A stretch of DNA of 64,000 nucleotides from positions 2,746,661 through 2,810,660 of the forward strand of contig NZ_CP016474.1 of NCBI RefSeq assembly GCF_001693255.1, given 5' to 3'. The notes beneath the pieces are model-generated. The model was not told the DNA's origin. It saw only the letters and a list, made by a program, of their open reading frames with translations, and did not search any database. Below are positions 1-64,000 of the stretch, in pieces. Made by a program: the position numbers and the translations under genes. How positions within the stretch are numbered: the first letter of the stretch is position 1; each line of letters begins with the position of its first letter. The stretch is from Picosynechococcus sp. PCC 7003 (lineage in GTDB: Bacteria > Cyanobacteriota > Cyanobacteriia > Cyanobacteriales > MRBY01).

Positions 1-1167
1 CCCTTTGACTGCATTGTTACTGGCCGTCGCAATCAGAATCGAAATACTGGCTAGGGGTAAGGACAAGGACTGGCCCGCCGACTGGGTCAAGCTCAGAATA
101 AAGGGGTCTACATCGGTGATCCCCATGATTGCCGCAAAGGAGTACACACCGCGATCGCCTAAATAATCAACGATGTAACGGGTCAAGAGGGAGATCACCA
201 CAAACAGCAGCGCAAAACTAAAGGCGGCCTTTAGTTCCAAGGGGTTTCCCTGGGGATGGGTCGCAGCGATCGCCTGGGGATCAGTTCCATTTTTTTTCCG
301 GAGGGCGATCGCCAAGCCCCCCACAACCCCTACCAGCCCTAACAGGAAAAACGAACCCATCAGCCGTTCTGACAAAGCCCCATTAAATAATTCCAACAGC
401 AAAATTAAGCGCCAGTACATCATCCCCGAAGCCATCACCATTCCCCCCACATACCGCTGGGAATTTTCCGGATCAACGCTAGACCGTTTCGCCAGGGCCA
501 CGGTGGTCACCGTCGAAGAATAGGCTCCCCCCAAAAGGGCCGCCAGCGGAATGCTGCCTTTACCCTTGATCAGCCTTTGTAGGAGAAAACTGCCGTAGGA
601 GACCGTACTCACAGCCACCACCACCAGCCAAGTTTTAAAGGGATTGAGATCAAAGGTGGTCAGGGCTTGATTGGGCAAGATTGGCAAAATGACGATGGTC
701 AGCAACAGGAACTTTGTGAAGGTGAAAATATCCTCCTCAGAAAACTGCTCGGCCAGTCCCTCTAAAAATGTCTTCAGTTCCAACAGGATCAAACTGGCGA
801 TCGCCAAGGAAGAAGCCACCCAAAAATGCCCATGGTAGACCAGCGCCCCCAGAATATAGGTCGCCAAACCCGCCATTTCCGAAGTTAGGCCCACCCGTGA
901 TGTTTTCGCCTTATGCCAATAGGAAATCATCATAAAGCCACCAATCACCGCCAAACCGCCGATCACCGCCAGCATTTGGGTCTGGGCCAAAAAAGCGACG
1001 CTATAGCCAATCAGACCAATGAGCGGGTAGGTGCGCACGCCCCCAAAGGCATAGCCCTTATTGAGTTTGTGTTCCTCCCGTTCGAGGCCAATGAGAAACG
1101 ACAAGAATAAAACCACCAGAAGCTTATAGGCATCTGCCGGGACGAGGCTGAGGAGTTGGGAGCCCAT
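1..1167 (-). CDS. MgtC/SapB-family DUF4010 membrane protein (C-terminus outside window)
   Basis: Translating the minus strand from ATG at 1167 gives an uninterrupted frame to the window edge. It begins MGSQLLSLVPADAYKLLVVL and soon shows FLIGLEREEHK, the N-terminal MgtC-type signature, followed by many hydrophobic helices (for example MLAVIGGLAVIGGFMMISYW). The middle has GGAYSSTVTTVALAKRS, typical of the DUF4010 half. The family is an inner-membrane transporter-like group of unknown substrate. The last part is cut off by the window, so total length is unknown. The gene reads away from the deleted tnpB element, which sits about 90 bp upstream of its start. Confidence 0.8.
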   Translation of the reverse strand, partial: MGSQLLSLVPADAYKLLVVLFLSFLIGLEREEHKLNKGYAFGGVRTYPLIGLIGYSVAFLAQTQMLAVIGGLAVIGGFMMISYWHKAKTSRVGLTSEMAGLATYILGALVYHGHFWVASSLAIASLILLELKTFLEGLAEQFSEEDIFTFTKFLLLTIVILPILPNQALTTFDLNPFKTWLVVVAVSTVSYGSFLLQRLIKGKGSIPLAALLGGAYSSTVTTVALAKRSSVDPENSQRYVGGMVMASGMMYWRLILLLELFNGALSERLMGSFFLLGLVGVVGGLAIALRKKNGTDPQAIAATHPQGNPLELKAAFSFALLFVVISLLTRYIVDYLGDRGVYSFAAIMGITDVDPFILSLTQSAGQSLSLPLASISILIATASNNAVKG

Positions 1168-1246
1168 TACTAAAAATGTGTTGCGATTTTACGATAGCGA
1201 TGTTTGCCGCCCTAAACCCAGTGACAAAAAATGATTGTGCTTAGGG

Positions 1247-1252
1247 TTGAAC
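1247..1252 (+). other. Candidate insertion/TAM motif TTGAAC beside the short tnpB element
   Basis: TTGAAC directly precedes the left end of the 285-bp element. The same hexamer precedes the full-length element at 59456-59461. IS200/IS605 elements insert 3' of a fixed short motif and do not duplicate it, and the same motif serves as TAM for the element's TnpB. Two independent insertions after the same hexamer support this reading. Confidence 0.6.
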
Positions 1253-1300
1253 TTTAGCGCGGCAGTCCCTATCTCTCTTTAGGGTAGGGAAGGATAGCGC

Positions 1301-1325
1301 GGTGATGTAGCAAAGCGGAATCACC
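1301..1325 (+). repeat. Left-end hairpin 2 of short tnpB element (co-varying)
   Basis: GGTGAT and ATCACC enclose a 13-nt loop. The full element has GGCTACT/AGTAGCC at the same place with a loop also 13 nt long (both G.AG..AA.CGGA). Stem bases changed on both sides while pairing was kept, which points to selection on the folded strand. Confidence 0.65.
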
Positions 1326-1380
1326 AACCAGTGTGGAAATAATATGCTATAACAGTAGCCACATTGATCACTTAAAGAGA

Positions 1381-1521
1381 ATCAATGTAGCTCAGGTTAA
1401 TTTAGCCTGGGCAAGGGGTCAGGAACTGGCCTCTTTAGACGCAGAGCTGCCTAGCTCTACCAATTGCGGAAGCATGAGGCAACTAGGAGCGATGAAGCGT
1501 CGGAAACTCCATGCCTCTTAG
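1381..1521 (+). pseudogene. tnpB: tnpB 3' remnant
   Basis: An open frame ending RRKLHAS-stop reproduces the last 47 codons of the intact tnpB in this window, starting at INVAQVNLAWARGQEL (INAAQVNLAWARGQEL in the intact copy). The RuvC-I and RuvC-II segments and the zinc ribbon are missing, so it cannot encode a nuclease. Nucleotide differences are spread along the segment, so the copies have been separate for some time. The stop codon lies inside the right-end hairpin, as in the full copy. Confidence 0.85.
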
Positions 1522-1551
1522 GCTGGAGTAGTTCATTAGGATGTACTCACC

Positions 1552-2166
1552 TTACCAGCAGCCGAGGTAGTAAACATCTTCGTAATGTTCAGTGCAACCT
1601 TCGCCACCAATGTTATTCAAAATATTCATGCTGGTGTTGTGGAGCATCGAACTGACATAGGATTGCTGTTCGGCAGAAACCGCAACGCCGCCACTTGCCA
1701 TTAACTGCGCTTGGTATTGCTGGAGGTAGGCAATCAAAACATTCACCATCACCCCCGAATAAGGCCAAGGAGTAATCGCCGCTTCGATGGTATTTGGGTC
1801 AACGGCGATCGCCTGATTATTTTGCATTCTGTAGGTGGCAGTGGGTGTCAAGGCGTAGAGAATCTGTGGGTCATTATTTTGGCTCATTTGAGCGAAAAAA
1901 ACCGTCACCTGACTCGGCGAAAAATAGCTGATCCGCCCTTGGGCATCCAGATAAATTAAACCCTGATCATCGGAAAAAGGGCCAATAATCCCAGCATTGG
2001 GGGGTACAGGAGGAAAGCCAAGCTGTTGGGCCACAAAGACGGCATTAGCATCCCCTTGGAACTGGATTCCCGCCGGGTTTGCCTGGGCTGGCGCACAGAT
2101 CATTTGCCCCACAAGACAGCCAAAGCCCACACTGGCACTGAGGTAACGACGCAAAACCTGGAACAT
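1552..2166 (-). CDS. Exported protein of unknown function
   Basis: 204 residues starting MFQVLRRYLSASVGFGCL. A basic start, a hydrophobic stretch and an APAQANPAG cleavage-like region indicate a Sec signal peptide (about residues 1-29). The mature part is rich in Q, A and N, has segments such as YFSPSQVTVFFAQMSQ, and ends with two cysteines (GEGCTEHYEDVYYLGCW). I do not recognise a family. The stop codon is only 14 bp from the right end of the short tnpB element, so the guide region of that element would match the 3' end of this gene on the antisense strand. The preceding leader contains TAGGGAGAAAG as ribosome binding site. Confidence 0.65.
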   Translation of the reverse strand: MFQVLRRYLSASVGFGCLVGQMICAPAQANPAGIQFQGDANAVFVAQQLGFPPVPPNAGIIGPFSDDQGLIYLDAQGRISYFSPSQVTVFFAQMSQNNDPQILYALTPTATYRMQNNQAIAVDPNTIEAAITPWPYSGVMVNVLIAYLQQYQAQLMASGGVAVSAEQQSYVSSMLHNTSMNILNNIGGEGCTEHYEDVYYLGCW

Positions 2167-2474
2167 CGCAGCTTTCTCCCTAAGTAATACTTCACTTCAA
2201 GCAATGACGACAGTATTGGGCGCACTCTTTAGGATTTTCCTGCCGCCCTAAAATCTGCTCCATTAGTATAGTGAGTTTTCCCCAGACGCTTTTTAGATTG
2301 CAACGAGATTGCAACGAAAGACAAAAATTTCCACCGACAGCCCAGGGGAAATTAGGCAGCGATCCGGCCCCCCTAGTAAACGAACTGCATAGGTTCTCCG
2401 GGGCCACCACTACAACCCCGTGGAGGTTAGTCCCTAATCTCTCAATTTATTCTCCTTTGCAATGGAGCAAAACC
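2167..2474. promoter_or_regulatory. Divergent intergenic region
   Basis: About 300 bp separate two divergently transcribed genes for exported proteins, so it should hold both promoters. Open frames through it lack start signals and known motifs and look incidental. I see no clear operator or RNA gene. Confidence 0.35.
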
Positions 2475-2825
2475 ATGAAATCAACACAAGGTATTGGCAT
2501 ACAGTTGTTGGATGGTCTGTTTTTGGGGTTGATGGTGCTGTTGTCTGGTGCCCCGGCGGCGATCGCCACCCCCACAGAAATGGCCTGTCCAGAGGGATGG
2601 CGTCTCCATACCCAAGAACTCAATCCCCAGATCCGTGTCTGCTTACCCAAACACCTCCACCTCCCAACGCTCTCAGATCTCAGCCGACAACCCGCCCAGG
2701 TGCAGGTACAACAATTACGGATTATCCAAACCGGCGCTCAAATCGATCCGAGCCACCCCAAGGAGTCCCACATTCAAAGTTCGAGCCGTACCTCGATCCA
2801 GGTTTACCAACATACCAGCCAGTAA
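2475..2825 (+). CDS. Small exported protein of unknown function
   Basis: The start at ATG 2475 is chosen because GGAG lies about 8 bases upstream and a signal peptide follows at once (MKSTQGIGIQLLDGLFLGLM, then VLLSGAPAAIATP). Upstream codons in the same frame carry no such signal. The mature part is about 85 residues with two cysteines (MACPEGWRLH and IRVCLPKHL) that could form a disulfide outside the cytoplasm. No family is recognised. A Rho-independent terminator follows after about 35 bp, so it is probably transcribed alone. Confidence 0.55.
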   Translation: MKSTQGIGIQLLDGLFLGLMVLLSGAPAAIATPTEMACPEGWRLHTQELNPQIRVCLPKHLHLPTLSDLSRQPAQVQVQQLRIIQTGAQIDPSHPKESHIQSSSRTSIQVYQHTSQ

Positions 2826-2858
2826 CAATTTGGCGGTTTGTCGGGGGTTTACATTTCG

Positions 2859-2884
2859 CCAGAGTCAGGAGGCTCTGGTTTTTT
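2859..2884 (+). terminator. Rho-independent terminator
   Basis: CCAGAG and CTCTGG arms enclose an 8-nt loop and are followed by six T residues. It ends the transcript of the small exported protein gene. Confidence 0.8.
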
Positions 2885-3112
2885 GTTGGGGAGAATGGCA
2901 ATGAGGCGCTTTTTGAACCCAAAGATCGCCCCACACAACGGAAAAATTTCCGGTTCTTGCGATCCGACTGTTTAAAAAGTTTTTTAAAAATTGACCGCAA
3001 TTAACAAAAGAGATTTTCTGGGCTGGTTAAAGTGGGGAATCAAGCAAGATTTTTGCCATAATTTTAGAAGCAAGCTTGCGTTTATCTTTGCGCCTCCAGT
3101 CTCCTCACACCC

Positions 3113-4309
3113 ATGCTAAATCAATCTTTTCGTCAGTGGAGTCTCTACACGACTTTCCTTATCCTTGGGGGAAGCCTTGGGTTTTTGGGCCATGCCTATT
3201 GGTTCCAGAGACAATTGAATGCGTCTTTGCAGGCCTATGGTGAGTTTCGTCAATATGAGCAATCCCTCGCGGAGCTGGATCTCAACTCAGATTCGGTGAA
3301 CTTTATTGCCGAGGCGGTGAAAACGGTTGGCCCGACCGTTGTGCGCATTGATGCCCTCGATCAGCCGGAGGCCCTGGCATCACCTACACCGTTATTTAAG
3401 AAGTTTTTTCAATTAGAAGAGGGATTACCCACCTTCGATGGCGATCGCCAACCCCAGGGCACGGGCTCCGGCTTTATTCTCAGTAGTAATGGCCAACTGG
3501 TGACCAATGCCCATGTGGTGGGAAATAGCTCTAAGGTAAAAGTGACCCTCAAGGATGGCCAGATATTTGAAGGCAAGGTGATGGGCGTTGATAAGCTAAC
3601 GGATATTGCCGTAATTAAAATCGAGGCCACGGGGTTACCCACCGCAAAGTTAGGCCGGGCGGCAAGTCTGACCCCAGGAGAATGGGCGATCGCCATTGGC
3701 AATCCCCTCGGTTTTGACAACAGTGTCACCGTCGGCATCGTCAGTGCCCTCGACCGCCCCAGTGCCCAGGTGGGGATCCCGGACAAACGGGTGCGTTTTA
3801 TTCAAACCGATGCAGCCATTAACCCCGGTAATTCCGGCGGCCCCCTCTTGAATGTGCGAGGAGAAGTGATTGGGTTAAATACAGCGATTCGCGCCGATGG
3901 CCAGGGGCTAGGGTTTGCGATTCCCATCGAAACGGCTCAACGCATTGCCCAGCAACTGTTTACGGAGGGGAAAGCGACTCACCCTTACCTCGGTATTCGG
4001 ATGCTGGCACTAGACGGAGAAGGGAAAAACCGACTGCGAGAAACCCTGCCCACCCTGGCCGAGGAGCTTGATTTGCACCAAGAAACAGGGGTATTGGTAA
4101 TTGAGGTGGCCCCAGATTCTCCGGCGGCGATCGCCAATATCCAGGAGGGGGATATCCTCAAACAGGTGGGGGAGCAACCCGTGCTAACGGCCTTTGATGT
4201 CCAGGATGCCGTAGAACGGAGCAGTATCGGTGCGGATTTGCCCATTGATCTCAAGCGCCGGGGCACAATGCGACAGTTAACTGTGCAACCTGCGGAGTTT
4301 CCGAGTTAG
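3113..4309 (+). CDS. HtrA/Deg-family serine protease with one PDZ domain
   Basis: 398 residues. An N-terminal membrane anchor or signal (about 10-30) is followed by a trypsin-like domain. The catalytic triad is visible: H134 (TNAHVV), D164 (LTDIAVIKI) and S241 (INPGNSGGPLL). One PDZ domain follows (about 285-390, with GVLVIEVAPDSPA). Length and layout match cyanobacterial HhoA/HhoB/HtrA proteases, which degrade or refold damaged proteins in the periplasm or lumen. Which of the three paralogues this is cannot be settled here. coaX begins 9 bp after its stop, suggesting cotranscription. Confidence 0.93.
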   Translation: MLNQSFRQWSLYTTFLILGGSLGFLGHAYWFQRQLNASLQAYGEFRQYEQSLAELDLNSDSVNFIAEAVKTVGPTVVRIDALDQPEALASPTPLFKKFFQLEEGLPTFDGDRQPQGTGSGFILSSNGQLVTNAHVVGNSSKVKVTLKDGQIFEGKVMGVDKLTDIAVIKIEATGLPTAKLGRAASLTPGEWAIAIGNPLGFDNSVTVGIVSALDRPSAQVGIPDKRVRFIQTDAAINPGNSGGPLLNVRGEVIGLNTAIRADGQGLGFAIPIETAQRIAQQLFTEGKATHPYLGIRMLALDGEGKNRLRETLPTLAEELDLHQETGVLVIEVAPDSPAAIANIQEGDILKQVGEQPVLTAFDVQDAVERSSIGADLPIDLKRRGTMRQLTVQPAEFPS

Positions 4310-4318
4310 GCCACGCTT

Positions 4319-4999
4319 ATGGATCAGTGGTGGGCCTTAATGATTGGCAATTCCCGGCTCCATTGGGCTGCATTTACGGGGAATATCTTGCAAACGGTAC
4401 ACCACACGGCCCATGGCACTTGTCCCTCTGCCGTTAAACAGTTGCGCTATGTGGCCTCGGTGGTGCCCCAACAAACTGCTTGGGTACAGGGTCATTTTCC
4501 CACTGCCCAGACCATTACCTTGGCAGAGATTCCCCTCGAAAATCTTTATCCTCAATTGGGGATTGATCGCGCCCTGGCGGTTTTAGGAGCCGGACAACAG
4601 TATGGTTTTCCCTGTTTAGTGATTGATGGGGGGACGGCTTTAACTTTTTCGGCAGTCAACGGCGATCGCCAATGGCTTGGTGGGGCCATCCTACCGGGTT
4701 TAAACCTCCAATTTACAAGCCTTTCCCAGCACACCGCCGCCTTACCGAAGGTGCATTTACCGACTCAACTACCCTTACGTTGGGCCAATGATCCCGCCGG
4801 GGCGATCGCCAGTGGCATTACCTATACAGTCCTTGCTGGGGTCAAAGATTTTATTCGCGCTTGGCAGGCAGAATTCCCCCAGGGTCAGATCTTCAGCACC
4901 GGCGGGGATGGGGCCTGGTTGGCCCAACAATTGCCCACGCTAAATTACGATCCGGGGCTTATTTTCCACGGGTTTACGGCCTTAGGAGGTAATTGCTAA
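4319..4999 (+). CDS. coaX: Type III pantothenate kinase
   Basis: 226 residues. It phosphorylates pantothenate, the first step of coenzyme A synthesis. The ASKHA-fold features are present: N-terminal ALMIGNSRLHWA (phosphate-1 region), GIDRALAVLGA before the substrate pocket, and VIDGGTALTF with the catalytic-region Asp at 103. This is slightly shorter than many bacterial CoaX (about 250), as is usual in cyanobacteria. It starts 9 bp after the protease gene and its stop meets the end of a convergent gene with only a 2-bp gap. Confidence 0.9.
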   Translation: MDQWWALMIGNSRLHWAAFTGNILQTVHHTAHGTCPSAVKQLRYVASVVPQQTAWVQGHFPTAQTITLAEIPLENLYPQLGIDRALAVLGAGQQYGFPCLVIDGGTALTFSAVNGDRQWLGGAILPGLNLQFTSLSQHTAALPKVHLPTQLPLRWANDPAGAIASGITYTVLAGVKDFIRAWQAEFPQGQIFSTGGDGAWLAQQLPTLNYDPGLIFHGFTALGGNC

Positions 5000-5001
5000 T
5001 C

Positions 5002-5967
5002 CTAACGGAGCTGATAAACCTTGCCATCGAGCAGTAGGCGGGTAATGCCCTTGGCTGCGAGACAACCGCTCGTTTTAAGGAAAAGTTCGCCATTGGGAAT
5101 TTTGATGATTTTTTGGGTACGCCCCCGGATAAACCGTTTAGCGACGCGATGATTATCAAAAATCGGGAGGGTTTTTTGGGTGATTTCTTCGTCGGGAATT
5201 TCCCCTAAATCTTGAAAGTCCCGCATCGGCCGGGCGATTAACTCCGACAAACGATCCGTCACCACATAGCAATTGCGGGGAAACTGAGCCGCTTCGAGGG
5301 GCAAAATTTCTACCGTTTCCGAGTGGGCAACCGGGGTTACATCCAGGTCTTCGTCGTCGTCTTCATCATCAAATTCATCATCGTCGTCGTCTTCATCGTC
5401 AAATTCATCGTCATCACCAATGTCTTCCCCCAACAATTCCTTGAGGGCCTGTTGGCGATCGCCTAGCTGAATTTCCTGGGCCAGGGCCAGCAGATCGGGA
5501 TTAATCTCAATCTCCTCAAAGGCTGCAGTCTCCGGTTCAGCATCAAGCTCAGAATCCTCTAGGGCCACTGTTTCAAACAGATCAGGGTCGGGCATTGCCT
5601 CCGGCTCCAGGTCACGGGATTTACGTCTGATGCGTCGCCGTTCCGTTTTTGGTGGCGTTTCCTCAGCGGTATCGGTGGGCTCTGGGGCTACTTCAACCCG
5701 TTTGACCAGCTTTGGTTTTTCCACGATTTTAGCAGTCGATGGCTCCGGTTCGGGGGTCGATTTTGCCCCACGGTTGCCGCGACCCAGGCGTTTGCGTTGG
5801 ATCAATTCCTCGTATTCATTGGCACTGAGACGACTTTTGAGAAAGCGACTAATGGTAGAACTGCTCACGCCATAGCGAGCCGCCAAAGTAGAAGTCGTTT
5901 CTGCCGTCTCACGGTAGGCAACGAGTAATTCTTCTTTGTCATGGTCGGTTAGTTTGCGGGGACTCAT
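5002..5967 (-). CDS. HTH DNA-binding protein with long acidic region
   Basis: 321 residues from ATG 5967 (MSPRKLTDHDKEELLVAYRE); 19 further upstream codons lack family character. Residues about 5-50 form a Hin/resolvase- or transposase-like helix-turn-helix (TSTLAARYGVSSSTISRFLK). A charged Pro/Glu linker follows with a basic patch (RRRIRRKSR), then an almost pure Asp/Glu tract near 190-215 containing DDEFDDEDDD. The conserved C-terminal block (about 230-321) has RNCYVVTDRLSELIARPMRD and LLLDGKVYQLR. I infer a cyanobacterial nucleoid or transcription-associated protein; no transposase catalytic part is present. It is convergent with coaX. Confidence 0.75.
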   Translation of the reverse strand: MSPRKLTDHDKEELLVAYRETAETTSTLAARYGVSSSTISRFLKSRLSANEYEELIQRKRLGRGNRGAKSTPEPEPSTAKIVEKPKLVKRVEVAPEPTDTAEETPPKTERRRIRRKSRDLEPEAMPDPDLFETVALEDSELDAEPETAAFEEIEINPDLLALAQEIQLGDRQQALKELLGEDIGDDDEFDDEDDDDDEFDDEDDDEDLDVTPVAHSETVEILPLEAAQFPRNCYVVTDRLSELIARPMRDFQDLGEIPDEEITQKTLPIFDNHRVAKRFIRGRTQKIIKIPNGELFLKTSGCLAAKGITRLLLDGKVYQLR

Positions 5968-6148
5968 AGCGTCGATACAAAATGCAGATAAAGGTGAGCA
6001 GCCTGGGTCAAAGCCTGCCAGCACATTAGTTTAACCTGTGTGCTCTATTAGTGTATCCCTTCAAGGAACCAGAGATTGCGGGATACACAGAATTTCTTCC
6101 AGAAATTTCTGCGTTCAGGGCGCTGCAGAAGGCTACAACTTGTTTTTC

Positions 6149-8074
6149 TTAGGGTGATGTTTCCGGAGGATTTTTCGGCACCGCCGTGGTGCCAGTGGGG
6201 GGAATTTTTTCGCGGATAATAAGGGCTTGGAGCACATCATGGACGACGGGTGCGGCGACAGTCCCCCCAAAGGAATTCGGCTCTGTGGGTTCATCGGCAG
6301 CGGCAAAGACCACATAGCGGGGGTTATCGATGGGAAAGATACTGACAAAACTTGTGATGTAGGCCCCCGGAATATATTGGCCGTTGCGCGCTTTTTGGGC
6401 AGTGCCCGTTTTCCCACCGATCCGATAGCCAGCAATTTTTGATTTTTCGCCACTGCCATCGTCCACAACGGTTTCCATCATGTCTAGTACGGTTCGGGCT
6501 ACAGCGGGGGAAAAAATTTGTGGGTTTTCCGGTTCAGTCGTGGTTGCGGCAAGCTGCCGGGCACTATTGGGGATTTCCGCCTTGGGGATGACGGTTTGGG
6601 GTTCCCCTTGGCTGTTGAATAGGCCTCGCACTAGATGGGGTTCGACGAGGGTACCGCCATTGGCGATCGCCCCATGGAGTTGCACCAACTTAATGGGAGT
6701 CACGGTTAACCCTTGGCCAAAGGAATTCACCGCCGCTTCAACGGGGCTAGCGGTAAATTTTTCACGACTCTTGAGGGTGCCTGTCACTTCTCCCGGTAGA
6801 TCAATGCCTGTGGGTTCGGTGATTCTCAGGCTTTGTAGTCGGTCATAATAATCATCTCGGGAAAGATTTTGCATCAGTCGGATCATCCCCACGTTACTAG
6901 AGACCCGCAAAATTCCCGCCACATCAATCACACCGTTTCCGGCACCGTTGTAGTTTTTCATCCGGTGGGGACCAACCTGAATTGATCCAGGATCATTCAC
7001 CGACGTGTTGGGGGTAATGGCCCCTGCATCTAGGGCGAGGGCGACATTAATCGGTTTAAACGTTGAGCCTGGTTCATAGAGATCCGTGACGGCCCAATTT
7101 TTAAAAACACCATAGTTTTCGGGTTGGACTTGGGCGTAATTGTTGGGATCATAGTTGGGTTCTGTCACCAGGCTCAGCAGTTCCCCAGATTGGGCGTCCA
7201 TGACAATGACAACACCCCGTTTCGCTTTGTAGGCAGCCATCTGTTTTTGGAGGGCTTGGCGGGCGGCCTTTTGGAGGGGAAGATCAAGGGATAGTTCTAA
7301 TTCCCAATCGTCGTATTTCATCGCCTCTGCCTGGAGATCCCCCGGCAGGATCGCTCCATTGCCATTGCGCCGGAGACTGAGGGAAATGGGCTCCCGTTGG
7401 ATCAAATTTTCCTGGGAGAGTTCAATGCCGGCTCGACCTAGGTGGTCGTCTTTTTGGACATAGCCAGTAATTTCTGCAGTCGCGTCCCCCTGGGGATAAA
7501 ACCGACCGTAACGTTCCACCAGTTCCAAGCCATCAATGCGTAATTGCCGGATGTCGTCAACTTTGGTGGCGTCTAGGCTGGCACGCAACAAGATACCGCT
7601 TTTTTGGCGGCGTAATGTGGTCTCTAGGTCTGCGGGGGAAACATCGCCCAAAATGGGGGCGAGGTAATGGGCAACGGCCTTCGGGAGGTCTGTGGGGGCG
7701 ATCGCCTCTGGAAGATCATCGACTAACTGCTGGGGCAGTCGAAAACCGACAGGATGGGCATAGAGGGTATGGGAGATGCGATCTAAGGCGAGGATATTGC
7801 CCTCACGGTCAACGATAGTGCGTCGAGGAATGTAGGGACGGAGGGTGATCTGGTGCTGGGACTGGGCGATCGCCCCTAGCTTGTCATAGTCAATGATCTG
7901 CAAGTAAAAAACCCGGATAGCCAGACCCAACAGGCCCACCATAAAAATGCCCCAGATGAGGAGTAAACGCCGTTGGAGCAACTTCGGTGCGGGCGGCCGA
8001 GATCGGATCGCTTGTTTTTTGCGCCGATACAGTTGCCGTCGTTGTTGATGGGAGTGGGGGGAAGGCATGGTCAT
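6149..8074 (-). CDS. ftsI: Peptidoglycan transpeptidase FtsI (PBP3, class B)
   Basis: 641 residues. It cross-links septal peptidoglycan during division. A basic cytoplasmic N-terminus and a single membrane helix (about 36-58) precede the dimerisation domain (RRTIVDREGNILA near 85). The transpeptidase motifs are S337-x-x-K (GSTFK), SSN (392-394) and KTG (555-557, GGKTGTAQ). Length fits cyanobacterial FtsI. The start could also be the ATG two codons further in. The gene just upstream on the same strand, 60 bp away, encodes a small single-helix protein, an arrangement like ftsL-ftsI in other bacteria. Confidence 0.92.
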   Translation of the reverse strand: MTMPSPHSHQQRRQLYRRKKQAIRSRPPAPKLLQRRLLLIWGIFMVGLLGLAIRVFYLQIIDYDKLGAIAQSQHQITLRPYIPRRTIVDREGNILALDRISHTLYAHPVGFRLPQQLVDDLPEAIAPTDLPKAVAHYLAPILGDVSPADLETTLRRQKSGILLRASLDATKVDDIRQLRIDGLELVERYGRFYPQGDATAEITGYVQKDDHLGRAGIELSQENLIQREPISLSLRRNGNGAILPGDLQAEAMKYDDWELELSLDLPLQKAARQALQKQMAAYKAKRGVVIVMDAQSGELLSLVTEPNYDPNNYAQVQPENYGVFKNWAVTDLYEPGSTFKPINVALALDAGAITPNTSVNDPGSIQVGPHRMKNYNGAGNGVIDVAGILRVSSNVGMIRLMQNLSRDDYYDRLQSLRITEPTGIDLPGEVTGTLKSREKFTASPVEAAVNSFGQGLTVTPIKLVQLHGAIANGGTLVEPHLVRGLFNSQGEPQTVIPKAEIPNSARQLAATTTEPENPQIFSPAVARTVLDMMETVVDDGSGEKSKIAGYRIGGKTGTAQKARNGQYIPGAYITSFVSIFPIDNPRYVVFAAADEPTEPNSFGGTVAAPVVHDVLQALIIREKIPPTGTTAVPKNPPETSP

Positions 8075-8134
8075 CGGTTTGACCCCTGGTTACTAAGGGC
8101 AAATCTGCTCAATACTCTACCAAGAAACCAATGA

Positions 8135-8605
8135 TTAGTAGCCAATGGGAGATTGTTCGCGGACGTGGGGAAGATTATCTTGGGGCGCTGCGGGGAGAGA
8201 GACCTGGGCTGGAGTTTTCACATAAACACTGTGGGCTGGGGTTGGTTCCACGAGTTCTGTGGTCGGTTCCTCTGCCTGCTGTTGGAAAAATTCGCCGAGG
8301 CTGGCACTGGTGGCAACGAGATCTGCCTCGTAGTCCTGGAGTTGGAGGAGGTGGCTAAAAGCTTCACTCCAGTCCTTTTGGGAATAGGCTTTCCCGGCGT
8401 ACAGACCCATTGCCGTTGTCACGGCGGCGATCGCCACCCATTGGGTCACCTGCTTGCTGATTTGGAGCGTTTGCACCAAAGGGGTAACAGAGGGCTGTTT
8501 CGGCCGTGCTGGCAAGCTACGGACTTTGGGTTCTACCACCGTGAGGGGCCTTGATTTTTGCGGACGGGAGGGGGGAACCTGCCAGGGTCGAGGGGCAACT
8601 GCCAT
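8135..8605 (-). CDS. Bitopic membrane protein, possible FtsL-like divisome partner
   Basis: 156 residues. A Pro/Arg-rich cytoplasmic N-terminus (to about 50) leads to one hydrophobic helix (WVAIAAVTTAMGLYAGKAY, about 56-75). A short helical segment with leucine spacing follows (WSEAFSHLLQLQDYEADLV), then a Pro/Glu-rich tail. This shape and the position directly upstream of ftsI resemble FtsL, the small protein that recruits FtsI through a periplasmic coiled coil. Sequence similarity to FtsL is not evident by eye, so the role is inference from order and topology. Confidence 0.6.
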   Translation of the reverse strand: MAVAPRPWQVPPSRPQKSRPLTVVEPKVRSLPARPKQPSVTPLVQTLQISKQVTQWVAIAAVTTAMGLYAGKAYSQKDWSEAFSHLLQLQDYEADLVATSASLGEFFQQQAEEPTTELVEPTPAHSVYVKTPAQVSLPAAPQDNLPHVREQSPIGY

Positions 8606-8854
8606 ATCTACTTTCTATCGCCTCACACAAAAGATGTTGTCATTATGGGGTATTGTAGTCGCGCCTTGATTAATTTTCCCGTGTTTTTTTTTGATTTTTG
8701 CTGATTTTTCAAAAAAGCAATATTGATGTACTTTTATTTCTAAAAAAAATATAAAGAAAGATATCGATAGATCCCAAAAAGCGCTCTGATTTTTATGATC
8801 TTCAAGAAATGATTGTGACGAACAATCGGCGGCGATCGCCTATGGTACGTGCTC

Positions 8855-10375
8855 TTATAGAGTAGGCCTCAAGCGGTTTTGCCAAGTTTGACCCTGGGCG
8901 CGGATTGCCTGCAATTCATCTGAAGCGAGCCGTTCTAAATTTTTGAGGATTAAATTCATCCGACCTTGGCTGCGGAGTTGGCCCTGATGACGGTCGAGGA
9001 AGTGCCAGTAGAGGGTATTGAAAGGACAGGCATTTTCCCCGTGGCGATCGCCTTTGTGGTAGCGACAGTCACGACAGTAATCACTCATTTTATTAATGTA
9101 GTTGGCTGAGGCAGCGTAGGGCTTGCTAGCGAGGATCCCCCCGTCAGCGAACTGTCCCATGCCAATCACATTGGTTTGCATCACCCAATCGTAGGCATCG
9201 ATAAAAGCTGCATGGAACCAAGCTTCGATTTCTTGGGGGTTCACCCCAAGGATCAAGGCAAAGTTACTGAGGATCATCAACCGCTGAATGTGGTGGGCAT
9301 AGCCCGTTTGTTCTACTTGTTGTAAGACCTGTTTGAGGCAATTGAGATCGGTTTTACGGCTGTCCCAATAAAAATCGGGTAGGGGTTGTTGGTGGTTGAA
9401 ATGATTTTTCTGGGCATAATCAGCGTCCACGTAATGGTAGAGGCCATGGAGATATTCCCGCCAGCCTAAAATTTGCCGGATAAAGCCTTCGAGATTATTT
9501 AAGGCGATCGCCTTTTGTTCCCGGATTGCCTCTGCTTTTTTGATTAATTCCCAGGGATGCAACAGACCCAGGTTGAGGTAGGGCGAAATTAGACCATGCC
9601 AGAGGGTATATTCTTCCGTGACCATCGCATCCTGAAAGGTGCCAAATTTTTCTAAGCCCGTAGCGAGGAAATGCTCAAAAACCTGGAGGGCTTGGGTACG
9701 GGTCACGGCCCAGCGGAAGGGTTCAAGCTGCCCGTAGGTGACGAGATCCAAAGTTTTAACCCGATTGATCACGGCTTGGGTCAGCGCGTCTGGTTCAAAG
9801 GTCAGCGGTTGAGGCGGATTGAAGTCTTTTTTGGGAGGTTTGCGGTTGTCCTTATCAAAGTTCCATTGACCCCCAAGGGGTTGCTGTTGCTCGTCGAGCA
9901 GGATCTTAAACCGTTTGCGACCAGCCCGATAAAAGTCTTCGAGGACGAGGCGTTTACGACCCTTGGCCCAGGTGTGAAATTCTGCCCGCGACCACAGGAA
10001 ATGATTATTGGGGATGAACTTGAGGGAGCAGGGGAGGTCTAAGTTCTGAATAAAAGCTTCGAATGGGCGATCGCTCGGCTGCATCACCCACAATTCTGTG
10101 ATTCCTTCAGCGGTGATCCAATCGATTAAAGCCGTTTGGAAATCAGCGGCGATCGCATAATGGACAGACCAGCCAGCCTGTTCTAGCTCCTGGGCAAAGT
10201 GGCGCATGGCCGACCAGACTAACACCAGCTTTTGGCCATGGTAGGGCCGTTGGCGGGCGTAGTCTGCCGCTTCGATCAACAGAACCGGCGTTGTGGATCG
10301 CTGGGTTTCCCGTTGTTGGAGGGCGGCTTGGGTGGCCCACAGTTGATCCCCCAGTACCCAAATCCCGACGGTCAT
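8855..10375 (-). CDS. Cryptochrome/photolyase, iron-sulfur bacterial type (PhrB-like)
   Basis: 506 residues from ATG 10375, chosen because GGGAG lies upstream and the family begins with a line like MTVGIWVLGDQLW. The N-terminal Rossmann part (to about 140) should bind the antenna chromophore. The C-terminal helical FAD domain contains KMSDYCRDCRYHKGDRHG and NACPFN, the cysteine cluster that binds [4Fe-4S] in PhrB/CryB proteins, and SANYINKMSDYC. Relatives repair (6-4) photoproducts or act as blue-light receptors. It is annotated in many genomes as deoxyribodipyrimidine photolyase-related protein. It stands alone; an AT-rich 250-bp region follows. Confidence 0.85.
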   Translation of the reverse strand: MTVGIWVLGDQLWATQAALQQRETQRSTTPVLLIEAADYARQRPYHGQKLVLVWSAMRHFAQELEQAGWSVHYAIAADFQTALIDWITAEGITELWVMQPSDRPFEAFIQNLDLPCSLKFIPNNHFLWSRAEFHTWAKGRKRLVLEDFYRAGRKRFKILLDEQQQPLGGQWNFDKDNRKPPKKDFNPPQPLTFEPDALTQAVINRVKTLDLVTYGQLEPFRWAVTRTQALQVFEHFLATGLEKFGTFQDAMVTEEYTLWHGLISPYLNLGLLHPWELIKKAEAIREQKAIALNNLEGFIRQILGWREYLHGLYHYVDADYAQKNHFNHQQPLPDFYWDSRKTDLNCLKQVLQQVEQTGYAHHIQRLMILSNFALILGVNPQEIEAWFHAAFIDAYDWVMQTNVIGMGQFADGGILASKPYAASANYINKMSDYCRDCRYHKGDRHGENACPFNTLYWHFLDRHQGQLRSQGRMNLILKNLERLASDELQAIRAQGQTWQNRLRPTL

Positions 10376-10543
10376 GGGCTTTTCTCTCCCAAAAAATGCT
10401 GTTGGAGAGTCTAACACAGGCTTTTTGATGGCTGTGGCAACATGATCCGGGACTCAGACAATTAAGTTTCTGTGAACCCGTGGGCGATCGCCAGAAAAAC
10501 CCTTTAACGTGGGGGGGAATCCCTTTAATTGCAGGTATTTTTT

Positions 10544-10639
10544 ATGTCCGGCGAAGAACTTTTAACCCTGGCGACCCTCCTTAGTCCTGGGTTGGCCCTG
10601 TCGTTTATTGTGATGATTTGTTTTGCGAAGGGGGGTTAA
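10544..10639 (+). CDS. 31-aa single-helix membrane microprotein (candidate)
   Basis: The frame ATG...TAA encodes a peptide starting MSGEELLTLATLLSPGLALS and ending IVMICFAKGG. A hydrophobic core of about 20 residues is flanked by acidic N-terminal and lysine C-terminal residues, the layout of small photosynthetic or NDH-1 membrane subunits. A weak AGG lies upstream. Its stop overlaps the end of the convergent antiporter gene by 3 bp. I cannot match it to a known Psb, Psa, Pet or Ndh subunit from memory. Confidence 0.5.
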   Translation: MSGEELLTLATLLSPGLALSFIVMICFAKGG

Positions 10640-12261
10640 CCCTGGATTGTTTTTTCGGTGGCTTTGATCAAGATCTCCTGGAGTAGGGGAGAAAGATCTT
10701 TATTTAAGCGGCCCACCCGGATAAATTCGGCATAGGTGTCCGCCTCAATATCCAGGAGGGTATCGCGCAATTGCTTCATATCCAGTTCTTGCAGTTGGGG
10801 ATGGCTGCCTTTGAGTTTTTCAATTTTTTCTTCGATGGTTTCTAATTCCCCTTCGACGAGATCCCGTTCGTACCGGTAGAATTCTTCGTCCACATCGGCA
10901 GCAAGATTTAACTGGTCGAGGTAGTTTAAGACTCGTTTGAGGGCAACGCGGCGGGCGAGATACTCGGAATATTCCTGGCGGATGGGTTGATCGCCAATGA
11001 GATCGAGTTTTTCTAGCACCCACTGGGTGGTGAGGCCCTGCACCAAAAGGGTGAATAGCACGACCCCGAAAATGATGTTGATAATTTCCTGGCGATCGCC
11101 GAGCACCACAGGCACACTCAAGGCCACGGCAATGGAGACAGAACCCCGCAGCCCTCCCCACCACAACACCGTTTGTTCGGAGAAGCTCAAGGGGTTATTG
11201 CTAAATTGATTCGAGAGCCAACCCAAGCCATAAACAGAAATGGCCCGCGTCACCAACACAGCGGCGATCGCCACAAAAATCGCGTCTAAGCTTTCCCCCA
11301 GGGTGCCAAAATTGACCTGATCACCAATGAGCAGAAACACAATCGAATTGACAAAAAACGCGAGAAAATCCCAAAATTCCGAGACAACCAAGCGCGTACG
11401 GGGATTCATGCCAATATTCGAGCCAAAATTCCCCAAAATCATCCCCACTGTCACCACCGCAATAACCCCAGAGCCGCCCAATTCCTCCGTTAAAAGGTAA
11501 GTACCATAGGCAGATACCAGGGTTAAAGATTGCTCCACGAGGGGAATATCAAACCGTTGCGTCAGAAAAGAAATGCCAAAACCAATCAAACAACCGAAAC
11601 CAGCACCAACCCCCACAAAGACTAAGAAGGTTGACACGGTCGCCGACACAGAAAACGTCTGGGTACCGAGGGGAATCCCCACCAGTAACAGAAAGGCTAC
11701 GACCGCCACCCCATCGTTAAAGAGGCTCTCCCCTTCCATCACCATGGTGAGCTTTTTGCTGGCCCCCAACTCCCGGAACAAGGCCACCACCGACACTGGA
11801 TCCGTCGCCGAGAGGGCCGCCCCTGCAAGCAAAGCAGAACTAAGGGCTAAGTTCGTCCACTGACTCAGGGCAAAGCCAATCCCAAAGATGGCGATCGCCA
11901 CCCCAGCCAAAGCAAACAAAACAATCGGTAACAATTGTTTCTGAAGTTCTCGCCAGCGAATATTCCAGGCAGCCTCAAACAAGAGCGGCGGGAGGAAAAT
12001 TTCGAGGATGAGCTCTGGCGAAAGATTGACCAAACGCACATCAATAAAGGCCAGACCCAGTCCCACAATCACCAGCAGGAGGGTATAGGGGATCTGGCGC
12101 AACCAACTAAAAATCCGTGAAAAGGTTGCAACGGTTAGGGAGATCGATAAAACCAAAACAAACTGTTGCAAGTTAGTTGAAATCGATGCTTCTGCAAGTT
12201 CTGCTAAAACAATCATGACCAAAGGCATGTCTAGATAATCTCTACAGATGCTAACAGGCAT
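10636..12261 (-). CDS. Na+/H+ antiporter of the CPA1 (NhaP) family
   Basis: 541 residues. About 12 membrane helices occupy residues 25-430, followed by a soluble C-terminal tail of about 110 residues rich in Glu and Lys (EFYRYERDLVEGELETIEEK). CPA1 ion-binding motifs are present: SATDPVSVVALFRELG and EGESLFNDGVAVVAF. The exchanger removes Na+ and regulates pH, important in a salt-tolerant cyanobacterium. A closer subfamily (NhaS1-like) is likely but unproven. The start is uncertain: the first ATG has AGAGG nearby, but ATGs 11 and 15 codons later are also possible. Confidence 0.9.
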   Translation of the reverse strand: MPVSICRDYLDMPLVMIVLAELAEASISTNLQQFVLVLSISLTVATFSRIFSWLRQIPYTLLLVIVGLGLAFIDVRLVNLSPELILEIFLPPLLFEAAWNIRWRELQKQLLPIVLFALAGVAIAIFGIGFALSQWTNLALSSALLAGAALSATDPVSVVALFRELGASKKLTMVMEGESLFNDGVAVVAFLLLVGIPLGTQTFSVSATVSTFLVFVGVGAGFGCLIGFGISFLTQRFDIPLVEQSLTLVSAYGTYLLTEELGGSGVIAVVTVGMILGNFGSNIGMNPRTRLVVSEFWDFLAFFVNSIVFLLIGDQVNFGTLGESLDAIFVAIAAVLVTRAISVYGLGWLSNQFSNNPLSFSEQTVLWWGGLRGSVSIAVALSVPVVLGDRQEIINIIFGVVLFTLLVQGLTTQWVLEKLDLIGDQPIRQEYSEYLARRVALKRVLNYLDQLNLAADVDEEFYRYERDLVEGELETIEEKIEKLKGSHPQLQELDMKQLRDTLLDIEADTYAEFIRVGRLNKDLSPLLQEILIKATEKTIQG

Positions 12262-12504
12262 TGACCTCTGTCATCAGAAATATCAAGAGTCTTTAAATTT
12301 TTGAGGGCTATCATTAGCCTAGAATGCCTTATATTTCACAAGTCCTTTGCATAGAAAAGCATTTAATTCAAGCTTCCATCACTTTATTGTTTTCATGTCA
12401 ATTTAATAGTTACAAAATGTTGACTTTTGCCATGAGCTTGAATTGCCCATGAATCTTTTATGTAGAATAAAAATCCAATCAATTATTAATACAACAGTAA
12501 AACA

Positions 12505-12882
12505 ATGGACAAAAGTATATTTGAAGAATTTGTCGATTATTACATCAAGGCTTGGCAAAATTATACAAATTTTAGTGGTAGAGCGCGCCGCAAAGAATTC
12601 TGGTATGTTTTTATCATCAACCTTTTGATTTCCTTTGTCTTGGGTATTTTTCAGGAAACATTTCTTGGGGTGATCGCCTCTTTGGTGAGTATTATCTATT
12701 CTTTAGCCTTCATTTTACCTGGGATAGCCCTTAGCATCAGGCGTTTGCATGATACTGGCCGGAGTGGTTGGTGGCTTTTGATTGGATTTGTACCGATTAT
12801 TGGTGTAATTGTCTTAATTGTTTTCTTTGCTTCCGACAGTCAACCAGGCCCCAATCAATATAACGCTGACACGATGGTCTAA
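12505..12882 (+). CDS. DUF805 membrane protein
   Basis: 125 residues. The family signature is clear: YTNFSGRARRKEFWYVFIIN near the N-terminus, three to four hydrophobic helices, then ALSIRRLHDTGRSGWWLLIG and a C-terminal DSQPGPNQYN. DUF805 proteins are small inner-membrane proteins of unknown function. The 240 bp upstream are AT-rich with no other gene. The gene is closed by a clear terminator, so it forms its own transcript. Confidence 0.88.
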   Translation: MDKSIFEEFVDYYIKAWQNYTNFSGRARRKEFWYVFIINLLISFVLGIFQETFLGVIASLVSIIYSLAFILPGIALSIRRLHDTGRSGWWLLIGFVPIIGVIVLIVFFASDSQPGPNQYNADTMV

Positions 12883-12908
12883 CTTTTAGAAACTCACTTG
12901 AAAAATAT

Positions 12909-12946
12909 AAACACCCTAAACCACTGTTGGTAAAGGGTGTTTTTTA
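12909..12946 (+). terminator. Rho-independent terminator
   Basis: Arms AACACCCT and AGGGTGTT with a T-run, just downstream of the DUF805 gene. It lies between convergent genes and could serve both directions. Confidence 0.8.
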
Positions 12947-12970
12947 TCAGAAAATTAAAGTGTGACGGAT

Positions 12971-14071
12971 CTAGTTGGACACAACCAGATTTTCTGAGCC
13001 ATTAACAACTTTGGCAGAAATGATTTTGTCCGCTTTGCTGAGGTTTTCGAGGACATCTTGGCCAGCGACGGTATAGCCAAAGACGGAATAACGACCATCC
13101 ATCAAGTTAAATCCAGGTGGCGCTAATTCATTATCAAACTTGAAGAAGAAGATCTGTGAAGAACCACCATTCGCATCATCGGCGGGACGGGCCAGGGCTA
13201 AGGCACCATAGGCATTGAAGGGCAGATTAATCTCCGCTAGGTAAATGCCTAGCTCCTCTAGGGTTGCGCCATAGGTGGCTTCGTGGTCGCCAGTGAGCAT
13301 GATTTCCATGGGGATGGCGCGATATTCCTTGGTTTTCGGGTCGATGAAACCATCGGCATCACCTTCGGGATCGCCCGTTTGCAGGATGTAGAGATCTTCG
13401 GCACGGTTGAACGGTAAACCATCATAGAAACCGCGCTGTACTAGATCAACGAAGTTTCCGGCATTAATGGGGGCGTTGTAACCGTCAACAACAACGGTAA
13501 TGTCGCCTTGGGTGGTTTTGAGTTCAACTGTGGCCCGACCCAAGAGGCGCGGCAGATCCGCATAGTCTTCGGGGATCGTGGTCGGATATTCGGCGATCAT
13601 ATTTTCTTCGATCACCCCGACTTTGTTGAGGATTTCCCGACGCTTTGTCCAGATAGTTTCGCGATCTTTGGCGGCGATCGCCTCCCTCATGGTGGCGACA
13701 TCCTGTTCCATTTCATCTAAGAGAGTTTTAGCCTGTTCCTTAAAACTGGGGACAACATCTTCAAGGATGCCATCCTGGCTAATGGAGAGGACGCGGCTAG
13801 CTTTCTTGGCATTGGCCGCAATCGGCCCCCAGCGTTTCGCCCGTAGATCCTTGGACATAAATTCCATGCTGTCCTGGAGACGGCGAATGGGCTTATTTTC
13901 AATGGGCAGGGCGTAGCGGAGAATGGCTTCGGGATCAGTAATCGCATCCCCTTGGGCAAGGGAGGCAAGAGTAAAACTCGGTTGGGGTAAAGCCCAGGCA
14001 GCTTGGGTTACGCCAAAGCAAACGGCGATCGCCAAAGCCACAGATAGGCAATATTTTAAAAATTTGGTCAT
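12971..14071 (-). CDS. Lumenal cyclophilin-type peptidyl-prolyl isomerase (TLP40/CYP38-like)
   Basis: 366 residues. A signal peptide (about 1-28, ending ATQAAWALPQP-like) targets the periplasm or thylakoid lumen. Residues about 45-165 form a helical PsbQ-like bundle (IRRLQDSMEFMSKDLRAKRW). The cyclophilin domain starts near 180 (VELKTTQGDITVVVDGYNAP) and has FVDLVQRGFYDGLPFNR. This order is that of plant CYP38/TLP40 and its cyanobacterial orthologues, which help photosystem II assembly. Several canonical cyclophilin active-site residues are changed, as in CYP38, so isomerase activity may be weak. It is preceded by a promoter region shared with nothing else. Confidence 0.9.
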   Translation of the reverse strand: MTKFLKYCLSVALAIAVCFGVTQAAWALPQPSFTLASLAQGDAITDPEAILRYALPIENKPIRRLQDSMEFMSKDLRAKRWGPIAANAKKASRVLSISQDGILEDVVPSFKEQAKTLLDEMEQDVATMREAIAAKDRETIWTKRREILNKVGVIEENMIAEYPTTIPEDYADLPRLLGRATVELKTTQGDITVVVDGYNAPINAGNFVDLVQRGFYDGLPFNRAEDLYILQTGDPEGDADGFIDPKTKEYRAIPMEIMLTGDHEATYGATLEELGIYLAEINLPFNAYGALALARPADDANGGSSQIFFFKFDNELAPPGFNLMDGRYSVFGYTVAGQDVLENLSKADKIISAKVVNGSENLVVSN

Positions 14072-14250
14072 GGCGGAGAGAGGGAAATGAGTTTGTTTGA
14101 ATTTCTTTGTTTAAAAGAATGCAGGTTGACTGGTCTCTTGTCATATTCTGCGTTTCCCTCTGGGCTTGTCAACAAAACATCACGACTCTTCAGATTCTTG
14201 CCACAACAAACCCCCCTGGGCTAACCTAGGAGGGTTGTTTTCTCTTCTTA

Positions 14251-14324
14251 CGAGCCTGGAGAGATTCGAACTCCCGACCTGCTGATCCGTAGTCAGCTGC
14301 TCTAATCCGCTGAGCTACAGACCC
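14251..14324 (-). tRNA. tRNA-Arg (anticodon ACG)
   Basis: The minus strand folds into a complete 74-nt cloverleaf. The acceptor pairs GGGTCTG with CAGGCTC, with discriminator G. The D arm contains TAGCTCAGCGGATTAGAGCA. The anticodon stem GCTGA/TCAGC encloses CTACGGA, giving anticodon ACG. The T loop is GTTCGAATC. CCA is not encoded. Anticodon A34 is normally changed to inosine by TadA to read CGU, CGC and CGA. Confidence 0.95.
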
Positions 14325-14384
14325 ATGGAGAAGAGTTGTGTTGTTTGACCAACAGTCATCTAATCTAACAGACGTTTTGGGTAA

Positions 14385-14894
14385 ATGCAAGAGTTTTCTG
14401 AAAAAAAGATTTCCCTCCCTCCCCTGAGCCATCTCAACGCCACCGGCGAGGCGCAGATGGTGGATGTTTCTGAAAAAAACGTGACAAAACGGGAGGCGAT
14501 CGCCACGGGGCTCATCACCATGACCCAGGATTGTTTTCACGCGATCCAAGCGGGAGATGCCCCCAAGGGAGATGTGCTCGGCACTGCGAGAATTGCCGGG
14601 ATTATGGCAGCCAAGCAAACCTCGAATTTAATCCCCATGTGCCACCCGCTGCCCATTAAAAAGGTGACGGTGAATTTTACTGCTGATGCAAACTTACCCG
14701 GTTATCGCATCGAGGCTAGTGTGACGACCAAATCCGAAACGGGGGTGGAGATGGAAGCTTTAACGGCGGTTTCGGTGGCCGCTTTAACCCTCTACGACAT
14801 GGCGAAAGCGATGGATAAAGGGATGGTCATTTCTGAGATTCAATTGCTGAAAAAAACCGGCGGTAAATCCGGCGATTATACCCGGCAAGCCTAG
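14385..14894 (+). CDS. moaC: Cyclic pyranopterin monophosphate synthase
   Basis: 169 residues. It converts the GTP-derived intermediate made by MoaA into cyclic pyranopterin monophosphate, an early step of molybdenum cofactor synthesis needed for nitrate reductase. Family motifs are [47 protein letters not shown] and [12 protein letters not shown]. The active-site Lys and Asp of the last two blocks are present. The start at ATG 14385 keeps the N-terminal LSHLN block expected of MoaC. It is divergent from the tRNA gene. Confidence 0.95.
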
Positions 14895-14949
14895 GGAAAA
14901 TCCTTGTGATAGGATCACCAGTGTTCCGTAAATGTGATGGGTAAAACCT

Positions 14950-15207
14950 ATGCCTCGCAGTTGGCCGCGCAAACCTGACCGTAAAACTGATCCTGAATTC
15001 CGTCGCGCCGAAGACCGGATGAATTTTATTGTCCATGTGATGGTCTATCTCGCGATTAATTCTCCCATTTGGTTTACTACCCTGATTCAAACGACGGTAG
15101 AGCGTCCCTGGGTCAAACCGTTTAGCCTGATTTGGCTGGGCATTTTGGGGTTACACCTGCTTTACATTACGGCGATCGCCGATTATTCGGAGGCTTCTAA
15201 TGGCTAG
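14950..15207 (+). CDS. Two-helix membrane protein (2TM domain)
   Basis: 85 residues. A charged N-terminus (PRKPDRKTDPEFRRAEDRM) precedes two hydrophobic helices (MNFIVHVMVYLAINSPIWF and PFSLIWLGILGLHLLYITAI). This is the layout of the small 2TM-domain family. Its last 8 bp overlap the start of the following gene, indicating translational coupling. Function is unknown. Confidence 0.75.
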   Translation: MPRSWPRKPDRKTDPEFRRAEDRMNFIVHVMVYLAINSPIWFTTLIQTTVERPWVKPFSLIWLGILGLHLLYITAIADYSEASNG

Positions 15208-15499
15208 CACGATTCAAATCGAAAAACTCGCCGCAGAGATTGGTGAAAATATCTATATTGATGTGTCCGGTTGGCATTTATATTTGGCCGATGCCCATTT
15301 ACACACCACCGTCGCTGAAAAAATTTTTCCCGCTATTGAAGATCGCGCGGTGGACGAAGCGAAAGTGATGGATGTTTTGCGCTCAATCCAAGTTCCCCTG
15401 GGTGGCAAACAAACCTTTGTGACCCTCGCCCAACTGATTCCCACCGCCGGACAAGGGGATCTGCTCAAGCTCCTCGAAGCCTATCAAGACAATTGGTAA
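15200..15499 (+). CDS. DUF3181 cyanobacterial conserved protein
   Basis: 99 residues, no signal peptide. The sequence IEKLAAEIGENIYIDVSGWH and WHLYLADAHLHTTVAEKIFP is a compact family found in cyanobacteria and plastid-bearing organisms (DUF3181). The start overlaps the two-helix gene upstream, and tsaE begins 13 bp after its stop, so the three form one operon. Function is unknown. Confidence 0.8.
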   Translation: MASTIQIEKLAAEIGENIYIDVSGWHLYLADAHLHTTVAEKIFPAIEDRAVDEAKVMDVLRSIQVPLGGKQTFVTLAQLIPTAGQGDLLKLLEAYQDNW

Positions 15500-15512
15500 C
15501 TTGAGGCGATCA

Positions 15513-15968
15513 ATGGCAGAAATTATTCTGTTAGAAAATGCGGCGGCTACCCAAGCTTTCGGGGTAAAACTGGGGCGCACCTTACCGGAAAACACGGTGA
15601 TTTTGCTGAAAGGCGATCTGGGGGCCGGAAAAACGACCCTCACCCAGGGCATTGGTTTGGGTTTAGGGATCACCGAGGCGATCGCCAGTCCCACCTTTAC
15701 CTTGGTGAACGAATACCACAGCGGACGGATTCCCCTCTATCACTTGGACTTATATCGCCTTGAACCCGCACAAGTCGATAGCCTTTATCCCGAAACCTAC
15801 TGGGAAGGCGAAGAATGTGACCCTGGCCTAACCGTCATTGAATGGTCAGAGCGTTTACCCTATCTCCCGGAATCCTATTACCAGATCGAACTCCGCCACA
15901 CCCAAAACGATCAACGCCAAGCCGTCATTTCCGCTGTTAATGTCAAACAACCCTTGTTTGTCCTTTAA
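15513..15968 (+). CDS. tsaE: tRNA N6-threonylcarbamoyladenosine biosynthesis ATPase TsaE
   Basis: 151 residues from ATG 15513, preferred because GAGG lies 7 bases upstream; a TTG four codons earlier is in frame. It has the P-loop GDLGAGKTTLTQGI, ASPTFTLVNEY and the acidic IEWSERLPYL block. TsaE drives the TsaB-TsaD complex that adds t6A at position 37 of ANN-decoding tRNAs. Length is typical. It is the last gene of a three-gene cluster. Confidence 0.92.
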   Translation: MAEIILLENAAATQAFGVKLGRTLPENTVILLKGDLGAGKTTLTQGIGLGLGITEAIASPTFTLVNEYHSGRIPLYHLDLYRLEPAQVDSLYPETYWEGEECDPGLTVIEWSERLPYLPESYYQIELRHTQNDQRQAVISAVNVKQPLFVL

Positions 15969-16014
15969 AATTTTCAAGTAAAGTTAAGGACGAACCATCA
16001 CCCTGGGGTGCACC

Positions 16015-16824
16015 ATGGAATTTCTCGCAATTTTGATGTCTGGCTTACTCACTGCCCTTGCCCCCGTGGGTCTGATCATCGAACAAGTCAGCGGTAAACG
16101 GATTGGCGATCGCCTCCAAGCTGCCGAGACCTTTGAAGTGCGCGTCGATAACGTACCTAGCCACCAACTTCTCAAGGGCAAAATTGACCGCGTCCAGATT
16201 GCCAGTCGTGGTGTAGAGCTATTGCCAGGCCTCCGTTTTGACGTTTTAGAACTAGAAACCGATCCCCTCAGTTTTGACCTGGCCAAACTCCGCAGTGGCA
16301 AACCCGGTCCCGGTGTTCTAGAGCAACCCCTCCAAGCAGGTGTACGCTTTGTCCTCACCGAAGCCGACCTCAACCAGGCTTTAACGTCCCCCCAAGTCAC
16401 GGCCTTGGTTCAACCCCTCATCAATCGTCTGCTCACCCGTCCCGGCAGCACCAATCCGCCTCGTTTCCAACTAGAAAACGCCACCGTTGATTTCCTCGGT
16501 GAAAATCGCCTCCAGTTCACCGGTGAAATGTTCCAAATCAATCCCGAAACAGGCGAAACCGAGCAGGTGACTCTCCAACTCAGTTTTAGCCTCGGCCTTG
16601 TTTCCGGTAGTCAATTCCAACTGACTAACTTTGAGGGCACCATTAACGAGCAAGTGTTACCTGCCCCTTTGCTGAATGGTTTTGCCCAAGCCTTTAGTCG
16701 TCGTCTGAACCTACGCATTTTCCAGGATCGGGGGCTGACAGCGCGTTTCCTACAGCTAAACGCCCAGGCGGACCAACTTGAGGGGGCCATGTTTATCCAA
16801 TTTACGCCCCAAGCCATTGAGTAG
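16015..16824 (+). CDS. DUF2993 (LmeA-like) lipid-binding protein
   Basis: 269 residues. A hydrophobic N-terminus (about 1-25) is followed by a DUF2993 domain: LLKGKIDRVQIASRGVELLP, DVLELETDPLSFDLAKL and LTEADLNQALTSPQV. Actinobacterial LmeA of this family binds phospholipid and acts in envelope glycolipid synthesis. Cyanobacterial members are abundant and uncharacterised. A periplasmic or lumenal site is likely. It starts 46 bp after tsaE and may be transcribed with it. Confidence 0.82.
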   Translation: MEFLAILMSGLLTALAPVGLIIEQVSGKRIGDRLQAAETFEVRVDNVPSHQLLKGKIDRVQIASRGVELLPGLRFDVLELETDPLSFDLAKLRSGKPGPGVLEQPLQAGVRFVLTEADLNQALTSPQVTALVQPLINRLLTRPGSTNPPRFQLENATVDFLGENRLQFTGEMFQINPETGETEQVTLQLSFSLGLVSGSQFQLTNFEGTINEQVLPAPLLNGFAQAFSRRLNLRIFQDRGLTARFLQLNAQADQLEGAMFIQFTPQAIE

Positions 16825-16913
16825 CAATTTCCCTGGGCCATAACAAAAGCTAATCTTTGTCCTAAAAAATCCTCAAGTGTGAAACCAGCTTTTGCATAGA
16901 CAAAAAAAGATAC

Positions 16914-16927
16914 GATGTTTGAACATC
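16914..16927. promoter_or_regulatory. 14-bp palindrome upstream of microprotein gene
   Basis: GATGTTTGAACATC is a perfect palindrome (arms GATGTT and AACATC, centre TG) about 50 bp before the 31-aa gene. AT-rich promoter-like sequence surrounds it. It may be an operator; the regulator is unknown. Confidence 0.45.
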
Positions 16928-16977
16928 ATAGGATAAAACCAATATTGTTTCCTTAGAAAACTAGAGGACAATCCACC

Positions 16978-17073
16978 ATGGATCAAAACTGGATCGCCTT
17001 TCTCATTACCGCTGACGTTATGGCTCTCTTGCTGATTCTGGGGTTGCGGACCTGGCTCCTGCCTGAAGAATAA
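16978..17073 (+). CDS. 31-aa single-helix membrane microprotein
   Basis: The ORF starts MDQNWIAFLITADVMALLLI and ends LGLRTWLLPEE. AGAGGA lies 9-14 bases before the ATG. The peptide is one hydrophobic helix with an Asp/Asn N-terminus and acidic C-terminus. A palindrome upstream and a perfect terminator downstream make a complete small transcription unit, which argues that it is real. I cannot assign it to a known photosystem, b6f, NDH-1 or oxidase subunit. Confidence 0.65.
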   Translation: MDQNWIAFLITADVMALLLILGLRTWLLPEE

Positions 17074-17100
17074 CGCAGTGCGTGTTTGCAAAGATCATTG

Positions 17101-17141
17101 CCACAAAAAAATCCTCCCAATCGTGGAGGATTTTTTTGTGG
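17101..17141. terminator. Perfect 17-bp bidirectional terminator
   Basis: CCACAAAAAAATCCTCC and GGAGGATTTTTTTGTGG pair without mismatch around a 7-nt loop. Both strands end in a T-run, so it can stop the microprotein transcript and the convergent pst operon. Confidence 0.9.
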
Positions 17142-17158
17142 GGTGGTGGTTGCAGTTT

Positions 17159-18070
17159 TTACTTCTGGAATTTGTTCCGAAGAAAAATAGCTGTACCATT
17201 CATTGCCAACAACATGACCATCAAGACGATAATCCCCGCTGCTGCTACGGTATGAAATTCTGGCTGGGGACGAGAAACCCAGTTAAAAATCTGAATTGGT
17301 AGTGCTGTAAAGGGTGTTTGCAAGCCCTCAAGAGATAGGGAAGGCAAGAAAGCAATAAATGTCAATGCCCCCAGGGTAATTAGAGGAGCAGTCTCCCCAA
17401 TAGCACGGGATAGCGCCAGAATAGTTCCCGTTAGAATCCCAGGTAAAGCCAAGGGAAAAATTTGTTCGCGAACAACTTGCCATTTTGTCGCTCCAAGGGC
17501 AAGACCTGCCTGCCTAAGGCTATCCGGTACCGCCTTGAGCGCTTCACGAGTTGCGACAATCACAATCGGCAAAATCAATAAACTTAAGGTTAAAGCTCCG
17601 GCCAAAACACTGCGACCACCGGTAATGGGGGCCAAAATACGGACAAACACTTGCAGTCCTAGCAGACCATAAATGATTGAAGGGACTGCAGCGAGGTTAT
17701 TGATATTAATTTCAATAATCTTGGTGAAAGTATTTTCAACGGAAAATTCTTCCAGAAAAATGCCTGCACCCACACCAATGGGAAAGGTGATCAAGGCGGT
17801 TAAAATCATCAGCCAAATGCTGCCAACGAGGGCCGATTTTAAGCCGGCGTCTTCGGGACGACGGGATGGAAAGGAATTTAACAACGTCCAATCGAGGCGC
17901 GGTAGACCATCCAGGAAAACATCAATCAGCAGAACAGCCAACACGACAATACTCAAAATGACGGCAAACCAACTGAGAAACTGAAACACCATATCCCAGC
18001 GGTAACGGATTTTGAGACGGCTATCAAAAAGGGTATTGACACTTGGGGAATCGGAAGAGTTGTTGTTCAT
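17159..18070 (-). CDS. pstA: Phosphate ABC transporter permease PstA
   Basis: 303 residues. It forms the high-affinity phosphate channel with PstC. Six membrane helices and the permease EAA loop ([20 protein letters not shown]) are visible, and [10 protein letters not shown] and [10 protein letters not shown] are typical. Its start overlaps the pstC stop by 4 bp. It is the last gene of the operon: the expected pstB ATPase gene is absent, and a strong terminator follows 18 bp after the stop. Confidence 0.93.
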
Positions 18071-19005
18071 TCGTATTTCTGTCTATAGCGACGTACAACC
18101 CAATAACTGAGAATGTTCAGGGTTAAGGTGATCAGGAAAAGGGACAAACCCACGGCATAAATTGTCTTAAAGGCTATACTTCCAGCCGGGGCATCCCCAA
18201 GGCTCACTTGGACGATAAAGGCGGTCATGGTGGCGATGGGCACCGTGGGATTAAGGGTGAGAGTCGGGTTTAAGCCTGCGGCGATTGTAACGATCATGGT
18301 TTCCCCCACGGCCCGGGAAACGGCCAGAATAAAAGAAGAGACAATCCCGGACAGAGCAGCGGGCAAAACGACATTGATGATCGTTTCTCGTTTAGTCGAC
18401 CCGAGTGCATAGGACCCTTGGCGCAGACTATCGGGTACTGCGTAAATTGCATCCTCACTAAGGGATGCCACCAGGGGCAAAATTGAAATTCCCAACACTA
18501 AACCGGCACTCAAAGCGTTAAAGGGTGAAAGCCCCGGAATAATGGATTGTAGCGCTGGGGTCACCAACAATAGGGCGAAATAACCATAAACAACGGAAGG
18601 AACCCCCGCCAGAATTTCGAGGGCCGGCTTGAGCCACTGACGAATTTTAGGGGAGGCATATTCACTTAGGCAAATCGCGGCCAACAGACCCAACGGCAAG
18701 GCCACAGAAATGGCGATCGCCGTGGTCATAAAAGTGGCACAAACCAGAACAAAAATACCGAATTTGGGATTTGTAAAAAGAGGCGTCCAGCGGGTGTCCG
18801 TGAGAAATTGCCAGAGGGAGACTTCCTCAAAAAAGCCCGCAGCATCGACGACTAGAGTAACAACAATGCCAAATGTTGTCAAAACTGACACAAGGGCAAA
18901 TAAGCCAAAAGTTCCCACGACCAGGCGCTGGCTCCATTTACTAAACCTCCGGTCTGGCCGCCAGAGTCCCGCATTGACTAATGGGGGGAAAGGGCTGGTT
19001 GTCAT
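18067..19005 (-). CDS. pstC: Phosphate ABC transporter permease PstC
   Basis: 312 residues. It pairs with PstA in the inner membrane. The EAA loop reads [20 protein letters not shown], and [13 protein letters not shown] and [15 protein letters not shown] are conserved. A long loop after helix 1 ([20 protein letters not shown]) is typical of PstC. It lies 134 bp downstream of pstS, with a stem-loop between that could lower its expression relative to pstS. Confidence 0.93.
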
Positions 19006-19079
19006 AGCATTTCATTAATAATTTTTTCTTGTGCATTAGCCACCTAAAAAAACTTAAGTGACATTCTTGCAAAGCATAA

Positions 19080-19119
19080 AGGGAGTCGGGACTTTCCGAC
19101 GGAATTTTCCCTACTCCCT
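19080..19119 (-). promoter_or_regulatory. Stem-loop between pstS and pstC
   Basis: Outer arms AGGGAGT and ACTCCCT enclose an inner TCGG/CCGA helix. It starts 20 bp after the pstS stop and has no T-run. I infer transcript stabilisation or partial termination that favours pstS over pstC and pstA. Confidence 0.5.
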
Positions 19120-19139
19120 ATCTAGGTCAAATATAAGGC

Positions 19140-20207
19140 CTAGAGGACATCGCTGAGTCGAACACCAACAGTGGAACCACCGTCAAAGATGGAACCAACA
19201 GTGCGAGAGGCTAGACGTTCCTGGGCTTTGGCATAGATTTCAGAACCGAGGGCAACATAGCCGACCTCAGAAACGAGGGTGGAATTTTCTTCAGCAGTAT
19301 AGAAATCCATAAAGGCTTGTACTTGGGGCTTATCTAAAGAATCCGCACGGACATAGATAAAGATAGGACGAGCCAAGGGCTGGTAAGTCGTGTCATCTAC
19401 CGTTGCCACACTAGGAGCCACACAACCGTCGCCATTGCTGGGGTCGCCGTCATCAATTTCAGCTGCGTTCAGTTGGTCTGAATTTTCTTCGTAGTAAGCA
19501 AAACCGAAGTAACCGATGGCATTGGGATCATTGATAACCCCTTGAACAACGACGTTGTCATCTTCACTAGCAGTGTAATCACCACGGCTGGCTCCTTCTT
19601 CACCATTGATCGCATCGGTGAAGTAGTCGAAGGTACCAGAATCAGTACCAGGGCCATAGAGATCGAGGGGGCGATCGGGGAAACCTTCGCGCACCTGGCT
19701 CCAGTTGGTGATTGTGCCTTCAGACTCAGGCGACCAAATGGTGGCCAACTCTTCGGTGGTTAAGCAAGTTGCCCAGTCGTTTTCGGGGCTAATAACAACG
19801 GAAATCGCATCGTAGGCAACGGGAATTTCGACGTATTCGATCCCGGCTTCAGCACAAGCTTCAATTTCTTCAGCTTTGATCGGACGGGATGCGTTGGAGA
19901 TGTCCGTTTCACCGGCACAGAATTTAGAAAAGCCACCACCAGTCCCGGAAACCCCAACGGTTACCCGGGTATCGGGGTTTGCAATTTGGAATTCCTCGGC
20001 CATGGCTTCGGTAATCGGGAAAACGGTACTAGAACCATCAATGAGGATATCGCCAGACAAACCAGACGCACTATCTGCAGGCGCATCAGTTGTGCCAGTG
20101 CCTTCAGTCGGTGTTTGGGTAGTGTTACAAGCTGCAAGCGCAGCGGTAAGGGTGAGGCCAGCAAGACCCAAAGATAAGGTACGGAGGCGAGTCGCGCTCT
20201 GTTTCAT
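19140..20207 (-). CDS. pstS: Phosphate-binding lipoprotein PstS (SphX type)
   Basis: 355 residues. The N-terminus has a lipobox ([10 protein letters not shown], Cys about 26) and a Thr/Ala linker. The binding domain shows [40 protein letters not shown] and [20 protein letters not shown], the phosphate-contacting loops. Cysteines in KFCAGET, EACAEA, ATCLTT and DGCVAP suggest disulfides. The pattern resembles cyanobacterial SphX/PstS proteins. It delivers phosphate to PstC-PstA. A Pho box upstream indicates induction by phosphate starvation through SphS-SphR. Confidence 0.92.
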
Positions 20208-20484
20208 AGTTTCCTCTATTGTGTACTGTGCAATTAAGCGTAAGTGAGCGATGTATTAAAACTTTTTAGCGAGATCGAGGCTTTCAGGCATTGACTGCTA
20301 GTCAGAGATTAAGATTAGAGCGATTTTTCTAGGCTTAAACTCTCTGAAGCTCTGATGGATTTGTAAATCTTCGAAAAAAGAAATTGAGATTCACAAAACT
20401 TTTCAAGATGTTTATACCATAACTACAGAAAATCAATCCAAAATTATGTTTGTTTTTTCTCTCCTCTCTCCAAAAAGTGCATCA

Positions 20485-20525
20485 GCCTTAAGCAAAGTTT
20501 TTAAGAAGGTTAAATGAAGGTTAAT
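20485..20525 (-). promoter_or_regulatory. Pho box (SphR/PhoB binding), four 11-bp repeats
   Basis: Read on the minus strand, four 8-bp units occur exactly every 11 bp: ATTAACCT, TTTAACCT, TAAAAACT and CTTAAGGC, with 3-bp spacers. The first two fit the cyanobacterial Pho-box consensus (pyrimidine-TTAA-pyrimidine repeats). It is about 280 bp upstream of pstS, so a long leader is expected. Confidence 0.82.
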
Positions 20526-21099
20526 TTTTGAAAAAGTCGAGGTAAATTTAATGGGGATTTTTTGCTGAATATCTGAGTAGTTCAAGCCATTGCCTAGTTT
20601 GATTTAGCTCGATTTCCTGAAAATCCCAGGCAATATCCAGGGTATTGCGGGAGACCTTAAATGGTTGATGATTTAGGATGGGGTTCTTTTTTGAAAGACT
20701 TACTTAAACTGTGTCAAAACCAGTTCACCATAGCATTATTTTAACAATCCTAAAAAAGTTTTTGTGCCGGGAAAAATGGTCTTGGTTTAGATGAAAAGTA
20801 ATGTACTTTTCCTGGAATATTGTACTTTCAGATTTTATGGAAAGCTGTGGGTCAGGGACAGCGGAAATGAGGTGAATTCCCAATGGTGACTCACCGCAAG
20901 TTTGTTGCTTAATGAATTGATTGTCGTTTTGGCGATCGCCTTTTGGCCTAGGGAATCGCTAACACTGGCTAAATCTCCAGGGTTTTAGGCAACATAGAAT
21001 TGAGAAAAGTTTGCCTAGTAAGCTTTTGGGAGGCGATCGCAAAAAAAATGAAAAAGTCTGCGATACTGGTATCCGGTCAATTGTCAGAAGAGAAGAATT
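20526..21099. other. AT-rich intergenic region between pst operon and speE
   Basis: About 570 bp without a convincing gene. Short frames (27 and 33 codons) have no ribosome binding site or recognisable composition. It should hold the speE promoter. No stable RNA fold or repeat stands out by eye. Confidence 0.4.
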
Positions 21100-22044
21100 A
21101 TGGCAGGTAGCGAAGTCAAAGCCGACTATTGGATTAACGAGTACATTACGCCCTGGGATATTTATAGCCACGGGATTACCAAGATTTTGGCCTATAAACA
21201 AACCAAATTTCAGGAGATGGCGATCGTTGAAAGCGGTGCCTATGGTAAAGCCCTGGTGCTGGATGGAAAATGGCAGTCCTGTACCGGCGATGAATTTCTC
21301 TACCACGAACCCCTTGTTCATCCGGCGATGATTGCCCATGGTGCCCCGAAAAAGGTACTGATCCTCGGTGCTGGGGAAGGTGCAACCGTGCGGGAAGTGC
21401 TGCGTTGGCAGTCCGTCGAAAAGGTGATGATGGTCGATATCGATGGCGAAGTGGTCGAAGCCTGTAAGGAATTTTTACCGGAGATGCACCAGGGGGTCTT
21501 TGATGATCCGCGCCTCGACCTACGCATTGAAGATGCCTTCAAAATTTTAGAAACCACCACCGAAAAGTGGGATGTAATCATCTCTGACCTTTCCGATCCC
21601 ATCGAAGAAGGCCCTTCCTTTAAGCTCTTTACCAAGGAATATTTCGCCCAACTGAAGGACGTTTTGGCTCCCGGTGGCGTTGTGGCTGTGCAGGCAGGCC
21701 CTACGGCCCCGGCAAATTTGCGGCTCCATGCGCGGTTGGTGAATACTCTCAAGGCGGTTTATGCCAACGTTTCTTCCTATTCGACACCCATTTCGAGTTA
21801 TGGCTCCCCCTGGGGGTTTGCAATCTGTACCGATGGGGATTTGAATTTGCGTCCCGACCCAGAAGCAGTGGATCAACTTTTAGCCGAACAAACCACCGGT
21901 GGCTTCAAGATTATTGACGGTTTAACGTTGTTGGGAATGCTGCAGACTTTCCGCCATGTCCGTGAGGCGATCGCCACCCATACCGAAGTCTTTACCCTAG
22001 CGGAACCGCCGAAGTTTTTCGGGAAAGGTCACAAAGCTCAGTAG
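21100..22044 (+). CDS. speE: Spermidine synthase (polyamine aminopropyltransferase)
   Basis: 314 residues. It transfers an aminopropyl group from decarboxylated S-adenosylmethionine to putrescine. An N-terminal beta domain (to about 75, ALVLDGKWQSCTGDEFLYHE) precedes the Rossmann domain with VLILGAGEGATVREVL, VDIDGEVVEACKEFLP, DAFKIL and the catalytic-region ISDLSDPIEEG. GAGEG replaces the usual GGGEG. SDLSDP rather than TDxxDP and the length are also compatible with thermospermine synthase. The start lies just after TTATGGCAG with AGAAGAGAAG upstream. Confidence 0.9.
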   Translation: MAGSEVKADYWINEYITPWDIYSHGITKILAYKQTKFQEMAIVESGAYGKALVLDGKWQSCTGDEFLYHEPLVHPAMIAHGAPKKVLILGAGEGATVREVLRWQSVEKVMMVDIDGEVVEACKEFLPEMHQGVFDDPRLDLRIEDAFKILETTTEKWDVIISDLSDPIEEGPSFKLFTKEYFAQLKDVLAPGGVVAVQAGPTAPANLRLHARLVNTLKAVYANVSSYSTPISSYGSPWGFAICTDGDLNLRPDPEAVDQLLAEQTTGGFKIIDGLTLLGMLQTFRHVREAIATHTEVFTLAEPPKFFGKGHKAQ

Positions 22045-22075
22045 AGACATTTTCTTTTTGAAATCTCTCTAGTTT

Positions 22076-22138
22076 CCCTCAAGGGCCCCCCCTCTAACTC
22101 CCCTCAAGGGCCACCCCTCTAACTCCCCTCAAGGGGAG
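22076..22138 (+). repeat. 25-bp tandem repeat, two copies plus partial third
   Basis: The unit beginning CCCTCAAGGGCC and ending CTCTAACTCC repeats with a 25-bp period; the copies differ at one position. The third, partial unit changes into CAAGGGGAG. It fills the gap between speE and the convergent protease gene. Confidence 0.75.
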
Positions 22139-22148
22139 AAGGTTTTTT
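22123..22148 (+). terminator. Rho-independent terminator after speE
   Basis: CTCCCC and GGGGAG pair around TCAA, with a T-run four bases later. The stem is formed by the end of the 25-bp repeat array. Confidence 0.65.
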
Positions 22149-22154
22149 AGAGGA

Positions 22155-22979
22155 TTATTTTTGGGCAGCACGGGCCATGATCCAGGCGAGAACTGCGAGG
22201 AAGAGAATGCCCCAGAGACCACCGAGGGGATTACCATCAACCCCGGTCAACCAGGGGGAAACGCCTTCTTTGTATTGGATCAAACCGCCCACATTAAAGA
22301 TGTAATAGCCCCAGACCAGGCCCCCATGGAGGCCGATGGATTTACCGAGGCGGCCAAACCGCGATCGCTTGGCCCAAACTAACGTTAATCCCAGCAGCAC
22401 CAACCCCGGAAATACTGGCAGCGTCCGCAGCATCTCCGGGAGAGGTTTCAGGAAATGTAAGACCGCAAAGGCGATCGCACTGCCCCAAAGCACTGTTTTT
22501 GGGTTGTAGTCCCGTTCTAGTTCATCGTAAACCCAGCCTCGAAAGACCAATTCCTCCGCTAGGGCGACCCCAAGACCACTGAGCGCACCCTCGATCACAA
22601 TGCGAATCAATGCCATTGTGGGCGGAATAATGTCGATAAACCCCAATACATCTTCAAAAATCAGCAAAGCCCAGGTGAACCCCAGCCCATAGGCCAAGCC
22701 TGTAACCAAATCCACGCCATTGGCCCGCTGCCAAACCAAACCATAGCGGCGGAAAGGTTGCGTTTCTCCGTGGACTCGTTTCACCCAAAAGGGCAGGTAA
22801 AACAAAAATTCTACAAACAGCAATCCCATGGTGAGGATGGTGGTTAGGTTCTCGTCGGCGCGAAAAATTAGATATAACGGTGCCGCCAGGGGAAGCCAAA
22901 TCAGCCCTAAGCTCAAGAAAAAAAGGCCCAGCCGTAGGGGTGCTGGGGTTGTTTTACAGAGATGCCAAAATCGTTTCAA
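22155..22979 (-). CDS. CPBP-family intramembrane metalloprotease
   Basis: 274 residues with about eight hydrophobic helices. The CAAX-protease/bacteriocin-processing signature is present: motif 1 EELVFRGWVYDEL (EExxxR), then AFAVLHFLKPLPE (FxxxH), and a C-terminal GLHGGLVWGYYIFN (HxxxN-like region). Such proteins are membrane peptidases for unknown substrates; some give self-immunity to bacteriocins. It is transcribed toward speE. No bacteriocin genes are nearby, so a housekeeping role is more likely. Confidence 0.85.
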   Translation of the reverse strand: MKRFWHLCKTTPAPLRLGLFFLSLGLIWLPLAAPLYLIFRADENLTTILTMGLLFVEFLFYLPFWVKRVHGETQPFRRYGLVWQRANGVDLVTGLAYGLGFTWALLIFEDVLGFIDIIPPTMALIRIVIEGALSGLGVALAEELVFRGWVYDELERDYNPKTVLWGSAIAFAVLHFLKPLPEMLRTLPVFPGLVLLGLTLVWAKRSRFGRLGKSIGLHGGLVWGYYIFNVGGLIQYKEGVSPWLTGVDGNPLGGLWGILFLAVLAWIMARAAQK

Positions 22980-23072
22980 GGGTTTAGTCGTCGCTTGGAA
23001 TGGTCACCTTCTATTTAATCGGTTTCTGGCCAATAATCTGGCGATCGCCTTCCTTAAAAGCAAGAAATATCT

Positions 23073-23360
23073 CTACTCGTCCGGCTCGATGGTACTGGTG
23101 AGGCCGTGCATTTTCAACGTTTCACAATAAAATTCTGCATGTTCCTGCACACAGGTGATCACTAGGGCGATGCCGTTGGTGTGGGCTTCCATCATGATGC
23201 TGACCGCCTGGGGTTGGGTCAGACCCGCCACCGTTTGCATTAGGGTTTGCACCACATGTTCCATGGAGTTGAAATCGTCGTTATGGAGCAGTACCCGGTA
23301 ACGGGGGGCTGGTTTACGGATGGTCGAAGTGGAACGTTGTTCGATCACACCGGTAGACAT
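23073..23360 (-). CDS. clpS: ATP-dependent Clp protease adaptor ClpS
   Basis: 95 residues. ClpS binds the ClpC N-domain and delivers N-degron substrates. The core is YRVLLHNDDFNSMEHVVQTL, MEAHTNGIALVITCVQEHAE and YCETLKMHGLTSTIEPDE. The substrate-pocket DD and the His of EHAE are conserved, which points to the canonical ClpS1 type. It is followed by 90 bp and then the protease gene in the same direction. Confidence 0.93.
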   Translation of the reverse strand: MSTGVIEQRSTSTIRKPAPRYRVLLHNDDFNSMEHVVQTLMQTVAGLTQPQAVSIMMEAHTNGIALVITCVQEHAEFYCETLKMHGLTSTIEPDE

Positions 23361-23589
23361 GATGAATAAACCTCCTGAGGGCTATGGCTTGAGCAAGAAA
23401 AAAATTAGTTAATTTTTACCGCTTTGGCAAATGTTGAGGGCTTGCCATGGGAAGCGGCATCACAGGACAAACTGTCGCTTAGGTTATAACACAAATTTCA
23501 GACAAACCTCACCCGGCGATCGCCCCAGAACCCCCCGGAAGAAAACGATACAATGGCAGTAGTTAACATTTATTTACAAAAAAGTCCCG
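23361..23589. promoter_or_regulatory. Divergent promoter region clpS / hydrolase
   Basis: 230 bp between divergent genes, AT-rich close to both starts, with one HIP1 site. No further gene or operator is seen. Confidence 0.35.
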
Positions 23590-24474
23590 ATGAGTGCGAC
23601 CGTTTCCCCCCACGTTCTAGCCGAAAATCCCCCCAGTCAGTTTTGGCGGTGGCGGGGCTACGATATCCACTATGTCCAGGCCGGCACCAGCCAAGGAAAA
23701 CCTCCCTTACTCCTCGTCCATGGTTTTGGGGCTTCCACAGACCACTGGCGCAAAAACATCACGGTGCTGCAACAGGATTTTTCGGTGTGGGCGATTGATT
23801 TGCTCGGCTTCGGGCGATCGCCGAAGGCCCCGATTGTTTACAGTGGTACCCTCTGGCGGGATCAACTGCGGGATTTTATCAACGAGGTGATTAGCGAACC
23901 CGTGGTCTTAGCGGGCAATTCCTTAGGGGGTTATGCGTCCCTTTGTGCGGCAGCCCAATGTCCAGAAGTGGCCAAGGGGTTAATTCTCCTCAACAGTGCT
24001 GGCCCCTTTAGCGACCAAGTTAAGGCCCAACCTTCACCCTGGAAAAAAGCCCTCCGTAAGGTTCTGTTTAGTCCCCTTTCAACCCAGCTTATTTTTCAAT
24101 ACACCAAACGGCGCGCCACCATCCGCAAAACCCTGCAAAAAGTCTATGTTAACCAAGAGGCCGTTACCGAACGTTTGATCGACGAAATTCAACGCCCTGC
24201 CAATGATCCAGGGGCCGCAAAAGTTTTCGCTGCCGTTTTTAACACCCCAGAAGGAGCCAAAGTCGATCATCTCCTGGAAGAACTAGATCGACCGTTACTG
24301 ATGATTTGGGGCGAAAAGGATCCCTGGATTCGGGCACGGGAACGGGGGGCAAAGTTTAAACAGCACTGTCCCAACCTCGTGGAATATTACCTGGAGTCCG
24401 GCCATTGCCCCCACGACGATACGCCGGAATTGGTCAATCCTTTGATTCGCGATTGGCTCCACCAAACTTTTTAG
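23590..24474 (+). CDS. Alpha/beta-fold hydrolase
   Basis: 294 residues. Catalytic elements: oxyanion loop LLLVHGFGASTDHWRKN, nucleophile in AGNSLGGYASL, acid in MIWGEKDPWI, and base in LESGHCPHDDTP. The N-terminal FWRWRGYDIHYVQAG is typical of a cyanobacterial and plastid group related to pheophytinase and epoxide-hydrolase-like enzymes. The substrate is unknown. No signal peptide is present, so it is cytoplasmic or peripheral. The next gene starts about 22 bp later. Confidence 0.85.
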   Translation: MSATVSPHVLAENPPSQFWRWRGYDIHYVQAGTSQGKPPLLLVHGFGASTDHWRKNITVLQQDFSVWAIDLLGFGRSPKAPIVYSGTLWRDQLRDFINEVISEPVVLAGNSLGGYASLCAAAQCPEVAKGLILLNSAGPFSDQVKAQPSPWKKALRKVLFSPLSTQLIFQYTKRRATIRKTLQKVYVNQEAVTERLIDEIQRPANDPGAAKVFAAVFNTPEGAKVDHLLEELDRPLLMIWGEKDPWIRARERGAKFKQHCPNLVEYYLESGHCPHDDTPELVNPLIRDWLHQTF

Positions 24475-24495
24475 GCAATTCAGAAACTTTGTGTA

Positions 24496-25038
24496 ATGAC
24501 CATGGCGACCACGTTTAATCTTTCACCCCTAATTCGCATCACCCTGCTGAGTCTCTATGTTTCGCTCACCGTTCCAATTCCATTTTTAGCGGATGTTACC
24601 CAAGCCCCTGTTTCGCCAGCGCTCCTCTGGGTCGGTTTGGGGTTGGGGGCGATTTTTCTTTACGGTGCCCTTAGTGAAAAGGTCTGCCTAGATGAGACGG
24701 GGATTACGGTCACCTATCCGGTCTGGTTCCGCTGGCTGACCCGTAAGGGCTGGTCATTGCCCTGGGAAAATATTGCGCAACTGAAAATGCGTACCACGGG
24801 CCAAGGGGGCTTAGTCTATTATTTCGTCACCCCAGAACGCGATCGCGCCTATTTGTTACCGATGCGGGTGGCGGGCTTTGCGAAGATGGTGGGCTTGATT
24901 GAAGCACAAACCAATATTGATACCAGCGATGTGCGGCCCCTGTCTCAACCGTGGATGTACATGATTTTGCTGGGGTTTTCGGTGCTGCTGTTCCTCGTGG
25001 ATGGTTGGGCGATCGCCACGGCCATGACTTTGTCTTAA
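24496..25038 (+). CDS. Membrane protein of unknown function
   Basis: 180 residues; the start may be the second ATG (MATTFNL). Two N-terminal helices (about 12-60) precede a soluble section with ITVTYPVWFRWLTRKGWSLP and YYFVTPERDRAYLLPMRV, similar in look to PH-like membrane-associated domains. One C-terminal helix follows (MYMILLGFSVLLFLVDGW). I recognise no named family. It probably shares a transcript with the hydrolase upstream. Confidence 0.65.
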   Translation: MTMATTFNLSPLIRITLLSLYVSLTVPIPFLADVTQAPVSPALLWVGLGLGAIFLYGALSEKVCLDETGITVTYPVWFRWLTRKGWSLPWENIAQLKMRTTGQGGLVYYFVTPERDRAYLLPMRVAGFAKMVGLIEAQTNIDTSDVRPLSQPWMYMILLGFSVLLFLVDGWAIATAMTLS

Positions 25039-25126
25039 ACTGCCGACATTGTCTTCAGTCTTGAGTTTCAGATCCGGCATTTCCCTCTAATGTGGAAACA
25101 AAGTTATCTGCAAGGGGAGAAAAAAC

Positions 25127-25732
25127 ATGGCGCGAGTCAAACCTTACCTGCTTTGTTTGGCGATTGGGTGCTGGTTGAGTATGGCATCAGGGGCGATCGC
25201 CAACCCGGAACCCGGCTGGGAATCCTGGCGACCCAACGAAACAGAAGACAACGACCGGTCGTTTAGTGCTGGGTTTTCTAATCTGGAACTGGGGGGATAT
25301 ATGGACTACGAATATACCTGCACCCAAGCCGGCACAGCAGCGGAGCAAGAACCCATTTTTGAATATCGCTTAAATAGTTTAGTCGAAGCTATTGGCACAG
25401 GTCAGGTGCAATATCGTTGTCTCGTCAACGATCAAGTCGTGGCCCAGCACACCAGTACAGCAACCTTAAATGATCAACCCTCTCGCGGTTGTTTAACCGT
25501 CCAGAGTGATGTGGGGACAGGCCTCAATATTAGACAGGAACCCACTGTCTCCGCCCCGGTTTTGGGTTTCCTCCGCAACGGTAGCCAGATTACGGTGACA
25601 GGGACGCCAGCCTATCTCAGCGAAGACGCCACCGGACGTACTTGGCTCTATATTCCCTTTCAAGAGGATTACGCCTGGACATCCCTCGTCGCCCAAGCGG
25701 GAGGCCACATCAACTACCGTTTTTGTGATTAA
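25127..25732 (+). CDS. Exported protein with bacterial SH3 domain
   Basis: 201 residues. A signal peptide (about 1-26, LSMASGAIANPEP) precedes an N-terminal domain with paired cysteines (YTCTQAG, QYRCLVND). The C-terminal SH3b domain contains CLTVQSDVGTGLNIRQEPTV, VLGFLRNGSQITVTG and TWLYIPFQEDYAWTS. SH3b domains bind peptidoglycan or other envelope ligands. The start has AGGGGAGAAAAAAC upstream. It stands alone. Confidence 0.8.
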   Translation: MARVKPYLLCLAIGCWLSMASGAIANPEPGWESWRPNETEDNDRSFSAGFSNLELGGYMDYEYTCTQAGTAAEQEPIFEYRLNSLVEAIGTGQVQYRCLVNDQVVAQHTSTATLNDQPSRGCLTVQSDVGTGLNIRQEPTVSAPVLGFLRNGSQITVTGTPAYLSEDATGRTWLYIPFQEDYAWTSLVAQAGGHINYRFCD

Positions 25733-25840
25733 TCAGGCCCAACATTTTGCTCTGGGATTCCCCAGGCGATCGCCACGACTTCCCTTCCCATAACACGCTA
25801 AAATCAGGATTCTGTTCCGGGACTTGGGCGACGAGCGCGT

Positions 25841-27007
25841 ATGTATTTGCACACCCTGCACCTCCGTAATTTTCGCAACTACCACCACCAGCACGTTGAT
25901 TTTTCCGCCCAAAAAACCATCTTGATCGGCAATAATGCCCAGGGAAAGTCCAACCTCCTCGAAGCCGTCGAACTACTCGCCAGCCTCAAAACCCACCGCA
26001 CCAGCCGGGACGCCGATTTGGTGAAACAGGGAGAGGCCACTGCCAGCATCCAAGCCCAAATTCAGCGCGGTTACGGCACCGTTGATTTTGATATCTTGCT
26101 GCGCCGCCAGGGGGGACGTACCCTCAAACTCAATGGTGAAACCCTCCGCCGCCAACTCGATGGCCTCGGTACCCTGAACGCGGTGGAATTTTCCTGCCTC
26201 GATTTAGACCTTGTGCGCGGTGGCCCCGACTGTCGTCGCCAATGGATTGATAATCTTTTGATCCAGCTAGAACCCGTCTATGCCCGAATTTTGCAGGAGT
26301 ACCAACAGGTGCTCAAGCAACGCAATGCCCTCTTGCGAACAGCGAAAAAACTCCACCGAAACCAGGCGGCGATTCCCGCTGATTTAACCCAACAGCTGAC
26401 CCTCTGGGATCTCCAGTTAGCGGCCACAGGTTCGCGGGTTACCCGCAGGCGATCGCGGGGGTTGCTCAGACTAATGCCCCTCGCCCAAGCTTGGCACCGT
26501 GATATTAGTAGCCAAACCGAAACCCTAGAAATCACCTACTGTCCCAATATTCCCTGGCAACAAGATGACCCCCACCATGTGCAACAAGCCTGTCTCGATA
26601 AGATAGAACAACGCCGCCAAGCAGAACAACACCAGGGCAGCAGCATGGTTGGCCCCCACCGAGATGAAATCGAATTTTCTATCAATGGCACTCCTGCCCG
26701 TTTCTATGGCTCCCAAGGGCAGCAACGCACTTTAGTCCTAGCGCTCAAACTCGCCGAACTCCAACTGATTGAGACAATCATTGGGGAACCGCCCCTGTTG
26801 CTCTTGGATGATGTCCTGGCCGAGCTTGATCCTTCCCGCCAAAATCAACTGCTAGATACCATTCAAACCCGTTTCCAGACCCTCATTACGACGACCCATC
26901 TCAATTCCTTTGGGGCAGACTGGCTGAAGCATTCGCAAATTTTGACTGTGAACCAAGGCTCCTTGCAACCCTATGCCCGTCCCCTGTCGGAAACCTACGG
27001 CCCTTGA
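25841..27007 (+). CDS. recF: DNA replication and repair protein RecF
   Basis: 388 residues. RecF loads RecA at gapped DNA with RecO and RecR. It has the SMC/Rad50-like ATPase parts: N-terminal LHLRNFRNYHHQHVDF, P-loop IGNNAQGKSNLLEAVE (about 30-45), SSMVGPHRDEIEFSINGT, YGSQGQQRTLVLALKLAEL (signature) and LLLDDVLAELDPSRQ (Walker B). Length is typical. It is not next to dnaA-dnaN-gyrB, as is usual in cyanobacteria. Confidence 0.95.
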   Translation: MYLHTLHLRNFRNYHHQHVDFSAQKTILIGNNAQGKSNLLEAVELLASLKTHRTSRDADLVKQGEATASIQAQIQRGYGTVDFDILLRRQGGRTLKLNGETLRRQLDGLGTLNAVEFSCLDLDLVRGGPDCRRQWIDNLLIQLEPVYARILQEYQQVLKQRNALLRTAKKLHRNQAAIPADLTQQLTLWDLQLAATGSRVTRRRSRGLLRLMPLAQAWHRDISSQTETLEITYCPNIPWQQDDPHHVQQACLDKIEQRRQAEQHQGSSMVGPHRDEIEFSINGTPARFYGSQGQQRTLVLALKLAELQLIETIIGEPPLLLLDDVLAELDPSRQNQLLDTIQTRFQTLITTTHLNSFGADWLKHSQILTVNQGSLQPYARPLSETYGP

Positions 27008-27093
27008 GGTGGATTGGCGCCCCGCGACAGATGACAATCCTGAAATTCGATCATAATGTAAGAATATTTGCTCTTTTTGGTGTGAGCTGACCT

Positions 27094-27615
27094 ATGATTG
27101 CTAATCCTTCTAGTTCTCCGAGCTTCGATAACGTTACGCCCCTGCCCCGGAGTGGCGCTTCGGTACCTCTGTCTGTCTATCAACAACTCGCTGAAAAACT
27201 CCGGGAAACCCAAGCGGAGATGACGGCACTCCAGCAGGAAAATCAGCAGTTGCGGGTTCATAACCGCAAGCTATATAACCAGGTGCATCAGGTGGTGCAA
27301 TCCACGGAACGTCTCAAAGAAATGGTCAACCGCCATGATTTTGGCATCGAGCCACTGCCACCGGTCACGGCCCCCCACCATCCCCCACAAGGGAAGGCGA
27401 TTTCCCATGGGGTCACTGCATTGCCGACACCAGAACCAATGCGGCAGTTTACGACGGTTCCCCCGGAGCAGTTTGAGAGTGGGACAGATTTTGATGCTGG
27501 GGTGAGCGCTTGGGTGCTCTTGGTGGCGGCGATCGCCATGATTTTGACAGCATTTGGGGCAGGATACATGGTAGTTTTACCTCTGCTGAACAATAACAAC
27601 GCCCCATCCCGATAA
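27094..27615 (+). CDS. Coiled-coil, single-helix membrane protein
   Basis: 173 residues. A coiled coil covers about 30-85 (LAEKLRETQAEMTALQQENQ, then QLRVHNRKLYNQVHQ). A Pro-rich linker leads to one membrane helix near the C-terminus (WVLLVAAIAMILTAFGAGYM). It is tail-anchored, with most of it in the cytoplasm. It is known only as a conserved cyanobacterial type; function is unknown. hisS starts 30 bp downstream. Confidence 0.7.
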   Translation: MIANPSSSPSFDNVTPLPRSGASVPLSVYQQLAEKLRETQAEMTALQQENQQLRVHNRKLYNQVHQVVQSTERLKEMVNRHDFGIEPLPPVTAPHHPPQGKAISHGVTALPTPEPMRQFTTVPPEQFESGTDFDAGVSAWVLLVAAIAMILTAFGAGYMVVLPLLNNNNAPSR

Positions 27616-27644
27616 GCTGGGACTGGTACTTTTTTCTAGACATA

Positions 27645-28925
27645 ATGGCAACAATTCAAGCTTTACGAGGAACGAAGGATATTTTTGCGCCGGAGATCGC
27701 CTACTGGCAACAGGTGGAAGCGGTGGTGCGTGACTGCCTCGGCCGGGCGATGTACCAGGAGATCCGCACGCCCATTTTTGAGCAGACCAGCTTGTTTGAG
27801 CGGGGGATCGGCGAGGCGACGGATGTGGTCAGTAAGGAAATGTATTCTTTTACAGACCGGGGAGATCGCCCGATTACTCTCCGACCTGAAGGGACAGCAG
27901 GGGCAGTCCGGGCCTATATCGAGCGAAAATTGTTTGCCCAGGGTGGTGTGCAGCGGCTGTGGTACACGGGGCCGATGTTCCGCTACGAAAGACCCCAAGC
28001 GGGCCGCCAACGGCAATTTCACCAGGTGGGGGTCGAGGTGCTCGGCAGTGCGGATCCCCGCGCCGATGTGGAAGTGATGGCGATCGCCACGGAAATTTTG
28101 CAGAAATTAGGCCTCAAAAATCTGAGTTTGCAATTGAATTCCGTCGGCAATGGCGGCGATCGTCAACGGTATCGTGAAGCCCTGGTGGATTATTTGCTCC
28201 CTTTTAAGACCGATTTAGACGCAGATTCCCAGGAACGGCTCGAGCGCAACCCCCTGCGTATTTTGGATAGCAAAGATCAAAAAACCCAAGAAATTGCCCA
28301 AAATGCCCCCAGTATTCTGGATTATCTGGGTGACGACTCCAAAAAACATTTTGACCAAGTGCAAGCCTCCCTCACGGCCCTAGGTATTGACTATGTGTTA
28401 AACCCCTGCCTGGTGCGTGGCCTAGACTACTACACCCATACCGCCTTTGAAATCCAATCCAGTGACCTCGGTGCCCAGGCAACGGTCTGTGGGGGCGGTC
28501 GCTACGATGGCCTTGTGGCGGAATTGGGTGGCCCTGAGACCCCGGCAGTGGGTTGGGCCATTGGCTTAGAGCGTTTGGTGATCCTGCTACAACAATTGGG
28601 AGAAGCCCCTAGCCCCCAACTTGATTTTTACCTCGTTTCTAAAGGGGAGCAGGCCGAGGCCGCCGCTGTGATTCTGGCCCACAAGTTGCGTTTTGCTGGG
28701 TTCTCGGTGGAGCTTGATCTCAGTGGTAGTGCCTTTGGGAAGCAATTTAAACGGGCCGACCGCAGTGGGGCGATCGCCTGTTTGGTGCTCGGAGACGAAG
28801 AGGCCGCCAACCAGCAGGTACAACTCAAATGGCTCCAGACCAAGGCCCAAGAAACCCTGGCCCAAGCGGATCTGCTGGGAAATCTTGCGCAGTGGCGTCA
28901 AAAAATCCAGCAAGCAAAACATTAA
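27645..28925 (+). CDS. hisS: Histidyl-tRNA synthetase
   Basis: 426 residues. It charges tRNA-His. The class II core has motif 1 around EIRTPIFEQTSLFERGIGE, motif 2 GPMFRYERPQAGRQRQFHQV, the histidine loop VRGLDYYTHTAFEI, and motif 3 AVGWAIGLERLVILL. The C-terminal anticodon-binding domain (about 325-426) is complete. Length is normal. A large Pro-rich gene starts 20 bp after its stop and is probably cotranscribed. Confidence 0.96.
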   Translation: MATIQALRGTKDIFAPEIAYWQQVEAVVRDCLGRAMYQEIRTPIFEQTSLFERGIGEATDVVSKEMYSFTDRGDRPITLRPEGTAGAVRAYIERKLFAQGGVQRLWYTGPMFRYERPQAGRQRQFHQVGVEVLGSADPRADVEVMAIATEILQKLGLKNLSLQLNSVGNGGDRQRYREALVDYLLPFKTDLDADSQERLERNPLRILDSKDQKTQEIAQNAPSILDYLGDDSKKHFDQVQASLTALGIDYVLNPCLVRGLDYYTHTAFEIQSSDLGAQATVCGGGRYDGLVAELGGPETPAVGWAIGLERLVILLQQLGEAPSPQLDFYLVSKGEQAEAAAVILAHKLRFAGFSVELDLSGSAFGKQFKRADRSGAIACLVLGDEEAANQQVQLKWLQTKAQETLAQADLLGNLAQWRQKIQQAKH

Positions 28926-28944
28926 AACCCCAGAGGAGGCGTCG

Positions 28945-31152
28945 ATGGTGCACTGGCAATTTCTGCTACAAAAAAAAGGCGATCGCAATTGGGATATCCT
29001 CCAAACCGAGACCCTGAATCTAGCGCCTGGAGAATATCGTCTGGCCGCCCGCGGCGATGCCCAAGCAGAAATCCACTGTGAAATCCGTCTTCCCCAAGGG
29101 CAAAGGGAGCAGCGCACAGATGTCACCACCGACCAGGGCCTATTTGCAATCATGCCCCTGCGGCACCTCGGAAGCGGAGAATGGGTGATTACCTGCCGGA
29201 GCCTTGATGTGACCAACCCCTGGGAAAAACGCCTTACGCTCCAGGTCACTCAGCCAACATTTCAGCCGTTGCCGTTGCCCCCAAATCCCAATGTTTTTTC
29301 CTTTGAAACAACGTTTTCCTTGGCGGACAGTCACCCGAATACGGCGGCTCATCCTGCCCAGAGAACAAGCGACAATGCCCCTCCCCCTCAACTAGAGGAA
29401 ACCGAATCAACGCCGGTGACAGATTTTGTGACCGATACGGATCAAAGCACAGCGGAGAATGAAACATTAGAAGAATTAGCAGGAGTCGAGGCTTCCTCCA
29501 CTCCTTTAGAAGCACCAGAAGAATTTGGATTACCAGAAGCTCCAGAACCCAGTGAAGAAGAACGCTCCGCTGCCCTCCTGGAAGATTCCCTCGCGGCATT
29601 AGATGAGCTACTCAAGGAAGAGCTAGAACCCATTTGGGCAGAAATGGACCAAGAGGCCCAGGCCCAGATTGCTGCGGCACCACCGGCGCCTCCGACCTTG
29701 GATATTCCGCCGACTCCACTTCCCTATCAGATTGTCCTAGAGCAAGCCGTTTATCCCTTAGACAAAACCCAAGCACTGGAACTCCGGGGAGACATTCAAC
29801 CCAATTCAGCCGTTGGTGAGAGTCAGCAAATTTCTGAGCCTGGTACCCTAACGTTTACTCTCCGAGATCCCCAGACGGCGGCAGTGGTGACAACCTTAAC
29901 GGCGGCGATCGCCCTTGAAGATTTCCCCTGTGCCTTTAGCCAAACCATTACCCTCGATGGGCCTCTGACAACGCTGCTCTTGGTCGGCGAAATCACTTTA
30001 CACACGGGGGCAGGGATATTACTCGCCCAGCAAACCTTTAGTCTCATGGCAGACTATGGGGCGATCGCCAGTCAACTCAGTGCAAAGGCTGCTCCAAAAC
30101 CAGACTCCCCAGCGCCCACTACGCCGCCTCCCAAACCCCTCAAGCTCCCTACCCCTGAGGCTGTGCCCCCTAGTCCTCAGCCCCAAAGCCATCAAACCCC
30201 GACCATTCTGCCCCCCAAGCTCAAAACCAAAGGCCAGAAATCATCCACTGGCCTACAGTTGCCCAACTTTGCCCCCAAGGCCACTATCCCTGATGCCCCC
30301 GACAAAACTGAATCAACCGCTGAAGCACCAGCAAGCCCCCCAGATCAGCCCGTAGAAGCTTTAGAGAAACCGCACCTAGAAGATGAGACTCCCCAGACAG
30401 CGGCACCAGAGACAGATCCAGACACCGCCGCGCAAGATTCTCAGCCACCTGCTGCGGAATCCTCAGAAACCCTTCCCGCAGGGGATTTAGATTGGAATTC
30501 ACGGTTTTTTACCCGGTTAAATGCCCTGGCCGTCGATGGAGAAGATTCCACCTGGTTAATGCCTAAACCCGAACCCGAACCCGAACCACCGACAGCCTCC
30601 CCTGAAGTAACCCCAGAAGCAGAGAATCCAATACCGACACCATCACCCCGTTTGGAAATTGTTGTCGATAGCCTCTGGGATGAGGAACTCGCAGCCCTCG
30701 AACCGGAACAATCCCCGGAGATAGTCTCTGAATTCCCGGAGTCGGAAATGCCCGCAGCGCAAGCTGACGTGGCACCATTACCAGTCCCAGAACCCCAGCT
30801 TCACCTTGATAAAACGACTTATCAGGTGGCGGATTTAGCGGTTGTTGAGCTGAGTTTACCCGCCGGAAGCGATCGCCTCCATGGGCAGCTCTGGCTCCAG
30901 GATCGCCAAACACGGGAACTTTTAGCGGGGCCATTCCAACTAATGACCTTTACACCAGGCCCCGAAGGACGGCTTTACTGTCGCCAAGTGGTTTCGATTC
31001 CCCCCGGTGCTTTGGCGTTAAGGTTTGAGGCGATCGCCCTTGATCCCCACTCCCACCAAGAAAGCCGCAAAGTGAGCCAAGATTGTCAGGTGTTGCTAAC
31101 TGCTGCCACTGACGGAGACTGGCCCGCCTTTGATTCTGGAGAATCCTGGTGA
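28945..31152 (+). CDS. Large Pro/Glu-rich protein with repeated beta domains
   Basis: 735 residues from ATG 28945, chosen because AGAGGAGG lies 6-8 bases upstream; 84 earlier in-frame codons overlap hisS and are not used. Three folded stretches are visible: about 1-100 (WQFLLQKKGDRNWDILQTET), about 255-375 (YQIVLEQAVYPLDKTQALEL) and the C-terminus (QLHLDKTTYQVADLAVVELS). Long Pro/Glu/Ala linkers separate them. No signal peptide or membrane helix is seen, so it is probably cytoplasmic. I do not recognise a family. Confidence 0.7.
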   Translation: MVHWQFLLQKKGDRNWDILQTETLNLAPGEYRLAARGDAQAEIHCEIRLPQGQREQRTDVTTDQGLFAIMPLRHLGSGEWVITCRSLDVTNPWEKRLTLQVTQPTFQPLPLPPNPNVFSFETTFSLADSHPNTAAHPAQRTSDNAPPPQLEETESTPVTDFVTDTDQSTAENETLEELAGVEASSTPLEAPEEFGLPEAPEPSEEERSAALLEDSLAALDELLKEELEPIWAEMDQEAQAQIAAAPPAPPTLDIPPTPLPYQIVLEQAVYPLDKTQALELRGDIQPNSAVGESQQISEPGTLTFTLRDPQTAAVVTTLTAAIALEDFPCAFSQTITLDGPLTTLLLVGEITLHTGAGILLAQQTFSLMADYGAIASQLSAKAAPKPDSPAPTTPPPKPLKLPTPEAVPPSPQPQSHQTPTILPPKLKTKGQKSSTGLQLPNFAPKATIPDAPDKTESTAEAPASPPDQPVEALEKPHLEDETPQTAAPETDPDTAAQDSQPPAAESSETLPAGDLDWNSRFFTRLNALAVDGEDSTWLMPKPEPEPEPPTASPEVTPEAENPIPTPSPRLEIVVDSLWDEELAALEPEQSPEIVSEFPESEMPAAQADVAPLPVPEPQLHLDKTTYQVADLAVVELSLPAGSDRLHGQLWLQDRQTRELLAGPFQLMTFTPGPEGRLYCRQVVSIPPGALALRFEAIALDPHSHQESRKVSQDCQVLLTAATDGDWPAFDSGESW

Positions 31153-31211
31153 TGTTACCCTTGGGCAAAGAATCGTTCTACTCGGTCTGTCTGGCATAAC
31201 GGAGCATTTTG

Positions 31212-32003
31212 ATGAAAAAACCCATTCTGATCATTGCGAGTTCAATTTTGGCCCTCGGTGTAGTGGGGGGTGGAGCTTTGCTGGCGGCGGAAAACTGGTT
31301 AGGCCAGCGCCTGGAGACGGAACTCGAAAGCGAACTTACCGAGACCACGGGTATTGAGGCGGCGGTGGGTCAAACTGAGGTGCAACTTCTCCAACGTCGG
31401 GTGACCTTTCATGATTTGGCCTTTGCCAACATTCCGGGTTTCTCTGGGGCGAATCTGTTGGTCATTCGTCAGATCGAGCTGCAAGAACCCCAACTGCAAG
31501 GAAAACCACTCCAGGTGGCGATCGCCAACCTTGAAGGGGTCACGGTCAACATTGAAGGGGATCTGAATGACTTACCGGATCCACGCCTTGTGGGTGCCCT
31601 CCCCAATGTCAACATTGCCCAATTGATCGAACAATTAGAACAACAGGTACAAACCCCCTCCACCGCCGCTGATCAGCCCATCACGACGTTTACGGTGGAT
31701 CAATTAGCCGTGCAAAATATCCAGGTGAATTTAAACCTTACGGTGCCTTGGCAGGAGCAGGCGATCGCCCGGCAGATTACCGTGCCTGATGTCAGCCTCA
31801 CGGAGGTTACCAATCTCAACATTGGCGACAAATTAGGCGAAAGTCTGGGGGCTGCCCTCACGGAAGAATTATCTTTGTTTTTCTTCGAAGAAATTTTGCC
31901 CGGTTCTTTTCAATATGCCCAGGAATCTTTACCAGAGAACCTAGACCTCTCTGGGTTTGAACTGCCAGACACAATCGAGATCCCGTCCCCCCAGCGTCCT
32001 TAG
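31212..32003 (+). CDS. AsmA/DUF748-like envelope protein
   Basis: 263 residues from ATG 31212, with GGAG 8 bases upstream; TTG one codon earlier is in frame. The N-terminal signal-anchor ILIIASSILALGVVGGGALL is followed by repeated beta segments typical of AsmA-like lipid-transfer proteins (TGIEAAVGQTEVQLLQRRVT and LVIRQIELQEPQLQGKPLQV). A periplasmic location is expected. The role in lipid transport is by family analogy only. Confidence 0.65.
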   Translation: MKKPILIIASSILALGVVGGGALLAAENWLGQRLETELESELTETTGIEAAVGQTEVQLLQRRVTFHDLAFANIPGFSGANLLVIRQIELQEPQLQGKPLQVAIANLEGVTVNIEGDLNDLPDPRLVGALPNVNIAQLIEQLEQQVQTPSTAADQPITTFTVDQLAVQNIQVNLNLTVPWQEQAIARQITVPDVSLTEVTNLNIGDKLGESLGAALTEELSLFFFEEILPGSFQYAQESLPENLDLSGFELPDTIEIPSPQRP

Positions 32004-32160
32004 CGTGATCTTGGGGAACAATTGCGGCGCGTTTGCATTCTTCCTTTACGAAGGGGTGGTGTGACCCTCGGAAATTTTGGCTATCCTTAAAGCTGCCAAG
32101 GGCGATCGCCACGATTACTATTGCAAGTTATTTTTGTCATTTTTCAAGTGTGAGTATTTT

Positions 32161-33711
32161 ATGGATCAGCGGCCACAATCAAGGGGAACTGGCCCCAGAC
32201 ACATCACCCAGGCCCAGCTTTTCCGACCGCAACCTTGGTATAACCGTCTCCAGGCTTTTGGTCTCGCCCTTGGTTTGGGTGGCCTCTCCCTTGGTATCAA
32301 TCCCCTTACTGCCCAAGCCCAGCTAAATAATCAGCTAGACGAATATTGCCGCCTCAATGCCGGGGCGATCGCCGCTAAAGATCAACGCCGTACCGCCGCG
32401 ATCCAAGGCAACCGGAGCGCCCAGGCCGAGTACCAAGCGCTCTTACAACAACACAAGGAGCAACTACAGCGCTGCCGTCAAACCTATTGGCCACGACACC
32501 AAGCGATGTGGCTCCGCATCTATCCCTGCGACACGAAAGCCGGCATGATCGAGCGGATTCTCGACGATATTGTCAATAAAGGCTACGACCAACTCTACCT
32601 CGAAGTTTTTGCGGATAGCCAAGCCCTGTTGCCCAAAAACCAGAACAATACCCCCTGGCCGTCCCGCATCCAGACCCCCGGCCTCGAAAATCGCGATGTG
32701 ATGGCCGAAATTATCGAAAAGGGTCGGGCCCGTGGGCTAAAGGTCTATGCTTGGCTGTTTGGGATGAACTATGGCTATGTTTATGGGAATCGAGGCGATC
32801 GCCAAAGTGCCATGGCCCGTAACGGTTACGGTGAAACCAGCCTCGACTTTGTCCAAGATGGTGCCCAAGCCTTCGCGGATCCCTACAATGCGATCGCCCA
32901 GGCCGACTATAAAAATCTCGTCAATCAGATGCTCCAGCGGCAACCTGATGGCATTTTATTCGATTACATCCGCTATCCCCGGGGGACTGGTGCCCGCTCC
33001 GTGGCCGCTTCCGTGGCAGATTTGTGGATCTATAGCCCCGCTTCGGCCCAAGCCCTCTACAATCGTGCCGAGAATCGCCAGGGTCTAACCCTCATCGAAA
33101 AATATCTCCGCCAAGGCAATATCACCGTGGGGGATGTGGCAGCGGTGTTGGCCCAATACCCCGAAGAGGGCACGCCCCGGTGGCAGGGTCGAAAAATCCT
33201 GGGAGATGAACCGGAACTAGACGTCAATGTCCTCCATCAACGCCTTGTGGCTGAACTTTGGTATCTCACCGTCAGTCACGCAGCCCAAGGGGTCGTGGAT
33301 TTTGTCAACAGCGCCGCCGCCCAGGCCCAAAGTCGCAATATTCCTGCAGGGGCCGTATTTTTTCCGGGGGGCAATCAACCCGTCGGTCAACGGGGTTTTG
33401 ATTCTCGCCTCCAACCCTGGGATAAATTTCCTGCTTCGATGGAGTGGCATCCCATGGCCTATGCCGTTTGTGGCAGCAGCAGTTGCATCGTTGATGAAAT
33501 TAACCGAGTGCGTCAGTTTGCCCCAGCAGGCACCAAGATTATTCCGGCCTTGGCCGGGGATTGGAACCGTGCCCAAGACAATCGCCCTTCCCTCAAGGAT
33601 CAAATGGCCGCCATCAAAGCCAGTTTTCCAGATATTACCCAGGTGAGTCATTTCGCCTACTCTTGGCAAGAGCCACAATTTGATAATGACCGCAAATTCT
33701 GTCGCGTTTAG
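32161..33711 (+). CDS. Exported GHL10-type glycoside hydrolase-like protein
   Basis: 516 residues from ATG 32161; the longer upstream frame lacks a binding site. A signal peptide (about 25-60) ends GINPLTAQAQ. The TIM-barrel part shows MWLRIYPCDTKAGMIERILD, GRARGLKVYAWLFGMNYGY, QRQPDGILFDYIRYPRGTGA and PASMEWHPMAYAVCGS, as in the family-10-like hydrolases (GHL10, formerly DUF187). The acidic residues of FDYIRYP are the likely catalytic region. The substrate is unknown, perhaps cell-wall or exopolysaccharide glycan. Confidence 0.8.
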   Translation: MDQRPQSRGTGPRHITQAQLFRPQPWYNRLQAFGLALGLGGLSLGINPLTAQAQLNNQLDEYCRLNAGAIAAKDQRRTAAIQGNRSAQAEYQALLQQHKEQLQRCRQTYWPRHQAMWLRIYPCDTKAGMIERILDDIVNKGYDQLYLEVFADSQALLPKNQNNTPWPSRIQTPGLENRDVMAEIIEKGRARGLKVYAWLFGMNYGYVYGNRGDRQSAMARNGYGETSLDFVQDGAQAFADPYNAIAQADYKNLVNQMLQRQPDGILFDYIRYPRGTGARSVAASVADLWIYSPASAQALYNRAENRQGLTLIEKYLRQGNITVGDVAAVLAQYPEEGTPRWQGRKILGDEPELDVNVLHQRLVAELWYLTVSHAAQGVVDFVNSAAAQAQSRNIPAGAVFFPGGNQPVGQRGFDSRLQPWDKFPASMEWHPMAYAVCGSSSCIVDEINRVRQFAPAGTKIIPALAGDWNRAQDNRPSLKDQMAAIKASFPDITQVSHFAYSWQEPQFDNDRKFCRV

Positions 33712-33838
33712 AATGCTGCAGGAATCGGCTCGGTGACGATGTACTTAGAGATTCATTGCAGTGGTGTCATGAACGGTTCAAGCACACCCCACAATAGAAT
33801 TTATTCATCGGTATATTTTCCCTAATCTTTTCTCTGTG

Positions 33839-35740
33839 ATGGTTTTGTCGTCATTATCCCGTTTGTCTTCTCGTTTTTTGATGCATCAACCGGCACCTTG
33901 GTGGCAGCACGTGGTGGTGGCGATCGCCTATTGTGTGACGGCCTTGTTTTCCCACAGTTTTACGGTTTACCCAGAAACAGGGTCGACGCCCATCTGGATT
34001 CCGGGGGGGCTAGCGGTGGGCCTCCTGGTCGTGTGGGGGATGCCCATGTGGTTGGGGGTTTTGGGGGGGATTTTGGTCGCAGAAATCGTCATTTACCAAG
34101 CCTGGCTCAGTGTCCCTAATTTGCTAATGACCCTCGGCATCACGGCGATCGCCACCACCGGCAAAGTGTTGGCGGCCCATTGGTTGCAACACCGTAACCA
34201 ACACCGGTATTTTCTCGACCGTCCGGAGACGACCCAAAATTTCATTCTCTACAGTTGCATCCTGAGCCATCTCCCTGTGGCGATCGCCTGTGCCCTCATC
34301 GTTTGTCTGGCCGGCAAAGCTCCTTGGGCCCTTTACCCGGAAATCGCCGGAACTTGGTTTCTTAGCGATAGCTTTGGCATTCTCATTTTTGCGCCCCTGA
34401 TCATTGCCACCAACCATGGCTACCGCGAATTTATCCATTACCTCAAAAAATATTGGTTAGCCGCCCTCACCCTCGCCGCCCTCACCCTCGGCGTTAGTCA
34501 CCTGGTGATCAACGGCTACCACGGAGAATATCTCCTCGCCCCTCTCCTGGTGTGGACAACCTTTCAGTTTAAAGAAGTCGGTGCTACCCTCCTGATGGTG
34601 ATGATCGTCTTGATGGCTGCCGTCAGTACCGTCCAGGGCTATGGCACCTTTGTGGGGGAGTCAATGCGCAATTCCCTGCTGCTCTCGCAATTTTTTATTG
34701 CCTGCATCGGCCTCATGACGTTGATGTTGATTGCGGTGTTGAACGAAAAACAACAAGCAAAAGCCGATCTCAAGGCCATGAATCAAACCCTGACCGGCCA
34801 AAATCAGCGCCTCGAAGAGCTGGCAACCCAGAAAGAATTGGCACACCAACAGCGGGAAAATCTTCTGGTTAAATATAACCAAGCCCTCAAACGACAGCTG
34901 AACCTCATCCAGGCCAAGGAAGCCGCAGAAATGGCCGCCCAGGAAAAGAGCCAATTTCTCGCCAACATGAGCCATGAGATTCGCACGCCCCTAAATGGAG
35001 TGATCGGCATGGCCCAATTACTCCTCACCATGGATCTCAAGGACGATCAAGCAGAATTGGTCGCCATTATTGAAGACAGTGGCAAAACCCTACTCAATAT
35101 CATCAACGATACCCTCGATTTTCTCCGCATTGAGTCGGGTAGTCTCCGTTTAGAAGCCCGTTATTTTTCTTTTCAGGAACTGTTGAAATCGGTCTTTACT
35201 CTTCTGAAAGTGCAGGCAGACCAAAAGGACAAGGACATTGACCTGCAATATCGTGTGGCAGACTCGATTCCAAATATTTTGGTAGGGGATGAGCTACGGT
35301 TGCGACAAATTCTATTTAACCTGTTGGGTAATGCCCTCAAGTTTACGGAAACGGGCTCTGTGCAATTAATTATCAGAAGCCATGCGGTGCTGTCTCCGAG
35401 CGATCCCCCAATGGAGGAACTGAGTTTTCAAATTTTAGATACGGGCATTGGCATTCAGGTTGAGCAACTCAATCAACTGTTTCAACCCTTTATCCAGGCC
35501 GATGCCTCTATTAGTCGTCGCTATGGAGGCAGTGGTTTGGGGTTGGCGATCGCCAAACGTCTGGTGAATCTCATGGGTGGAAAAATTTGGGTTGAGAGTA
35601 ATGGTGAAATCGCCGGCGACCCACCACCAAAATGGTTTACCCCCGGTGGGCTTACCCCCCAGAGCTATGGTGCCTCTTTTTACTTTACGTTTTTGAGCCA
35701 TCCCGTCCCGGAGCTAGAAATTATCCCGGATTCAAACTGA
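33839..35740 (+). CDS. MASE1-domain sensor histidine kinase
   Basis: 633 residues from ATG 33839. Eight or so helices form a MASE1 sensor ([20 protein letters not shown]). A coiled coil (about 310-370) joins it to the HisKA domain, with the phospho-acceptor in [19 protein letters not shown]. The ATPase domain has N box [17 protein letters not shown]1 LDTGIGI and G2 GGSGLGLAI. There is no receiver domain and no response-regulator gene nearby, so the partner is elsewhere. The signal is unknown. Confidence 0.9.
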
Positions 35741-35753
35741 GGCAGCGAAACAA

Positions 35754-37385
35754 TTACGCTGAGTGGAGTAGGGGCGCAGCGCCCAGTAGCTTTTGGGTAT
35801 AGGGATGCTGGGGATGATTAAAAATGTCGGCGGTCTGGCCTAATTCAACGATTTTGCCTTGGTTCATCACTGCAATGCGATCGCACAAAAATTTCGCCAC
35901 CCACAGATCATGGGTAATGAACAGATAGGTCAAGTTAAACTCCGCTTTTAGGGCTTGCATCAGATCTAAAACCTGGGCCTGGATACTCGCATCCAGCATA
36001 CTGACGGGTTCATCACAGATCACGAGGCGCGGCTCGGTAATCAAAGCCCTGGCAATGCCCACCCGTTGCTGCTGTCCCCCAGACAGTTGCCGGGGATAGC
36101 GGGCGTAATATTCTTCGGCGGGCGTTAAACCAACCTTTTCCAGCATTTGCAAGACCTTTTCTTTGACCGCTGGCCCCGTCGCTAACTGGTGGATGTGGAG
36201 CGGATCGCCGATATTTTCCCCCACGGTCATCAGGGGATTTAAAGAAGCATGGGGATCTTGAAAGATCATCTGGAGGTGCCGCCGTTCCGGTCGCATTTGC
36301 CCCACTGACAATTGGTTTAATTCTTTCCCTTCAAAGATGACTCTGCCCCCGGTGGGTTTAATGAGTTGCAAAATTGTCCGGGAGAGGGTGGATTTACCAC
36401 AGCCGGATTCCCCCACTAAGCCCAGAATTTCCCCTTCATAAATATCAAGGTTGATCCCATCGACGGCACGGATCACCTGGGTTTTTTGGCCTGTGATGAG
36501 CCGTTGGAACAGGTTACTCTCAAGGGTGTAATGTTGCTCTAGGTTTTCCAGGGAGAGGATCGGTTGCTTTTCTGGATTTAGGGAAATTGCTTGTTCACTG
36601 TGGAGGTGGAGGGCTGCTTCCAGGAGGGATTGGGTGTAGGGATGCTGGGGATCATTAAAGATTTGCTTGACGGGGCCAGTTTCGACGATTTGACCTTGGT
36701 GCATGACAGCGATGTCGGTGCAATATTCGGCGACCATGGCGAGGTCGTGGGAAATGAGCAACAATCCCATCTCCCGCTCGGCGCAGAGGCGGGTCAGTTC
36801 CTGGAGGATTTCGTTGGCGACGGTGACATCCAGGCTGGTAGTCGGTTCGTCGGCGATGATGAATTTGGGATCCAGTAACAGGGCAAGGGCGATCGCCACC
36901 CGTTGACGCATACCCCCGCTAAATTCGTGGGGATATTGATGCCAGCGGTTTTCGGGGATCCGGACAGCGGCGAGGGTTTCCAGGGCTTTTTGTTTCGCGG
37001 CGGGACGGCTGAGGTCGGGGCGATGGCACCGGAGGGTTTCCAGGCAATGGTTGCCGATGGTCATCAGGGGATCAAGCCTGGTCATCGGGTCTTGGAAAAT
37101 CAGTCCCACCACTTCGCCTCGGTAATGGCGCAGGGCTTCACCCGTTAAATTAAGGATTGGTTTGGCTTGGAAAGTAGCATTGCCAGTCACCTGGGAACCC
37201 CGCGGCAGCAGTTGCAGCAGAGCGCGGCCAATGGTGGATTTCCCGCAGCCAGATTCTCCCACGAGGCCGAGGCGATCGCCTTGATTCACCTGAAAAGACA
37301 CCCCAGCAACGGCCCACTGTAAAGCTTGACCCTGGGCGGGATAGGCGATGTGCAGATCTTGAACCTGAAGCAAAGGAGGGGTCAT
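35754..37385 (-). CDS. Double ABC ATPase of the peptide/nickel importer family (DppD-DppF fusion)
   Basis: 543 residues from ATG 37385; 34 further in-frame codons upstream lack family character. Two complete ATPase units are present: P-loops LVGESGCGKSTIGRALLQ and LVGESGCGKSTLSRTILQ, signatures FSGGMRQRVAIALAL and LSGGQQQRVGIARAL, and Walker B FIIADEPTTSLD and LVICDEPVSMLD. Each ends with an oligopeptide-transporter C-terminal tail (HPYTQSLLEAA, HPYTQKLLGAA). It powers an importer for peptides or similar solutes. No permease or binding-protein genes are adjacent, so these lie elsewhere. Confidence 0.9.
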   Translation of the reverse strand: MTPPLLQVQDLHIAYPAQGQALQWAVAGVSFQVNQGDRLGLVGESGCGKSTIGRALLQLLPRGSQVTGNATFQAKPILNLTGEALRHYRGEVVGLIFQDPMTRLDPLMTIGNHCLETLRCHRPDLSRPAAKQKALETLAAVRIPENRWHQYPHEFSGGMRQRVAIALALLLDPKFIIADEPTTSLDVTVANEILQELTRLCAEREMGLLLISHDLAMVAEYCTDIAVMHQGQIVETGPVKQIFNDPQHPYTQSLLEAALHLHSEQAISLNPEKQPILSLENLEQHYTLESNLFQRLITGQKTQVIRAVDGINLDIYEGEILGLVGESGCGKSTLSRTILQLIKPTGGRVIFEGKELNQLSVGQMRPERRHLQMIFQDPHASLNPLMTVGENIGDPLHIHQLATGPAVKEKVLQMLEKVGLTPAEEYYARYPRQLSGGQQQRVGIARALITEPRLVICDEPVSMLDASIQAQVLDLMQALKAEFNLTYLFITHDLWVAKFLCDRIAVMNQGKIVELGQTADIFNHPQHPYTQKLLGAAPLLHSA

Positions 37386-37486
37386 GACGAACTTACCAAG
37401 GAACACTGACCCTCTGATTTTAAGGGGATTTCTGGCCTTGCCGAGCATTTTTCCAGATAAACAGTATATTTTTAGAGACTCTTCCA

Positions 37487-38488
37487 ATGGCTACTATGCG
37501 ATCGCTTTATTTCCTTGTCCCCGGTGTCAGTAAAAAATTTGCCAGCGGTGGCCTCTTTGCCGAAATCAAGACCTACGAACTGGCCCAACAACTGCAATCG
37601 GCCCATTTAGTCACCTACCGAGAAAAATCCCCAGATCATCTCTATTTGCCGGAACTACTGCCCCAGGTGCGCCCCCAGGAGGCTATTTTTGTGGTTAGTT
37701 GGGGCTTTGATATTCCGCGCTTGGTCAAACAACTGCGATCGCATCCGGTGGTCTACCATGCCCACAGTACAGGCTATGGGTTTCAGCTCCCCAGTCGCGT
37801 TCCCATTTGGGCGGTAAGTCGCAATTCCCTCGGCTATTGGGGGCAAAAGGCACCGAATAATCCTTTGTTCTATTTGCCCAATCAGATTTCCCCAGCGTTC
37901 GAGAACTGGCACCAAGAACGGGACATTGATGTGTTGGTGCAAACCCGCAAAACCTCCAGCTATGTGCTCCAGCAACTGGTGCCCTACCTCCAGCAGCGGT
38001 GTCGAGTAGAAGTCGTCAATTCCTTTGTCCCGGATCTTGCGGCCCTCTTTAATCGCAGTAAAATTTATCTTTATGATTCGGCGGAATATTGGCTGAATAA
38101 TGCAGTGAGTGAAGGTTTTGGCTTGCCCCCCCTAGAGGCGATCGCCTGTGGTTGTCAAGTTTTTAGTAGCGTCAACGGTGCTTTAGCCGATTATTTAGAT
38201 CCGGGTTTTAATTGCCAGAAAATCAGTACCTATTGTGTGGAATACGATGGCGATCGCCTTTTGGCCGCCCTCAACAATCCCCCAGCGGCCACCAATACCC
38301 AGGCCCTATTGCAGGCATACCGCCCGGAAACGATCCTGCTCCGATTTGCCACGATCCTCCAGGAGGTCAATCATTTCTTTGACTACCAAGGCCAATACCC
38401 AGGCAATATCCAACTCCAGCGACAAAATCCCCTCCTGGTGCGCCTCCGCCTCGCCCTCCGTCAACAACTTGCCCGGTGGCGCACCTAA
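37487..38488 (+). CDS. dgdA: Glycosyltransferase, probable digalactosyldiacylglycerol synthase (DgdA/KtrE-like)
   Basis: 333 residues. A GT-B glycosyltransferase: C-terminal donor site EYWLNNAVSEGFGLPPLEAI and GCQVFSSVNGALADYL. In Synechocystis the gene just upstream of ktrB is slr1508, known both as ktrE and as dgdA, the enzyme that makes the thylakoid lipid digalactosyldiacylglycerol. The same order, glycosyltransferase then ktrB 53 bp later, is seen here. The assignment rests on this order and on fold; the alternative is an unrelated family-1 glycosyltransferase. Confidence 0.72.
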   Translation: MATMRSLYFLVPGVSKKFASGGLFAEIKTYELAQQLQSAHLVTYREKSPDHLYLPELLPQVRPQEAIFVVSWGFDIPRLVKQLRSHPVVYHAHSTGYGFQLPSRVPIWAVSRNSLGYWGQKAPNNPLFYLPNQISPAFENWHQERDIDVLVQTRKTSSYVLQQLVPYLQQRCRVEVVNSFVPDLAALFNRSKIYLYDSAEYWLNNAVSEGFGLPPLEAIACGCQVFSSVNGALADYLDPGFNCQKISTYCVEYDGDRLLAALNNPPAATNTQALLQAYRPETILLRFATILQEVNHFFDYQGQYPGNIQLQRQNPLLVRLRLALRQQLARWRT

Positions 38489-38541
38489 TCCCCTTTCATT
38501 GTTTTAATGTCCTAAACGTTTCTTTGTTATCTTGATCGGCC

Positions 38542-39876
38542 ATGACCATCGCCAGAACCATTTGCCTCGGCTTTCTCGGAGCTATTTTATTAGGGACGCT
38601 GCTTTTGATGTTGCCCTTTGCCACCGCCTCCGGGGAATGGAACAGCCCCCTCGTCGCCCTATTTACATCGACTTCTGCCGTCTGTGTCACGGGGTTAATT
38701 GTGGTGGATACAGGCACAGCCTTTTCCAATTTTGGCCAGGGGGTCATTCTCCTCTTGATCCAACTGGGGGGACTAGGCTACATGACCCTCTCGACATTTC
38801 TCATGCTGCTGCTGGGGCGTCGCTTTGATTTGGCCCAAAAATTTGCCATTAAAGAATCCTTTGACCAACCCTACAACCAAGGTAGTCGAAATTTGATTCG
38901 TTCGATTATCGCTACCACGCTCATTGGGGAACTGACAGGGATTTTTTTGCTGTTCGGGCGGTTTAGTCGGGACTTTGATCCCGGTGAAGGATTGTGGCTA
39001 GCCATTTTTCACAGCATTAGTGCTTGGAACAATGCAGGCTTCAGTTTATTTGCAGACAGTTTAGTGGGCTATCAAAATTCTCTCCTGGTGAATGGGGCAA
39101 TCTCTGGTTTGATTATTTTTGGCGGCATTGGTTATGAGGCGATTATCGAAATGTATCTCTGGTTACGGCACCGTCTCCAGCGCAAAAGCCGACGCTTTAC
39201 ATTTTCGTTGAATTTTGAGGTGGTCACCTCCACGACTTTCTGGCTCCTGGGTCTAGGTACTGCGGCTTTTTTGTTCGTGGAATGGGCTAATCCAACGACC
39301 TTTGCGGGGATGAGTTGGGGTGATAAGGCGATCGCCGCTTGGTTTCAGTCGGTGACGACCCGCACTGCTGGGTTCAATAGCATTGACATCGGTACAATGA
39401 GTACCGCCGGGCTGTTTATTACCATGGGTTTGATGTTTATTGGGGCGAGTCCCAGTGGCACTGGGGGGGGAATCAAAACAACCACCATTAACATCCTGGC
39501 CAACTGCACCAAATCCGTGCTCTATGGTCAAACCCGCGTCACGGTCTTTAACCGTGAAATTGCCCAGAGTATCGTTTTTAAGGCGATCGCCGTCGTCTTC
39601 GGTTCCGCCACCGTGATCACCATTTCTACGGCAATTATTTCCATTAGCAACCCTGAGATCGAATTAATCGCCATTTTATTTGAGGTGATTTCTGCCTTCG
39701 CCACCGTTGGCTTGTCCACGGGGATCACCGCCAGCCTCTCCGCCGTCGGTCAAATTACCCTCATTGCCACCATGTACTGCGGTCGGGTCGGTGTCCTACT
39801 GTTGATGTCTGCCATTGTCGGGGAAATTACCCCACGCCGCATTAACTATCCCGAAGAAAATTTATTGGTGGGTTGA
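38542..39876 (+). CDS. ktrB: Potassium uptake channel KtrB (TrkH/NtpJ family)
   Basis: 444 residues. Four M1-P-M2 repeats are visible with selectivity-filter regions TSTSAVCVTGLIVVDTG, ISAWNNAGFSLFADSLVG, TTRTAGFNSIDIGTM and ISAFATVGLSTGIT. KtrB carries Na+-dependent K+ uptake needed in hyperosmotic shock. It is preceded by the dgdA-like gene and followed after about 170 bp by ktrA, so channel and regulator are neighbours. Confidence 0.93.
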   Translation: MTIARTICLGFLGAILLGTLLLMLPFATASGEWNSPLVALFTSTSAVCVTGLIVVDTGTAFSNFGQGVILLLIQLGGLGYMTLSTFLMLLLGRRFDLAQKFAIKESFDQPYNQGSRNLIRSIIATTLIGELTGIFLLFGRFSRDFDPGEGLWLAIFHSISAWNNAGFSLFADSLVGYQNSLLVNGAISGLIIFGGIGYEAIIEMYLWLRHRLQRKSRRFTFSLNFEVVTSTTFWLLGLGTAAFLFVEWANPTTFAGMSWGDKAIAAWFQSVTTRTAGFNSIDIGTMSTAGLFITMGLMFIGASPSGTGGGIKTTTINILANCTKSVLYGQTRVTVFNREIAQSIVFKAIAVVFGSATVITISTAIISISNPEIELIAILFEVISAFATVGLSTGITASLSAVGQITLIATMYCGRVGVLLLMSAIVGEITPRRINYPEENLLVG

Positions 39877-40049
39877 GCCGCAGCACCTTCCCCCTATTGC
39901 CGGAGGAATCTCCCAAGACTTCACCAGCGCTTGGAATTCTAGTACGATCATCGGTTAAGATGCGGCGATCGCCCCCACAGATTTTTATCCTTTCACAACG
40001 ACAGTAGCCACTAGCTAACAATCATTTGGGTTTTGGAGTAAAACAAACG

Positions 40050-40754
40050 GTGAATTTACGGAATTGGAATTTTCTCTTTCAGGGTTTTCGGCAGGAAGAA
40101 AATCGTCAGTTTGCGGTCATTGGCCTGGGACGATTTGGCCGCGCCGTCTGCACAAAATTACACAACATGGGCTACGAAGTCCTTGGCACCGATATCAACC
40201 CCAAATTAGTCGGCCAGGTGGTTTCCGAAAAACTCGTTTCCCACGCGATGCAGTTGGATTCTACCGAAGTGATGGCCCTGCGCCAGGCGGGCATTTTTGA
40301 GTTTGACACGGTGATTGTGGCGATTGGCAACTACCTCCAAGAAAGCATTGTCACGACCTTAAATGTGAAGGAAGGGGGCGTCGAACATGTGGTTGCCAAG
40401 GCGTCTTCGGAGGTACACGGCAAGCTTTTGAAGCGGGTGGGGGCCGACCGCATTGTCTATCCGGAATATGAAGCTGGGGCCGCCCTGGCGATGACCCTGA
40501 CAAAACCTTCAATCCTGGATCGGTTTGATATTGACGAAGAGCACAGTATTGTCGAAATCAAAACTCCCGAAGAATTCCATGGCAAAACCATCGCCGAACT
40601 GTCCCTCCGGGCGAACTACGGGGTCAATGTGTTGGCGGTGGGCAATGAGGATCATTTTGAAATTAATCCGGGGCCAGAACATCGCCTAGATAAGTCTCTA
40701 ATGATGATGGTGATCGGCACCAACGATGCAATTCACCGCCTACCGTTGTCATAA
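40050..40754 (+). CDS. ktrA: Potassium uptake regulatory subunit KtrA
   Basis: 234 residues from GTG 40050, chosen because GGAG lies about 11 bases upstream; a TTG eight codons earlier is weaker. The RCK N-domain binds nucleotide through FAVIGLGRFGRAVCTKLHNM and GTDINPKLVGQVV. The RCK C-domain follows (IKTPEEFHGKTIAELSLRAN). A ring of KtrA gates KtrB in response to ATP/ADP. Its stop is close to the start of the dipeptidase gene. Confidence 0.93.
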   Translation: MNLRNWNFLFQGFRQEENRQFAVIGLGRFGRAVCTKLHNMGYEVLGTDINPKLVGQVVSEKLVSHAMQLDSTEVMALRQAGIFEFDTVIVAIGNYLQESIVTTLNVKEGGVEHVVAKASSEVHGKLLKRVGADRIVYPEYEAGAALAMTLTKPSILDRFDIDEEHSIVEIKTPEEFHGKTIAELSLRANYGVNVLAVGNEDHFEINPGPEHRLDKSLMMMVIGTNDAIHRLPLS

Positions 40755-40767
40755 GTTGTCCCATCCC

Positions 40768-41442
40768 ATGACCAAGCCCTATCAACGGATCCCCATCGAA
40801 GCAAGTGACGATCCTCTGGTGCCGATTCCTGCAGATCTTTTTTCTTTGGTAATGCCCCATCCCTACATGGCTTTAGGAGCTGATTATGAAGGGCGATCGC
40901 CTTATTTTTTGCGCCGCCAAGTCCTCGAAAAGCTCATCCAAGCCCAGGATTTTTTGCGGGCTGCCCATCCAGAGTTACAAATTCAGATCTTCGATGCCTA
41001 TCGACCGATCACGGTGCAACAATTTATGGTGGACTACACCTTTGCTCAGTTAAAAGGCGATCGCCCATTAACTCCTCCAGAAACAGCCCAGATTTGGGAG
41101 CAGGTGTTGCAATTTTGGGCCGTACCGAGCCGCGATCCGGCGACCCCACCGCCCCACAGTACCGGCGCGGCCCTGGATGTGCGTTTAGTGAACCTCGCCC
41201 AAGAACCTCTGCCGATGGGAGGAGAAATTGACGACATTGGCGATCGCTCCTACCCCGATTTCTATGCCGCCGCCACCACGCCCCCAGAGCAGCAGTACCA
41301 TCAAAATCGGCAACTGCTTAGACAAGCTATGGAAAAGGCAGGTTTCGTGATTCACCCCAACGAATGGTGGCATTTTTCCTATGGGGATCAGCTCTGGGCC
41401 TGGCAAACCCAAAGGGCGATCGCCTACTACGGTAGAATTTAA
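40768..41442 (+). CDS. D-alanyl-D-alanine dipeptidase (VanX/DdpX family)
   Basis: 224 residues from ATG 40768; the frame upstream overlaps ktrA. Zinc-binding motifs are HSTGAALDVRLV (SxHxxGxAxD type) and NEWWHFSYGD (ExxWH). The catalytic Glu is in EWWH, and FDAYRPITVQQ supplies the transition-state Arg. It hydrolyses D-Ala-D-Ala, probably in peptidoglycan turnover; vancomycin resistance genes are not present. No signal peptide is seen. Confidence 0.9.
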   Translation: MTKPYQRIPIEASDDPLVPIPADLFSLVMPHPYMALGADYEGRSPYFLRRQVLEKLIQAQDFLRAAHPELQIQIFDAYRPITVQQFMVDYTFAQLKGDRPLTPPETAQIWEQVLQFWAVPSRDPATPPPHSTGAALDVRLVNLAQEPLPMGGEIDDIGDRSYPDFYAAATTPPEQQYHQNRQLLRQAMEKAGFVIHPNEWWHFSYGDQLWAWQTQRAIAYYGRI

Positions 41443-41464
41443 AACACAATTTTTCTGATAAATA

Positions 41465-42418
41465 ATGGCGCGCAAACCCTGGTTAGAACTTCCCTTTGCG
41501 ATCTTTTCTTTTGGTTTTTATAAGGTTAATAAATTTATTATTGGTAATCTTTATACCCTGTACTTGAGCGTTAATAAAAAGAATGCAAAAGAATGGCGCA
41601 TTATTGGGGAAAAATCCCTCCAGAAATTCCTGAGTTTACCCGTTTTAATGACCAAAGCGCCCCGGTGGAACACCCACGCCATTATCGGTACCCTGGGGCC
41701 GCTTTCTGTGGAAAAAGAACTCACCATTAACCTCGAAACCATTCGTCAATCTACGGAAGCTTGGGTGGGTTGCATCTATGACTTTCCGGGCTATCGCACG
41801 GTGTTAAATTTCACGCAACTCACCGATGATCCCAGCCAAACAGAACTCAAGATTTCCTTACCCAAAGGCAAATATACCGTTGGTTTACGTTACTACCATC
41901 CCAAGGTGAATCCTCGCTTTCCGACGGTAAAAACAGACCTAAATCTAACTGTACCGACCTTGGTTGTTTCGCCCCAAAACAACGACTTTTATCAAACCCT
42001 GGCCCAGAAAACAAACCTTTATTTTTGTCTGCTCCACTACTACATTTTTACGCTATTTAAATTTCGTGATGTCTTACCAACTGCTTTTGTGAAAGGAGAA
42101 TTTCTCCCTGTTGGGGCCACCGACACCCAATTTTTCTACGGCGCTTTAGACGCAGCAGAACGCTTAGAAATCACCATCCCAGAATCCTGGCTGCAAACCT
42201 TTGATTTTTATCTGACGTTTTATAACCGCGCCAGTTTTCCTCTACGTTGGCAAAAAATCACTGAAAATTTGACCTGTGATCCCCTGAGAGAACAAGGCTA
42301 TTACCTAATTCGGATGCGGCCCCGTACCGCAGAAGCAGAGGCACAATTACCGAGTGTTGTGGGAGAAGAAATCCAGGTCATGCCCCACCAGAAAAAACTG
42401 GTAATACGGTCGTTATAA
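41465..42418 (+). CDS. Conserved protein of unknown function (DUF6208-like)
   Basis: 317 residues. A basic N-terminus with a short hydrophobic stretch (PFAIFSFGFYKVNKFIIGNL) is followed by mixed alpha/beta sequence. Blocks such as KAPRWNTHAIIGTLGPL, YDFPGYRTVLNFTQLTDDPS and YYHPKVNPRFP look conserved. It resembles the cyanobacterial DUF6208 family, but I am not certain. Its end overlaps the end of the convergent ribE gene by 6 bp. Confidence 0.6.
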   Translation: MARKPWLELPFAIFSFGFYKVNKFIIGNLYTLYLSVNKKNAKEWRIIGEKSLQKFLSLPVLMTKAPRWNTHAIIGTLGPLSVEKELTINLETIRQSTEAWVGCIYDFPGYRTVLNFTQLTDDPSQTELKISLPKGKYTVGLRYYHPKVNPRFPTVKTDLNLTVPTLVVSPQNNDFYQTLAQKTNLYFCLLHYYIFTLFKFRDVLPTAFVKGEFLPVGATDTQFFYGALDAAERLEITIPESWLQTFDFYLTFYNRASFPLRWQKITENLTCDPLREQGYYLIRMRPRTAEAEAQLPSVVGEEIQVMPHQKKLVIRSL

Positions 42419-43096
42419 ATAGCCATGTTCCTGGAGGAAGTCGAGGCCAATGTCGGGGGCTTTTTGTTCCCGTTGGTAACTGACAAATCGCTGGACATAT
42501 TTTGCGAGGATGTCCCCTTCTAGGTTCACCCAACTGCCTGGCTTGAGATAGGCCAAATTGGTTTCGGCGTAGGTATGGGGAATCACGGCCACCTTAAACC
42601 ACTGCCCCAGGCGATCGCATTCGGCCACCGTTAGACTAATGCCATTAACCGCAATGCTCCCTTTGGACACCAGACAAGGGGAAATATTCATATCCCAGGT
42701 TGCCTGGTAATCGGCGATCGCCGTAAACCACAGTTCCCAAGCACGGGCGGTTTCAATCACTTTTTCTAAAGCGCCAATGGTATCCACATGGCCCGACACA
42801 AAATGGCCACCGATCTTGCTGCCCACCCGCAGGGACGTTTCAATATTCACCCAATTGGAACGGGAAACAGCATCGCCGAGGATCGTGCGTTTCAGGGTTT
42901 CGGGGGAGGCGGTGGCAACAAATCCCTGTTCGGCAATGGTTTCGACGGTCAGACAAACGCCATCTACGGCCACACTATCGCCGAGGGCCAGATCCGACAT
43001 CACCTGACCTGCGCCGTGACCCTGGATGTCAATGGCAAAGCGATCGCCACCGAGGGCTTTAACGGTACCAAGGGCTTGAATCAATCCAGTAAACAC
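42413..43096 (-). CDS. ribE: Riboflavin synthase alpha chain
   Basis: 227 residues. It dismutates two lumazines into riboflavin. The start is GTG 43096, since the family begins with FTGLIQALGTV; the longer upstream frame has no family match. Two homologous barrels are seen: VDGVCLTVETI with GHFVSGHVDTIG, and VNGISLTVAECD with ILAKYVQRF. The residues FTG and SGHVD that contact lumazine are conserved. There is no visible FMN riboswitch upstream. Confidence 0.93.
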   Translation of the reverse strand: MFTGLIQALGTVKALGGDRFAIDIQGHGAGQVMSDLALGDSVAVDGVCLTVETIAEQGFVATASPETLKRTILGDAVSRSNWVNIETSLRVGSKIGGHFVSGHVDTIGALEKVIETARAWELWFTAIADYQATWDMNISPCLVSKGSIAVNGISLTVAECDRLGQWFKVAVIPHTYAETNLAYLKPGSWVNLEGDILAKYVQRFVSYQREQKAPDIGLDFLQEHGYL

Positions 43097-43257
43097 AGGG
43101 CGTGATGCGATCGCAGTAAAAGGGCCATTCGATTGTAACGGGAATTGACCGAAAATCAGGCCCAACATCGTCCCAGAATATCGAAGCTGTAGGATACTAG
43201 TTAGTAAGGGAATCAAATATTGCTCCCGTTTCTATCCCTACGCCGAGGCCCAGATCC

Positions 43258-43764
43258 ATGATTGAAATGCACGTTGCTGGCATTGCCCTTGATGCCATTA
43301 CTCGGAGCCCGATCATTCTCCTGAAGGATGCCTCGGAACGGCGTGCCTTACCGATCTACATTGCCCAGGATCAGGCCCGCTCAATTATGAATGTTTTGGA
43401 GCAAAAAACACCGCCCCGGCCCCTCACCCATGATCTCTTTGCGGATCTATTGGAAGCTTGGGATCTCACCCTCGATAAAATCATTATCCACGCCCTCGAA
43501 GAACACACTTTCTATGCGGTGCTCTGTACCTCCCAGGGGGAAGAAACCCAGGAAATTGACTGTCGCCCCAGTGATGCGATCGCCATTGCCCTACGCACCG
43601 AAAGTCCGATTTGGGTCGTCGAAGAAGTGATTTCTGAGGCTTCAATTCCCGTAGACCGCGATGCTGACGAAGAAGAACGGCAAGCCTTCCGCGCCTTTGT
43701 CGATCAGATTAGCCCCGAAGATTTAATCCGCCACAGCCAATCCGCCAATCCAGAAGAAAGCTAA
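43258..43764 (+). CDS. Bifunctional nuclease domain protein (DUF151)
   Basis: 168 residues. The BFN domain covers about 1-130: MHVAGIALDAITRSPIILLK, LPIYIAQDQARSIMNVLEQ, THDLFADLLEAWDL and CRPSDAIAIALRTESPIWV. Plant relatives act as nucleases in wound response; bacterial roles are unclear. The C-terminal 35 residues are acidic (DRDADEEERQAF). The recombinase-like gene follows after 21 bp, so they may be cotranscribed. Confidence 0.88.
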   Translation: MIEMHVAGIALDAITRSPIILLKDASERRALPIYIAQDQARSIMNVLEQKTPPRPLTHDLFADLLEAWDLTLDKIIIHALEEHTFYAVLCTSQGEETQEIDCRPSDAIAIALRTESPIWVVEEVISEASIPVDRDADEEERQAFRAFVDQISPEDLIRHSQSANPEES

Positions 43765-43785
43765 GGCATTGGGGGTTAAGGCCGG

Positions 43786-45111
43786 ATGACGATTTTTGTC
43801 TACAGCTATAGTGACCCACTCCTGGATGCGGCCCCGGAACCGGAACTTTGGGGGGTTGAGGTTGATCGCATCTATAGCGATTGGGGCCAACGGCAGCAGC
43901 TCACCCAGTTACTGACGGCTCTCGACACAGGCGATCGCCCCGACTATCTACTATTACGTCGCCTCGATGAATTGGGAGAGAACCTCAGCGAGATTGGCGA
44001 TCGCCTCCAGCACATCGAAAGATACGGCGTGGGGATCATCGCCACCGAACAGGATTACCAAAGCGATCAACCGCTGGATCAAAAAGCCCTCGGTCAACTC
44101 TTTCAAACCATTGGCGATCGCCTCAGACAACAAAAAATTCAACGGGGCCATGCGAAAAATCGCCGCCAATTCCTGCCGCCCCCAGGCAAAGCCCCCTACG
44201 GTTACAAACGGGGCCAAGACCGTTACCTCATCGACCGTAGTACCGCCCCCGTGGTCAAGGATTTTTGTGAACATTTCCTCCTGTTTGGTTCCCTGCGGGG
44301 GGCAGTGCGCCACCTAGAACAACGCTTCGGGAAAAAAATTGCCGTATCCACTGGGCGCAACTGGTTAAGCAATCCCATCTATCGAGGTCAACTCCATTAC
44401 TGTGACGGCACAACCATTCCCAAAACCCACGCGGCGATCCTCACCGACAACGAAGCCGCCCAAATTGATCGCCTCCTGCGCCGCAATCGTCCCCTCGCCC
44501 CCCGCAGTGCCAGTGCCCCCCGGTGTTTAGCCGGGTTGGTGCAATGCCAAACCTGCGGCAGTGCCCTAAGCATTAGCCGTGTCAGTCGGCGTAACCATCC
44601 CAAAACCTATCTATATCTGCGTCCCCTCGCCTGCCCCCGCAAGCCTAAATGCCGGGCGATCGCCTACGATAATGTTTTCCGGGCCACCGTGCAAAAAATT
44701 TGCCAAGAGTTCCCCGCGATCGCCCAGCAATACCAAGGCCCCTCTCTGGATCAGCAACAGGGCCAGATTCAACAAGGAATCCAGCAAAAGGAAACCCTCA
44801 TTGCCGCCCTCCCGGATCTCACCGCCCAGGGCATTTTCGACCCTGACACCGCCGCCCAACGTCGCTACGTGCTGCGTAGTGAAATCAGCCACCTGCAAAG
44901 CCAACTCAACCAACTGCCCCCCGCTAACCTAGGGGCGATCGCCAAAACCATTACCCTCGAATCCTTTTGGTATGACCTATCTGAAGCCGAGCGGCGCTTT
45001 TACCTGCGAGAATTTATCGAACAAATCCAACTCCACCGTATGAGCCGCGACGATTGGCAAATCCAGCTAAAATTCATTTTTTCGACCAGTTTCCGATACA
45101 CTGATGAATGA
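43786..45111 (+). CDS. Degenerate serine recombinase (XisF-like), probably catalytically dead
   Basis: 441 residues. An N-terminal resolvase-like domain (to about 130), a recombinase domain (PPPGKAPYGYKRGQDRY, SNPIYRGQL), a zinc ribbon (LVQCQTCGSAL and CPRKPKCRAIAY) and a coiled coil are in the order of large serine recombinases. Catalytic residues are altered: the usual YxRVS start reads VYSYSDP, and RLDRLGR reads RRLDELGENL, losing both Arg. I therefore infer a domesticated DNA-binding protein. No attachment sites or phage genes adjoin it. Confidence 0.75.
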   Translation: MTIFVYSYSDPLLDAAPEPELWGVEVDRIYSDWGQRQQLTQLLTALDTGDRPDYLLLRRLDELGENLSEIGDRLQHIERYGVGIIATEQDYQSDQPLDQKALGQLFQTIGDRLRQQKIQRGHAKNRRQFLPPPGKAPYGYKRGQDRYLIDRSTAPVVKDFCEHFLLFGSLRGAVRHLEQRFGKKIAVSTGRNWLSNPIYRGQLHYCDGTTIPKTHAAILTDNEAAQIDRLLRRNRPLAPRSASAPRCLAGLVQCQTCGSALSISRVSRRNHPKTYLYLRPLACPRKPKCRAIAYDNVFRATVQKICQEFPAIAQQYQGPSLDQQQGQIQQGIQQKETLIAALPDLTAQGIFDPDTAAQRRYVLRSEISHLQSQLNQLPPANLGAIAKTITLESFWYDLSEAERRFYLREFIEQIQLHRMSRDDWQIQLKFIFSTSFRYTDE

Positions 45112-45152
45112 TTTAATTCAACTAAACCTTTATTAGTACAGCGATAATTGGC

Positions 45153-45347
45153 ATGGAAATCGGGCAAAAAGTACAAATCTACCGTTTGCGGGATCGTGTC
45201 GGTAAAGATCTCGCCGATAAACTCGGTAAAGTAGGCACCATCACAGACTTTCGCGTCACCGATGGTAGTGGCATTGGGGCGATCGTGACCTTCGATGACA
45301 AAACCGCCACTTGGTTTTTTGGGGATGAACTGCGTCCTGCGTCCTAG
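45153..45347 (+). CDS. petP: Cytochrome b6f complex subunit PetP (DUF2862)
   Basis: 64 residues. The whole sequence has the PetP pattern: MEIGQKVQIYRLRDRV, LGKVGTITDFRVTDGSGIG and FDDKTATWFFGDEL. In Synechocystis this protein (Ssr2998) is a small SH3-fold subunit at the cytoplasmic face of the b6f complex that affects linear electron flow. A terminator follows 37 bp after the stop. It begins 41 bp after the recombinase-like gene. Confidence 0.9.
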   Translation: MEIGQKVQIYRLRDRVGKDLADKLGKVGTITDFRVTDGSGIGAIVTFDDKTATWFFGDELRPAS

Positions 45348-45384
45348 GGCACATTTTTTTTACTGCCCAATTAGACCACCGAGG

Positions 45385-45409
45385 CGTCTCCCGTGGGGGG
45401 ACGTTTTTT
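45385..45409 (+). terminator. Rho-independent terminator after petP
   Basis: CGTCTCCC pairs with GGGGGACG (one G-T pair) around a 3-nt loop and is followed by six T residues. Confidence 0.82.
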
Positions 45410-45505
45410 GTCGGTGTACTAAAGCCAAAATTTCACCACAAACCCAGAATAATTTACCCAACGCCTGAAACTTTTTTGCGGCACAATGGTCATCAAAGAC
45501 GATCT

Positions 45506-45901
45506 ATGCGCAACTCCATTGCCGATAAGCTAATGAAAAAACCTGCTCTACTAACTCTCATCTGTGGTTTTAGTGTCGCGATCGCCAGTGTGCCCGCCGC
45601 GCCTAGCCAGGCCCAAACTGCCAACGATCTCGAAGGAAACTATCAACAAAGCGAAAATTCCTCCCTCTATGGCAACACGGACGGCTTCAATCCCTACGAT
45701 TTGATCCACATGATGCGCCTAGGCAATAAGGATCCAGAACAATTCCGGGAGAGCACAAACTCTAACCTTAATAATGCGGCCGCCGATTATCGCTCCCGAC
45801 TGCAGGAATATTGGCGTCAGAAAAAACAAGCCGAAACCTCCGCAGCCAACGGCACCCCGGAAGACGGTTCGATTATCACCCCCACAGAAACCTTCGAGTA
45901 A
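45506..45901 (+). CDS. Exported conserved protein of unknown function
   Basis: 131 residues from ATG 45506; ATG 45533 (MKKPALLTLICGFSVAIAS) is also possible. The signal peptide ends near APSQAQTAND. The mature part is Asn/Gln-rich with FNPYDLIHMMRLGNKDPEQF and a charged helix (YRSRLQEYWRQKKQAE). No family with known function is recognised. The 260 bp that follow contain no convincing gene. Confidence 0.65.
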   Translation: MRNSIADKLMKKPALLTLICGFSVAIASVPAAPSQAQTANDLEGNYQQSENSSLYGNTDGFNPYDLIHMMRLGNKDPEQFRESTNSNLNNAAADYRSRLQEYWRQKKQAETSAANGTPEDGSIITPTETFE

Positions 45902-46168
45902 GACCGGCTTTTGTGGCCTCAGCCCATGGCAGTTTCGTTTCCCATAGATATAGATTCTTGATGACAATTCTGGAACGTCTATGGGATTTTTATTGGGGAA
46001 ATTTTCATCTGACGATTATCGTTTCATTGCGGCGATCGCCAATCCCCAGGCCACTAACCCTACAATGCGATAAAGCAGACTCGATACTCATAAAACTCAT
46101 AAAGTTCATATTCGCCATGTCATGGGTCAAAGCCTTGGCCCAGTCACAGCCTCAGGAGGAATACCATT

Positions 46169-47020
46169 TTGAAACGAATGGATGCGGGAGAATTATTAGA
46201 ACGCTATGCGGCCGGAGAACGGGATTTTCGGGAAGTAGACCTCGAAGGGGCGTTCTTGGGGGGCAGCAACTTTGACGGGATTAATCTACGGGAAAGCCAT
46301 TTGTCTCGAATTGTGTTCACGGGGGCATCCCTTAAGCAGGCGAATTTCCGGGAAGCAGATCTCACCAACAGCAACCTCCAAGCGAATCTCAGCGAAGCAA
46401 ATTTGATTTCCTGTGATCTGACCGACGCGAATTTAACCACCGCCCAACTCACCTATGGGGGACTCCGGGCGGCCAATTTAACCAACGCTCAACTTGTCTC
46501 AGCGGATCTCAGTTGTGCCACCCTCAACGAGGCGGTTTTACGGGAAGCCAATCTCACCAACGCGATCTTAACGGATGCATTCATTGGGCGGGCGAACTTG
46601 ACCCAGGCAAACTTGGAAGGAGCAAACCTCGCCAATGCAAACCTGACGAGTACCATCTTGATCGGTGCCAATTTAAAGGGAGCCAATCTTTCCCACGCGA
46701 TTATGCACGGGGTCAATGCCACCGGGGCGATCGCCGACCATGCAGACTTTAGCCAGGCGAAACTTAATAGCGCTAACTTTACCAACGTTAAACTGCGCCA
46801 TGCGGTACTCCGGAAGGTACAAATGGCCTGGACGACCATGCGCGGGGCCGATCTCAGTGATGCCCAACTCTTCCGCAGTAAACTCTATTGGTCAAATTTT
46901 ACCAGTGCGAACCTTAGCCGGGCTGTGCTGTTGGATGCGACGGTGGATCAGGTAAATTTCCACAACGCAATTTTTGATGGGACAATTCTCCCTGAAGGTC
47001 TTGATGTGGTGAATAAGTGA
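46169..47020 (+). CDS. Pentapeptide-repeat protein
   Basis: 283 residues. An N-terminal stretch MKRMDAGELLERYAAGERDF is followed by about 45 A(D/N)LxX repeats that form a right-handed quadrilateral beta helix (for example ANLTQANLEGANLANANLTS). TTG 46169 is the preferred start: AGGAGGA lies 8 bases before it, but 17 bases before the next ATG (46178). Such proteins are plentiful in cyanobacteria; targets are mostly unknown. The next gene starts inside its stop codon (GTGA). Confidence 0.85.
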   Translation: MKRMDAGELLERYAAGERDFREVDLEGAFLGGSNFDGINLRESHLSRIVFTGASLKQANFREADLTNSNLQANLSEANLISCDLTDANLTTAQLTYGGLRAANLTNAQLVSADLSCATLNEAVLREANLTNAILTDAFIGRANLTQANLEGANLANANLTSTILIGANLKGANLSHAIMHGVNATGAIADHADFSQAKLNSANFTNVKLRHAVLRKVQMAWTTMRGADLSDAQLFRSKLYWSNFTSANLSRAVLLDATVDQVNFHNAIFDGTILPEGLDVVNK

Positions 47021-47775
47021 AATTTGCGGGGATTGACTTTGGCTGGACTTCTGGTGCCAGCGGCCTATGTTGTTTAGAACTTGGGCAACAACAGCTCACG
47101 ATTCAACACTTTGGGCTAATCCTTGATCCTGGCGAAATTGTGGCTTGGGTCGCCCAACTGCTCCCGCAGGAAACAATGGGTCTGGTGGCAGTGGATGCGC
47201 CGACGATTATCCCCAATGAAACGGGAACACGTCTCCCGGATCGTCTCACTCACAAATATTTCGGTAAGTACCATGCGGGCTGTTATCCAGCGAATTTAAA
47301 CCGTCCTTTTGCGCCCCGCACCACCCAATTGGGCTTTGATCTTGAAGCGTTAGGTTTTTCCCATGCTCCGGCAATAGAACCCCAAAAACTAGGCCGTTAC
47401 CAGATCGAGGTGTTTCCCCATCCGGCGATGGTGCGTCTATTTCAGCTTGAGCGAATTATTAAATACAAAAAAGGAAAGTTAGGCGATCGCCGCCAAGAAT
47501 TACTGCGCTTGGTGGGCCTCATTAAAACGGTATTGACGACCCTAGAGCCACAACTGACCCTGAACGATCTCTGGACAGATTTAATTACCCCCATCGCCAC
47601 GGCCAAAGGTAGCGACCTTAAGGAAATCGAAGACCGCATTGATGCCCTCGTTTGTGCCTATGTGGGGGCCTACTGGTGGTACTGGGGCGCAGCAAAAAAC
47701 CAAACCCTCGGCGATCGCCACTCCGGTTACATTATCGTCCCAGCACCTGTTACGATGGGTGATCAGCAATCATAA
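47017..47775 (+). CDS. DUF429 protein
   Basis: 252 residues, starting at GTG 47017, which overlaps the upstream stop by 4 bp. The RNase H-like fold opens with FAGIDFGWTSGASGLCCLEL, then LVAVDAPTIIPNETGTRLPD, IEVFPHPAMVRLFQL and KEIEDRIDALVCAYVGAYWW. These acidic blocks suggest a nuclease- or kinase-like site. The family has no agreed function. It is translationally coupled to the pentapeptide protein. Confidence 0.8.
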   Translation: MKFAGIDFGWTSGASGLCCLELGQQQLTIQHFGLILDPGEIVAWVAQLLPQETMGLVAVDAPTIIPNETGTRLPDRLTHKYFGKYHAGCYPANLNRPFAPRTTQLGFDLEALGFSHAPAIEPQKLGRYQIEVFPHPAMVRLFQLERIIKYKKGKLGDRRQELLRLVGLIKTVLTTLEPQLTLNDLWTDLITPIATAKGSDLKEIEDRIDALVCAYVGAYWWYWGAAKNQTLGDRHSGYIIVPAPVTMGDQQS

Positions 47776-47829
47776 ATTGTGAATTTTTAAAATAAAAAAT
47801 TACGTTCCCTTACAAAAGTTTCTATTGAT

Positions 47830-48912
47830 ATGACAGTAACGGCTGACGCTCCTCCCCAAGAAAAAGTAAAACGTCGTGTGGTGTTCCCCTTTACGGCGGT
47901 AATCGGCCAAGATGAAATGAAACTGGCCCTCAAACTCAACATCATCGACCCCAAAATCGGCGGCGTGATGATCATGGGCGATCGCGGCACCGGAAAATCC
48001 ACCACCATCCGCGCTTTAGCCGATCTCCTGCCTGAAATCGAAGTCGTCGCTAATGATCCCTTTAACAGCGACCCTACAAACCCCGAACTCATGGGCGATG
48101 AAGTGCGGCAAAAACTCGAAAACAACGAACCCATCGAGATCGCCCGCAAAAAAGTCCCCATGATTGACCTGCCCCTTGGCGCAACGGAAGACCGGGTCTG
48201 CGGTACCATCGACATCGAAAAAGCTCTTTCTGAAGGGGTGAAAGCTTTTGAACCCGGCCTGTTGGCGAAAGCAAACCGGGGTGTCCTCTATGTGGACGAA
48301 GTTAACCTCCTTGATGACCACCTCGTAGACGTGCTCCTCGACTCTGCCGCTGGCGGTTGGAATACCGTCGAACGGGAAGGGATCTCCATTCGTCACCCTG
48401 CCAACTTTGTCCTTGTCGGTTCTGGGAACCCCGAAGAAGGGGAACTACGCCCTCAACTCCTCGACCGCTTTGGGATGCACGCCGAGATCCGCACCGAACG
48501 CAACCCCGAACAGCGCGTTGAAATTGTGGAACGGCGCTCTGCCTTCGACCAAAACCCCACAGACTTTTTGCAGCAGTACGACGCTGAACAGAAAGCAGAA
48601 CAGGAACGCCTCGTCCGCGCCCAACAACTATTACCCCAAGTCACCATTGATCGGGAACTGAAGGTGAAAATCTCCGAAGTTTGTTCCGAAGCCGATGTGG
48701 ATGGTCTGCGGGGTGATATCGTCACTAACCGCGCCGCCAAGGCCCTTGCCGCCTACGAAGGTCGCACTGAAGTGACCGTGGATGATATTCGCCGGGTCGT
48801 CACCCTTTGTTTGCGGCATCGTCTGCGGAAGGATCCCCTTGAGTCTATTGACTCCGGCTACAAGGTGCAAAAAATTGTCGCCCGTGTCTTTGGCCTAGAA
48901 GACGACGAGTAA
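47830..48912 (+). CDS. chlI: Magnesium chelatase ATPase subunit ChlI
   Basis: 360 residues. With ChlD and ChlH it inserts Mg2+ into protoporphyrin IX, the first committed step of chlorophyll synthesis. The AAA+ core has P-loop [16 protein letters not shown], Walker [15 protein letters not shown], sensor [15 protein letters not shown] and Arg finger region [15 protein letters not shown]. The C-terminal helical lid follows ([14 protein letters not shown]). Length is typical, and a terminator closes it. Confidence 0.97.
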
Positions 48913-48947
48913 ATAATTTTTCCATTAAGTAACATGACATCCCCTGG

Positions 48948-48974
48948 GCTGGAGAAATTCTCTCCAGCTTTTTT
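48948..48974 (+). terminator. Rho-independent terminator after chlI
   Basis: GCTGGAGA and TCTCCAGC pair perfectly around AATTC with a T-run. It separates chlI from the convergent uvrB. Confidence 0.88.
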
Positions 48975-48979
48975 GTTCA

Positions 48980-51001
48980 CTAGTTATCGTGGTTGCCGAG
49001 TAGTTGATGGCGTAATTTTTTGATTTGATCCCGCAGGAGAGCAGCCTGTTCGAATTCGAGATTTTTGGCGGCGTCCTTCATTTCTTCTTCTAGTTGTTTG
49101 ATCACCTCGGGGATTTTTTCGAGGGGCACTGCTTCGGCGTGTTCTACGACCTGCTGCAATTGTTGGGTATTGAGACGACGGGAAATATCGAGGAAAGATA
49201 AAATTGCATTTTCGTCCCGCTTTTTGATCGGTTGGGGGGTGATGTTGTGTTTTTTGTTGTATTCGATCTGGATCTTGCGACGACGTTCCGTTTCGGCGAT
49301 CGCCTTTGCCATGCTATCGGTGAGGTTATCGGCGTAGAGAATCGCTTGACCCCGCACATGACGGGCAGCCCGCCCGATGGTTTGGATTAAGGAACGTTCC
49401 GCCCGCAGGAAACCTTCCTTGTCGGCATCCATGATCGCCACGAGGGAAACTTCCGGTAAATCGAGTCCTTCCCGGAGTAAATTCACGCCAATTAAAACAT
49501 CAAATTCCCCTTTGCGGAGGGCTTGCAAAATTTCGATGCGCTCAATGGATTTAATCTCAGAATGGAGATATTGAACCGCTACCCCTTGGTCACTGAAATA
49601 ATCCGTTAAATCCTCTGCCATGCGTTTGGTTAGAGTGGTAATTAAAACCCGTTCTTTGAGTTTTTCGCGCTGACGAATTTCCCCTAATAAATCATCCACT
49701 TGTCCTTCGGTGGGACGCACATAAATTTCAGGATCAACGACCCCAGTAGGACGGATTACCTGTTCAATTACCCGTGCTTCTGATTGTTCAATTTCCCAAT
49801 TGCCGGGGGTCGCCGAAACAAACACACATTGATTGACTTTTTGCCAAAATTCTTCAGATTTTAAGGGTCGATTATCGGCGGCACTGGGTAAGCGAAAACC
49901 ATGATCAATTAATACCTTTTTTCGGGCTTGGTCGCCGTTATACATCCCCCGAATTTGGGGCACGGTGACATGGGATTCATCAACGACTAAAAGCCAATCT
50001 TCGGGGAAATAATCGATTAAACATTCCGGGGGAGAGCCAGCTTCACGACCAGCCAAAAAACGAGAATAGTTTTCAACACCATTACAGTAACCAACTTCCT
50101 GTAATAGTTCGAGATCGTAGCTGGTGCGTTGCTTTAACCGTTGGGCTTCGAGGAGTTTATTTTCTGCTTCTAAAAAAGTGAGTTGTTGAGCGAGTTCAGT
50201 TTTAATTTGTTCGCAGGCGATCGCCAACTGTTCTTGGGGCGTAACAAAGTGACGCGCTGGATAAATATTGATTTGATCAAGGCTTTGCAAAATTTCCCCA
50301 GTGGTAGGATCTAACAGGCGAATCGCATCAATTTCATCGCCGAAAAATTCGACGCGAATCACCCGATCTTCATAGGCGGGCACAATTTCTAAAATATCCC
50401 CTTTCACCCGAAAATTGCCGCGCCTTAAATCCGTATCATTACGGTTATATTGCACGGTCACAAGTTGCCGCAGTACCGCCCGTTGATCGAGTTCTTCACC
50501 TACTTTTAGAGAAAGAGCCGCCTTTAAATATTCGCTCGGAATTCCTAACCCGTAAATGCAACTAATGGAAGCCACCACAATCACATCTTTGCGTTCAAAG
50601 AGCGATCGCGTGGCGGAGTGGCGCAACATATCAATCTCATCATTGATCGAAGCGGTTTTTTCAATATAGGTATCGGTGACAGGAATGTAGGCTTCCGGTT
50701 GGTAGTAGTCGTAATAACTAATGAAATATTCCACGGCGTTGTCGGGGAAAAATTGCCGTAACTCGTTACAAAGCTGGGCTGCGAGGGTTTTGTTGTGCGC
50801 CAAAACGAGGGTGGGTTTCTGCATCTGGGCGATCACCGCCGCCATCGTAAAGGTTTTGCCTGTGCCCGTCGCCCCCAATAGGGTCTGATATTTGGCTTGG
50901 GATTCTAAGGATTTGACCAGTTTGGCGATCGCCCGGGGTTGATCGCCGGTGGGGGTAAAAGGGGCGTGGAGACGAAACAAAACATTACTCCCGTTAGACA
51001 T
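48980..51001 (-). CDS. uvrB: Excinuclease ABC subunit B
   Basis: 673 residues. UvrB verifies DNA damage after UvrA and prepares incision by UvrC. Helicase motifs: P-loop [14 protein letters not shown] (about 42-55), beta-hairpin region [34 protein letters not shown], and motif [17 protein letters not shown]. The C-terminal UVR domain that contacts UvrC is present ([20 protein letters not shown]). Length is standard. Confidence 0.97.
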
Positions 51002-51193
51002 AACTTAATTTAATGGGATACTTTAGAAACAATGTTGCGAATTTATGACAAAGTGTGTCTAAGATCAGCAAGGAATCTTTGTCCCATCATTTGGGATAAT
51101 TGAAGTAAAGTAACGAAAAAATTCTTAAAACATAATCCTACTCAAAATTTTGATTCAGTAGGTGTTGGCTCAGATACCTCAAGGAGAAATCCC

Positions 51194-51562
51194 ATGACCA
51201 CCGAAAATTCGACTCCCACGAACGATAGCACAACTAAAAGTCCCACCCGTTCCCGCAGCACGGCGAAAAAAGACGAGGTGGTTGCCCTCTCTGTGAAAGA
51301 GCCGACCAAGTTGGGTCTGCCCAATAATCGTCCCATTGAACCCAGCCATCTCAAGGTGATGCATACCTACCGTTCCTCTGGTGCGGATCGCCCGGTGACC
51401 GCTGGCACGATGGAAATTTCTAGCACCATGACCGTTTCTGGTAATCGCCCGATTATGGCCAGCCATCTCCATGTCAGCGACACCATTGTGATTATGGGCA
51501 ATCGCCCTGTCGCCCCCAATGAAACCGATGATATGGCTACTTTGATCGGCTACCTCGACTAA
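51194..51562 (+). CDS. Small protein with three NRP-type repeats
   Basis: 122 residues. A Ser/Thr/Lys-rich N-terminus (to about 35) is followed by three related units: NNRPIEPSHLKVMHTY, GNRPIMASHLHVSDTI and GNRPVAPNETDD, joined by short beta-like segments (GTMEISSTMTV, IVIMG). The repeat suggests a small beta-solenoid. AAGGAGAAAT lies before the start, and the gene ends at a clear terminator. I recognise only a conserved cyanobacterial type with no known function. Confidence 0.7.
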   Translation: MTTENSTPTNDSTTKSPTRSRSTAKKDEVVALSVKEPTKLGLPNNRPIEPSHLKVMHTYRSSGADRPVTAGTMEISSTMTVSGNRPIMASHLHVSDTIVIMGNRPVAPNETDDMATLIGYLD

Positions 51563-51603
51563 TTCTCAAAAGTGGCGATAGAGTGGCGATCGCCAAACCA
51601 TTT

Positions 51604-51626
51604 CCCCTATTACCTAGGGGTTTTTT
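51604..51626 (+). terminator. Rho-independent terminator
   Basis: CCCCTA and TAGGGG pair around TTACC, followed by six T residues, after the NRP-repeat gene. Confidence 0.82.
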
Positions 51627-51636
51627 GTGGGAAATT

Positions 51637-52098
51637 TTAACGGAGAGGCTTGACCATCCGGTAGTTTGTCAATGTTTGTTGGTGGCGTTGAACCTGTTGC
51701 TCTTGGAGAATCCGAAACCCCAGGGCTGCAAAAAAAGGTTTCGCGGTAATGCTGGCTTCGACGGTTAATGTGACGAGTTGCAGCTGTTCTGCTTGGGCGA
51801 GCAGTGTTTGATAGAGTTGGCGACCAATGCCTCGCCGTTGGTGATCCTTGTGGCAATAGAAACAGCCAATGTGACCCGCTGGCGAAAGTTCCGCAAACCC
51901 AAGGATTTGTTCATCCTCTTCGGCAACGTAGGTAAAGCAAGCATGACAACGGGTTTCCCAATCACGAAAATATAGGTCATCCGGCGCCCAGGCTCGCAGT
52001 TGGGCCGGGGAGTAGTCTTGAGCATTTACGGTATGGACGGTGTCGTGGAATAGTTGGGCGATCGCCAGAATATCCTGAGTTTGAAACGGACGAATCAT
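51637..52098 (-). CDS. GNAT-family N-acetyltransferase
   Basis: 153 residues from ATG 52098 (MIRPFQTQDILAIAQLFHDT); two more codons upstream also begin with ATG. The acetyl-CoA binding loop is CHKDHQRRGIGRQLYQTLLA, followed by TLTVEASITAKPFFAALGF, the usual GNAT motif A and B. The substrate is unknown. Members of this type are often annotated as PhnO/ElaA-like or of undefined specificity. It is a single-gene unit. Confidence 0.88.
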   Translation of the reverse strand: MIRPFQTQDILAIAQLFHDTVHTVNAQDYSPAQLRAWAPDDLYFRDWETRCHACFTYVAEEDEQILGFAELSPAGHIGCFYCHKDHQRRGIGRQLYQTLLAQAEQLQLVTLTVEASITAKPFFAALGFRILQEQQVQRHQQTLTNYRMVKPLR

Positions 52099-52257
52099 AA
52101 CCATAAAAACCCTTGAGACATTTTGGAGAAATGGAAAAATTCTTAGAATTGCTGCCGACTAAGCTCCCTCAGTATTGATCAAAAAGCCCGTCTCTCTTCC
52201 AGCAAATCCCAAGAAACATTAGATAAAATTGCAGAAAGCCCTTAACCGAAACTACTG

Positions 52258-52461
52258 ATGAATAATCTGCAATACATTTGCGATGATACTGGACAGACCC
52301 TTGCTGTTGTCGTACCGATCCAAGTTTGGCAAGACCTCATGGCAGACAATGAAACTGCTTATCTTTTGAGTAGTGATGCTATGAAACAAAGGCTATTCGC
52401 CGCCAAAAACCCCACTACTGGTATTTCCCTCGACGCAGCCCGTGAAAAACTTGGAATTTGA
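52258..52461 (+). CDS. Type II antitoxin (RelB/YefM-like), partner of a broken toxin gene
   Basis: 67 residues: MNNLQYICDDTGQTLAVVVP at the start and YLLSSDAMKQRLFAAKNPTT near the end. This has the short N-terminal DNA-binding and C-terminal toxin-binding layout of YefM/Axe-type antitoxins. The toxin frame starts inside its last codons. Because the toxin is interrupted, this gene may now act only as a repressor or as immunity against an outside toxin. Confidence 0.72.
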   Translation: MNNLQYICDDTGQTLAVVVPIQVWQDLMADNETAYLLSSDAMKQRLFAAKNPTTGISLDAAREKLGI

Positions 52462-52705
52462 TCCCCATGCCTTTGAAGATTTAGCCTAGTGGGTCGATAA
52501 AGATCGTAAGAAAGCCCGCAAAATCATCAAGCTTATCCAAGAAATTCAGCGAAATCCTTTCACTGGTACAGGCAAGCCCGAACCCCTCAAACATGAACTT
52601 GCAGGTTGTTGGTCTCGTTGCATTGACCAAGAACACCGCCTTGTTTACGAAGTCTTCGACGACAAAATCAGAATCCTTGCCTGTCGCTTTCACTACGACC
52701 GATAA
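52442..52705 (+). pseudogene. YoeB/Txe-type toxin gene with premature stop
   Basis: From GTG 52442 the frame reads VKNLEFDPHAFEDLA, then TAG (52487-52489), then continues [19 protein letters not shown] up to FHYDR and TAA. The full 87-codon product matches the YoeB fold: [20 protein letters not shown], then [15 protein letters not shown] and the C-terminal CRFHYDR with the catalytic His and Tyr. Only one codon is damaged and no shift is present, so the loss is recent or the stop is suppressed. No start codon follows to give a shorter active protein. Confidence 0.85.
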
Positions 52706-52706
52706 C

Positions 52707-52746
52707 TTAAAACTGTCGCCGACTGAAAATAAAAATGGCGATCGCC
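52707..52746. repeat. 40-bp direct repeat, left copy (island boundary)
   Basis: It matches 55548-55587 at 38 of 40 positions. Read on the minus strand it encodes AIAIFIFSRRQF and a stop, the exact C-terminus of the ABC permease whose complete gene ends at the right copy. It is therefore a duplicated gene end, not chance similarity. Confidence 0.85.
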
Positions 52747-52846
52747 GTTCGTTTTTTCTCTGTCTGGGCATGGGGGCGATCGCCGGACCTAAAAAGGCTT
52801 GATAAACTTAAAGCATCATCAAACAAGTTTTTGGAAGGGAGGGGTT

Positions 52847-53458
52847 ATGACAACGTTACAGGTGCAAAGTGTAGCATCGCCCTTTGTGGTAGATTTGTCG
52901 GCGATTATGCCCCAACTGAAGATGAGTGATGCGCAATTTTATGAGTTTTGTCGGACAAATCGAGACCTCCGCATTGAACGAACAGCGACGGGGGAAGTAA
53001 TTGTTATGCCACCTGCTTTTTCGGATACGGGCAATCGAAATGCCAAGTTGCTTTATCAAGTAATGGCTTGGGCAGAGCAAGACGGCACGGGAGAAACGTT
53101 TGATTCGAGTGCGGGGTTTACTTTGCCGAATGGTTCCACCAAATCGCCGGATGTGTCGTGGATTCGCTTAGAGCGTTGGAATCAGTTATCGACTGAAGAA
53201 AAAGCATCTTTTGCACCCATTTGTCCCGATTTTGTGATTGAGTTACGGTCAGCGAGTGACTCGTTGAAAAGATTACAAGAGAAAATGACGGAATACATTG
53301 AAAATGGGGTGCGTTTAGGCGTTCTCATTGATCGAAAAAATCAGACGGTTCATCTCTATCGCCCGAATCAATCGCCACAAATTTTGGAAAATCCAGAGGT
53401 TGTCAGTTGTGAGCCAGAGCTTCAAGGTTTAGTCCTCAAAATGGCGCGTATTTGGTGA
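52847..53458 (+). CDS. Uma2-family (DUF820) endonuclease-like protein
   Basis: 203 residues from ATG 52847, with GGGAGGGG just upstream. The PD-(D/E)XK-like core has LRIERTATGEVIVMPPAFSD, STKSPDVSWIRLERW and CPDFVIELRSASDSL, then LGVLIDRKNQTVHLY. Uma2 proteins are very common in cyanobacteria, often in accessory regions, and are thought to be nucleases linked to mobile DNA. The acidic Asp and Glu positions are kept; the usual last Lys is not obvious. Confidence 0.88.
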   Translation: MTTLQVQSVASPFVVDLSAIMPQLKMSDAQFYEFCRTNRDLRIERTATGEVIVMPPAFSDTGNRNAKLLYQVMAWAEQDGTGETFDSSAGFTLPNGSTKSPDVSWIRLERWNQLSTEEKASFAPICPDFVIELRSASDSLKRLQEKMTEYIENGVRLGVLIDRKNQTVHLYRPNQSPQILENPEVVSCEPELQGLVLKMARIW

Positions 53459-53512
53459 ATTGTTATGGCGATCGCCGAATTCCTCATACAGTTATTTATT
53501 TACACTGGATTT

Positions 53513-53833
53513 ATGGAAACATCCATCATCTTGCAAGAATCTTTAAACAAGAACAATATTGTGAATTTCTTATATCAACATGCCCAGGAGTTAAAGGATC
53601 TTGGTGTTAAGTCTTTAGCGATATTTGGCTCGGTTGCCAGGAATGAAGCAACCCAAGATAGTGATGTAGATTGTTTGGTTGAACTTGAAGAAAATGTTGG
53701 TTTTTTTGAATTTTTTCAAATTAAGAATTATCTTGAAGAAATCCTTGACCGTCCCGTAGACCTTGGTACAAAAGATGCGTTAAAAGAACATTTACGCCAG
53801 TCAGTTTTTGAGGATTTAATTCATGTCTTCTAG
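53513..53833 (+). CDS. mntA: MNT-domain nucleotidyltransferase antitoxin (MntA)
   Basis: 106 residues from ATG 53513; 16 further in-frame codons upstream are less likely. The minimal nucleotidyltransferase motif GSx10DxD is complete: GSVARNEATQDSDVD. MntA AMPylates its partner HEPN toxin and so blocks it. The gene overlaps the HEPN gene by 11 bp, the usual arrangement. It lies within the repeat-bounded island. Confidence 0.88.
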   Translation: METSIILQESLNKNNIVNFLYQHAQELKDLGVKSLAIFGSVARNEATQDSDVDCLVELEENVGFFEFFQIKNYLEEILDRPVDLGTKDALKEHLRQSVFEDLIHVF

Positions 53834-54167
53834 TAGATCTGAGCAGGCAAGAATTCAGGATATTTTAAATTCAATCACCAGCATTCAAAAACATGTTGCC
53901 AATCTGGATTTTGATGATTTTTGTGGCAATGAGACAATTCAAAAAGCAGTTCTGTATGATTTGATTGTTATTGGGGAACCCGCAAAAAATATATCGTCTG
54001 AGACCCAAGCCAAAGCTAATATTCCTTGGCATTTAATGGGTGATATGCGGAACATCATGGCCCATGAGTATTTTCAAGTCAATCTAAAAATCACTTGGTC
54101 TACGATACAAAATAATTTACCAACAGTGATTGAGCCGTTAGAAAAGTTGTTACGTAATCTTCGATAA
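53823..54167 (+). CDS. hepT: HEPN-domain toxin (HepT, DUF86)
   Basis: 114 residues. The HEPN ribonuclease motif RX4HXY is intact: RNIMAHEYF, with Arg at 76 and His at 81. The preceding DLIVIGEPAKNISSE is typical of DUF86. HepT cleaves RNA unless AMPylated at the motif Tyr by MntA, whose gene overlaps its start. Both genes look functional, so this is probably an active toxin-antitoxin pair. Confidence 0.9.
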   Translation: MSSSRSEQARIQDILNSITSIQKHVANLDFDDFCGNETIQKAVLYDLIVIGEPAKNISSETQAKANIPWHLMGDMRNIMAHEYFQVNLKITWSTIQNNLPTVIEPLEKLLRNLR

Positions 54168-54182
54168 AGAAGGATCACCACA

Positions 54183-54836
54183 GTGTTTGATAGTTACCTT
54201 TCAGAGCTTATTACCGCAGTAAAGCAGGGCAATGCCACGGAGCATACCCACCGAGCAACTTTACAGAAGTTACTGCAGTCCTTAGATAATGGGCTAACGG
54301 TTACAAATGAGCCAAAACGAATTGATTGTGGTGCGCCTGATCTTCTAATTCAAAAGGATTATCAAGAGATTGGTCATCTCGAAGCGAAGGATGTGGGCAA
54401 GTCCTTAAAGCGGGAAGAGAAGTCCCAGCAGATGAAGCGATATCTGGCGGCTCTCGGCAACTTGATTTTGACAGATTACCTAGACTTTCGTTGGTATGTG
54501 GATGGCAGGCTACAGGCGGAGGGACGTTTAGGTAAGTTAAATACGAAGGGAGAATTTAAGGCTGATGAGGAAGGACAAAAACAGGTTGAAACGATCCTTA
54601 AGGGCTTCCTTGTTGCACGGGTGACTCAGGCGAAAAACCCTAGGGATTTGGCGAAGCGGATGGCAAATCTAGCCCAACTGATTCGGGAGGCGATCGCCAC
54701 AAAACTCAAGAATGCAAAAAGTGGAGTGTTGTTTGATCAGTACAAGTCTTTTCAGCAGGTGCTAATGCGGGATTTATCGACCAAGTCCTTGAAAAACATG
54801 GCGGCTTCCCTATCCAATAAATATAAAAATCTGTGA
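54183..54836 (+). pseudogene. N-terminal nuclease fragment of a type IIG-like restriction-modification enzyme
   Basis: 217 residues from GTG 54183. The N-terminal PD-(D/E)XK domain is clear: DCGAPDLLIQKDYQEIGHLE followed by AKD. The helical section after it (RVTQAKNPRDLAKRMANLAQ) is also typical. In full enzymes a sequence like FADMYAQTIAYGLF and an adenine methyltransferase follow. Here the frame turns into LSTKSLKNMAASLSNKYKNL and stops, so methylase and specificity parts are lost. It may be a remnant, or a small stand-alone nuclease. Confidence 0.7.
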
Positions 54837-54854
54837 TTGATAGAGGATCAAAAT

Positions 54855-55097
54855 ATGAAAGCGCAAAAAGTCATGGCAACCATTGACGCTCAGGGGCAAC
54901 TTACCCTTGATAACCCTTTAGTTGCGATTAAAAATAGTCGTGTCGAAGTCATTATCCTAATTCCTGAAGAAGACGAAGCCGATGAACCAACAAAAGCAGA
55001 ATTACTCGATGACTTTCGGCAAGCATGGCATGAAGCAATGACCGGACAAACCCTTCCCGTTGAGCAACTTTGGGATGAGATTGATCATGCCGAATAA
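54855..55097 (+). CDS. Antitoxin of RelE-type pair (RelN-like)
   Basis: 80 residues from ATG 54855, with AGAGGATC upstream. It opens MKAQKVMATIDAQGQLTLDN, a short strand-rich DNA-binding section, and ends in an acidic helix (LLDDFRQAWHEAMTGQ). This resembles the RelN antitoxin of the Synechocystis RelNE pair. Its last 11 bp overlap the toxin gene, typical of type II modules. Confidence 0.78.
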   Translation: MKAQKVMATIDAQGQLTLDNPLVAIKNSRVEVIILIPEEDEADEPTKAELLDDFRQAWHEAMTGQTLPVEQLWDEIDHAE

Positions 55098-55434
55098 AAC
55101 CCCCATCCAAGTTGAAACGTCGGCTGTTTTTCGCCGCAATCTCCGTAAACTCGCAAAGAAATATCGCAATATTAAAAAAGACATTCAGCCGATTATCGAA
55201 GCCCTCAGCCAAGGCAAGTTGCCAGGTGATCAAATTCCCGGCGTGAACTATCCTGTTTTTAAACTCAGAGTCCGCAATACTGATGTTCAAAAAGGGAAAA
55301 GTGGCGGTTATCGCTTAATCTATTACCTCAAGACTGATACAGGCATTATTCTACTGACGCTGTACACAAAATCTGAAAGAGCGAATATTGCGCCTGAAGA
55401 TATCCGCCAAATTATAGAAGACTATTCAAATTAG
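55087..55434 (+). CDS. RelE/ParE-superfamily toxin
   Basis: 115 residues from ATG 55087. Family features are VETSAVFRRNLRKLAKKYRN, PVFKLRVRNTDVQKGKSGGY and RLIYYLKTDTGIILLTLYTK. Members cleave mRNA on the ribosome; the basic and Tyr residues after KSGGYR are the likely active region. The frame is intact. A terminator follows about 50 bp later, closing the module. Confidence 0.85.
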   Translation: MPNKTPIQVETSAVFRRNLRKLAKKYRNIKKDIQPIIEALSQGKLPGDQIPGVNYPVFKLRVRNTDVQKGKSGGYRLIYYLKTDTGIILLTLYTKSERANIAPEDIRQIIEDYSN

Positions 55435-55483
55435 ATTTTTAGAAGGCTATTAAATTTTTTAGTCTGGTTTTTTCAATAAAACT

Positions 55484-55518
55484 CCCCCTGACTCCTGATG
55501 AATTAGGGGGCATTTTTT
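55484..55518 (+). terminator. Rho-independent terminator after RelE-type toxin
   Basis: CCCCCT and AGGGGG arms enclose a 15-nt loop and are followed by a T-run. It is the last element before the right island repeat. Confidence 0.75.
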
Positions 55519-55547
55519 ATCCATTTACCATTTCTGAACTGGGGCGT

Positions 55548-55587
55548 TTAAAATTGTCGCCGACTGAAAATAAAGATGGCGATCGCC
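55548..55587. repeat. 40-bp direct repeat, right copy (3' end of permease gene)
   Basis: Second copy of the repeat at 52707-52746, with two differences. It contains the stop and last 12 codons of the complete ABC permease gene on the minus strand, so this is the native copy. Confidence 0.85.
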
Positions 55588-56345
55588 TGGAGCAGAATTA
55601 CATAGACGATGCCATAAATTGCGCTCAGGAGTAGGGTTTGGCCATCAGGAACCACCCCGTAAACCACCTCATTACGGAAATTTAGGCGCGATAAATCTGG
55701 CAGAACTTTATAGAGATTTTCAGTGATCCACTGGACACCCGTATTTTGGCTCAATTCCCCCAACCTTACTAGGTCAGTGCTGAAGTGGCCCATGAGGTAA
55801 ATCCCAAAGGAAAATAAAGTTGCCAAGAGAGAACTGGTAAATACCCCAAAGGCGATCGCCACGGCAATGATCAGCATTAACTCAATAAATAAATAACCGA
55901 GGGAAAGGGAAATTGGCCCCAGCGGTACCGTTGACCCTTGCCACAGCAGCGGCATCATACTTTGTGACCAGGCCAAGAGCGCGAAGTAAACAATCCCCAT
56001 GGCAACTAGCATCACCGCCACCACCGCCGAAAGCCCCAAATGCTTCCCGACAATTAGTTCGGCGCGGCTAATGGGTTTAGGAATTAGCACCAGGATCGTG
56101 CGTTTTTCAATTTCTTTGTTGACCAAGCCTGTGCCCACGAAAACAGCCACCAGCACACTGAGAATGCCGATCATCCCCAGGCCAAAGTCCACGACGATCT
56201 TCGCCCCTGCCGTCGCCGACACATCGGGTAAAATCCGTACCGCCAGGGCAAACACAAGGCCATAAAAACCCAAAAAATACAAAATGCGATCGCGGATCAC
56301 TTCTCGGAAACAATTACTGGCGATCGCCCAAATGCGCTTAAGATT
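55548..56345 (-). CDS. ABC-2 type transporter permease
   Basis: 265 residues from ATG 56345 (MNLKRIWAIASNCFREVIRD); a longer frame of ten codons is weaker. Six hydrophobic helices are seen, with KEIEKRTILVLIPKPISRAE after helix 2, typical of gliding-motility/NosY-like ABC-2 permeases. The matching ATPase is not adjacent. The last 40 bp are repeated 2.8 kb away across the toxin-antitoxin island, so this gene end marks the island border. Confidence 0.85.
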   Translation of the reverse strand, partial: NLKRIWAIASNCFREVIRDRILYFLGFYGLVFALAVRILPDVSATAGAKIVVDFGLGMIGILSVLVAVFVGTGLVNKEIEKRTILVLIPKPISRAELIVGKHLGLSAVVAVMLVAMGIVYFALLAWSQSMMPLLWQGSTVPLGPISLSLGYLFIELMLIIAVAIAFGVFTSSLLATLFSFGIYLMGHFSTDLVRLGELSQNTGVQWITENLYKVLPDLSRLNFRNEVVYGVVPDGQTLLLSAIYGIVYVILLQAIAIFIFSRRQF

Positions 56346-56535
56346 CATCGCTTTTCTCAACAGGACAAGCATCAAAGAAACAGCATATCAAGATTTTTTC
56401 ATCCCGCAGCGAAAATGCCTCGACAAACAACCCGAAATAGTGATTTTTTAACGATTTAATAAAAAAGGCTGCATCCTTTCTCAGCCATGGGTGAGAATGC
56501 CAGAGTATCCCTACTGACGAAACTGCCCCCTCCCC

Positions 56536-57402
56536 ATGAGCCATCCCCACGCTGCCCAACTTCAAACCCTCATGGCCCAAGCCAATGTGAGCGATGTTAT
56601 TCAACTGGCGGCCTATTCGCGGGTCGCGGCGCGGCAAATTTACCGACTGCAAGCCGGACTCATTCACAGCATCCCCGTCGAAGCCGTGGTGAAATTGGCT
56701 CAATATTTCGATCAATCGGTGGATGAATTTCTCGCTCTGTTTCTCCCCACAGGGATTCAGCCCTTAGAATTTACCCCCAAAACAACTCAAGCAACTGGCG
56801 TTGACCCCGCTGAACTCGAAGCACTCCAGGCAGAGGGCGATCGCCTCCGCGGCCAACTAGAAACCCAGGCCATTAACCACGCCGAGGAAATCGAGCAACT
56901 TCAACATCATCTCCAAGCCCAGCAGCAGGAATATACCGATAAAATCGACCACCTCCAGCAACAATTAGCCGCCCAGGCCGAAGCTCAGGCCCAGCAAGAA
57001 GAAACCCTCAAGGCCGAATACGCCCGCTTAGAAAGCCAACTCGACAGCCAACAAGCCCAAAACGAGCAACGCTGGCAACAGGAAGCCCTGGATATCCTCG
57101 AAGCGTGGCTGTTGCAATGGTCTGCCGCCGCCAAGGCCGCCCAGGATAATGCCCAGTTCCCTGCTAGAACCCTTGTGGCCCTCACCCAACCCTTTGAGCA
57201 ACTCCTCGCGAGTTGGGACGTGACTCCCATCGGCACCGTCGGCGAAATTGTGGACTATGACCCCCAAGAGCATCAATTGGTGAAAAATCACGGTGATGTC
57301 GGCCCAGGGGATGCGGTGGTGATTCAAAATGCGGGCTACCGTCAAGGCGATCGCCTTTTACATCGCGCCAAGGTGATCCACCCCGAAGCCGTTAAAGCCT
57401 AG
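56536..57402 (+). CDS. HTH / coiled-coil / GrpE-like fusion protein
   Basis: 288 residues. Residues about 5-65 form an XRE-like helix-turn-helix (AAYSRVAARQIYRLQAGLIH). A coiled coil of about 110 residues follows (QLQHHLQAQQQEYTDKIDHL). The C-terminal part, ALTQPFEQLLASWDVTPIGT to GYRQGDRLLHRAKVIHPE, resembles the beta head of GrpE, the DnaK nucleotide-exchange factor. The order, helix then GrpE head, fits GrpE with a DNA-binding start. A role in heat-shock control is inference. Confidence 0.75.
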   Translation: MSHPHAAQLQTLMAQANVSDVIQLAAYSRVAARQIYRLQAGLIHSIPVEAVVKLAQYFDQSVDEFLALFLPTGIQPLEFTPKTTQATGVDPAELEALQAEGDRLRGQLETQAINHAEEIEQLQHHLQAQQQEYTDKIDHLQQQLAAQAEAQAQQEETLKAEYARLESQLDSQQAQNEQRWQQEALDILEAWLLQWSAAAKAAQDNAQFPARTLVALTQPFEQLLASWDVTPIGTVGEIVDYDPQEHQLVKNHGDVGPGDAVVIQNAGYRQGDRLLHRAKVIHPEAVKA

Positions 57403-57414
57403 GAATTCACTGCG

Positions 57415-57873
57415 CTATACAGAAGTAGGCGATTGTTCTTGGAGATTTCTAACGTAATCCCGGAAGCGATGGAGATCGGCTTGGATCGTTGATTCCACGA
57501 CCCGGCCTAAAAAGAGATTATCCATTACCTGTCCTAAAATACCGGGGATATCGTAGGCAATGCTGAGGCGAACAATGGTTTTGCCATGGCGATCATAGAA
57601 ACGAATCGCCCCCCGATTTGGCAGGCCATCAATGGATTCCCACTGGATAATTTGATGCTCAACGACTTTTACAATGCGAGAAAGCCAGGTAAATTCGAAG
57701 GAGCCACTGGCTAATTTCCAGCGGGACAGATCCGGATTGTCCTTAAGGATCACCACAGAATCAATCCATTTCATCCACTGGGGCATTTGTTCGAGATCTG
57801 ACCAGAGTTCCCAAACGAGATCGATGGGGGCGTCAACTTCTACCTGTACGCTGTGCTCTAGCCAACCTGACAT
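57415..57873 (-). CDS. SRPBCC (polyketide cyclase/START-like) protein
   Basis: 152 residues. The helix-grip fold opens with HSVQVEVDAPIDLVWELWSD, then LEQMPQWMKWIDSV and TIVRLSIAYDIPGILG, ending in a long helix (ADLHRFRDYVRNLQEQ). Such proteins bind hydrophobic ligands. The cyanobacterial group is related to Coq10-like cyclases. The ligand is unknown. It lies between the GrpE-like fusion and bciB, in the same direction as bciB. Confidence 0.82.
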   Translation of the reverse strand: MSGWLEHSVQVEVDAPIDLVWELWSDLEQMPQWMKWIDSVVILKDNPDLSRWKLASGSFEFTWLSRIVKVVEHQIIQWESIDGLPNRGAIRFYDRHGKTIVRLSIAYDIPGILGQVMDNLFLGRVVESTIQADLHRFRDYVRNLQEQSPTSV

Positions 57874-57957
57874 AAAACTTTATAAAACCAAACATCCCCC
57901 TCACTGTAACAGAATTCCCTGGCGAATTGGTACCGCTGACTGAGGGGGAAATAGCCG

Positions 57958-59157
57958 CTAGTCCTTGGGGAGTTCGTACTGGGCGACGATCTTTTTCGCG
58001 AACTCTGGCACATGGGCTTCTAGCTTACCTGGGTAATTGCGGCGGGTATAAAGATAGTTCCGCGTAAAATGAGAATCAATGGAAAATTTGGCGTACTCTA
58101 AGCCCTTCGGGCCAATTTTTTCGATCACAACTCCCATCAGTTTCGCCGCCCACATTGGTAGCGTTACGCCTTTATCGTAAGCAGGAATACTATTTTGCAC
58201 AGCGGCCCGGCGATCGCCTTTAGAACTAACCGGCTGCGTTTCAATTTGATCGGCGACGAGATCAAACATTTCCTGGCCCGTTTCGTTGCGCACGACCATC
58301 CACTGCCAACCGAAGGGGGCACCCATGTAACCCACCACGAGATCCGCTAAACCGTTGGTATAGTCAAAGCAACTCATGCAAGACGGTGCAAACACATCCT
58401 TCAATTGATTGGTTTTTAGACCAAAGAAGGGGACTGTTTCCGTAGAACCATCCTCATGCTTAAAATGCACCTTAAAGTCCTGCATAAACTCGTAATAGAC
58501 GACGGTTTCAGGCGATCGACTGGTGGTATCGAGAAATTTTTGTAGACCCGCGCGAGTGACATTATCCACACAGGGCAAACCCAAAACATAAAGTTTTTCA
58601 AGGCCCAATTTATCCTGCACCGCCCGCAAAGCTTGGATCTGGCAACCCACACCAATCACCAATAGTTTTTTGAACCCACCCTGTTCAATCTGCTCTAGGA
58701 TCGTCAAATTTGGCGAAAGAGTTGGCTTATTGACCCGGGCGGCGAGAATTTCCTCTGGGGTAGTGGCGATGATTGGCATCGGCTGAAAACGGTCATCCGG
58801 AGAACTCTGCACACAAACGACCCCTTCTACCAGTTTTTCTTCGAGCATCTTGCAGGCGAGGGAACTAACAATCCCCGTCCATTGCGCCCCTTCGATGGGA
58901 TCTGTTTTCCGGGCGGCGACCATTTTTTGATGCACGCCAAAATACATTTCCTGCTCTTGGTCTAGATCCCGCTTGCGACCATGTACCTTGGTTTCGAGCT
59001 TGTCAAACTGCTGATTGAGAAAAGCACAGGCTTCTTTAACATAGTGGATAAAATGGGTATCACAGAGGCCGCAGTCACTACACAGGGCCTTGGCCGGACG
59101 GACGCTCCCCCGGGGTAAACCTTTCGCTTTCTTGTGGGCAGGAATTTGGGCAGTCAT
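57958..59157 (-). CDS. bciB: Divinyl chlorophyllide a 8-vinyl reductase, ferredoxin-dependent
   Basis: 399 residues. It reduces the 8-vinyl group to ethyl, turning divinyl into monovinyl chlorophyllide. The iron-sulfur binding cysteines occur in KALCSDCGLCDTHF and FAPSCMSCFDYTNGLADLVV; the FrhB-type core has KKLLVIGVGCQIQALRAV and YVLGLPCVDNVTRAG. Length fits cyanobacterial BciB (Slr1923 in Synechocystis). Without it, divinyl chlorophyll accumulates. A disrupted gene lies upstream in the opposite direction. Confidence 0.93.
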   Translation of the reverse strand: MTAQIPAHKKAKGLPRGSVRPAKALCSDCGLCDTHFIHYVKEACAFLNQQFDKLETKVHGRKRDLDQEQEMYFGVHQKMVAARKTDPIEGAQWTGIVSSLACKMLEEKLVEGVVCVQSSPDDRFQPMPIIATTPEEILAARVNKPTLSPNLTILEQIEQGGFKKLLVIGVGCQIQALRAVQDKLGLEKLYVLGLPCVDNVTRAGLQKFLDTTSRSPETVVYYEFMQDFKVHFKHEDGSTETVPFFGLKTNQLKDVFAPSCMSCFDYTNGLADLVVGYMGAPFGWQWMVVRNETGQEMFDLVADQIETQPVSSKGDRRAAVQNSIPAYDKGVTLPMWAAKLMGVVIEKIGPKGLEYAKFSIDSHFTRNYLYTRRNYPGKLEAHVPEFAKKIVAQYELPKD

Positions 59158-59283
59158 GGGCAGCAGAGTCGATCAAAGAACAGTATTTGTCAGCGTAATG
59201 GAAAGGATTACCGGAAAGGGAGCTTTTGTGACGAACTGTAACGCGATCGCCGTCAGGATGATTGAAGACCAAAAATCAAGCAG

Positions 59284-59461
59284 ATGACCATGGAGATTCA
59301 AACCAAGTCAATCATTAACAACTTGACCCAGGCGACAGTAACCTGTGAGGGCTTCTGGGAAAAGGCGATCGCCCCCAATCCAGATTTAGCCATTCAACGG
59401 GCAATGCAACGGCTTTTGGGACAACTCAACCAAGCCTTGGCCTTGGTGGATTATTTTGAAC
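59284..59461 (+). pseudogene. 5' part of a gene interrupted by the tnpB element
   Basis: 59 codons and one base: MTMEIQTKSIINNLTQATVT at the start and LNQALALVDYFE at the end, then the element begins. Joining base 59461 to 60970 gives codon CTG and keeps one frame through to 61445, making a 217-residue protein. The N-terminal part is helical with no family I know. In the present state translation would run into the element and stop after about ten foreign residues. Confidence 0.8.
59456..59461 (+). other. Insertion/TAM motif TTGAAC beside full tnpB element
   Basis: The hexamer lies immediately left of the element, as at the short copy. It is part of the interrupted coding sequence (TTT GAA C). 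Confidence 0.65.
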
Positions 59462-59509
59462 TTGGGCGCGGCAGTCCCTATCCCTCTTTAGGGTAGGGAA
59501 GGATAGCGC

Positions 59510-59536
59510 GGCTACTGAAGAGAAACGGAAGTAGCC
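59510..59536 (+). repeat. Left-end hairpin 2 of full tnpB element
   Basis: GGCTACT and AGTAGCC enclose a 13-nt loop. The stem sequence differs from that of the short copy but pairs equally well. It lies directly behind the stop of the ribbon-helix-helix gene and could also end its transcript. Confidence 0.65.
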
Positions 59537-59539
59537 AAA

Positions 59540-59677
59540 TCAATCAGGCTTAGGCAATCGCCTTATGTACTCTCTGATAATTTGAGCCATGCTGACATCC
59601 TTGTTGGACGCGAACGCCTTGAGTCTTGCCAGATCCTCTGATGTTAGCCTTATTTTTAGTACTTCTGACTTGTTCAT
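59540..59677 (-). CDS. Ribbon-helix-helix (CopG/Arc-type) protein inside the tnpB element
   Basis: 45 residues: MNKSEVLKIRLTSEDLARLK then AFASNKDVSMAQIIREYIRR. A short strand (EVLKIRLT) and two helices with the turn NKDVSMAQIIREYI match the RHH fold of CopG-like repressors. The start is 28 bp from the tnpB start on the other strand, with a 14-bp palindrome overlapping its own start codon. I infer a repressor of tnpB and of itself. It is absent from the 285-bp copy. Confidence 0.75.
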   Translation of the reverse strand: MNKSEVLKIRLTSEDLARLKAFASNKDVSMAQIIREYIRRLPKPD

Positions 59678-59699
59678 TGTGGGCACAATAGACTACAAT
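59670..59699 (+). promoter_or_regulatory. tnpB promoter with palindromic operator
   Basis: TTGTTC (59670-59675) and TACAAT (59694-59699) are spaced 18 bp, a plausible promoter. Between them lies the perfect palindrome ATTGTG-GG-CACAAT (59676-59689). Transcription would start near the tnpB ATG, so the mRNA may be leaderless. A ribbon-helix-helix dimer could bind here. Confidence 0.55.
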
Positions 59700-59705
59700 A
59701 GGAGC

Positions 59706-60953
59706 ATGGTAACACGCCGAATCACTTACAGGCTCTATCCAAGTCGCCAACAGCAAAAAAAGCTGCACTATTGGCGGCGCTTACATTGCAGTTTGTATAA
59801 CGCGGCAATAGCTAATCGCAAAACCCAGTACCAAAAGTTCAATCATTCCGTTGATTACTTTGAGCAGCAAAATAGTTTGCCGGAGTTCAAGCAAGTATGG
59901 CCAGAATTTAAAGAACTGGGTTCCCATGCCCTACAGGCAACGTTAAAGCGAGTGGACTTTGCCTTCAACCGATTTTTTAAGGGATTGGGGGGATATCCAA
60001 AGTTCAAGGCATCTCGGAGATATTCGGGGTGGACATATCCCTGCGGGGCAGGTTGGCAGGTAGAAACAGATGGTCAGCATGGCTTTCTCAAGTTGAGCCA
60101 CTTAGGCAGAATGCAAATGAGAGGGAAAGCTCGCACCTGGGGAAAACCAACAACTTGCACAATTTTCTTCCGCCAGGGCAAGTGGTATGCCTCAATCACC
60201 GTCAAATGTAAGCCGCAGCGGGAAGCTGACGGGGGATCTGTGGGGATTGATTTAGGTTGCAAGGAAGCGATTACCCTTTCTACAGGGGAGCAACTATCAA
60301 AGCCTAGCTTTATCAAAGTCGGTGAAGTTGCCGTAAAGCAAGCATCCAAGCAACTCAGACGAAAGCGTGCACCAAACCGAAATAAGCGAGTTAAAGCATC
60401 GCGGCGGTGGCAAAAAGCGAGACGGCAGGTATCAATGCGGCAACGCAAAATTACCCGTCAGCGCGAAGATTGGCTGCATCAAATCACAAGCGACATAGTC
60501 AGCGGTAATAGCCTGGTTGCAGGTGAGCAGTTAAACGTCAAAAACATGACCCGCAAAGCCAAAAAAGGCAGCAAACGGAAAGCTCAAAAAACAGGGCTTA
60601 ACCGCTCCATTCTCTCGGTTGGCTTCGGCATGATTGGTTCAATGCTGGAATACAAGCTGGCAGAGGCAGGAGGATTTTATGTGGAGTCCCCGACAAGGAC
60701 GCTTAAGCCCTCTCAGCGTTGCGCTAAATGTTGGGAGCTAACGCCAAAGACATTGGCAGACAGGGTACATATTTGCTCAAACCCAAACTGTGGCCACAGG
60801 GAGGATAGAGATATCAATGCAGCTCAGGTTAATTTAGCCTGGGCAAGGGGTCAGGAACTGGCCTCTTCAGTCGCGGAGCCGCCAAGCTCTACCGATTGCG
60901 GAAGCATGAGGCAACTTGGGGTGATGAAACGACGGAAACTCCATGCCTCTTAG
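59706..60953 (+). CDS. tnpB: TnpB, RNA-guided nuclease of IS200/IS605 element
   Basis: 415 residues from ATG 59706 (MVTRRITYRLYPSRQQQKKL); an earlier in-frame ATG would extend it with unrelated residues. RuvC-I Asp182 (GIDLGCKEAI), RuvC-II Glu274 (VAGEQLNVKNM), zinc-ribbon cysteines 339, 342, 357 and 362, and RuvC-III Asp369 (DRDINAAQVNLA) are all present, so it looks active. TnpB relatives cut DNA next to the TAM, guided by an RNA from the right end. The 3' end of the gene overlaps that expected RNA. Confidence 0.95.
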   Translation: MVTRRITYRLYPSRQQQKKLHYWRRLHCSLYNAAIANRKTQYQKFNHSVDYFEQQNSLPEFKQVWPEFKELGSHALQATLKRVDFAFNRFFKGLGGYPKFKASRRYSGWTYPCGAGWQVETDGQHGFLKLSHLGRMQMRGKARTWGKPTTCTIFFRQGKWYASITVKCKPQREADGGSVGIDLGCKEAITLSTGEQLSKPSFIKVGEVAVKQASKQLRRKRAPNRNKRVKASRRWQKARRQVSMRQRKITRQREDWLHQITSDIVSGNSLVAGEQLNVKNMTRKAKKGSKRKAQKTGLNRSILSVGFGMIGSMLEYKLAEAGGFYVESPTRTLKPSQRCAKCWELTPKTLADRVHICSNPNCGHREDRDINAAQVNLAWARGQELASSVAEPPSSTDCGSMRQLGVMKRRKLHAS

Positions 60954-60990
60954 GCTGGAGTAGTTCATTTGGTGCCAGAAAATCAATTGT
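60820..60990 (+). ncRNA. Predicted guide RNA (omega RNA) region of tnpB element
   Basis: In characterised elements the guide RNA spans the tnpB 3' end and right end, with its guide in the flank. Here that means scaffold up to 60969 and guide starting TGGTGCCAGAAAATCAA. This segment is also the part preserved in the 285-bp copy. The 5' boundary is a guess. Confidence 0.5.
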
Positions 60991-61445
60991 CTGTACACAA
61001 AGAAAGTATTGCGGTGCTTGGGGGATTAGCTGATCACTACTTTCTCAGTGAAACACCGGGTTTATCTAATTCCTTGGGGTGGGGGCCAAAGGGCATTGAG
61101 TTGCGAGGCCAGGTCAAAATCACCCAAACGCAGGTAAGGCGAGTGCAACAGTTTATTGAGACAGCCCGCTACAACATTGCTCTCCATAACTGTGAACATT
61201 TCGCCAACTATATTCTCTACGGTTTACCCCTGTCTTCCCAGCAAACGACTTGTCACAAAGGTCTCGGAGCAACGATTATCGCTCAACTCCAACCCAAGCA
61301 GACCATCACCGAAAATATTTTGGCAGATATCAATCGGCAGTTTAAACACCGTCTTCAGGTTGAACGGGCAAAACGAGCCAAACGAGAAATTTACCAATTT
61401 TGCCAGACTCACCAGATTGCACTAGAGCCTGAGGCGATCGCCTAA
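60970..61445 (+). pseudogene. 3' part of interrupted gene, permuted papain-fold (LRAT/PPPDE-like)
   Basis: The frame continues the 59284 gene after exact removal of the element (VPENQLSVHKESIAVLGGLA). It has LADHYFLSETPGLSNSLGWG and the motif YNIALHNCEHFANYILYG, where NCEHF is the catalytic-Cys signature of LRAT-like acyltransferases/peptidases; the His may be in ADHYF. The C-terminus is basic and helical. A TTG at the junction (60969) or GTG 60972 could give a shorter product of about 158 residues. Confidence 0.75.
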
Positions 61446-61505
61446 CCTAACCATTCCAAACTGACTCGGATATGATGAAAGAAATTTCTTTAACTTGTAA
61501 GAATT

Positions 61506-61724
61506 ATGGAAAATATTGTGATTCAAGTGGACTCGGAAGTGGCCAAAGCTTACCGCAAAGCTACCCAGCAACAACAACAAGCAGCTTTATTTTTATTTAG
61601 TGTCATGGTGAAGGAAATTTTAAAATCTCGTTCCTTTGATGAATTGGTACAAGAGATTCGTGAAGATGTTGCGACAAGTGGTTTGACAGAGACAATACTT
61701 CAAGGAATTTTAGAGGATGAGTAA
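61506..61724 (+). CDS. Antitoxin-like partner of PIN toxin
   Basis: 72 residues: MENIVIQVDSEVAKAYRKAT, then FDELVQEIREDVATSGLTET. A short N-terminal strand followed by helices resembles small ribbon-helix-helix or AbrB-free antitoxins found before PIN genes in cyanobacteria. It overlaps the PIN gene by 8 bp, supporting a type II pair. DNA binding is not shown by any strong motif. Confidence 0.72.
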   Translation: MENIVIQVDSEVAKAYRKATQQQQQAALFLFSVMVKEILKSRSFDELVQEIREDVATSGLTETILQGILEDE

Positions 61725-62133
61725 ACGGCGTATTGTCCTTGATACAAACATTTTAATTAGTGGTTTGTTGTTTCGTAATTCTAAACCCCAAGCAGTCTTT
61801 GACTATGTTACGCAGCGGGAAGTTTTATTACTATCCCAAGAAATTTATACAGAGATCAGTCAGGTTTTAAGACGCCCAAAATTTGACAAGTACCTCTCTT
61901 TGGAAAAACGCTTGGCATTTTTAATGTTGTTGCTCACAAAGGTAGAAATGATAATGGTTACAGAAAAAGTTTTTGCTTGCCGCGACCCCAAGGATAATCA
62001 ATTTTTAGAATTAGCTGTTAGTGGAAATGCCAGTTTTCTAGTCACGGGAGATCAGGATTTACTTGTTTTGAATCCTTTTCGTAATGTGCCAATTATTACG
62101 GTAAATCAGTTTCTCGAAACACTCAATCAGTAA
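61717..62133 (+). CDS. PIN-domain toxin
   Basis: 138 residues. PIN acidic residues are in RIVLDTNILISGLL (Asp), EIYTEISQVLRRPKF (Glu), CRDPKDNQFLELAVSGNASF (Asp) and LVTGDQDLL (Asp). It belongs to the group annotated as putative toxin-antitoxin toxin, PIN family, which are ribonucleases. The frame is intact. Its end overlaps the end of menC by 11 bp. Confidence 0.87.
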   Translation: MSKRRIVLDTNILISGLLFRNSKPQAVFDYVTQREVLLLSQEIYTEISQVLRRPKFDKYLSLEKRLAFLMLLLTKVEMIMVTEKVFACRDPKDNQFLELAVSGNASFLVTGDQDLLVLNPFRNVPIITVNQFLETLNQ

Positions 62134-63040
62134 ACCAGTGGATGTCGCCCATGCCTAAAGCTCGCTGGGATGGGAAAAATTTTTGCGAAAAATTCAAAAG
62201 TGCCCGTTGGCCGACTGCCGTTTCAAAAACAGTAGAAATCACAATATCTGGCTGGTGAGCTTGGCAAAATTCTTTTAACCGGGACGGAAAACCGGCGATC
62301 GCCAATTTGATCACAAAAACACCGCACCAACCTTGGCCATAACAATGTTCTAAAGAAGCAAGCTGGGAAACGGATTCGTCTAGGGCGATTTGGGTTTGAA
62401 ATGCTGCGTTTAGCTGTAATAGGTCAGAGAAATGCTCTGGGGCTAGGGGCTGCTCGATAAATTCTAGTTTTGCTTGGGATTCCCCCCAATTTAGCCAATA
62501 TTTCGCTTGTTCTCGGTTTAAACCGCCATTGGCATCGAGGCGCAACCGACCATCAGCAGGCAAGGCAGCCAGGATTTGCTGACAGAGGGCGATTTCTGTT
62601 GTGGGTGTATCCAGGGCAATTTTCAGTTTAAAGGTGCGAAATCCTTGTTGTAGTAAAGTTTGTAGGTCTTGAAACAGGGTAGGCGATCGCCGGATTAACT
62701 GACAAAATTTTGTAGGGGGTAAGGATACTAAATTTTCGGTACTGGCAAGATTAAGTTGAGCCGTTTCAAAACCAAATTGACAGGCTGGCAGGGTATCGGG
62801 AATTGCCGCAATTTGCTCACGGGTAATGTTTCCCCCAAAGACCGCACAAAAGGCGATCGCCTCCTCTAGGGTTTCTGTGCCAAACCACGGTAGAGGGGCG
62901 ATTTCTCCTTGGGTAATCCGTCCCATTTCGTCTTGTAGAGAAAGAATAATCCCCTGCCGCATAGTCCACAAACCATGGTGGGTACGGAGAGGCGTTTTAA
63001 AGGGGCGGCGATAGGGGGCAAAGCGAAACTGGTAATTCAC
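62123..63040 (-). CDS. menC: o-Succinylbenzoate synthase
   Basis: 305 residues. It makes o-succinylbenzoate for phylloquinone, the photosystem I electron carrier. The enolase-superfamily fold shows the N-terminal capping domain, FKLKIALDTPTTEIAL (second Lys), LRLDANGGLNREQAKYWLNW (metal-binding Asp), EFIEQPLAPEHF and QIALDESVSQL, then VIKLAIAG (Lys). The start is GTG 63040, directly after the stop of the upstream gene (TAG-GTG), so translation is coupled. Confidence 0.92.
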   Translation of the reverse strand: MNYQFRFAPYRRPFKTPLRTHHGLWTMRQGIILSLQDEMGRITQGEIAPLPWFGTETLEEAIAFCAVFGGNITREQIAAIPDTLPACQFGFETAQLNLASTENLVSLPPTKFCQLIRRSPTLFQDLQTLLQQGFRTFKLKIALDTPTTEIALCQQILAALPADGRLRLDANGGLNREQAKYWLNWGESQAKLEFIEQPLAPEHFSDLLQLNAAFQTQIALDESVSQLASLEHCYGQGWCGVFVIKLAIAGFPSRLKEFCQAHQPDIVISTVFETAVGQRALLNFSQKFFPSQRALGMGDIHWFTD

Positions 63041-63823
63041 CTAGGCCACTCGCTGCACCGCAGGCAGGTTCTCCAGGAAGGTTAAAGGCCGACTCATATT
63101 CGCCGCAAACCCTAGAATATTTTGGTCGAAGTGTTCATATTTCAGCGTGCCATCGGCCGCAAAGAGGAATGTCGCTCCCCGTTGGGTCATGTACTGGGCA
63201 TCGGGCACATAGGTAGACCAATTGCCGAGGACTTCAGCCATATTTCGCAGGCGCAAAGTGGCCAATTCTAAGGGCCGCTGAAAACCCTTCCCCCCAGCCG
63301 CCGCAAAAAATTCTCCCTTTAGGGCTGGTAAAGGAGCCGCTTTAACGACTTCATCATCGGCAAACAGTTGGGGCGCTTGTTTATCCCCCGTATAACCCCG
63401 CAAAACTTCCTTGAGGGTACCTGGGCTGCCAATGCCAGCACACATCAGCATCAGATTTACCCAAGCATTTTGTCCTGCTTTGAGTCCGGGAATTTTCCAG
63501 GTTAACCCGCGATATAGGCCCAGTTCCTGATGAATGGTTGCATTGGGATCGATGAATAATTTCTCGGCCGGGAAACCCGTATAGTCACAAAATTTTTGAC
63601 CAGAACGGCGATCGCCAATGCCCACTGCCACATAATCTACCCCGCGACAGAAATCAGCATCCTTTTGGAGCCACCAAGCATACTCAAGACTGTCAAAATC
63701 GCCGAGTTGGGATAGGATCAGCACCATGAGGGGTCGAGTAAAACCGGACGGGATTAATGGTGTCAGTTGACCATCGCTCACCCGCTGCCGTTCTGTGTGT
63801 TGAAAAAACTGAAGATAATCCAC
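63041..63823 (-). CDS. AhpC/TSA-family peroxiredoxin-like protein
   Basis: 260 residues. A thioredoxin-like fold is suggested by PLMVLILSQLGDFDSLEYAW, FCRGVDYVAVGIGDRRSGQK and LFIDPNATIHQELGLYRGL, with a C-terminal RGATFLFAADGTLKYEHFDQ. This matches the PRXL2/AhpC-TSA-like group common in cyanobacteria. The classical peroxidatic Cys motif is not seen, so activity is doubtful. It is translated together with menC. Confidence 0.75.
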   Translation of the reverse strand: MDYLQFFQHTERQRVSDGQLTPLIPSGFTRPLMVLILSQLGDFDSLEYAWWLQKDADFCRGVDYVAVGIGDRRSGQKFCDYTGFPAEKLFIDPNATIHQELGLYRGLTWKIPGLKAGQNAWVNLMLMCAGIGSPGTLKEVLRGYTGDKQAPQLFADDEVVKAAPLPALKGEFFAAAGGKGFQRPLELATLRLRNMAEVLGNWSTYVPDAQYMTQRGATFLFAADGTLKYEHFDQNILGFAANMSRPLTFLENLPAVQRVA

Positions 63824-63934
63824 GGTTATTGGGAAACATTTAGGATAGAGAACAAGGGTTGCTATGGAGCCATAGCCTCGCCTTCGTCAGGATAAACAGA
63901 TCTCGTTTAAAAATGCTACAGTGCCTGTCGCCCT

Positions 63935-64000
63935 ATGGTTGCTTCTCATTATAGTGTCGCGGTTTTATCAACGGATATTAACGTTTACCAACGGCTGCAA
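63935..64000 (+). CDS. Start of an unidentified gene (runs off window)
   Basis: ATG 63935 opens 22 codons to the window edge: MVASHYSVAVLSTDINVYQR. There is no strong ribosome binding site. Divergent position relative to the peroxiredoxin-like gene makes a real gene likely, but identity cannot be told. Confidence 0.4.
   Translation, partial: MVASHYSVAVLSTDINVYQRLQ

Follow-up and report, generated by a model that had tools for sequence, protein, structure and literature searches.

A short nuclease-less element in a cyanobacterial genome retains a tnpB promoter-region remnant and a complete omega-RNA scaffold and may guide TnpB in trans

The window (the whole stretch of 64,000 nucleotides analysed here, C1:2746661-2810660 of a 3.35-Mb cyanobacterial genome) harbours a short element, S1, and a full-length tnpB copy, F1 (Table 1). 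Aligned without gaps, the two are identical at 53 of 56 positions of the left end and at 147 of 160 positions of the right end. This bears out the initial annotation, which had recognised a short copy of the tnpB element at 59.5-61.0 kb made of about 50 bp of its left and about 157 bp of its right end. Inside S1 we found neither tnpA nor the tnpB core. The TnpB copies of the genome carry the RuvC D-E-D motifs GIDLG, GEQLNV and DRDINAA, and the TnpB encoded at 59.7 kb, which also has a zinc finger, aligns to the TnpB chains 8h1j/8bf8 over residues 43-413. A gene for a small ribbon-helix-helix protein, found beside tnpB in all seven chromosomal tnpB copies, may encode an element-borne regulator of TnpB. 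The palindrome ATTGTG-GG-CACAAT lies between this gene and tnpB, and similar ribbon-helix-helix genes occur near tnpB in genomes G100 (L221) and G052 (L257).

Table 1. Features of S1 and F1 in window coordinates
Feature	Position	Strand	Remarks
Target site/presumed TAM TTGAA, left of S1	1247..1251	+	TGAA directly 5' of every copy
Short nuclease-less element S1	1252..1536	+	285 bp; ends set by 15 copies and PCC 7117 empty sites
Left-end hairpin 1 (GCGC...TCCCTA/TAGGGA...GCGC)	1258..1299	+	inverted repeat; long in S7 and A1
Left-end hairpin 2 (GGTGAT/ATCACC)	1301..1325	+	full copy differs (GGCTACT/AGTAGCC), pairing preserved
tnpB promoter/start-region remnant	1327..1379	+	similar to F1 around 59676-59735
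Last 46 codons of tnpB and stop, no longer a protein	1381..1521	+	frame broken in S3, S4, S6 and S7
omega-RNA scaffold	1390..1536	+	helices, terminal ACTCCA/TGGAGT hairpin, TTCAT end; covarying fold
Predicted guide	1537..1556	+	TAGGATGTACTCACCTTACC; flanking DNA; right flank begins after TTCAT in all copies
Full-length tnpB copy F1	59461..60968	+	1508 bp; TTGAA at 59456-59460
45-aa ribbon-helix-helix protein gene	59540..59677	-	divergent from tnpB; Pfam RHH_1
tnpB promoter/operator-like region	59676..59699	+	palindrome ATTGTG-GG-CACAAT (inverted repeat at about 59676-59689), TACAAT box
tnpB	59706..60953	+	likely start 59706; longer ORF from 59589; Pfam OrfB_IS605, Cas12f1-like_TNB
omega-RNA region of F1	60822..60968	+

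Alignment of joined flanks to PCC 7117, a relative of the same genus, places the start of the element at C1252 and its end at T1536. The C that follows TGAA is part of the element because the empty sites run from TGAA straight into the right flank, as seen at the unoccupied PCC 7117 sites for F2, F3, F4 and F6 (TGAA, or TCAA in the case of F2). For the S1 site itself, PCC 7117 has GGGCCGAACGCGATGTACTC where the joined flanks read GGGTTGAA followed by TAGGATGTACTC; the two are of equal length and differ by substitutions only. Insertion thus takes place 3' of a short fixed target, with no duplicated bases in the joined flanks at the PCC 7117 sites. The base preceding TGAA is mostly T and otherwise C or G when the flanks of all copies are compared. 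On the right, all copies end in GTAGTTCAT (GTAGTTCAC in S7), after which unrelated DNA follows. The element had been placed at 1253-1537, and while its existence stands, these coordinates lie one base too far to the right: T1537 is flanking DNA and had been matched only because a T happens to follow both copies in the window. The predicted guide is shifted likewise and reads TAGGATGTACTCACCTTACC from 1537, not AGGATG... as proposed earlier. The termini of S1, C... and ...TTCAT, are not inverted copies of each other, so that there are no terminal inverted repeats; instead, the element harbours subterminal palindromes that can form hairpins at 1258-1299, 1301-1325 and 1506-1529.

S1 is not a lone oddity. 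A genome search, which had been suggested for further short copies, returned seven (E = 4e-150 to 3e-108, values that exclude chance), all without nuclease, in agreement with the proposal of a non-autonomous element present in several copies. They are 94-100% identical to S1 and have identical ends at seven different sites; six of the seven are 285-293 bp long, and the left end of S7 is rearranged. None is reduced to its ends alone. The full right part with the guide-RNA segment is retained in all seven, and the opposite pattern, short copies without the 3' segment, was not seen. In addition, the chromosome harbours seven tnpB copies (six with an open frame and one broken), and the one full Y1_Tnp gene of the genome lies on contig C3, within an element with related ends that carries both tnpA and tnpB (copy A1). 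All 15 copies occupy different sites, several of which, including that of S1, are unoccupied in PCC 7117. Since the 15 flanks all differ, the short form itself has moved, and 15 distinct right flanks would amount to 15 guides. This bears on the idea that the short copies are dead remnants, tnpB copies that decayed at random in place. Some truncated copies do occur in other genomes, but seven near-uniform copies with identical ends at seven sites, together with the empty sites in PCC 7117, require mobilisation of the short form, and we consider this the least likely of the explanations.

The left ends of the short copies fall into two types. Hairpin 2 is formed by GGTGAT/ATCACC in S1-S4 and S7 and by GGCTACT/AGTAGCC in S5 and S6, whose left end is identical to that of F1 over 78 nt. 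A third version of this hairpin was found in genome G015, so the hairpin is preserved while its sequence varies. Individual copies show further differences. S7 and the tnpA-bearing A1 have a long left-end hairpin, one arm of which is swapped in the other copies for GCGCGGCAGTCCC; the exchanged arm is also seen in further genera (G084, G021). At the site of S7 (G000:C1:1818937-1819227, L143), 16 bp between two TTGAA sites are lacking relative to PCC 7117, as if both TTGAA sites had served insertion or excision. In S4 (G000:C1:138902-139193), 8 bp of left-end hairpin 1 are duplicated, and its loop is altered as a result. F3 (G000:C1:594719-596222) is full-length with a broken tnpB frame and intact ends and omega-RNA region; it is possibly an intermediate on the way to guide-only copies.

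The initial annotation had S1 consist of the two ends and nothing else. This does not hold, as about 75 bp lie between them, comprising the second left-end hairpin and a stretch of 53 nt (1327-1379). The latter resembles the F1 promoter, the operator-like palindrome and the first codons of tnpB, and none of 500 shuffles scored as well for S1, S5 or S7 (shuffle counts, here and below, are not probabilities). The promoter/operator-like region of F1 is thus homologous to the centre of the short copies, and a short match, AGAG, marks the deletion junction, where the tnpB start is fused to the last ~50 codons of the gene. The sequence TGC-TATAAC at 1345-1353, 14 nt before TCACTTAA, resembles an extended -10 box. 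In several short copies of G084, a similar -10-like box precedes the same TCACTTAA by 11-16 nt; owing to their close relationship, the Picosynechococcus copies cannot be taken as independent instances of the box. A scan of the short and the full copy with a generic sigma-70 consensus gave no promoter and no terminator, so the promoter call rests on homology and the weak -10-like motif. By its sequence, S1 looks like a promoter joined to a complete omega-RNA and flanked by transposon ends. A protein-coding tail (62-aa ORF, 1333-1521) was considered as well and rejected, since its frame is broken in four of the seven short copies (S3, S4, S6 and S7).

The right ~147 nt of S1 fold into two hairpins, a long branched stem and a terminal hairpin before TTCAT. 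Folded alone, segment 1360-1536 gave a z-score of -4.97, and the scaffold scored 180.9 bits in cmsearch; a search of the omega-RNA region against Rfam returned no family at E <= 1. The predicted guide region overlaps the 3' end of a minus-strand gene (1552-2166). In an alignment of 13 cyanobacterial sequences representing several genera, changes on both sides with pairing kept were seen at 12 of 45 pairs. This set has 29 two-sided cells compared with 8.8 after shuffling (0 of 500 shuffles), and structures slid along the alignment gave at most five. In the seven main helices 92.7-100% of the pairing cells hold, while the reading frame is broken in four of the seven short copies. Three pairs (columns 82-143, 91-131 and 95-128 of alignment A2) distinguish the short from the full copies of this genome by differences on both sides that leave pairing intact. 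These differences may predate the deletion; that at 82-143 may already have been present in the ancestor of the short lineage, given that its A-U form also occurs in distant relatives. Substitutions private to the short copies mostly keep the pairs and are too few for a test.

Furthermore, we ran the covariance model on 149 genomes of the order and obtained matches in 51, after which 60 loci were inspected for TnpB upstream. As expected, TnpB was found upstream of most matches. No TnpB similarity was found upstream at ten loci of G084 (one of them cut by a contig end), at L234 (G064), at L255 (G088) and, in G015, at L260 together with two loci that run into contig ends; L244, L258 and L259 are truncated by contig ends, and L223 (G066) was left out of the nuclease-less count because its upstream DNA is masked with N. 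G084, G015, G064 and G088 represent four families other than that of the window, bringing the total to five. The ten TnpB-less copies of G084 stand against one intact tnpB (L242, with RuvC motifs). Where measured, its short copies are 303-342 bp long; they follow TGAA, have a left end resembling GCGCGGCAGTCCC and in most cases terminate in GTAGTTCAT. To judge from these features, the design is the same as in Picosynechococcus. At least seven of them share a segment upstream of the RNA that is not derived from tnpB and therefore had a TnpB-less common ancestor. G015 harbours another guide-only family, often at contig ends (L153-L160; C65, C294, C248, C347, C76, C81, C135), in a different cyanobacterial family, and the only TnpB closely related to it (C123) is spread across two frames.

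Covariation persists among the copies that lack TnpB. We counted 21 two-sided cells in the ten G084 copies compared with 7.0 after shuffling (0 of 500), and 134 compared with 39.4 (0 of 500) in 23 TnpB-less copies from six genomes; alignments A4 and A5 were built on the covariance model and are thus biased towards its structure, and in A4 seven rows are close relatives and row L223 has masked upstream DNA. Two-sided changes affected four pairs, among them all three of the small internal hairpin, within the close G084 group that has a TnpB-less 5' region in common. Because helices covary among TnpB-less copies and some of the changes postdate the loss, selection appears to act on the RNA itself.

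These data have to be weighed against an ordinary PATE or MITE, that is, a deletion derivative mobilised by TnpA in trans that has kept the omega-RNA region only as, or near, the right end bound by TnpA and without a guide role. A Y1 TnpA is indeed present in the genome, and the retention of the right end could in part be due to the fact that transposition requires it in any case. There is also precedent in Halanaerobium hydrogeniformans: the accessible part of its description (PMC7290912) gives a PATE-like element of 271 nt that, like S1, has no tnpA and combines a left-end hairpin (28 nt of left end) with the last 58 nt of tnpB and the whole right end. It is a single copy, its description predates the discovery of omega-RNAs, and a promoter segment or selection on the RNA is not described in that part of the account. 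However, every copy studied here has kept ~145 nt in which several helices precede the terminal hairpin, and the promoter-derived segment is retained as well. Moreover, six of the seven covarying pairs in the ten G084 copies lie outside the terminal hairpin, so that the compensating changes in TnpB-less copies affect mostly internal helices. This speaks for selection that acted on the RNA once the nuclease had been lost, rather than for retention for TnpA alone, and we regard a purely TnpA-driven derivative as unlikely.

We conclude that S1 is probably a non-autonomous IS200/IS605 derivative, PATE-like or of the "ghost locus" kind, that provides TnpB in trans with a guide of its own. According to the current view, TnpB protects the transposon that encodes it. 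In the work on ISDra2, TnpA excises one strand at the target and leaves a donor joint consisting of the TAM and the right flank (PMC8612924), which TnpB with its omega-RNA was proposed to cut, so restoring the copy (PMC8612924). S1 would have been produced by internal deletion of a tnpB element. With both transposon ends kept, it could be excised and inserted by Y1 TnpA supplied in trans, and the deletion would have placed the tnpB promoter region directly upstream of the complete scaffold. As promoter region and scaffold are retained, every short copy would be expected to produce a guide of its own and to rely on TnpB provided in trans: a transcript reading through the right end into the flank would carry a site-specific guide and could load onto TnpB from the full-length copies. 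The complex would then cut the TTGAA-flanked empty site after excision, and repair from the sister chromosome would restore the short copy, which would in this way exploit both TnpA and TnpB. Promoter activity, mobilisation by TnpA, loading onto TnpB and cutting are the steps that we infer in this scheme.

The short RNA might instead be a regulatory decoy, a parasite or a brake that binds TnpB with a targetless guide and lowers its activity on the full copies. An occupied site does leave a guide without intact target, so additional guides would compete for TnpB, and RNA from the short copies could be more abundant than the others (seven such copies here, 10:1 in G084). The guides of the full copies are equally targetless, however, and a decoy would not need the insertion-specific guide and the TAM, both of which are kept; we therefore consider a decoy very improbable.

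A guide supplied in trans has parallels in known systems. In structure S1 matches a PATE, and by analogy its function can be likened to that of a ghost locus. The Fanzor ghost loci of Spizellomyces punctatus have, like S1, both ends and an omega-RNA without a nuclease gene, and like the S1 family they are present in multiple copies beside nuclease-bearing ones (PMC10432273); their omega-RNAs work with Fanzor supplied separately (PMC10432273). They are eukaryotic, with terminal inverted repeats and a length of ~550 nt, whereas S1 is a 285-bp element of a bacterial TnpB with Y1-type hairpin ends and a retained promoter region. The PATEs of Haloquadratum walsbyi resemble S1 as transposase-free IS605 core deletions with subterminal palindromes and no target duplication that are mobilised in trans; they are archaeal, and guide-RNA content is not described in the available part of that report (PMC3119063). 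The ~150-nt reRNA of ISDra2 arises, as predicted for S1, from the tnpB 3' end and the right end, with a guide of ~16 nt from the flank (PMC8612924). Its TAM equals the TnpA target TTGAT, compared with TTGAA here, and its RNA and nuclease come from the same element, whereas S1 lacks the nuclease gene in cis (PMC8612924). The novel aspects are the bacterial TnpB setting, the retention of the promoter region, the occurrence in five cyanobacterial families and the indication that selection has acted on the RNA since the nuclease was lost. A literature search on TnpB with MITEs yielded nothing relevant, and an earlier description of guide-only TnpB elements is possible. Altae-Tran 2021 reportedly may mention standalone omega-RNAs for IscB.

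More tentatively, guide-only TnpB elements might be widespread and stable in cyanobacteria, with a selected omega-RNA that goes on evolving under their own promoter after the nuclease has been lost, such that one or a few TnpB genes serve a genome-wide, dispersed, CRISPR-like set of guides; we hold this broader reading to be conceivable, at somewhat less than even chances. Should copies without a nuclease maintain a selected guide RNA, TnpB would be a shared good exploited by parasites, and dispersed guides served by one nuclease would, if true, resemble a step towards CRISPR. As natural promoter-plus-scaffold cassettes, the short copies would also offer a direct in vivo test of the TnpB retention model, in which they should be lost faster without tnpB.

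What the first reader, a model, noticed from the sequence alone, without database searches (positions are those of the whole stretch)
1301..1325. Left-end hairpin with compensatory changes between the two element copies
Short copy: GGTGAT...ATCACC. Full copy: GGCTACT...AGTAGCC. Both stems pair fully and loops have equal length with shared G.AG..AA.CGGA, although stem bases differ. Co-variation is strong evidence that this second structure is used, beyond the usual single hairpin read by TnpA.
Basis: seen in the sequence. Interest (0 to 1): 0.72.

Follow-up and report, generated by a model that had tools for sequence, protein, structure and literature searches.

The report
Second left-end hairpin of cyanobacterial transposon
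A small hairpin next to the main hairpin at the left end of a single-strand-DNA transposon changes its letters between copies and species but usually still pairs, which suggests that its shape is kept; such second hairpins were already described in related transposons, and what this one does remains to be tested.

Summary
The short copy has GGTGAT-13 nt-ATCACC at 1301-1325, the full copy GGCTACT-13 nt-AGTAGCC at 59510-59536. Both are IS200/IS605-type elements; the hairpin ("LE2") lies directly 3' of the main left-end hairpin ("LE1"). In 32 LE2 sequences with a 13-nt cap, 89.2% of cells pair and the covariation score is 0.824 (shuffled 0.267, slid at most 0.304); the nine pairs rank 1-9 of 351 column pairs. 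LE2 persists in elements with no recognised gene beside it, and wobbles and folding moderately favour the top strand, so a cis-acting DNA structure is likelier than an mRNA 3' hairpin. Two corrections: second left-end hairpins are already described for IS608, ISDra2 and IS605 (in IS608 dispensable in vitro; PMC5934647); and covariation here is partly made by mutation, since 7 of 110 LE1 regions and one LE2 look as if one arm had been rewritten as the complement of the other. LE2 is broken or absent in some tnpA-bearing relatives. Verdict: a real, widespread variant of a known feature; its role is inferred, not shown.

The parts
1247..1252 (+). Left flank TTGAAC, target-site side (the element begins at 1253)
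   Evidence: Empty site in sister genome G002: left match runs to 1252, G002 itself reads CCGAAC there; own copies share TGAAC before the left end where one search shows it.
1257..1300 (+). LE1, main left-end hairpin: GCGC/GCGC foot, CCCTA/TAGGG, bulged T, CTCT/AGGG
   Evidence: Read; with LE2 it forms covariance model R1, which matched 82 of 388 genomes. Binding by TnpA is recalled from the family, not tested.
1301..1325 (+). LE2, the finding: GGTGAT - GTAGCAAAGCGGA - ATCACC
   Evidence: covariation.
1381..1518 (+). Remnant of the 3' end of tnpB (no full gene); region that would carry the omega-RNA in a complete element (inference)
   Evidence: 160-nt match to the full copy at 92% from 1381; tblastn of TnpB residues 369-414.
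1506..1529 (+). Right-end hairpin: ACTCCA/TGGAGT, bulged T, GCCT/AGGC, CTT loop
   Evidence: present in L001-L007 with small changes: L005 and L006 have GTCT for GCCT, L003 has ACTCTA and GGGC.
1253..1537 (+). Whole short element; right boundary 1535-1537 not resolved
   Evidence: Empty site in G002.
59466..59509 (+). LE1 of the full copy
59510..59536 (+). LE2 of the full copy: GGCTACT - GAAGAGAAACGGA - AGTAGCC
   Evidence: covariation.
59540..59677 (-). Small ribbon-helix-helix protein (45 aa) whose stop codon lies 3 nt from LE2, in the place of tnpA
   Evidence: Translation; Pfam RHH_1, E 0.00029, on its first 43 residues.
59709..60953 (+). tnpB
   Evidence: Pfam OrfB_IS605 and Cas12f1-like_TNB.
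60938..60961 (+). Right-end hairpin of the full copy

Best explanation
LE2 is the second hairpin of the transposon's left end, a cis-acting structure formed on the top strand (the strand that carries tnpB) when the element is single-stranded. SHOWN: LE2 sits directly 3' of LE1; its arms change sequence but keep pairing; the 13-nt cap keeps a pattern (G-N-A, 2 bp, purine-N-A, 2 bp, mostly G-R-A); LE2 is kept beside tnpA, beside an RHH gene, or with no recognised gene beside it. INFERRED: because shape and not stem sequence is kept, LE2 works as a structure, with the cap as the only candidate for recognition by a protein. The likeliest job is the one proposed for IS608: LE2 locks away the bases just 3' of LE1 so that they cannot pair with DNA next to the target, and it may add a little to TnpA binding. 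Which of these holds, and whether TnpA touches LE2 at all, is not shown. The compensatory pairs have probably arisen partly by template switching between the arms during replication, and been kept because broken hairpins are disfavoured.
For: Covariation: 89.2% of 288 cells paired, 90 cells with two-sided changes (28.7 shuffled), score 0.824 versus 0.267 +/- 0.027 shuffled and at most 0.304 slid; the nine pairs are ranks 1-9 of 351, also after reduction to 23 distinct arm pairs. Place: of 31 distinct tnpA-stop-to-LE1 stretches at places given by the TnpA protein search, which does not look at LE2, 15 have a hairpin there matched by at most 12 of 200 shuffles, where about 2 are expected. Gene-independent: LE2 is intact in all 7 own short copies and, by eye, in 8 of 12 elements whose tnpB match starts 46-126 nt from LE2 with no tnpA hit and no RHH-like frame recognised (L083, L087, L096, L106, L112, L118, L138, L143). 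Strand: leaving out the outermost column and the broken rows L042 and L165, wobbles are G.T on the top strand 8 times and A.C 0 times; the top strand folds better in 29 of 32 with DNA parameters. No T run follows LE2 on either strand (by eye). Named relatives: Acaryochloris plasmids with TnpA 69% identical have 13-nt-loop hairpins here, GTCGAT/ATCGAC in L211 and TCGAT/ATCGA in L210.
Against: No binding or transposition data. Two of the five measures do not beat the shuffles (pairs with two-sided change 9 against 7.8; further pair types 22 against 20.9), and the counts are not corrected for descent. The outermost column has 10 top-strand A.C cells and no G.T: nine are flanking C and A of 6-bp stems, one is a true pair loss (L010, three own copies); with it the tally is 8 to 1, and with the broken rows 9 to 2. 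Four of the 8 wobbles are in loci found only with a model that scores the top strand (L061, L084 was found both ways, L089, L101, L123), and L061 and L089 share a genome. LE2 is absent in L111, L108 and L047, broken in L042, weak in L061 and L165; several tnpA loci with another left-end form (e.g. L053, L153, L177, L180, L181, L188, L190, L195, L196) show none that I recognise. Caps vary: 11-, 14- and 15-nt caps, long stems with a TCGAT loop, branched forms, and the Acaryochloris caps break the pattern at their ends, so one fixed recognition motif is unlikely. In IS608 the second hairpin is dispensable in vitro (PMC5934647).
Confidence: 0.6

Rival explanations
1. Mutational maintenance: template switching between the arms of an imperfect palindrome keeps rewriting one arm as the complement of the other, so perfect stems and 'compensatory' changes appear in one step without selection on LE2.
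For: 7 of 110 distinct LE1 regions are uninterrupted palindromes with 16-21-bp arms, and in 7 of 7 both arms have the right-arm sequence. L082 against L078/L079 differ in LE1 this way with the same LE2; L088 against L065 differ this way in both LE1 and LE2. L007 also has its LE1 apex inverted relative to L001. Monttinen and Loytynoja 2022 (PMC8794818, abstract and outline seen) report that template switching can create and maintain stems.
Against: It does not explain why the cap keeps its pattern while the arms change, why the inner pairs of the cap covary too (0.740 against 0.392), or why the hairpin stays at one place although the TnpA proteins are mostly 47-60% identical to the own one. It needs an existing hairpin, which drift would otherwise erase.
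Confidence: 0.2
2. LE2 is the 3' hairpin of the minus-strand mRNA (tnpA or RHH), serving as terminator or as protection from exonucleases.
For: In many tnpA and RHH copies LE2 lies within a few nt of the stop codon or overlaps it.
Against: No T run follows on either strand (by eye); the terminator scans found nothing at LE2, but they allow loops of 3-8 only and so could not have reported a 13-nt loop. LE2 is kept in short copies and in tnpB elements without a recognised gene there; wobbles and folding favour the other strand.
Confidence: 0.12
3. LE2 is an operator for the RHH protein encoded next to it.
For: RHH proteins often bind short inverted repeats (recalled), and the gene abuts LE2.
Against: The arms change sequence between elements, and LE2 is present in elements with tnpA in that place (L024, L034, L062, L067) and in short copies.
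Confidence: 0.03
4. LE2 is a left-over with no role, kept only because it is young or hitch-hikes with LE1.
For: Some tnpA copies lack it (L111, L108, L047).
Against: Covariation across species of several families.
Confidence: 0.05

Closest known systems
Second left-end hairpin of IS608 (positions +46 to +60), also noted for ISDra2 and H. pylori IS605 (Morero et al. 2018, PMC5934647, sections 15 and 16 read)
   Same: Same place, 3' of the main left-end palindrome on the top strand, in the same transposon family.
   Different: Here the stem is 6-7 bp or longer, abuts the LE1 foot, has a patterned purine cap in one large class, and its upkeep is shown by natural covariation; in IS608 the evidence is in vitro and the role minor. 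I did not compare the IS608 sequence itself.
PATE-like short IS605 element of Halanaerobium hydrogeniformans (PMC7290912, passages seen)
   Same: Short element with left end, tail of tnpB and full right end, presumably moved in trans.
   Different: That left end has one potential hairpin; here each of the 7 short copies has LE1 and LE2.
GNA trinucleotide-loop DNA minihairpins (Yoshizawa et al. 1997, as cited in PMC6479982, passages seen)
   Same: The apex of the 13-nt cap is a purine-N-A triloop closed by 2 bp, e.g. GCGAAGC in L062 and L073.
   Different: No structure was determined here; reading the purine internal loop as sheared G.A pairs is recalled from the DNA-structure literature, not tested.

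Membership tests
IS200/IS605 transposon family | Y1 HUH transposase TnpA (PF01797) | tested here: met
   In the C3 copy, 139.2 bits; not in the window's own copies; one further weak hit elsewhere, 22.2 bits (25.7 with its neighbours).
IS200/IS605 transposon family | TnpB accessory gene | tested here: met
   PF01385 and PF07282 in 59709-60950.
IS200/IS605 transposon family | Subterminal imperfect palindromes at both ends | tested here: met
   LE1 and right-end hairpin, each with a bulged T, read.
IS200/IS605 transposon family | No terminal inverted repeats | not tested
   looked only for repeats of 40 nt or more.
IS200/IS605 transposon family | Insertion 3' of a fixed short target without target duplication | tested here: met
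   Empty site in G002 after GAAC, no duplicated flank seen within a 2-nt uncertainty; one site only, and G002 has CGAAC where the own copy has TGAAC.
IS200/IS605 transposon family | TnpA binds and cleaves the single-stranded ends | not testable with these tools
   Needs protein.
Second left-end hairpin as in IS608 | Hairpin 3' of the main left-end palindrome | tested here: met
Second left-end hairpin as in IS608 | Limits extended pairing of left end and target | not testable with these tools
   Biochemical property (PMC5934647).
Intrinsic terminator | Stem followed by a T run | tested here: not met
   By eye, LE2 is followed by AACCAGTGTG or AAATCAATCA on the plus strand and by GCGCTATCC on the minus strand; the scans could not report a 13-nt loop.

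The most novel reading that the evidence does not exclude
LE2 carries a DNA-specific structural code: an outer stem free in sequence, a G-N-A/G-R-A purine internal loop, 1-2 bp and a purine-N-A triloop form a compact single-stranded DNA fold that TnpA or a host single-strand factor recognises by shape. This would be a natural DNA aptamer domain in a mobile element, kept by selection together with arm-to-arm template switching that copies in one direction.
Probability: 0.25. Interest if true: 0.68.

Novelty: new variant of a known kind. Interest (0 to 1): 0.5.

Why it matters
The second left-end hairpin of IS200/IS605 elements has been thought minor because IS608 works without it in vitro. Upkeep of its shape but not its sequence across cyanobacterial families argues that it matters in cells, and gives ready-made natural variants with which to test whether it limits target pairing. 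The arm-rewriting cases suggest, in natural DNA, that covariation in a palindrome can be made by single mutations, a caution for using covariation as proof of function.

Tried and rejected
A terminator or mRNA 3'-end reading was tried and is disfavoured (the scans cannot see 13-nt loops). An RHH-operator reading was rejected because the arms vary and some elements have no RHH. Known RNA family: Rfam at gathering score gives only a tRNA in the window. Named relatives by the search for related loci in genome contigs: 24 stretches matched a pattern, none encoded a relative, so most genomes here are unnamed handles; names come from plasmid and phage records. Outside cyanobacteria I looked at five plasmid records and one H. 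pylori phage record: Acidiphilium has GCGCGC-AAA-GCGCGC beside the tnpA stop; in the other five I would claim nothing.

Rows dropped or chosen: alignment A6 holds 32 windows, 29 chosen by eye as lying beside an LE1 from the 67, plus L043, L046 and L183 added by hand; the broken or weak rows L042, L061 and L165 were kept. In one search, 18 of the 129 loci given had no recognised LE1 foot and were left out (most were read), and some stems picked there by the script are wrong (e.g. L005, L061, L083, L097, L109). Of 86 loci with a tnpA match, 44 gave a distinct stretch with a recognised LE1 (22 of 44 at most 12 of 200 shuffles; 3 with no hairpin); 13 of the 44 had been fetched through the LE1+LE2 model only, so I give the other 31 (15 of 31, 1 with none). 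One search did not list all its matches, and I chose by hand the 80 further stretches fetched from it.

Full report
What is there. The window lies in a 3.35-Mb genome (G000). The closest named TnpA relatives are cyanobacterial; that the host is Picosynechococcus-like is recalled, not from a call. The short copy is a gene-less IS200/IS605-type element at about 1253-1537; the full copy, with tnpB, lies at about 59462-60967. G002, in the same genus, has an empty site for the short copy: its left match stops after GAAC (1252) and its right match resumes within 2 nt of the expected place. The own genome holds 7 short copies, 7 copies with tnpB, and one on contig C3 with tnpA and tnpB. In the window's full copy an RHH gene stands where the C3 copy has tnpA; the left ends of the other tnpB copies read the same as far as one search shows them, but Pfam was run only on the window's copy.

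The observation. The main left-end hairpin LE1 (1257-1300) has the architecture of the right-end hairpin: outer stem, bulged T, 4-bp inner stem, CTTT or CTT loop. LE2 starts at the base after the LE1 foot.

Relatives. TnpA (P0002) matched 50 of 388 genomes of the order (drawn evenly from a larger group) at E <= 1e-40. A covariance model of LE1+LE2 (R1, 7 sequences) matched 82 of 388; LE2 is part of that model, so this count is not independent of LE2. Reading the loci shows LE2 at the inner side of LE1 in many of them. Stems differ: GGTTATT, GACTGTT, GGATGT, GGCGAT, GCGAGAC, GGAGAC, GACAAT, GGCAATC, GGCTGTT and others. Caps fall into types: 13 nt (G-N-A, 2 bp, purine-N-A, 2 bp, mostly G-R-A); 11 nt (one inner bp; L076, L100, L105, L118, L127); 14-15 nt (larger apex; L063, L064, L069, L091); and a second class with long stems and TCGAT in the loop on the top strand (L066, L072, L074, L088, L110, L114, L158). 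Long or branched forms exist (L033, L044, L049, L051, L171). In a test at places given by the TnpA protein search, 15 of 31 distinct stretches between tnpA stop and LE1 have a hairpin that at most 12 of 200 shuffles match (about 2 expected); the other 16 do not reach this, some because the script fixed on a wrong anchor, one (L047) because nothing is there.

Covariation. In alignment A6 (32 sequences, 27 columns, no gaps) 89.2% of 288 cells pair; 90 cells have two-sided changes against 28.7 in shuffles; the score is 0.824 against 0.267 in shuffles and at most 0.304 when slid. The number of pairs with a two-sided change (9 against 7.8) and of further pair types (22 against 20.9) does not exceed the shuffles. 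The two inner pairs of the cap covary on their own (0.740 against 0.392). Mutual information with average-product correction puts the nine pairs at ranks 1-9 of 351, also with 23 distinct arm pairs. None of this corrects for descent. The windows were picked by cap pattern and, by eye, by place; the covariance search that supplied many of the loci did score the stem.

Which strand. Leaving out the outermost column and the broken rows L042 and L165, wobbles are G.T on the top strand 8 times (6 in the outer stem, 2 in the inner) and A.C 0 times; with those rows 9 to 1. The outermost column has 10 A.C cells and no G.T, nine being flanking letters of 6-bp stems and one a true loss (L010). Four of the 8 wobbles are in loci found only by the top-strand model. 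The top strand folds better than the bottom in 29 of 32 with DNA parameters and 31 of 32 with RNA parameters. TnpA of IS608 binds structures of the top strand (PMC5934647, passage seen). This favours the top strand moderately.

Is it tied to a gene? Apparently not. All 7 own short copies have LE2 and no recognised gene beside it. Among 12 loci where a tnpB match begins 46-126 nt from LE2 and there is no tnpA hit nor an RHH-like frame that I recognised, 8 have an intact stem by eye, L127 has one mismatch, and L103, L117 and L131 are unclear. No T run follows LE2 on either strand. The terminator scans found nothing at LE2, but cannot see 13-nt loops; the one site found, 59429-59447, is outside the element.

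Mutation as a maker of covariation. 7 of 110 distinct LE1 regions are uninterrupted palindromes with arms of 16-21 bp (L007, L082, L088, L089, L104, L108, L110), and in 7 of 7 both arms have the right-arm sequence; the C3 copy L024 is nearly so. Pairs of relatives suggest the step: L082 against L078/L079 in LE1, L088 against L065 in LE1 and LE2. In L007 the LE1 apex is also inverted. These are marks of template switching (PMC8794818, abstract and outline; PMC8604942, listing only). So covariation alone overstates the case for selection; the kept cap and the kept place are the better argument.

Known or new. Morero et al. 2018 (PMC5934647, sections 15 and 16 read) report the second left-end hairpin of IS608, say that ISDra2 and IS605 have one, and propose that it limits extended target pairing. 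I found no report of covariation or of a cap pattern for it in the searches made (open-licence PubMed Central only; listings and the passages named). LE2 is therefore filed as a variant of a known feature. Against universal need: L111, L108 and L047 carry tnpA without LE2, L042 has a broken one, several tnpA loci with another left-end form show none, and within one genome (G342) L061 is weak where L089 is paired. Mobility of these copies is unknown; L111's left end has one full-length match at 100% in its genome.

Noticed in passing
LE1 of L007, L082, L088, L089, L104, L108, L110 (and nearly L024): Perfect LE1 palindromes whose two arms both have the right-arm sequence, 7 of 7; the lost left arm may hold the guide sequence, so such copies might be altered in activity.
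   Followed up: partly
59540-59677 (-); also L026, L061, L081, L085, L089, L101, L123: A small protein, RHH_1 by Pfam in the window and RHH-like by eye in the others, is encoded on the minus strand beside LE2 in tnpB elements, in the place of tnpA.
   Followed up: partly
1253-1537 and L002-L007: Seven gene-less short copies keep both left-end hairpins and the 3' tail of tnpB with the right end, where the omega-RNA would lie, so they might supply guide RNAs to TnpB of full copies.
   Followed up: no
L005, L006: Two short copies carry a left end of the full-copy type joined to the short-copy body, as if left-end modules had been exchanged just 3' of LE2.
   Followed up: no
L066, L072, L074, L088, L110, L114, L158: A second LE2 class with long stems and TCGAT in the loop (top strand), often closed by a T-A or C-G pair.
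   Followed up: partly
35763-35825 and 36600-36662: A 63-nt direct repeat at 78% identity, 837 bases apart.
   Followed up: no
52707-52746 and 55548-55587: A 40-nt direct repeat at 95% identity, 2841 bases apart.
   Followed up: no
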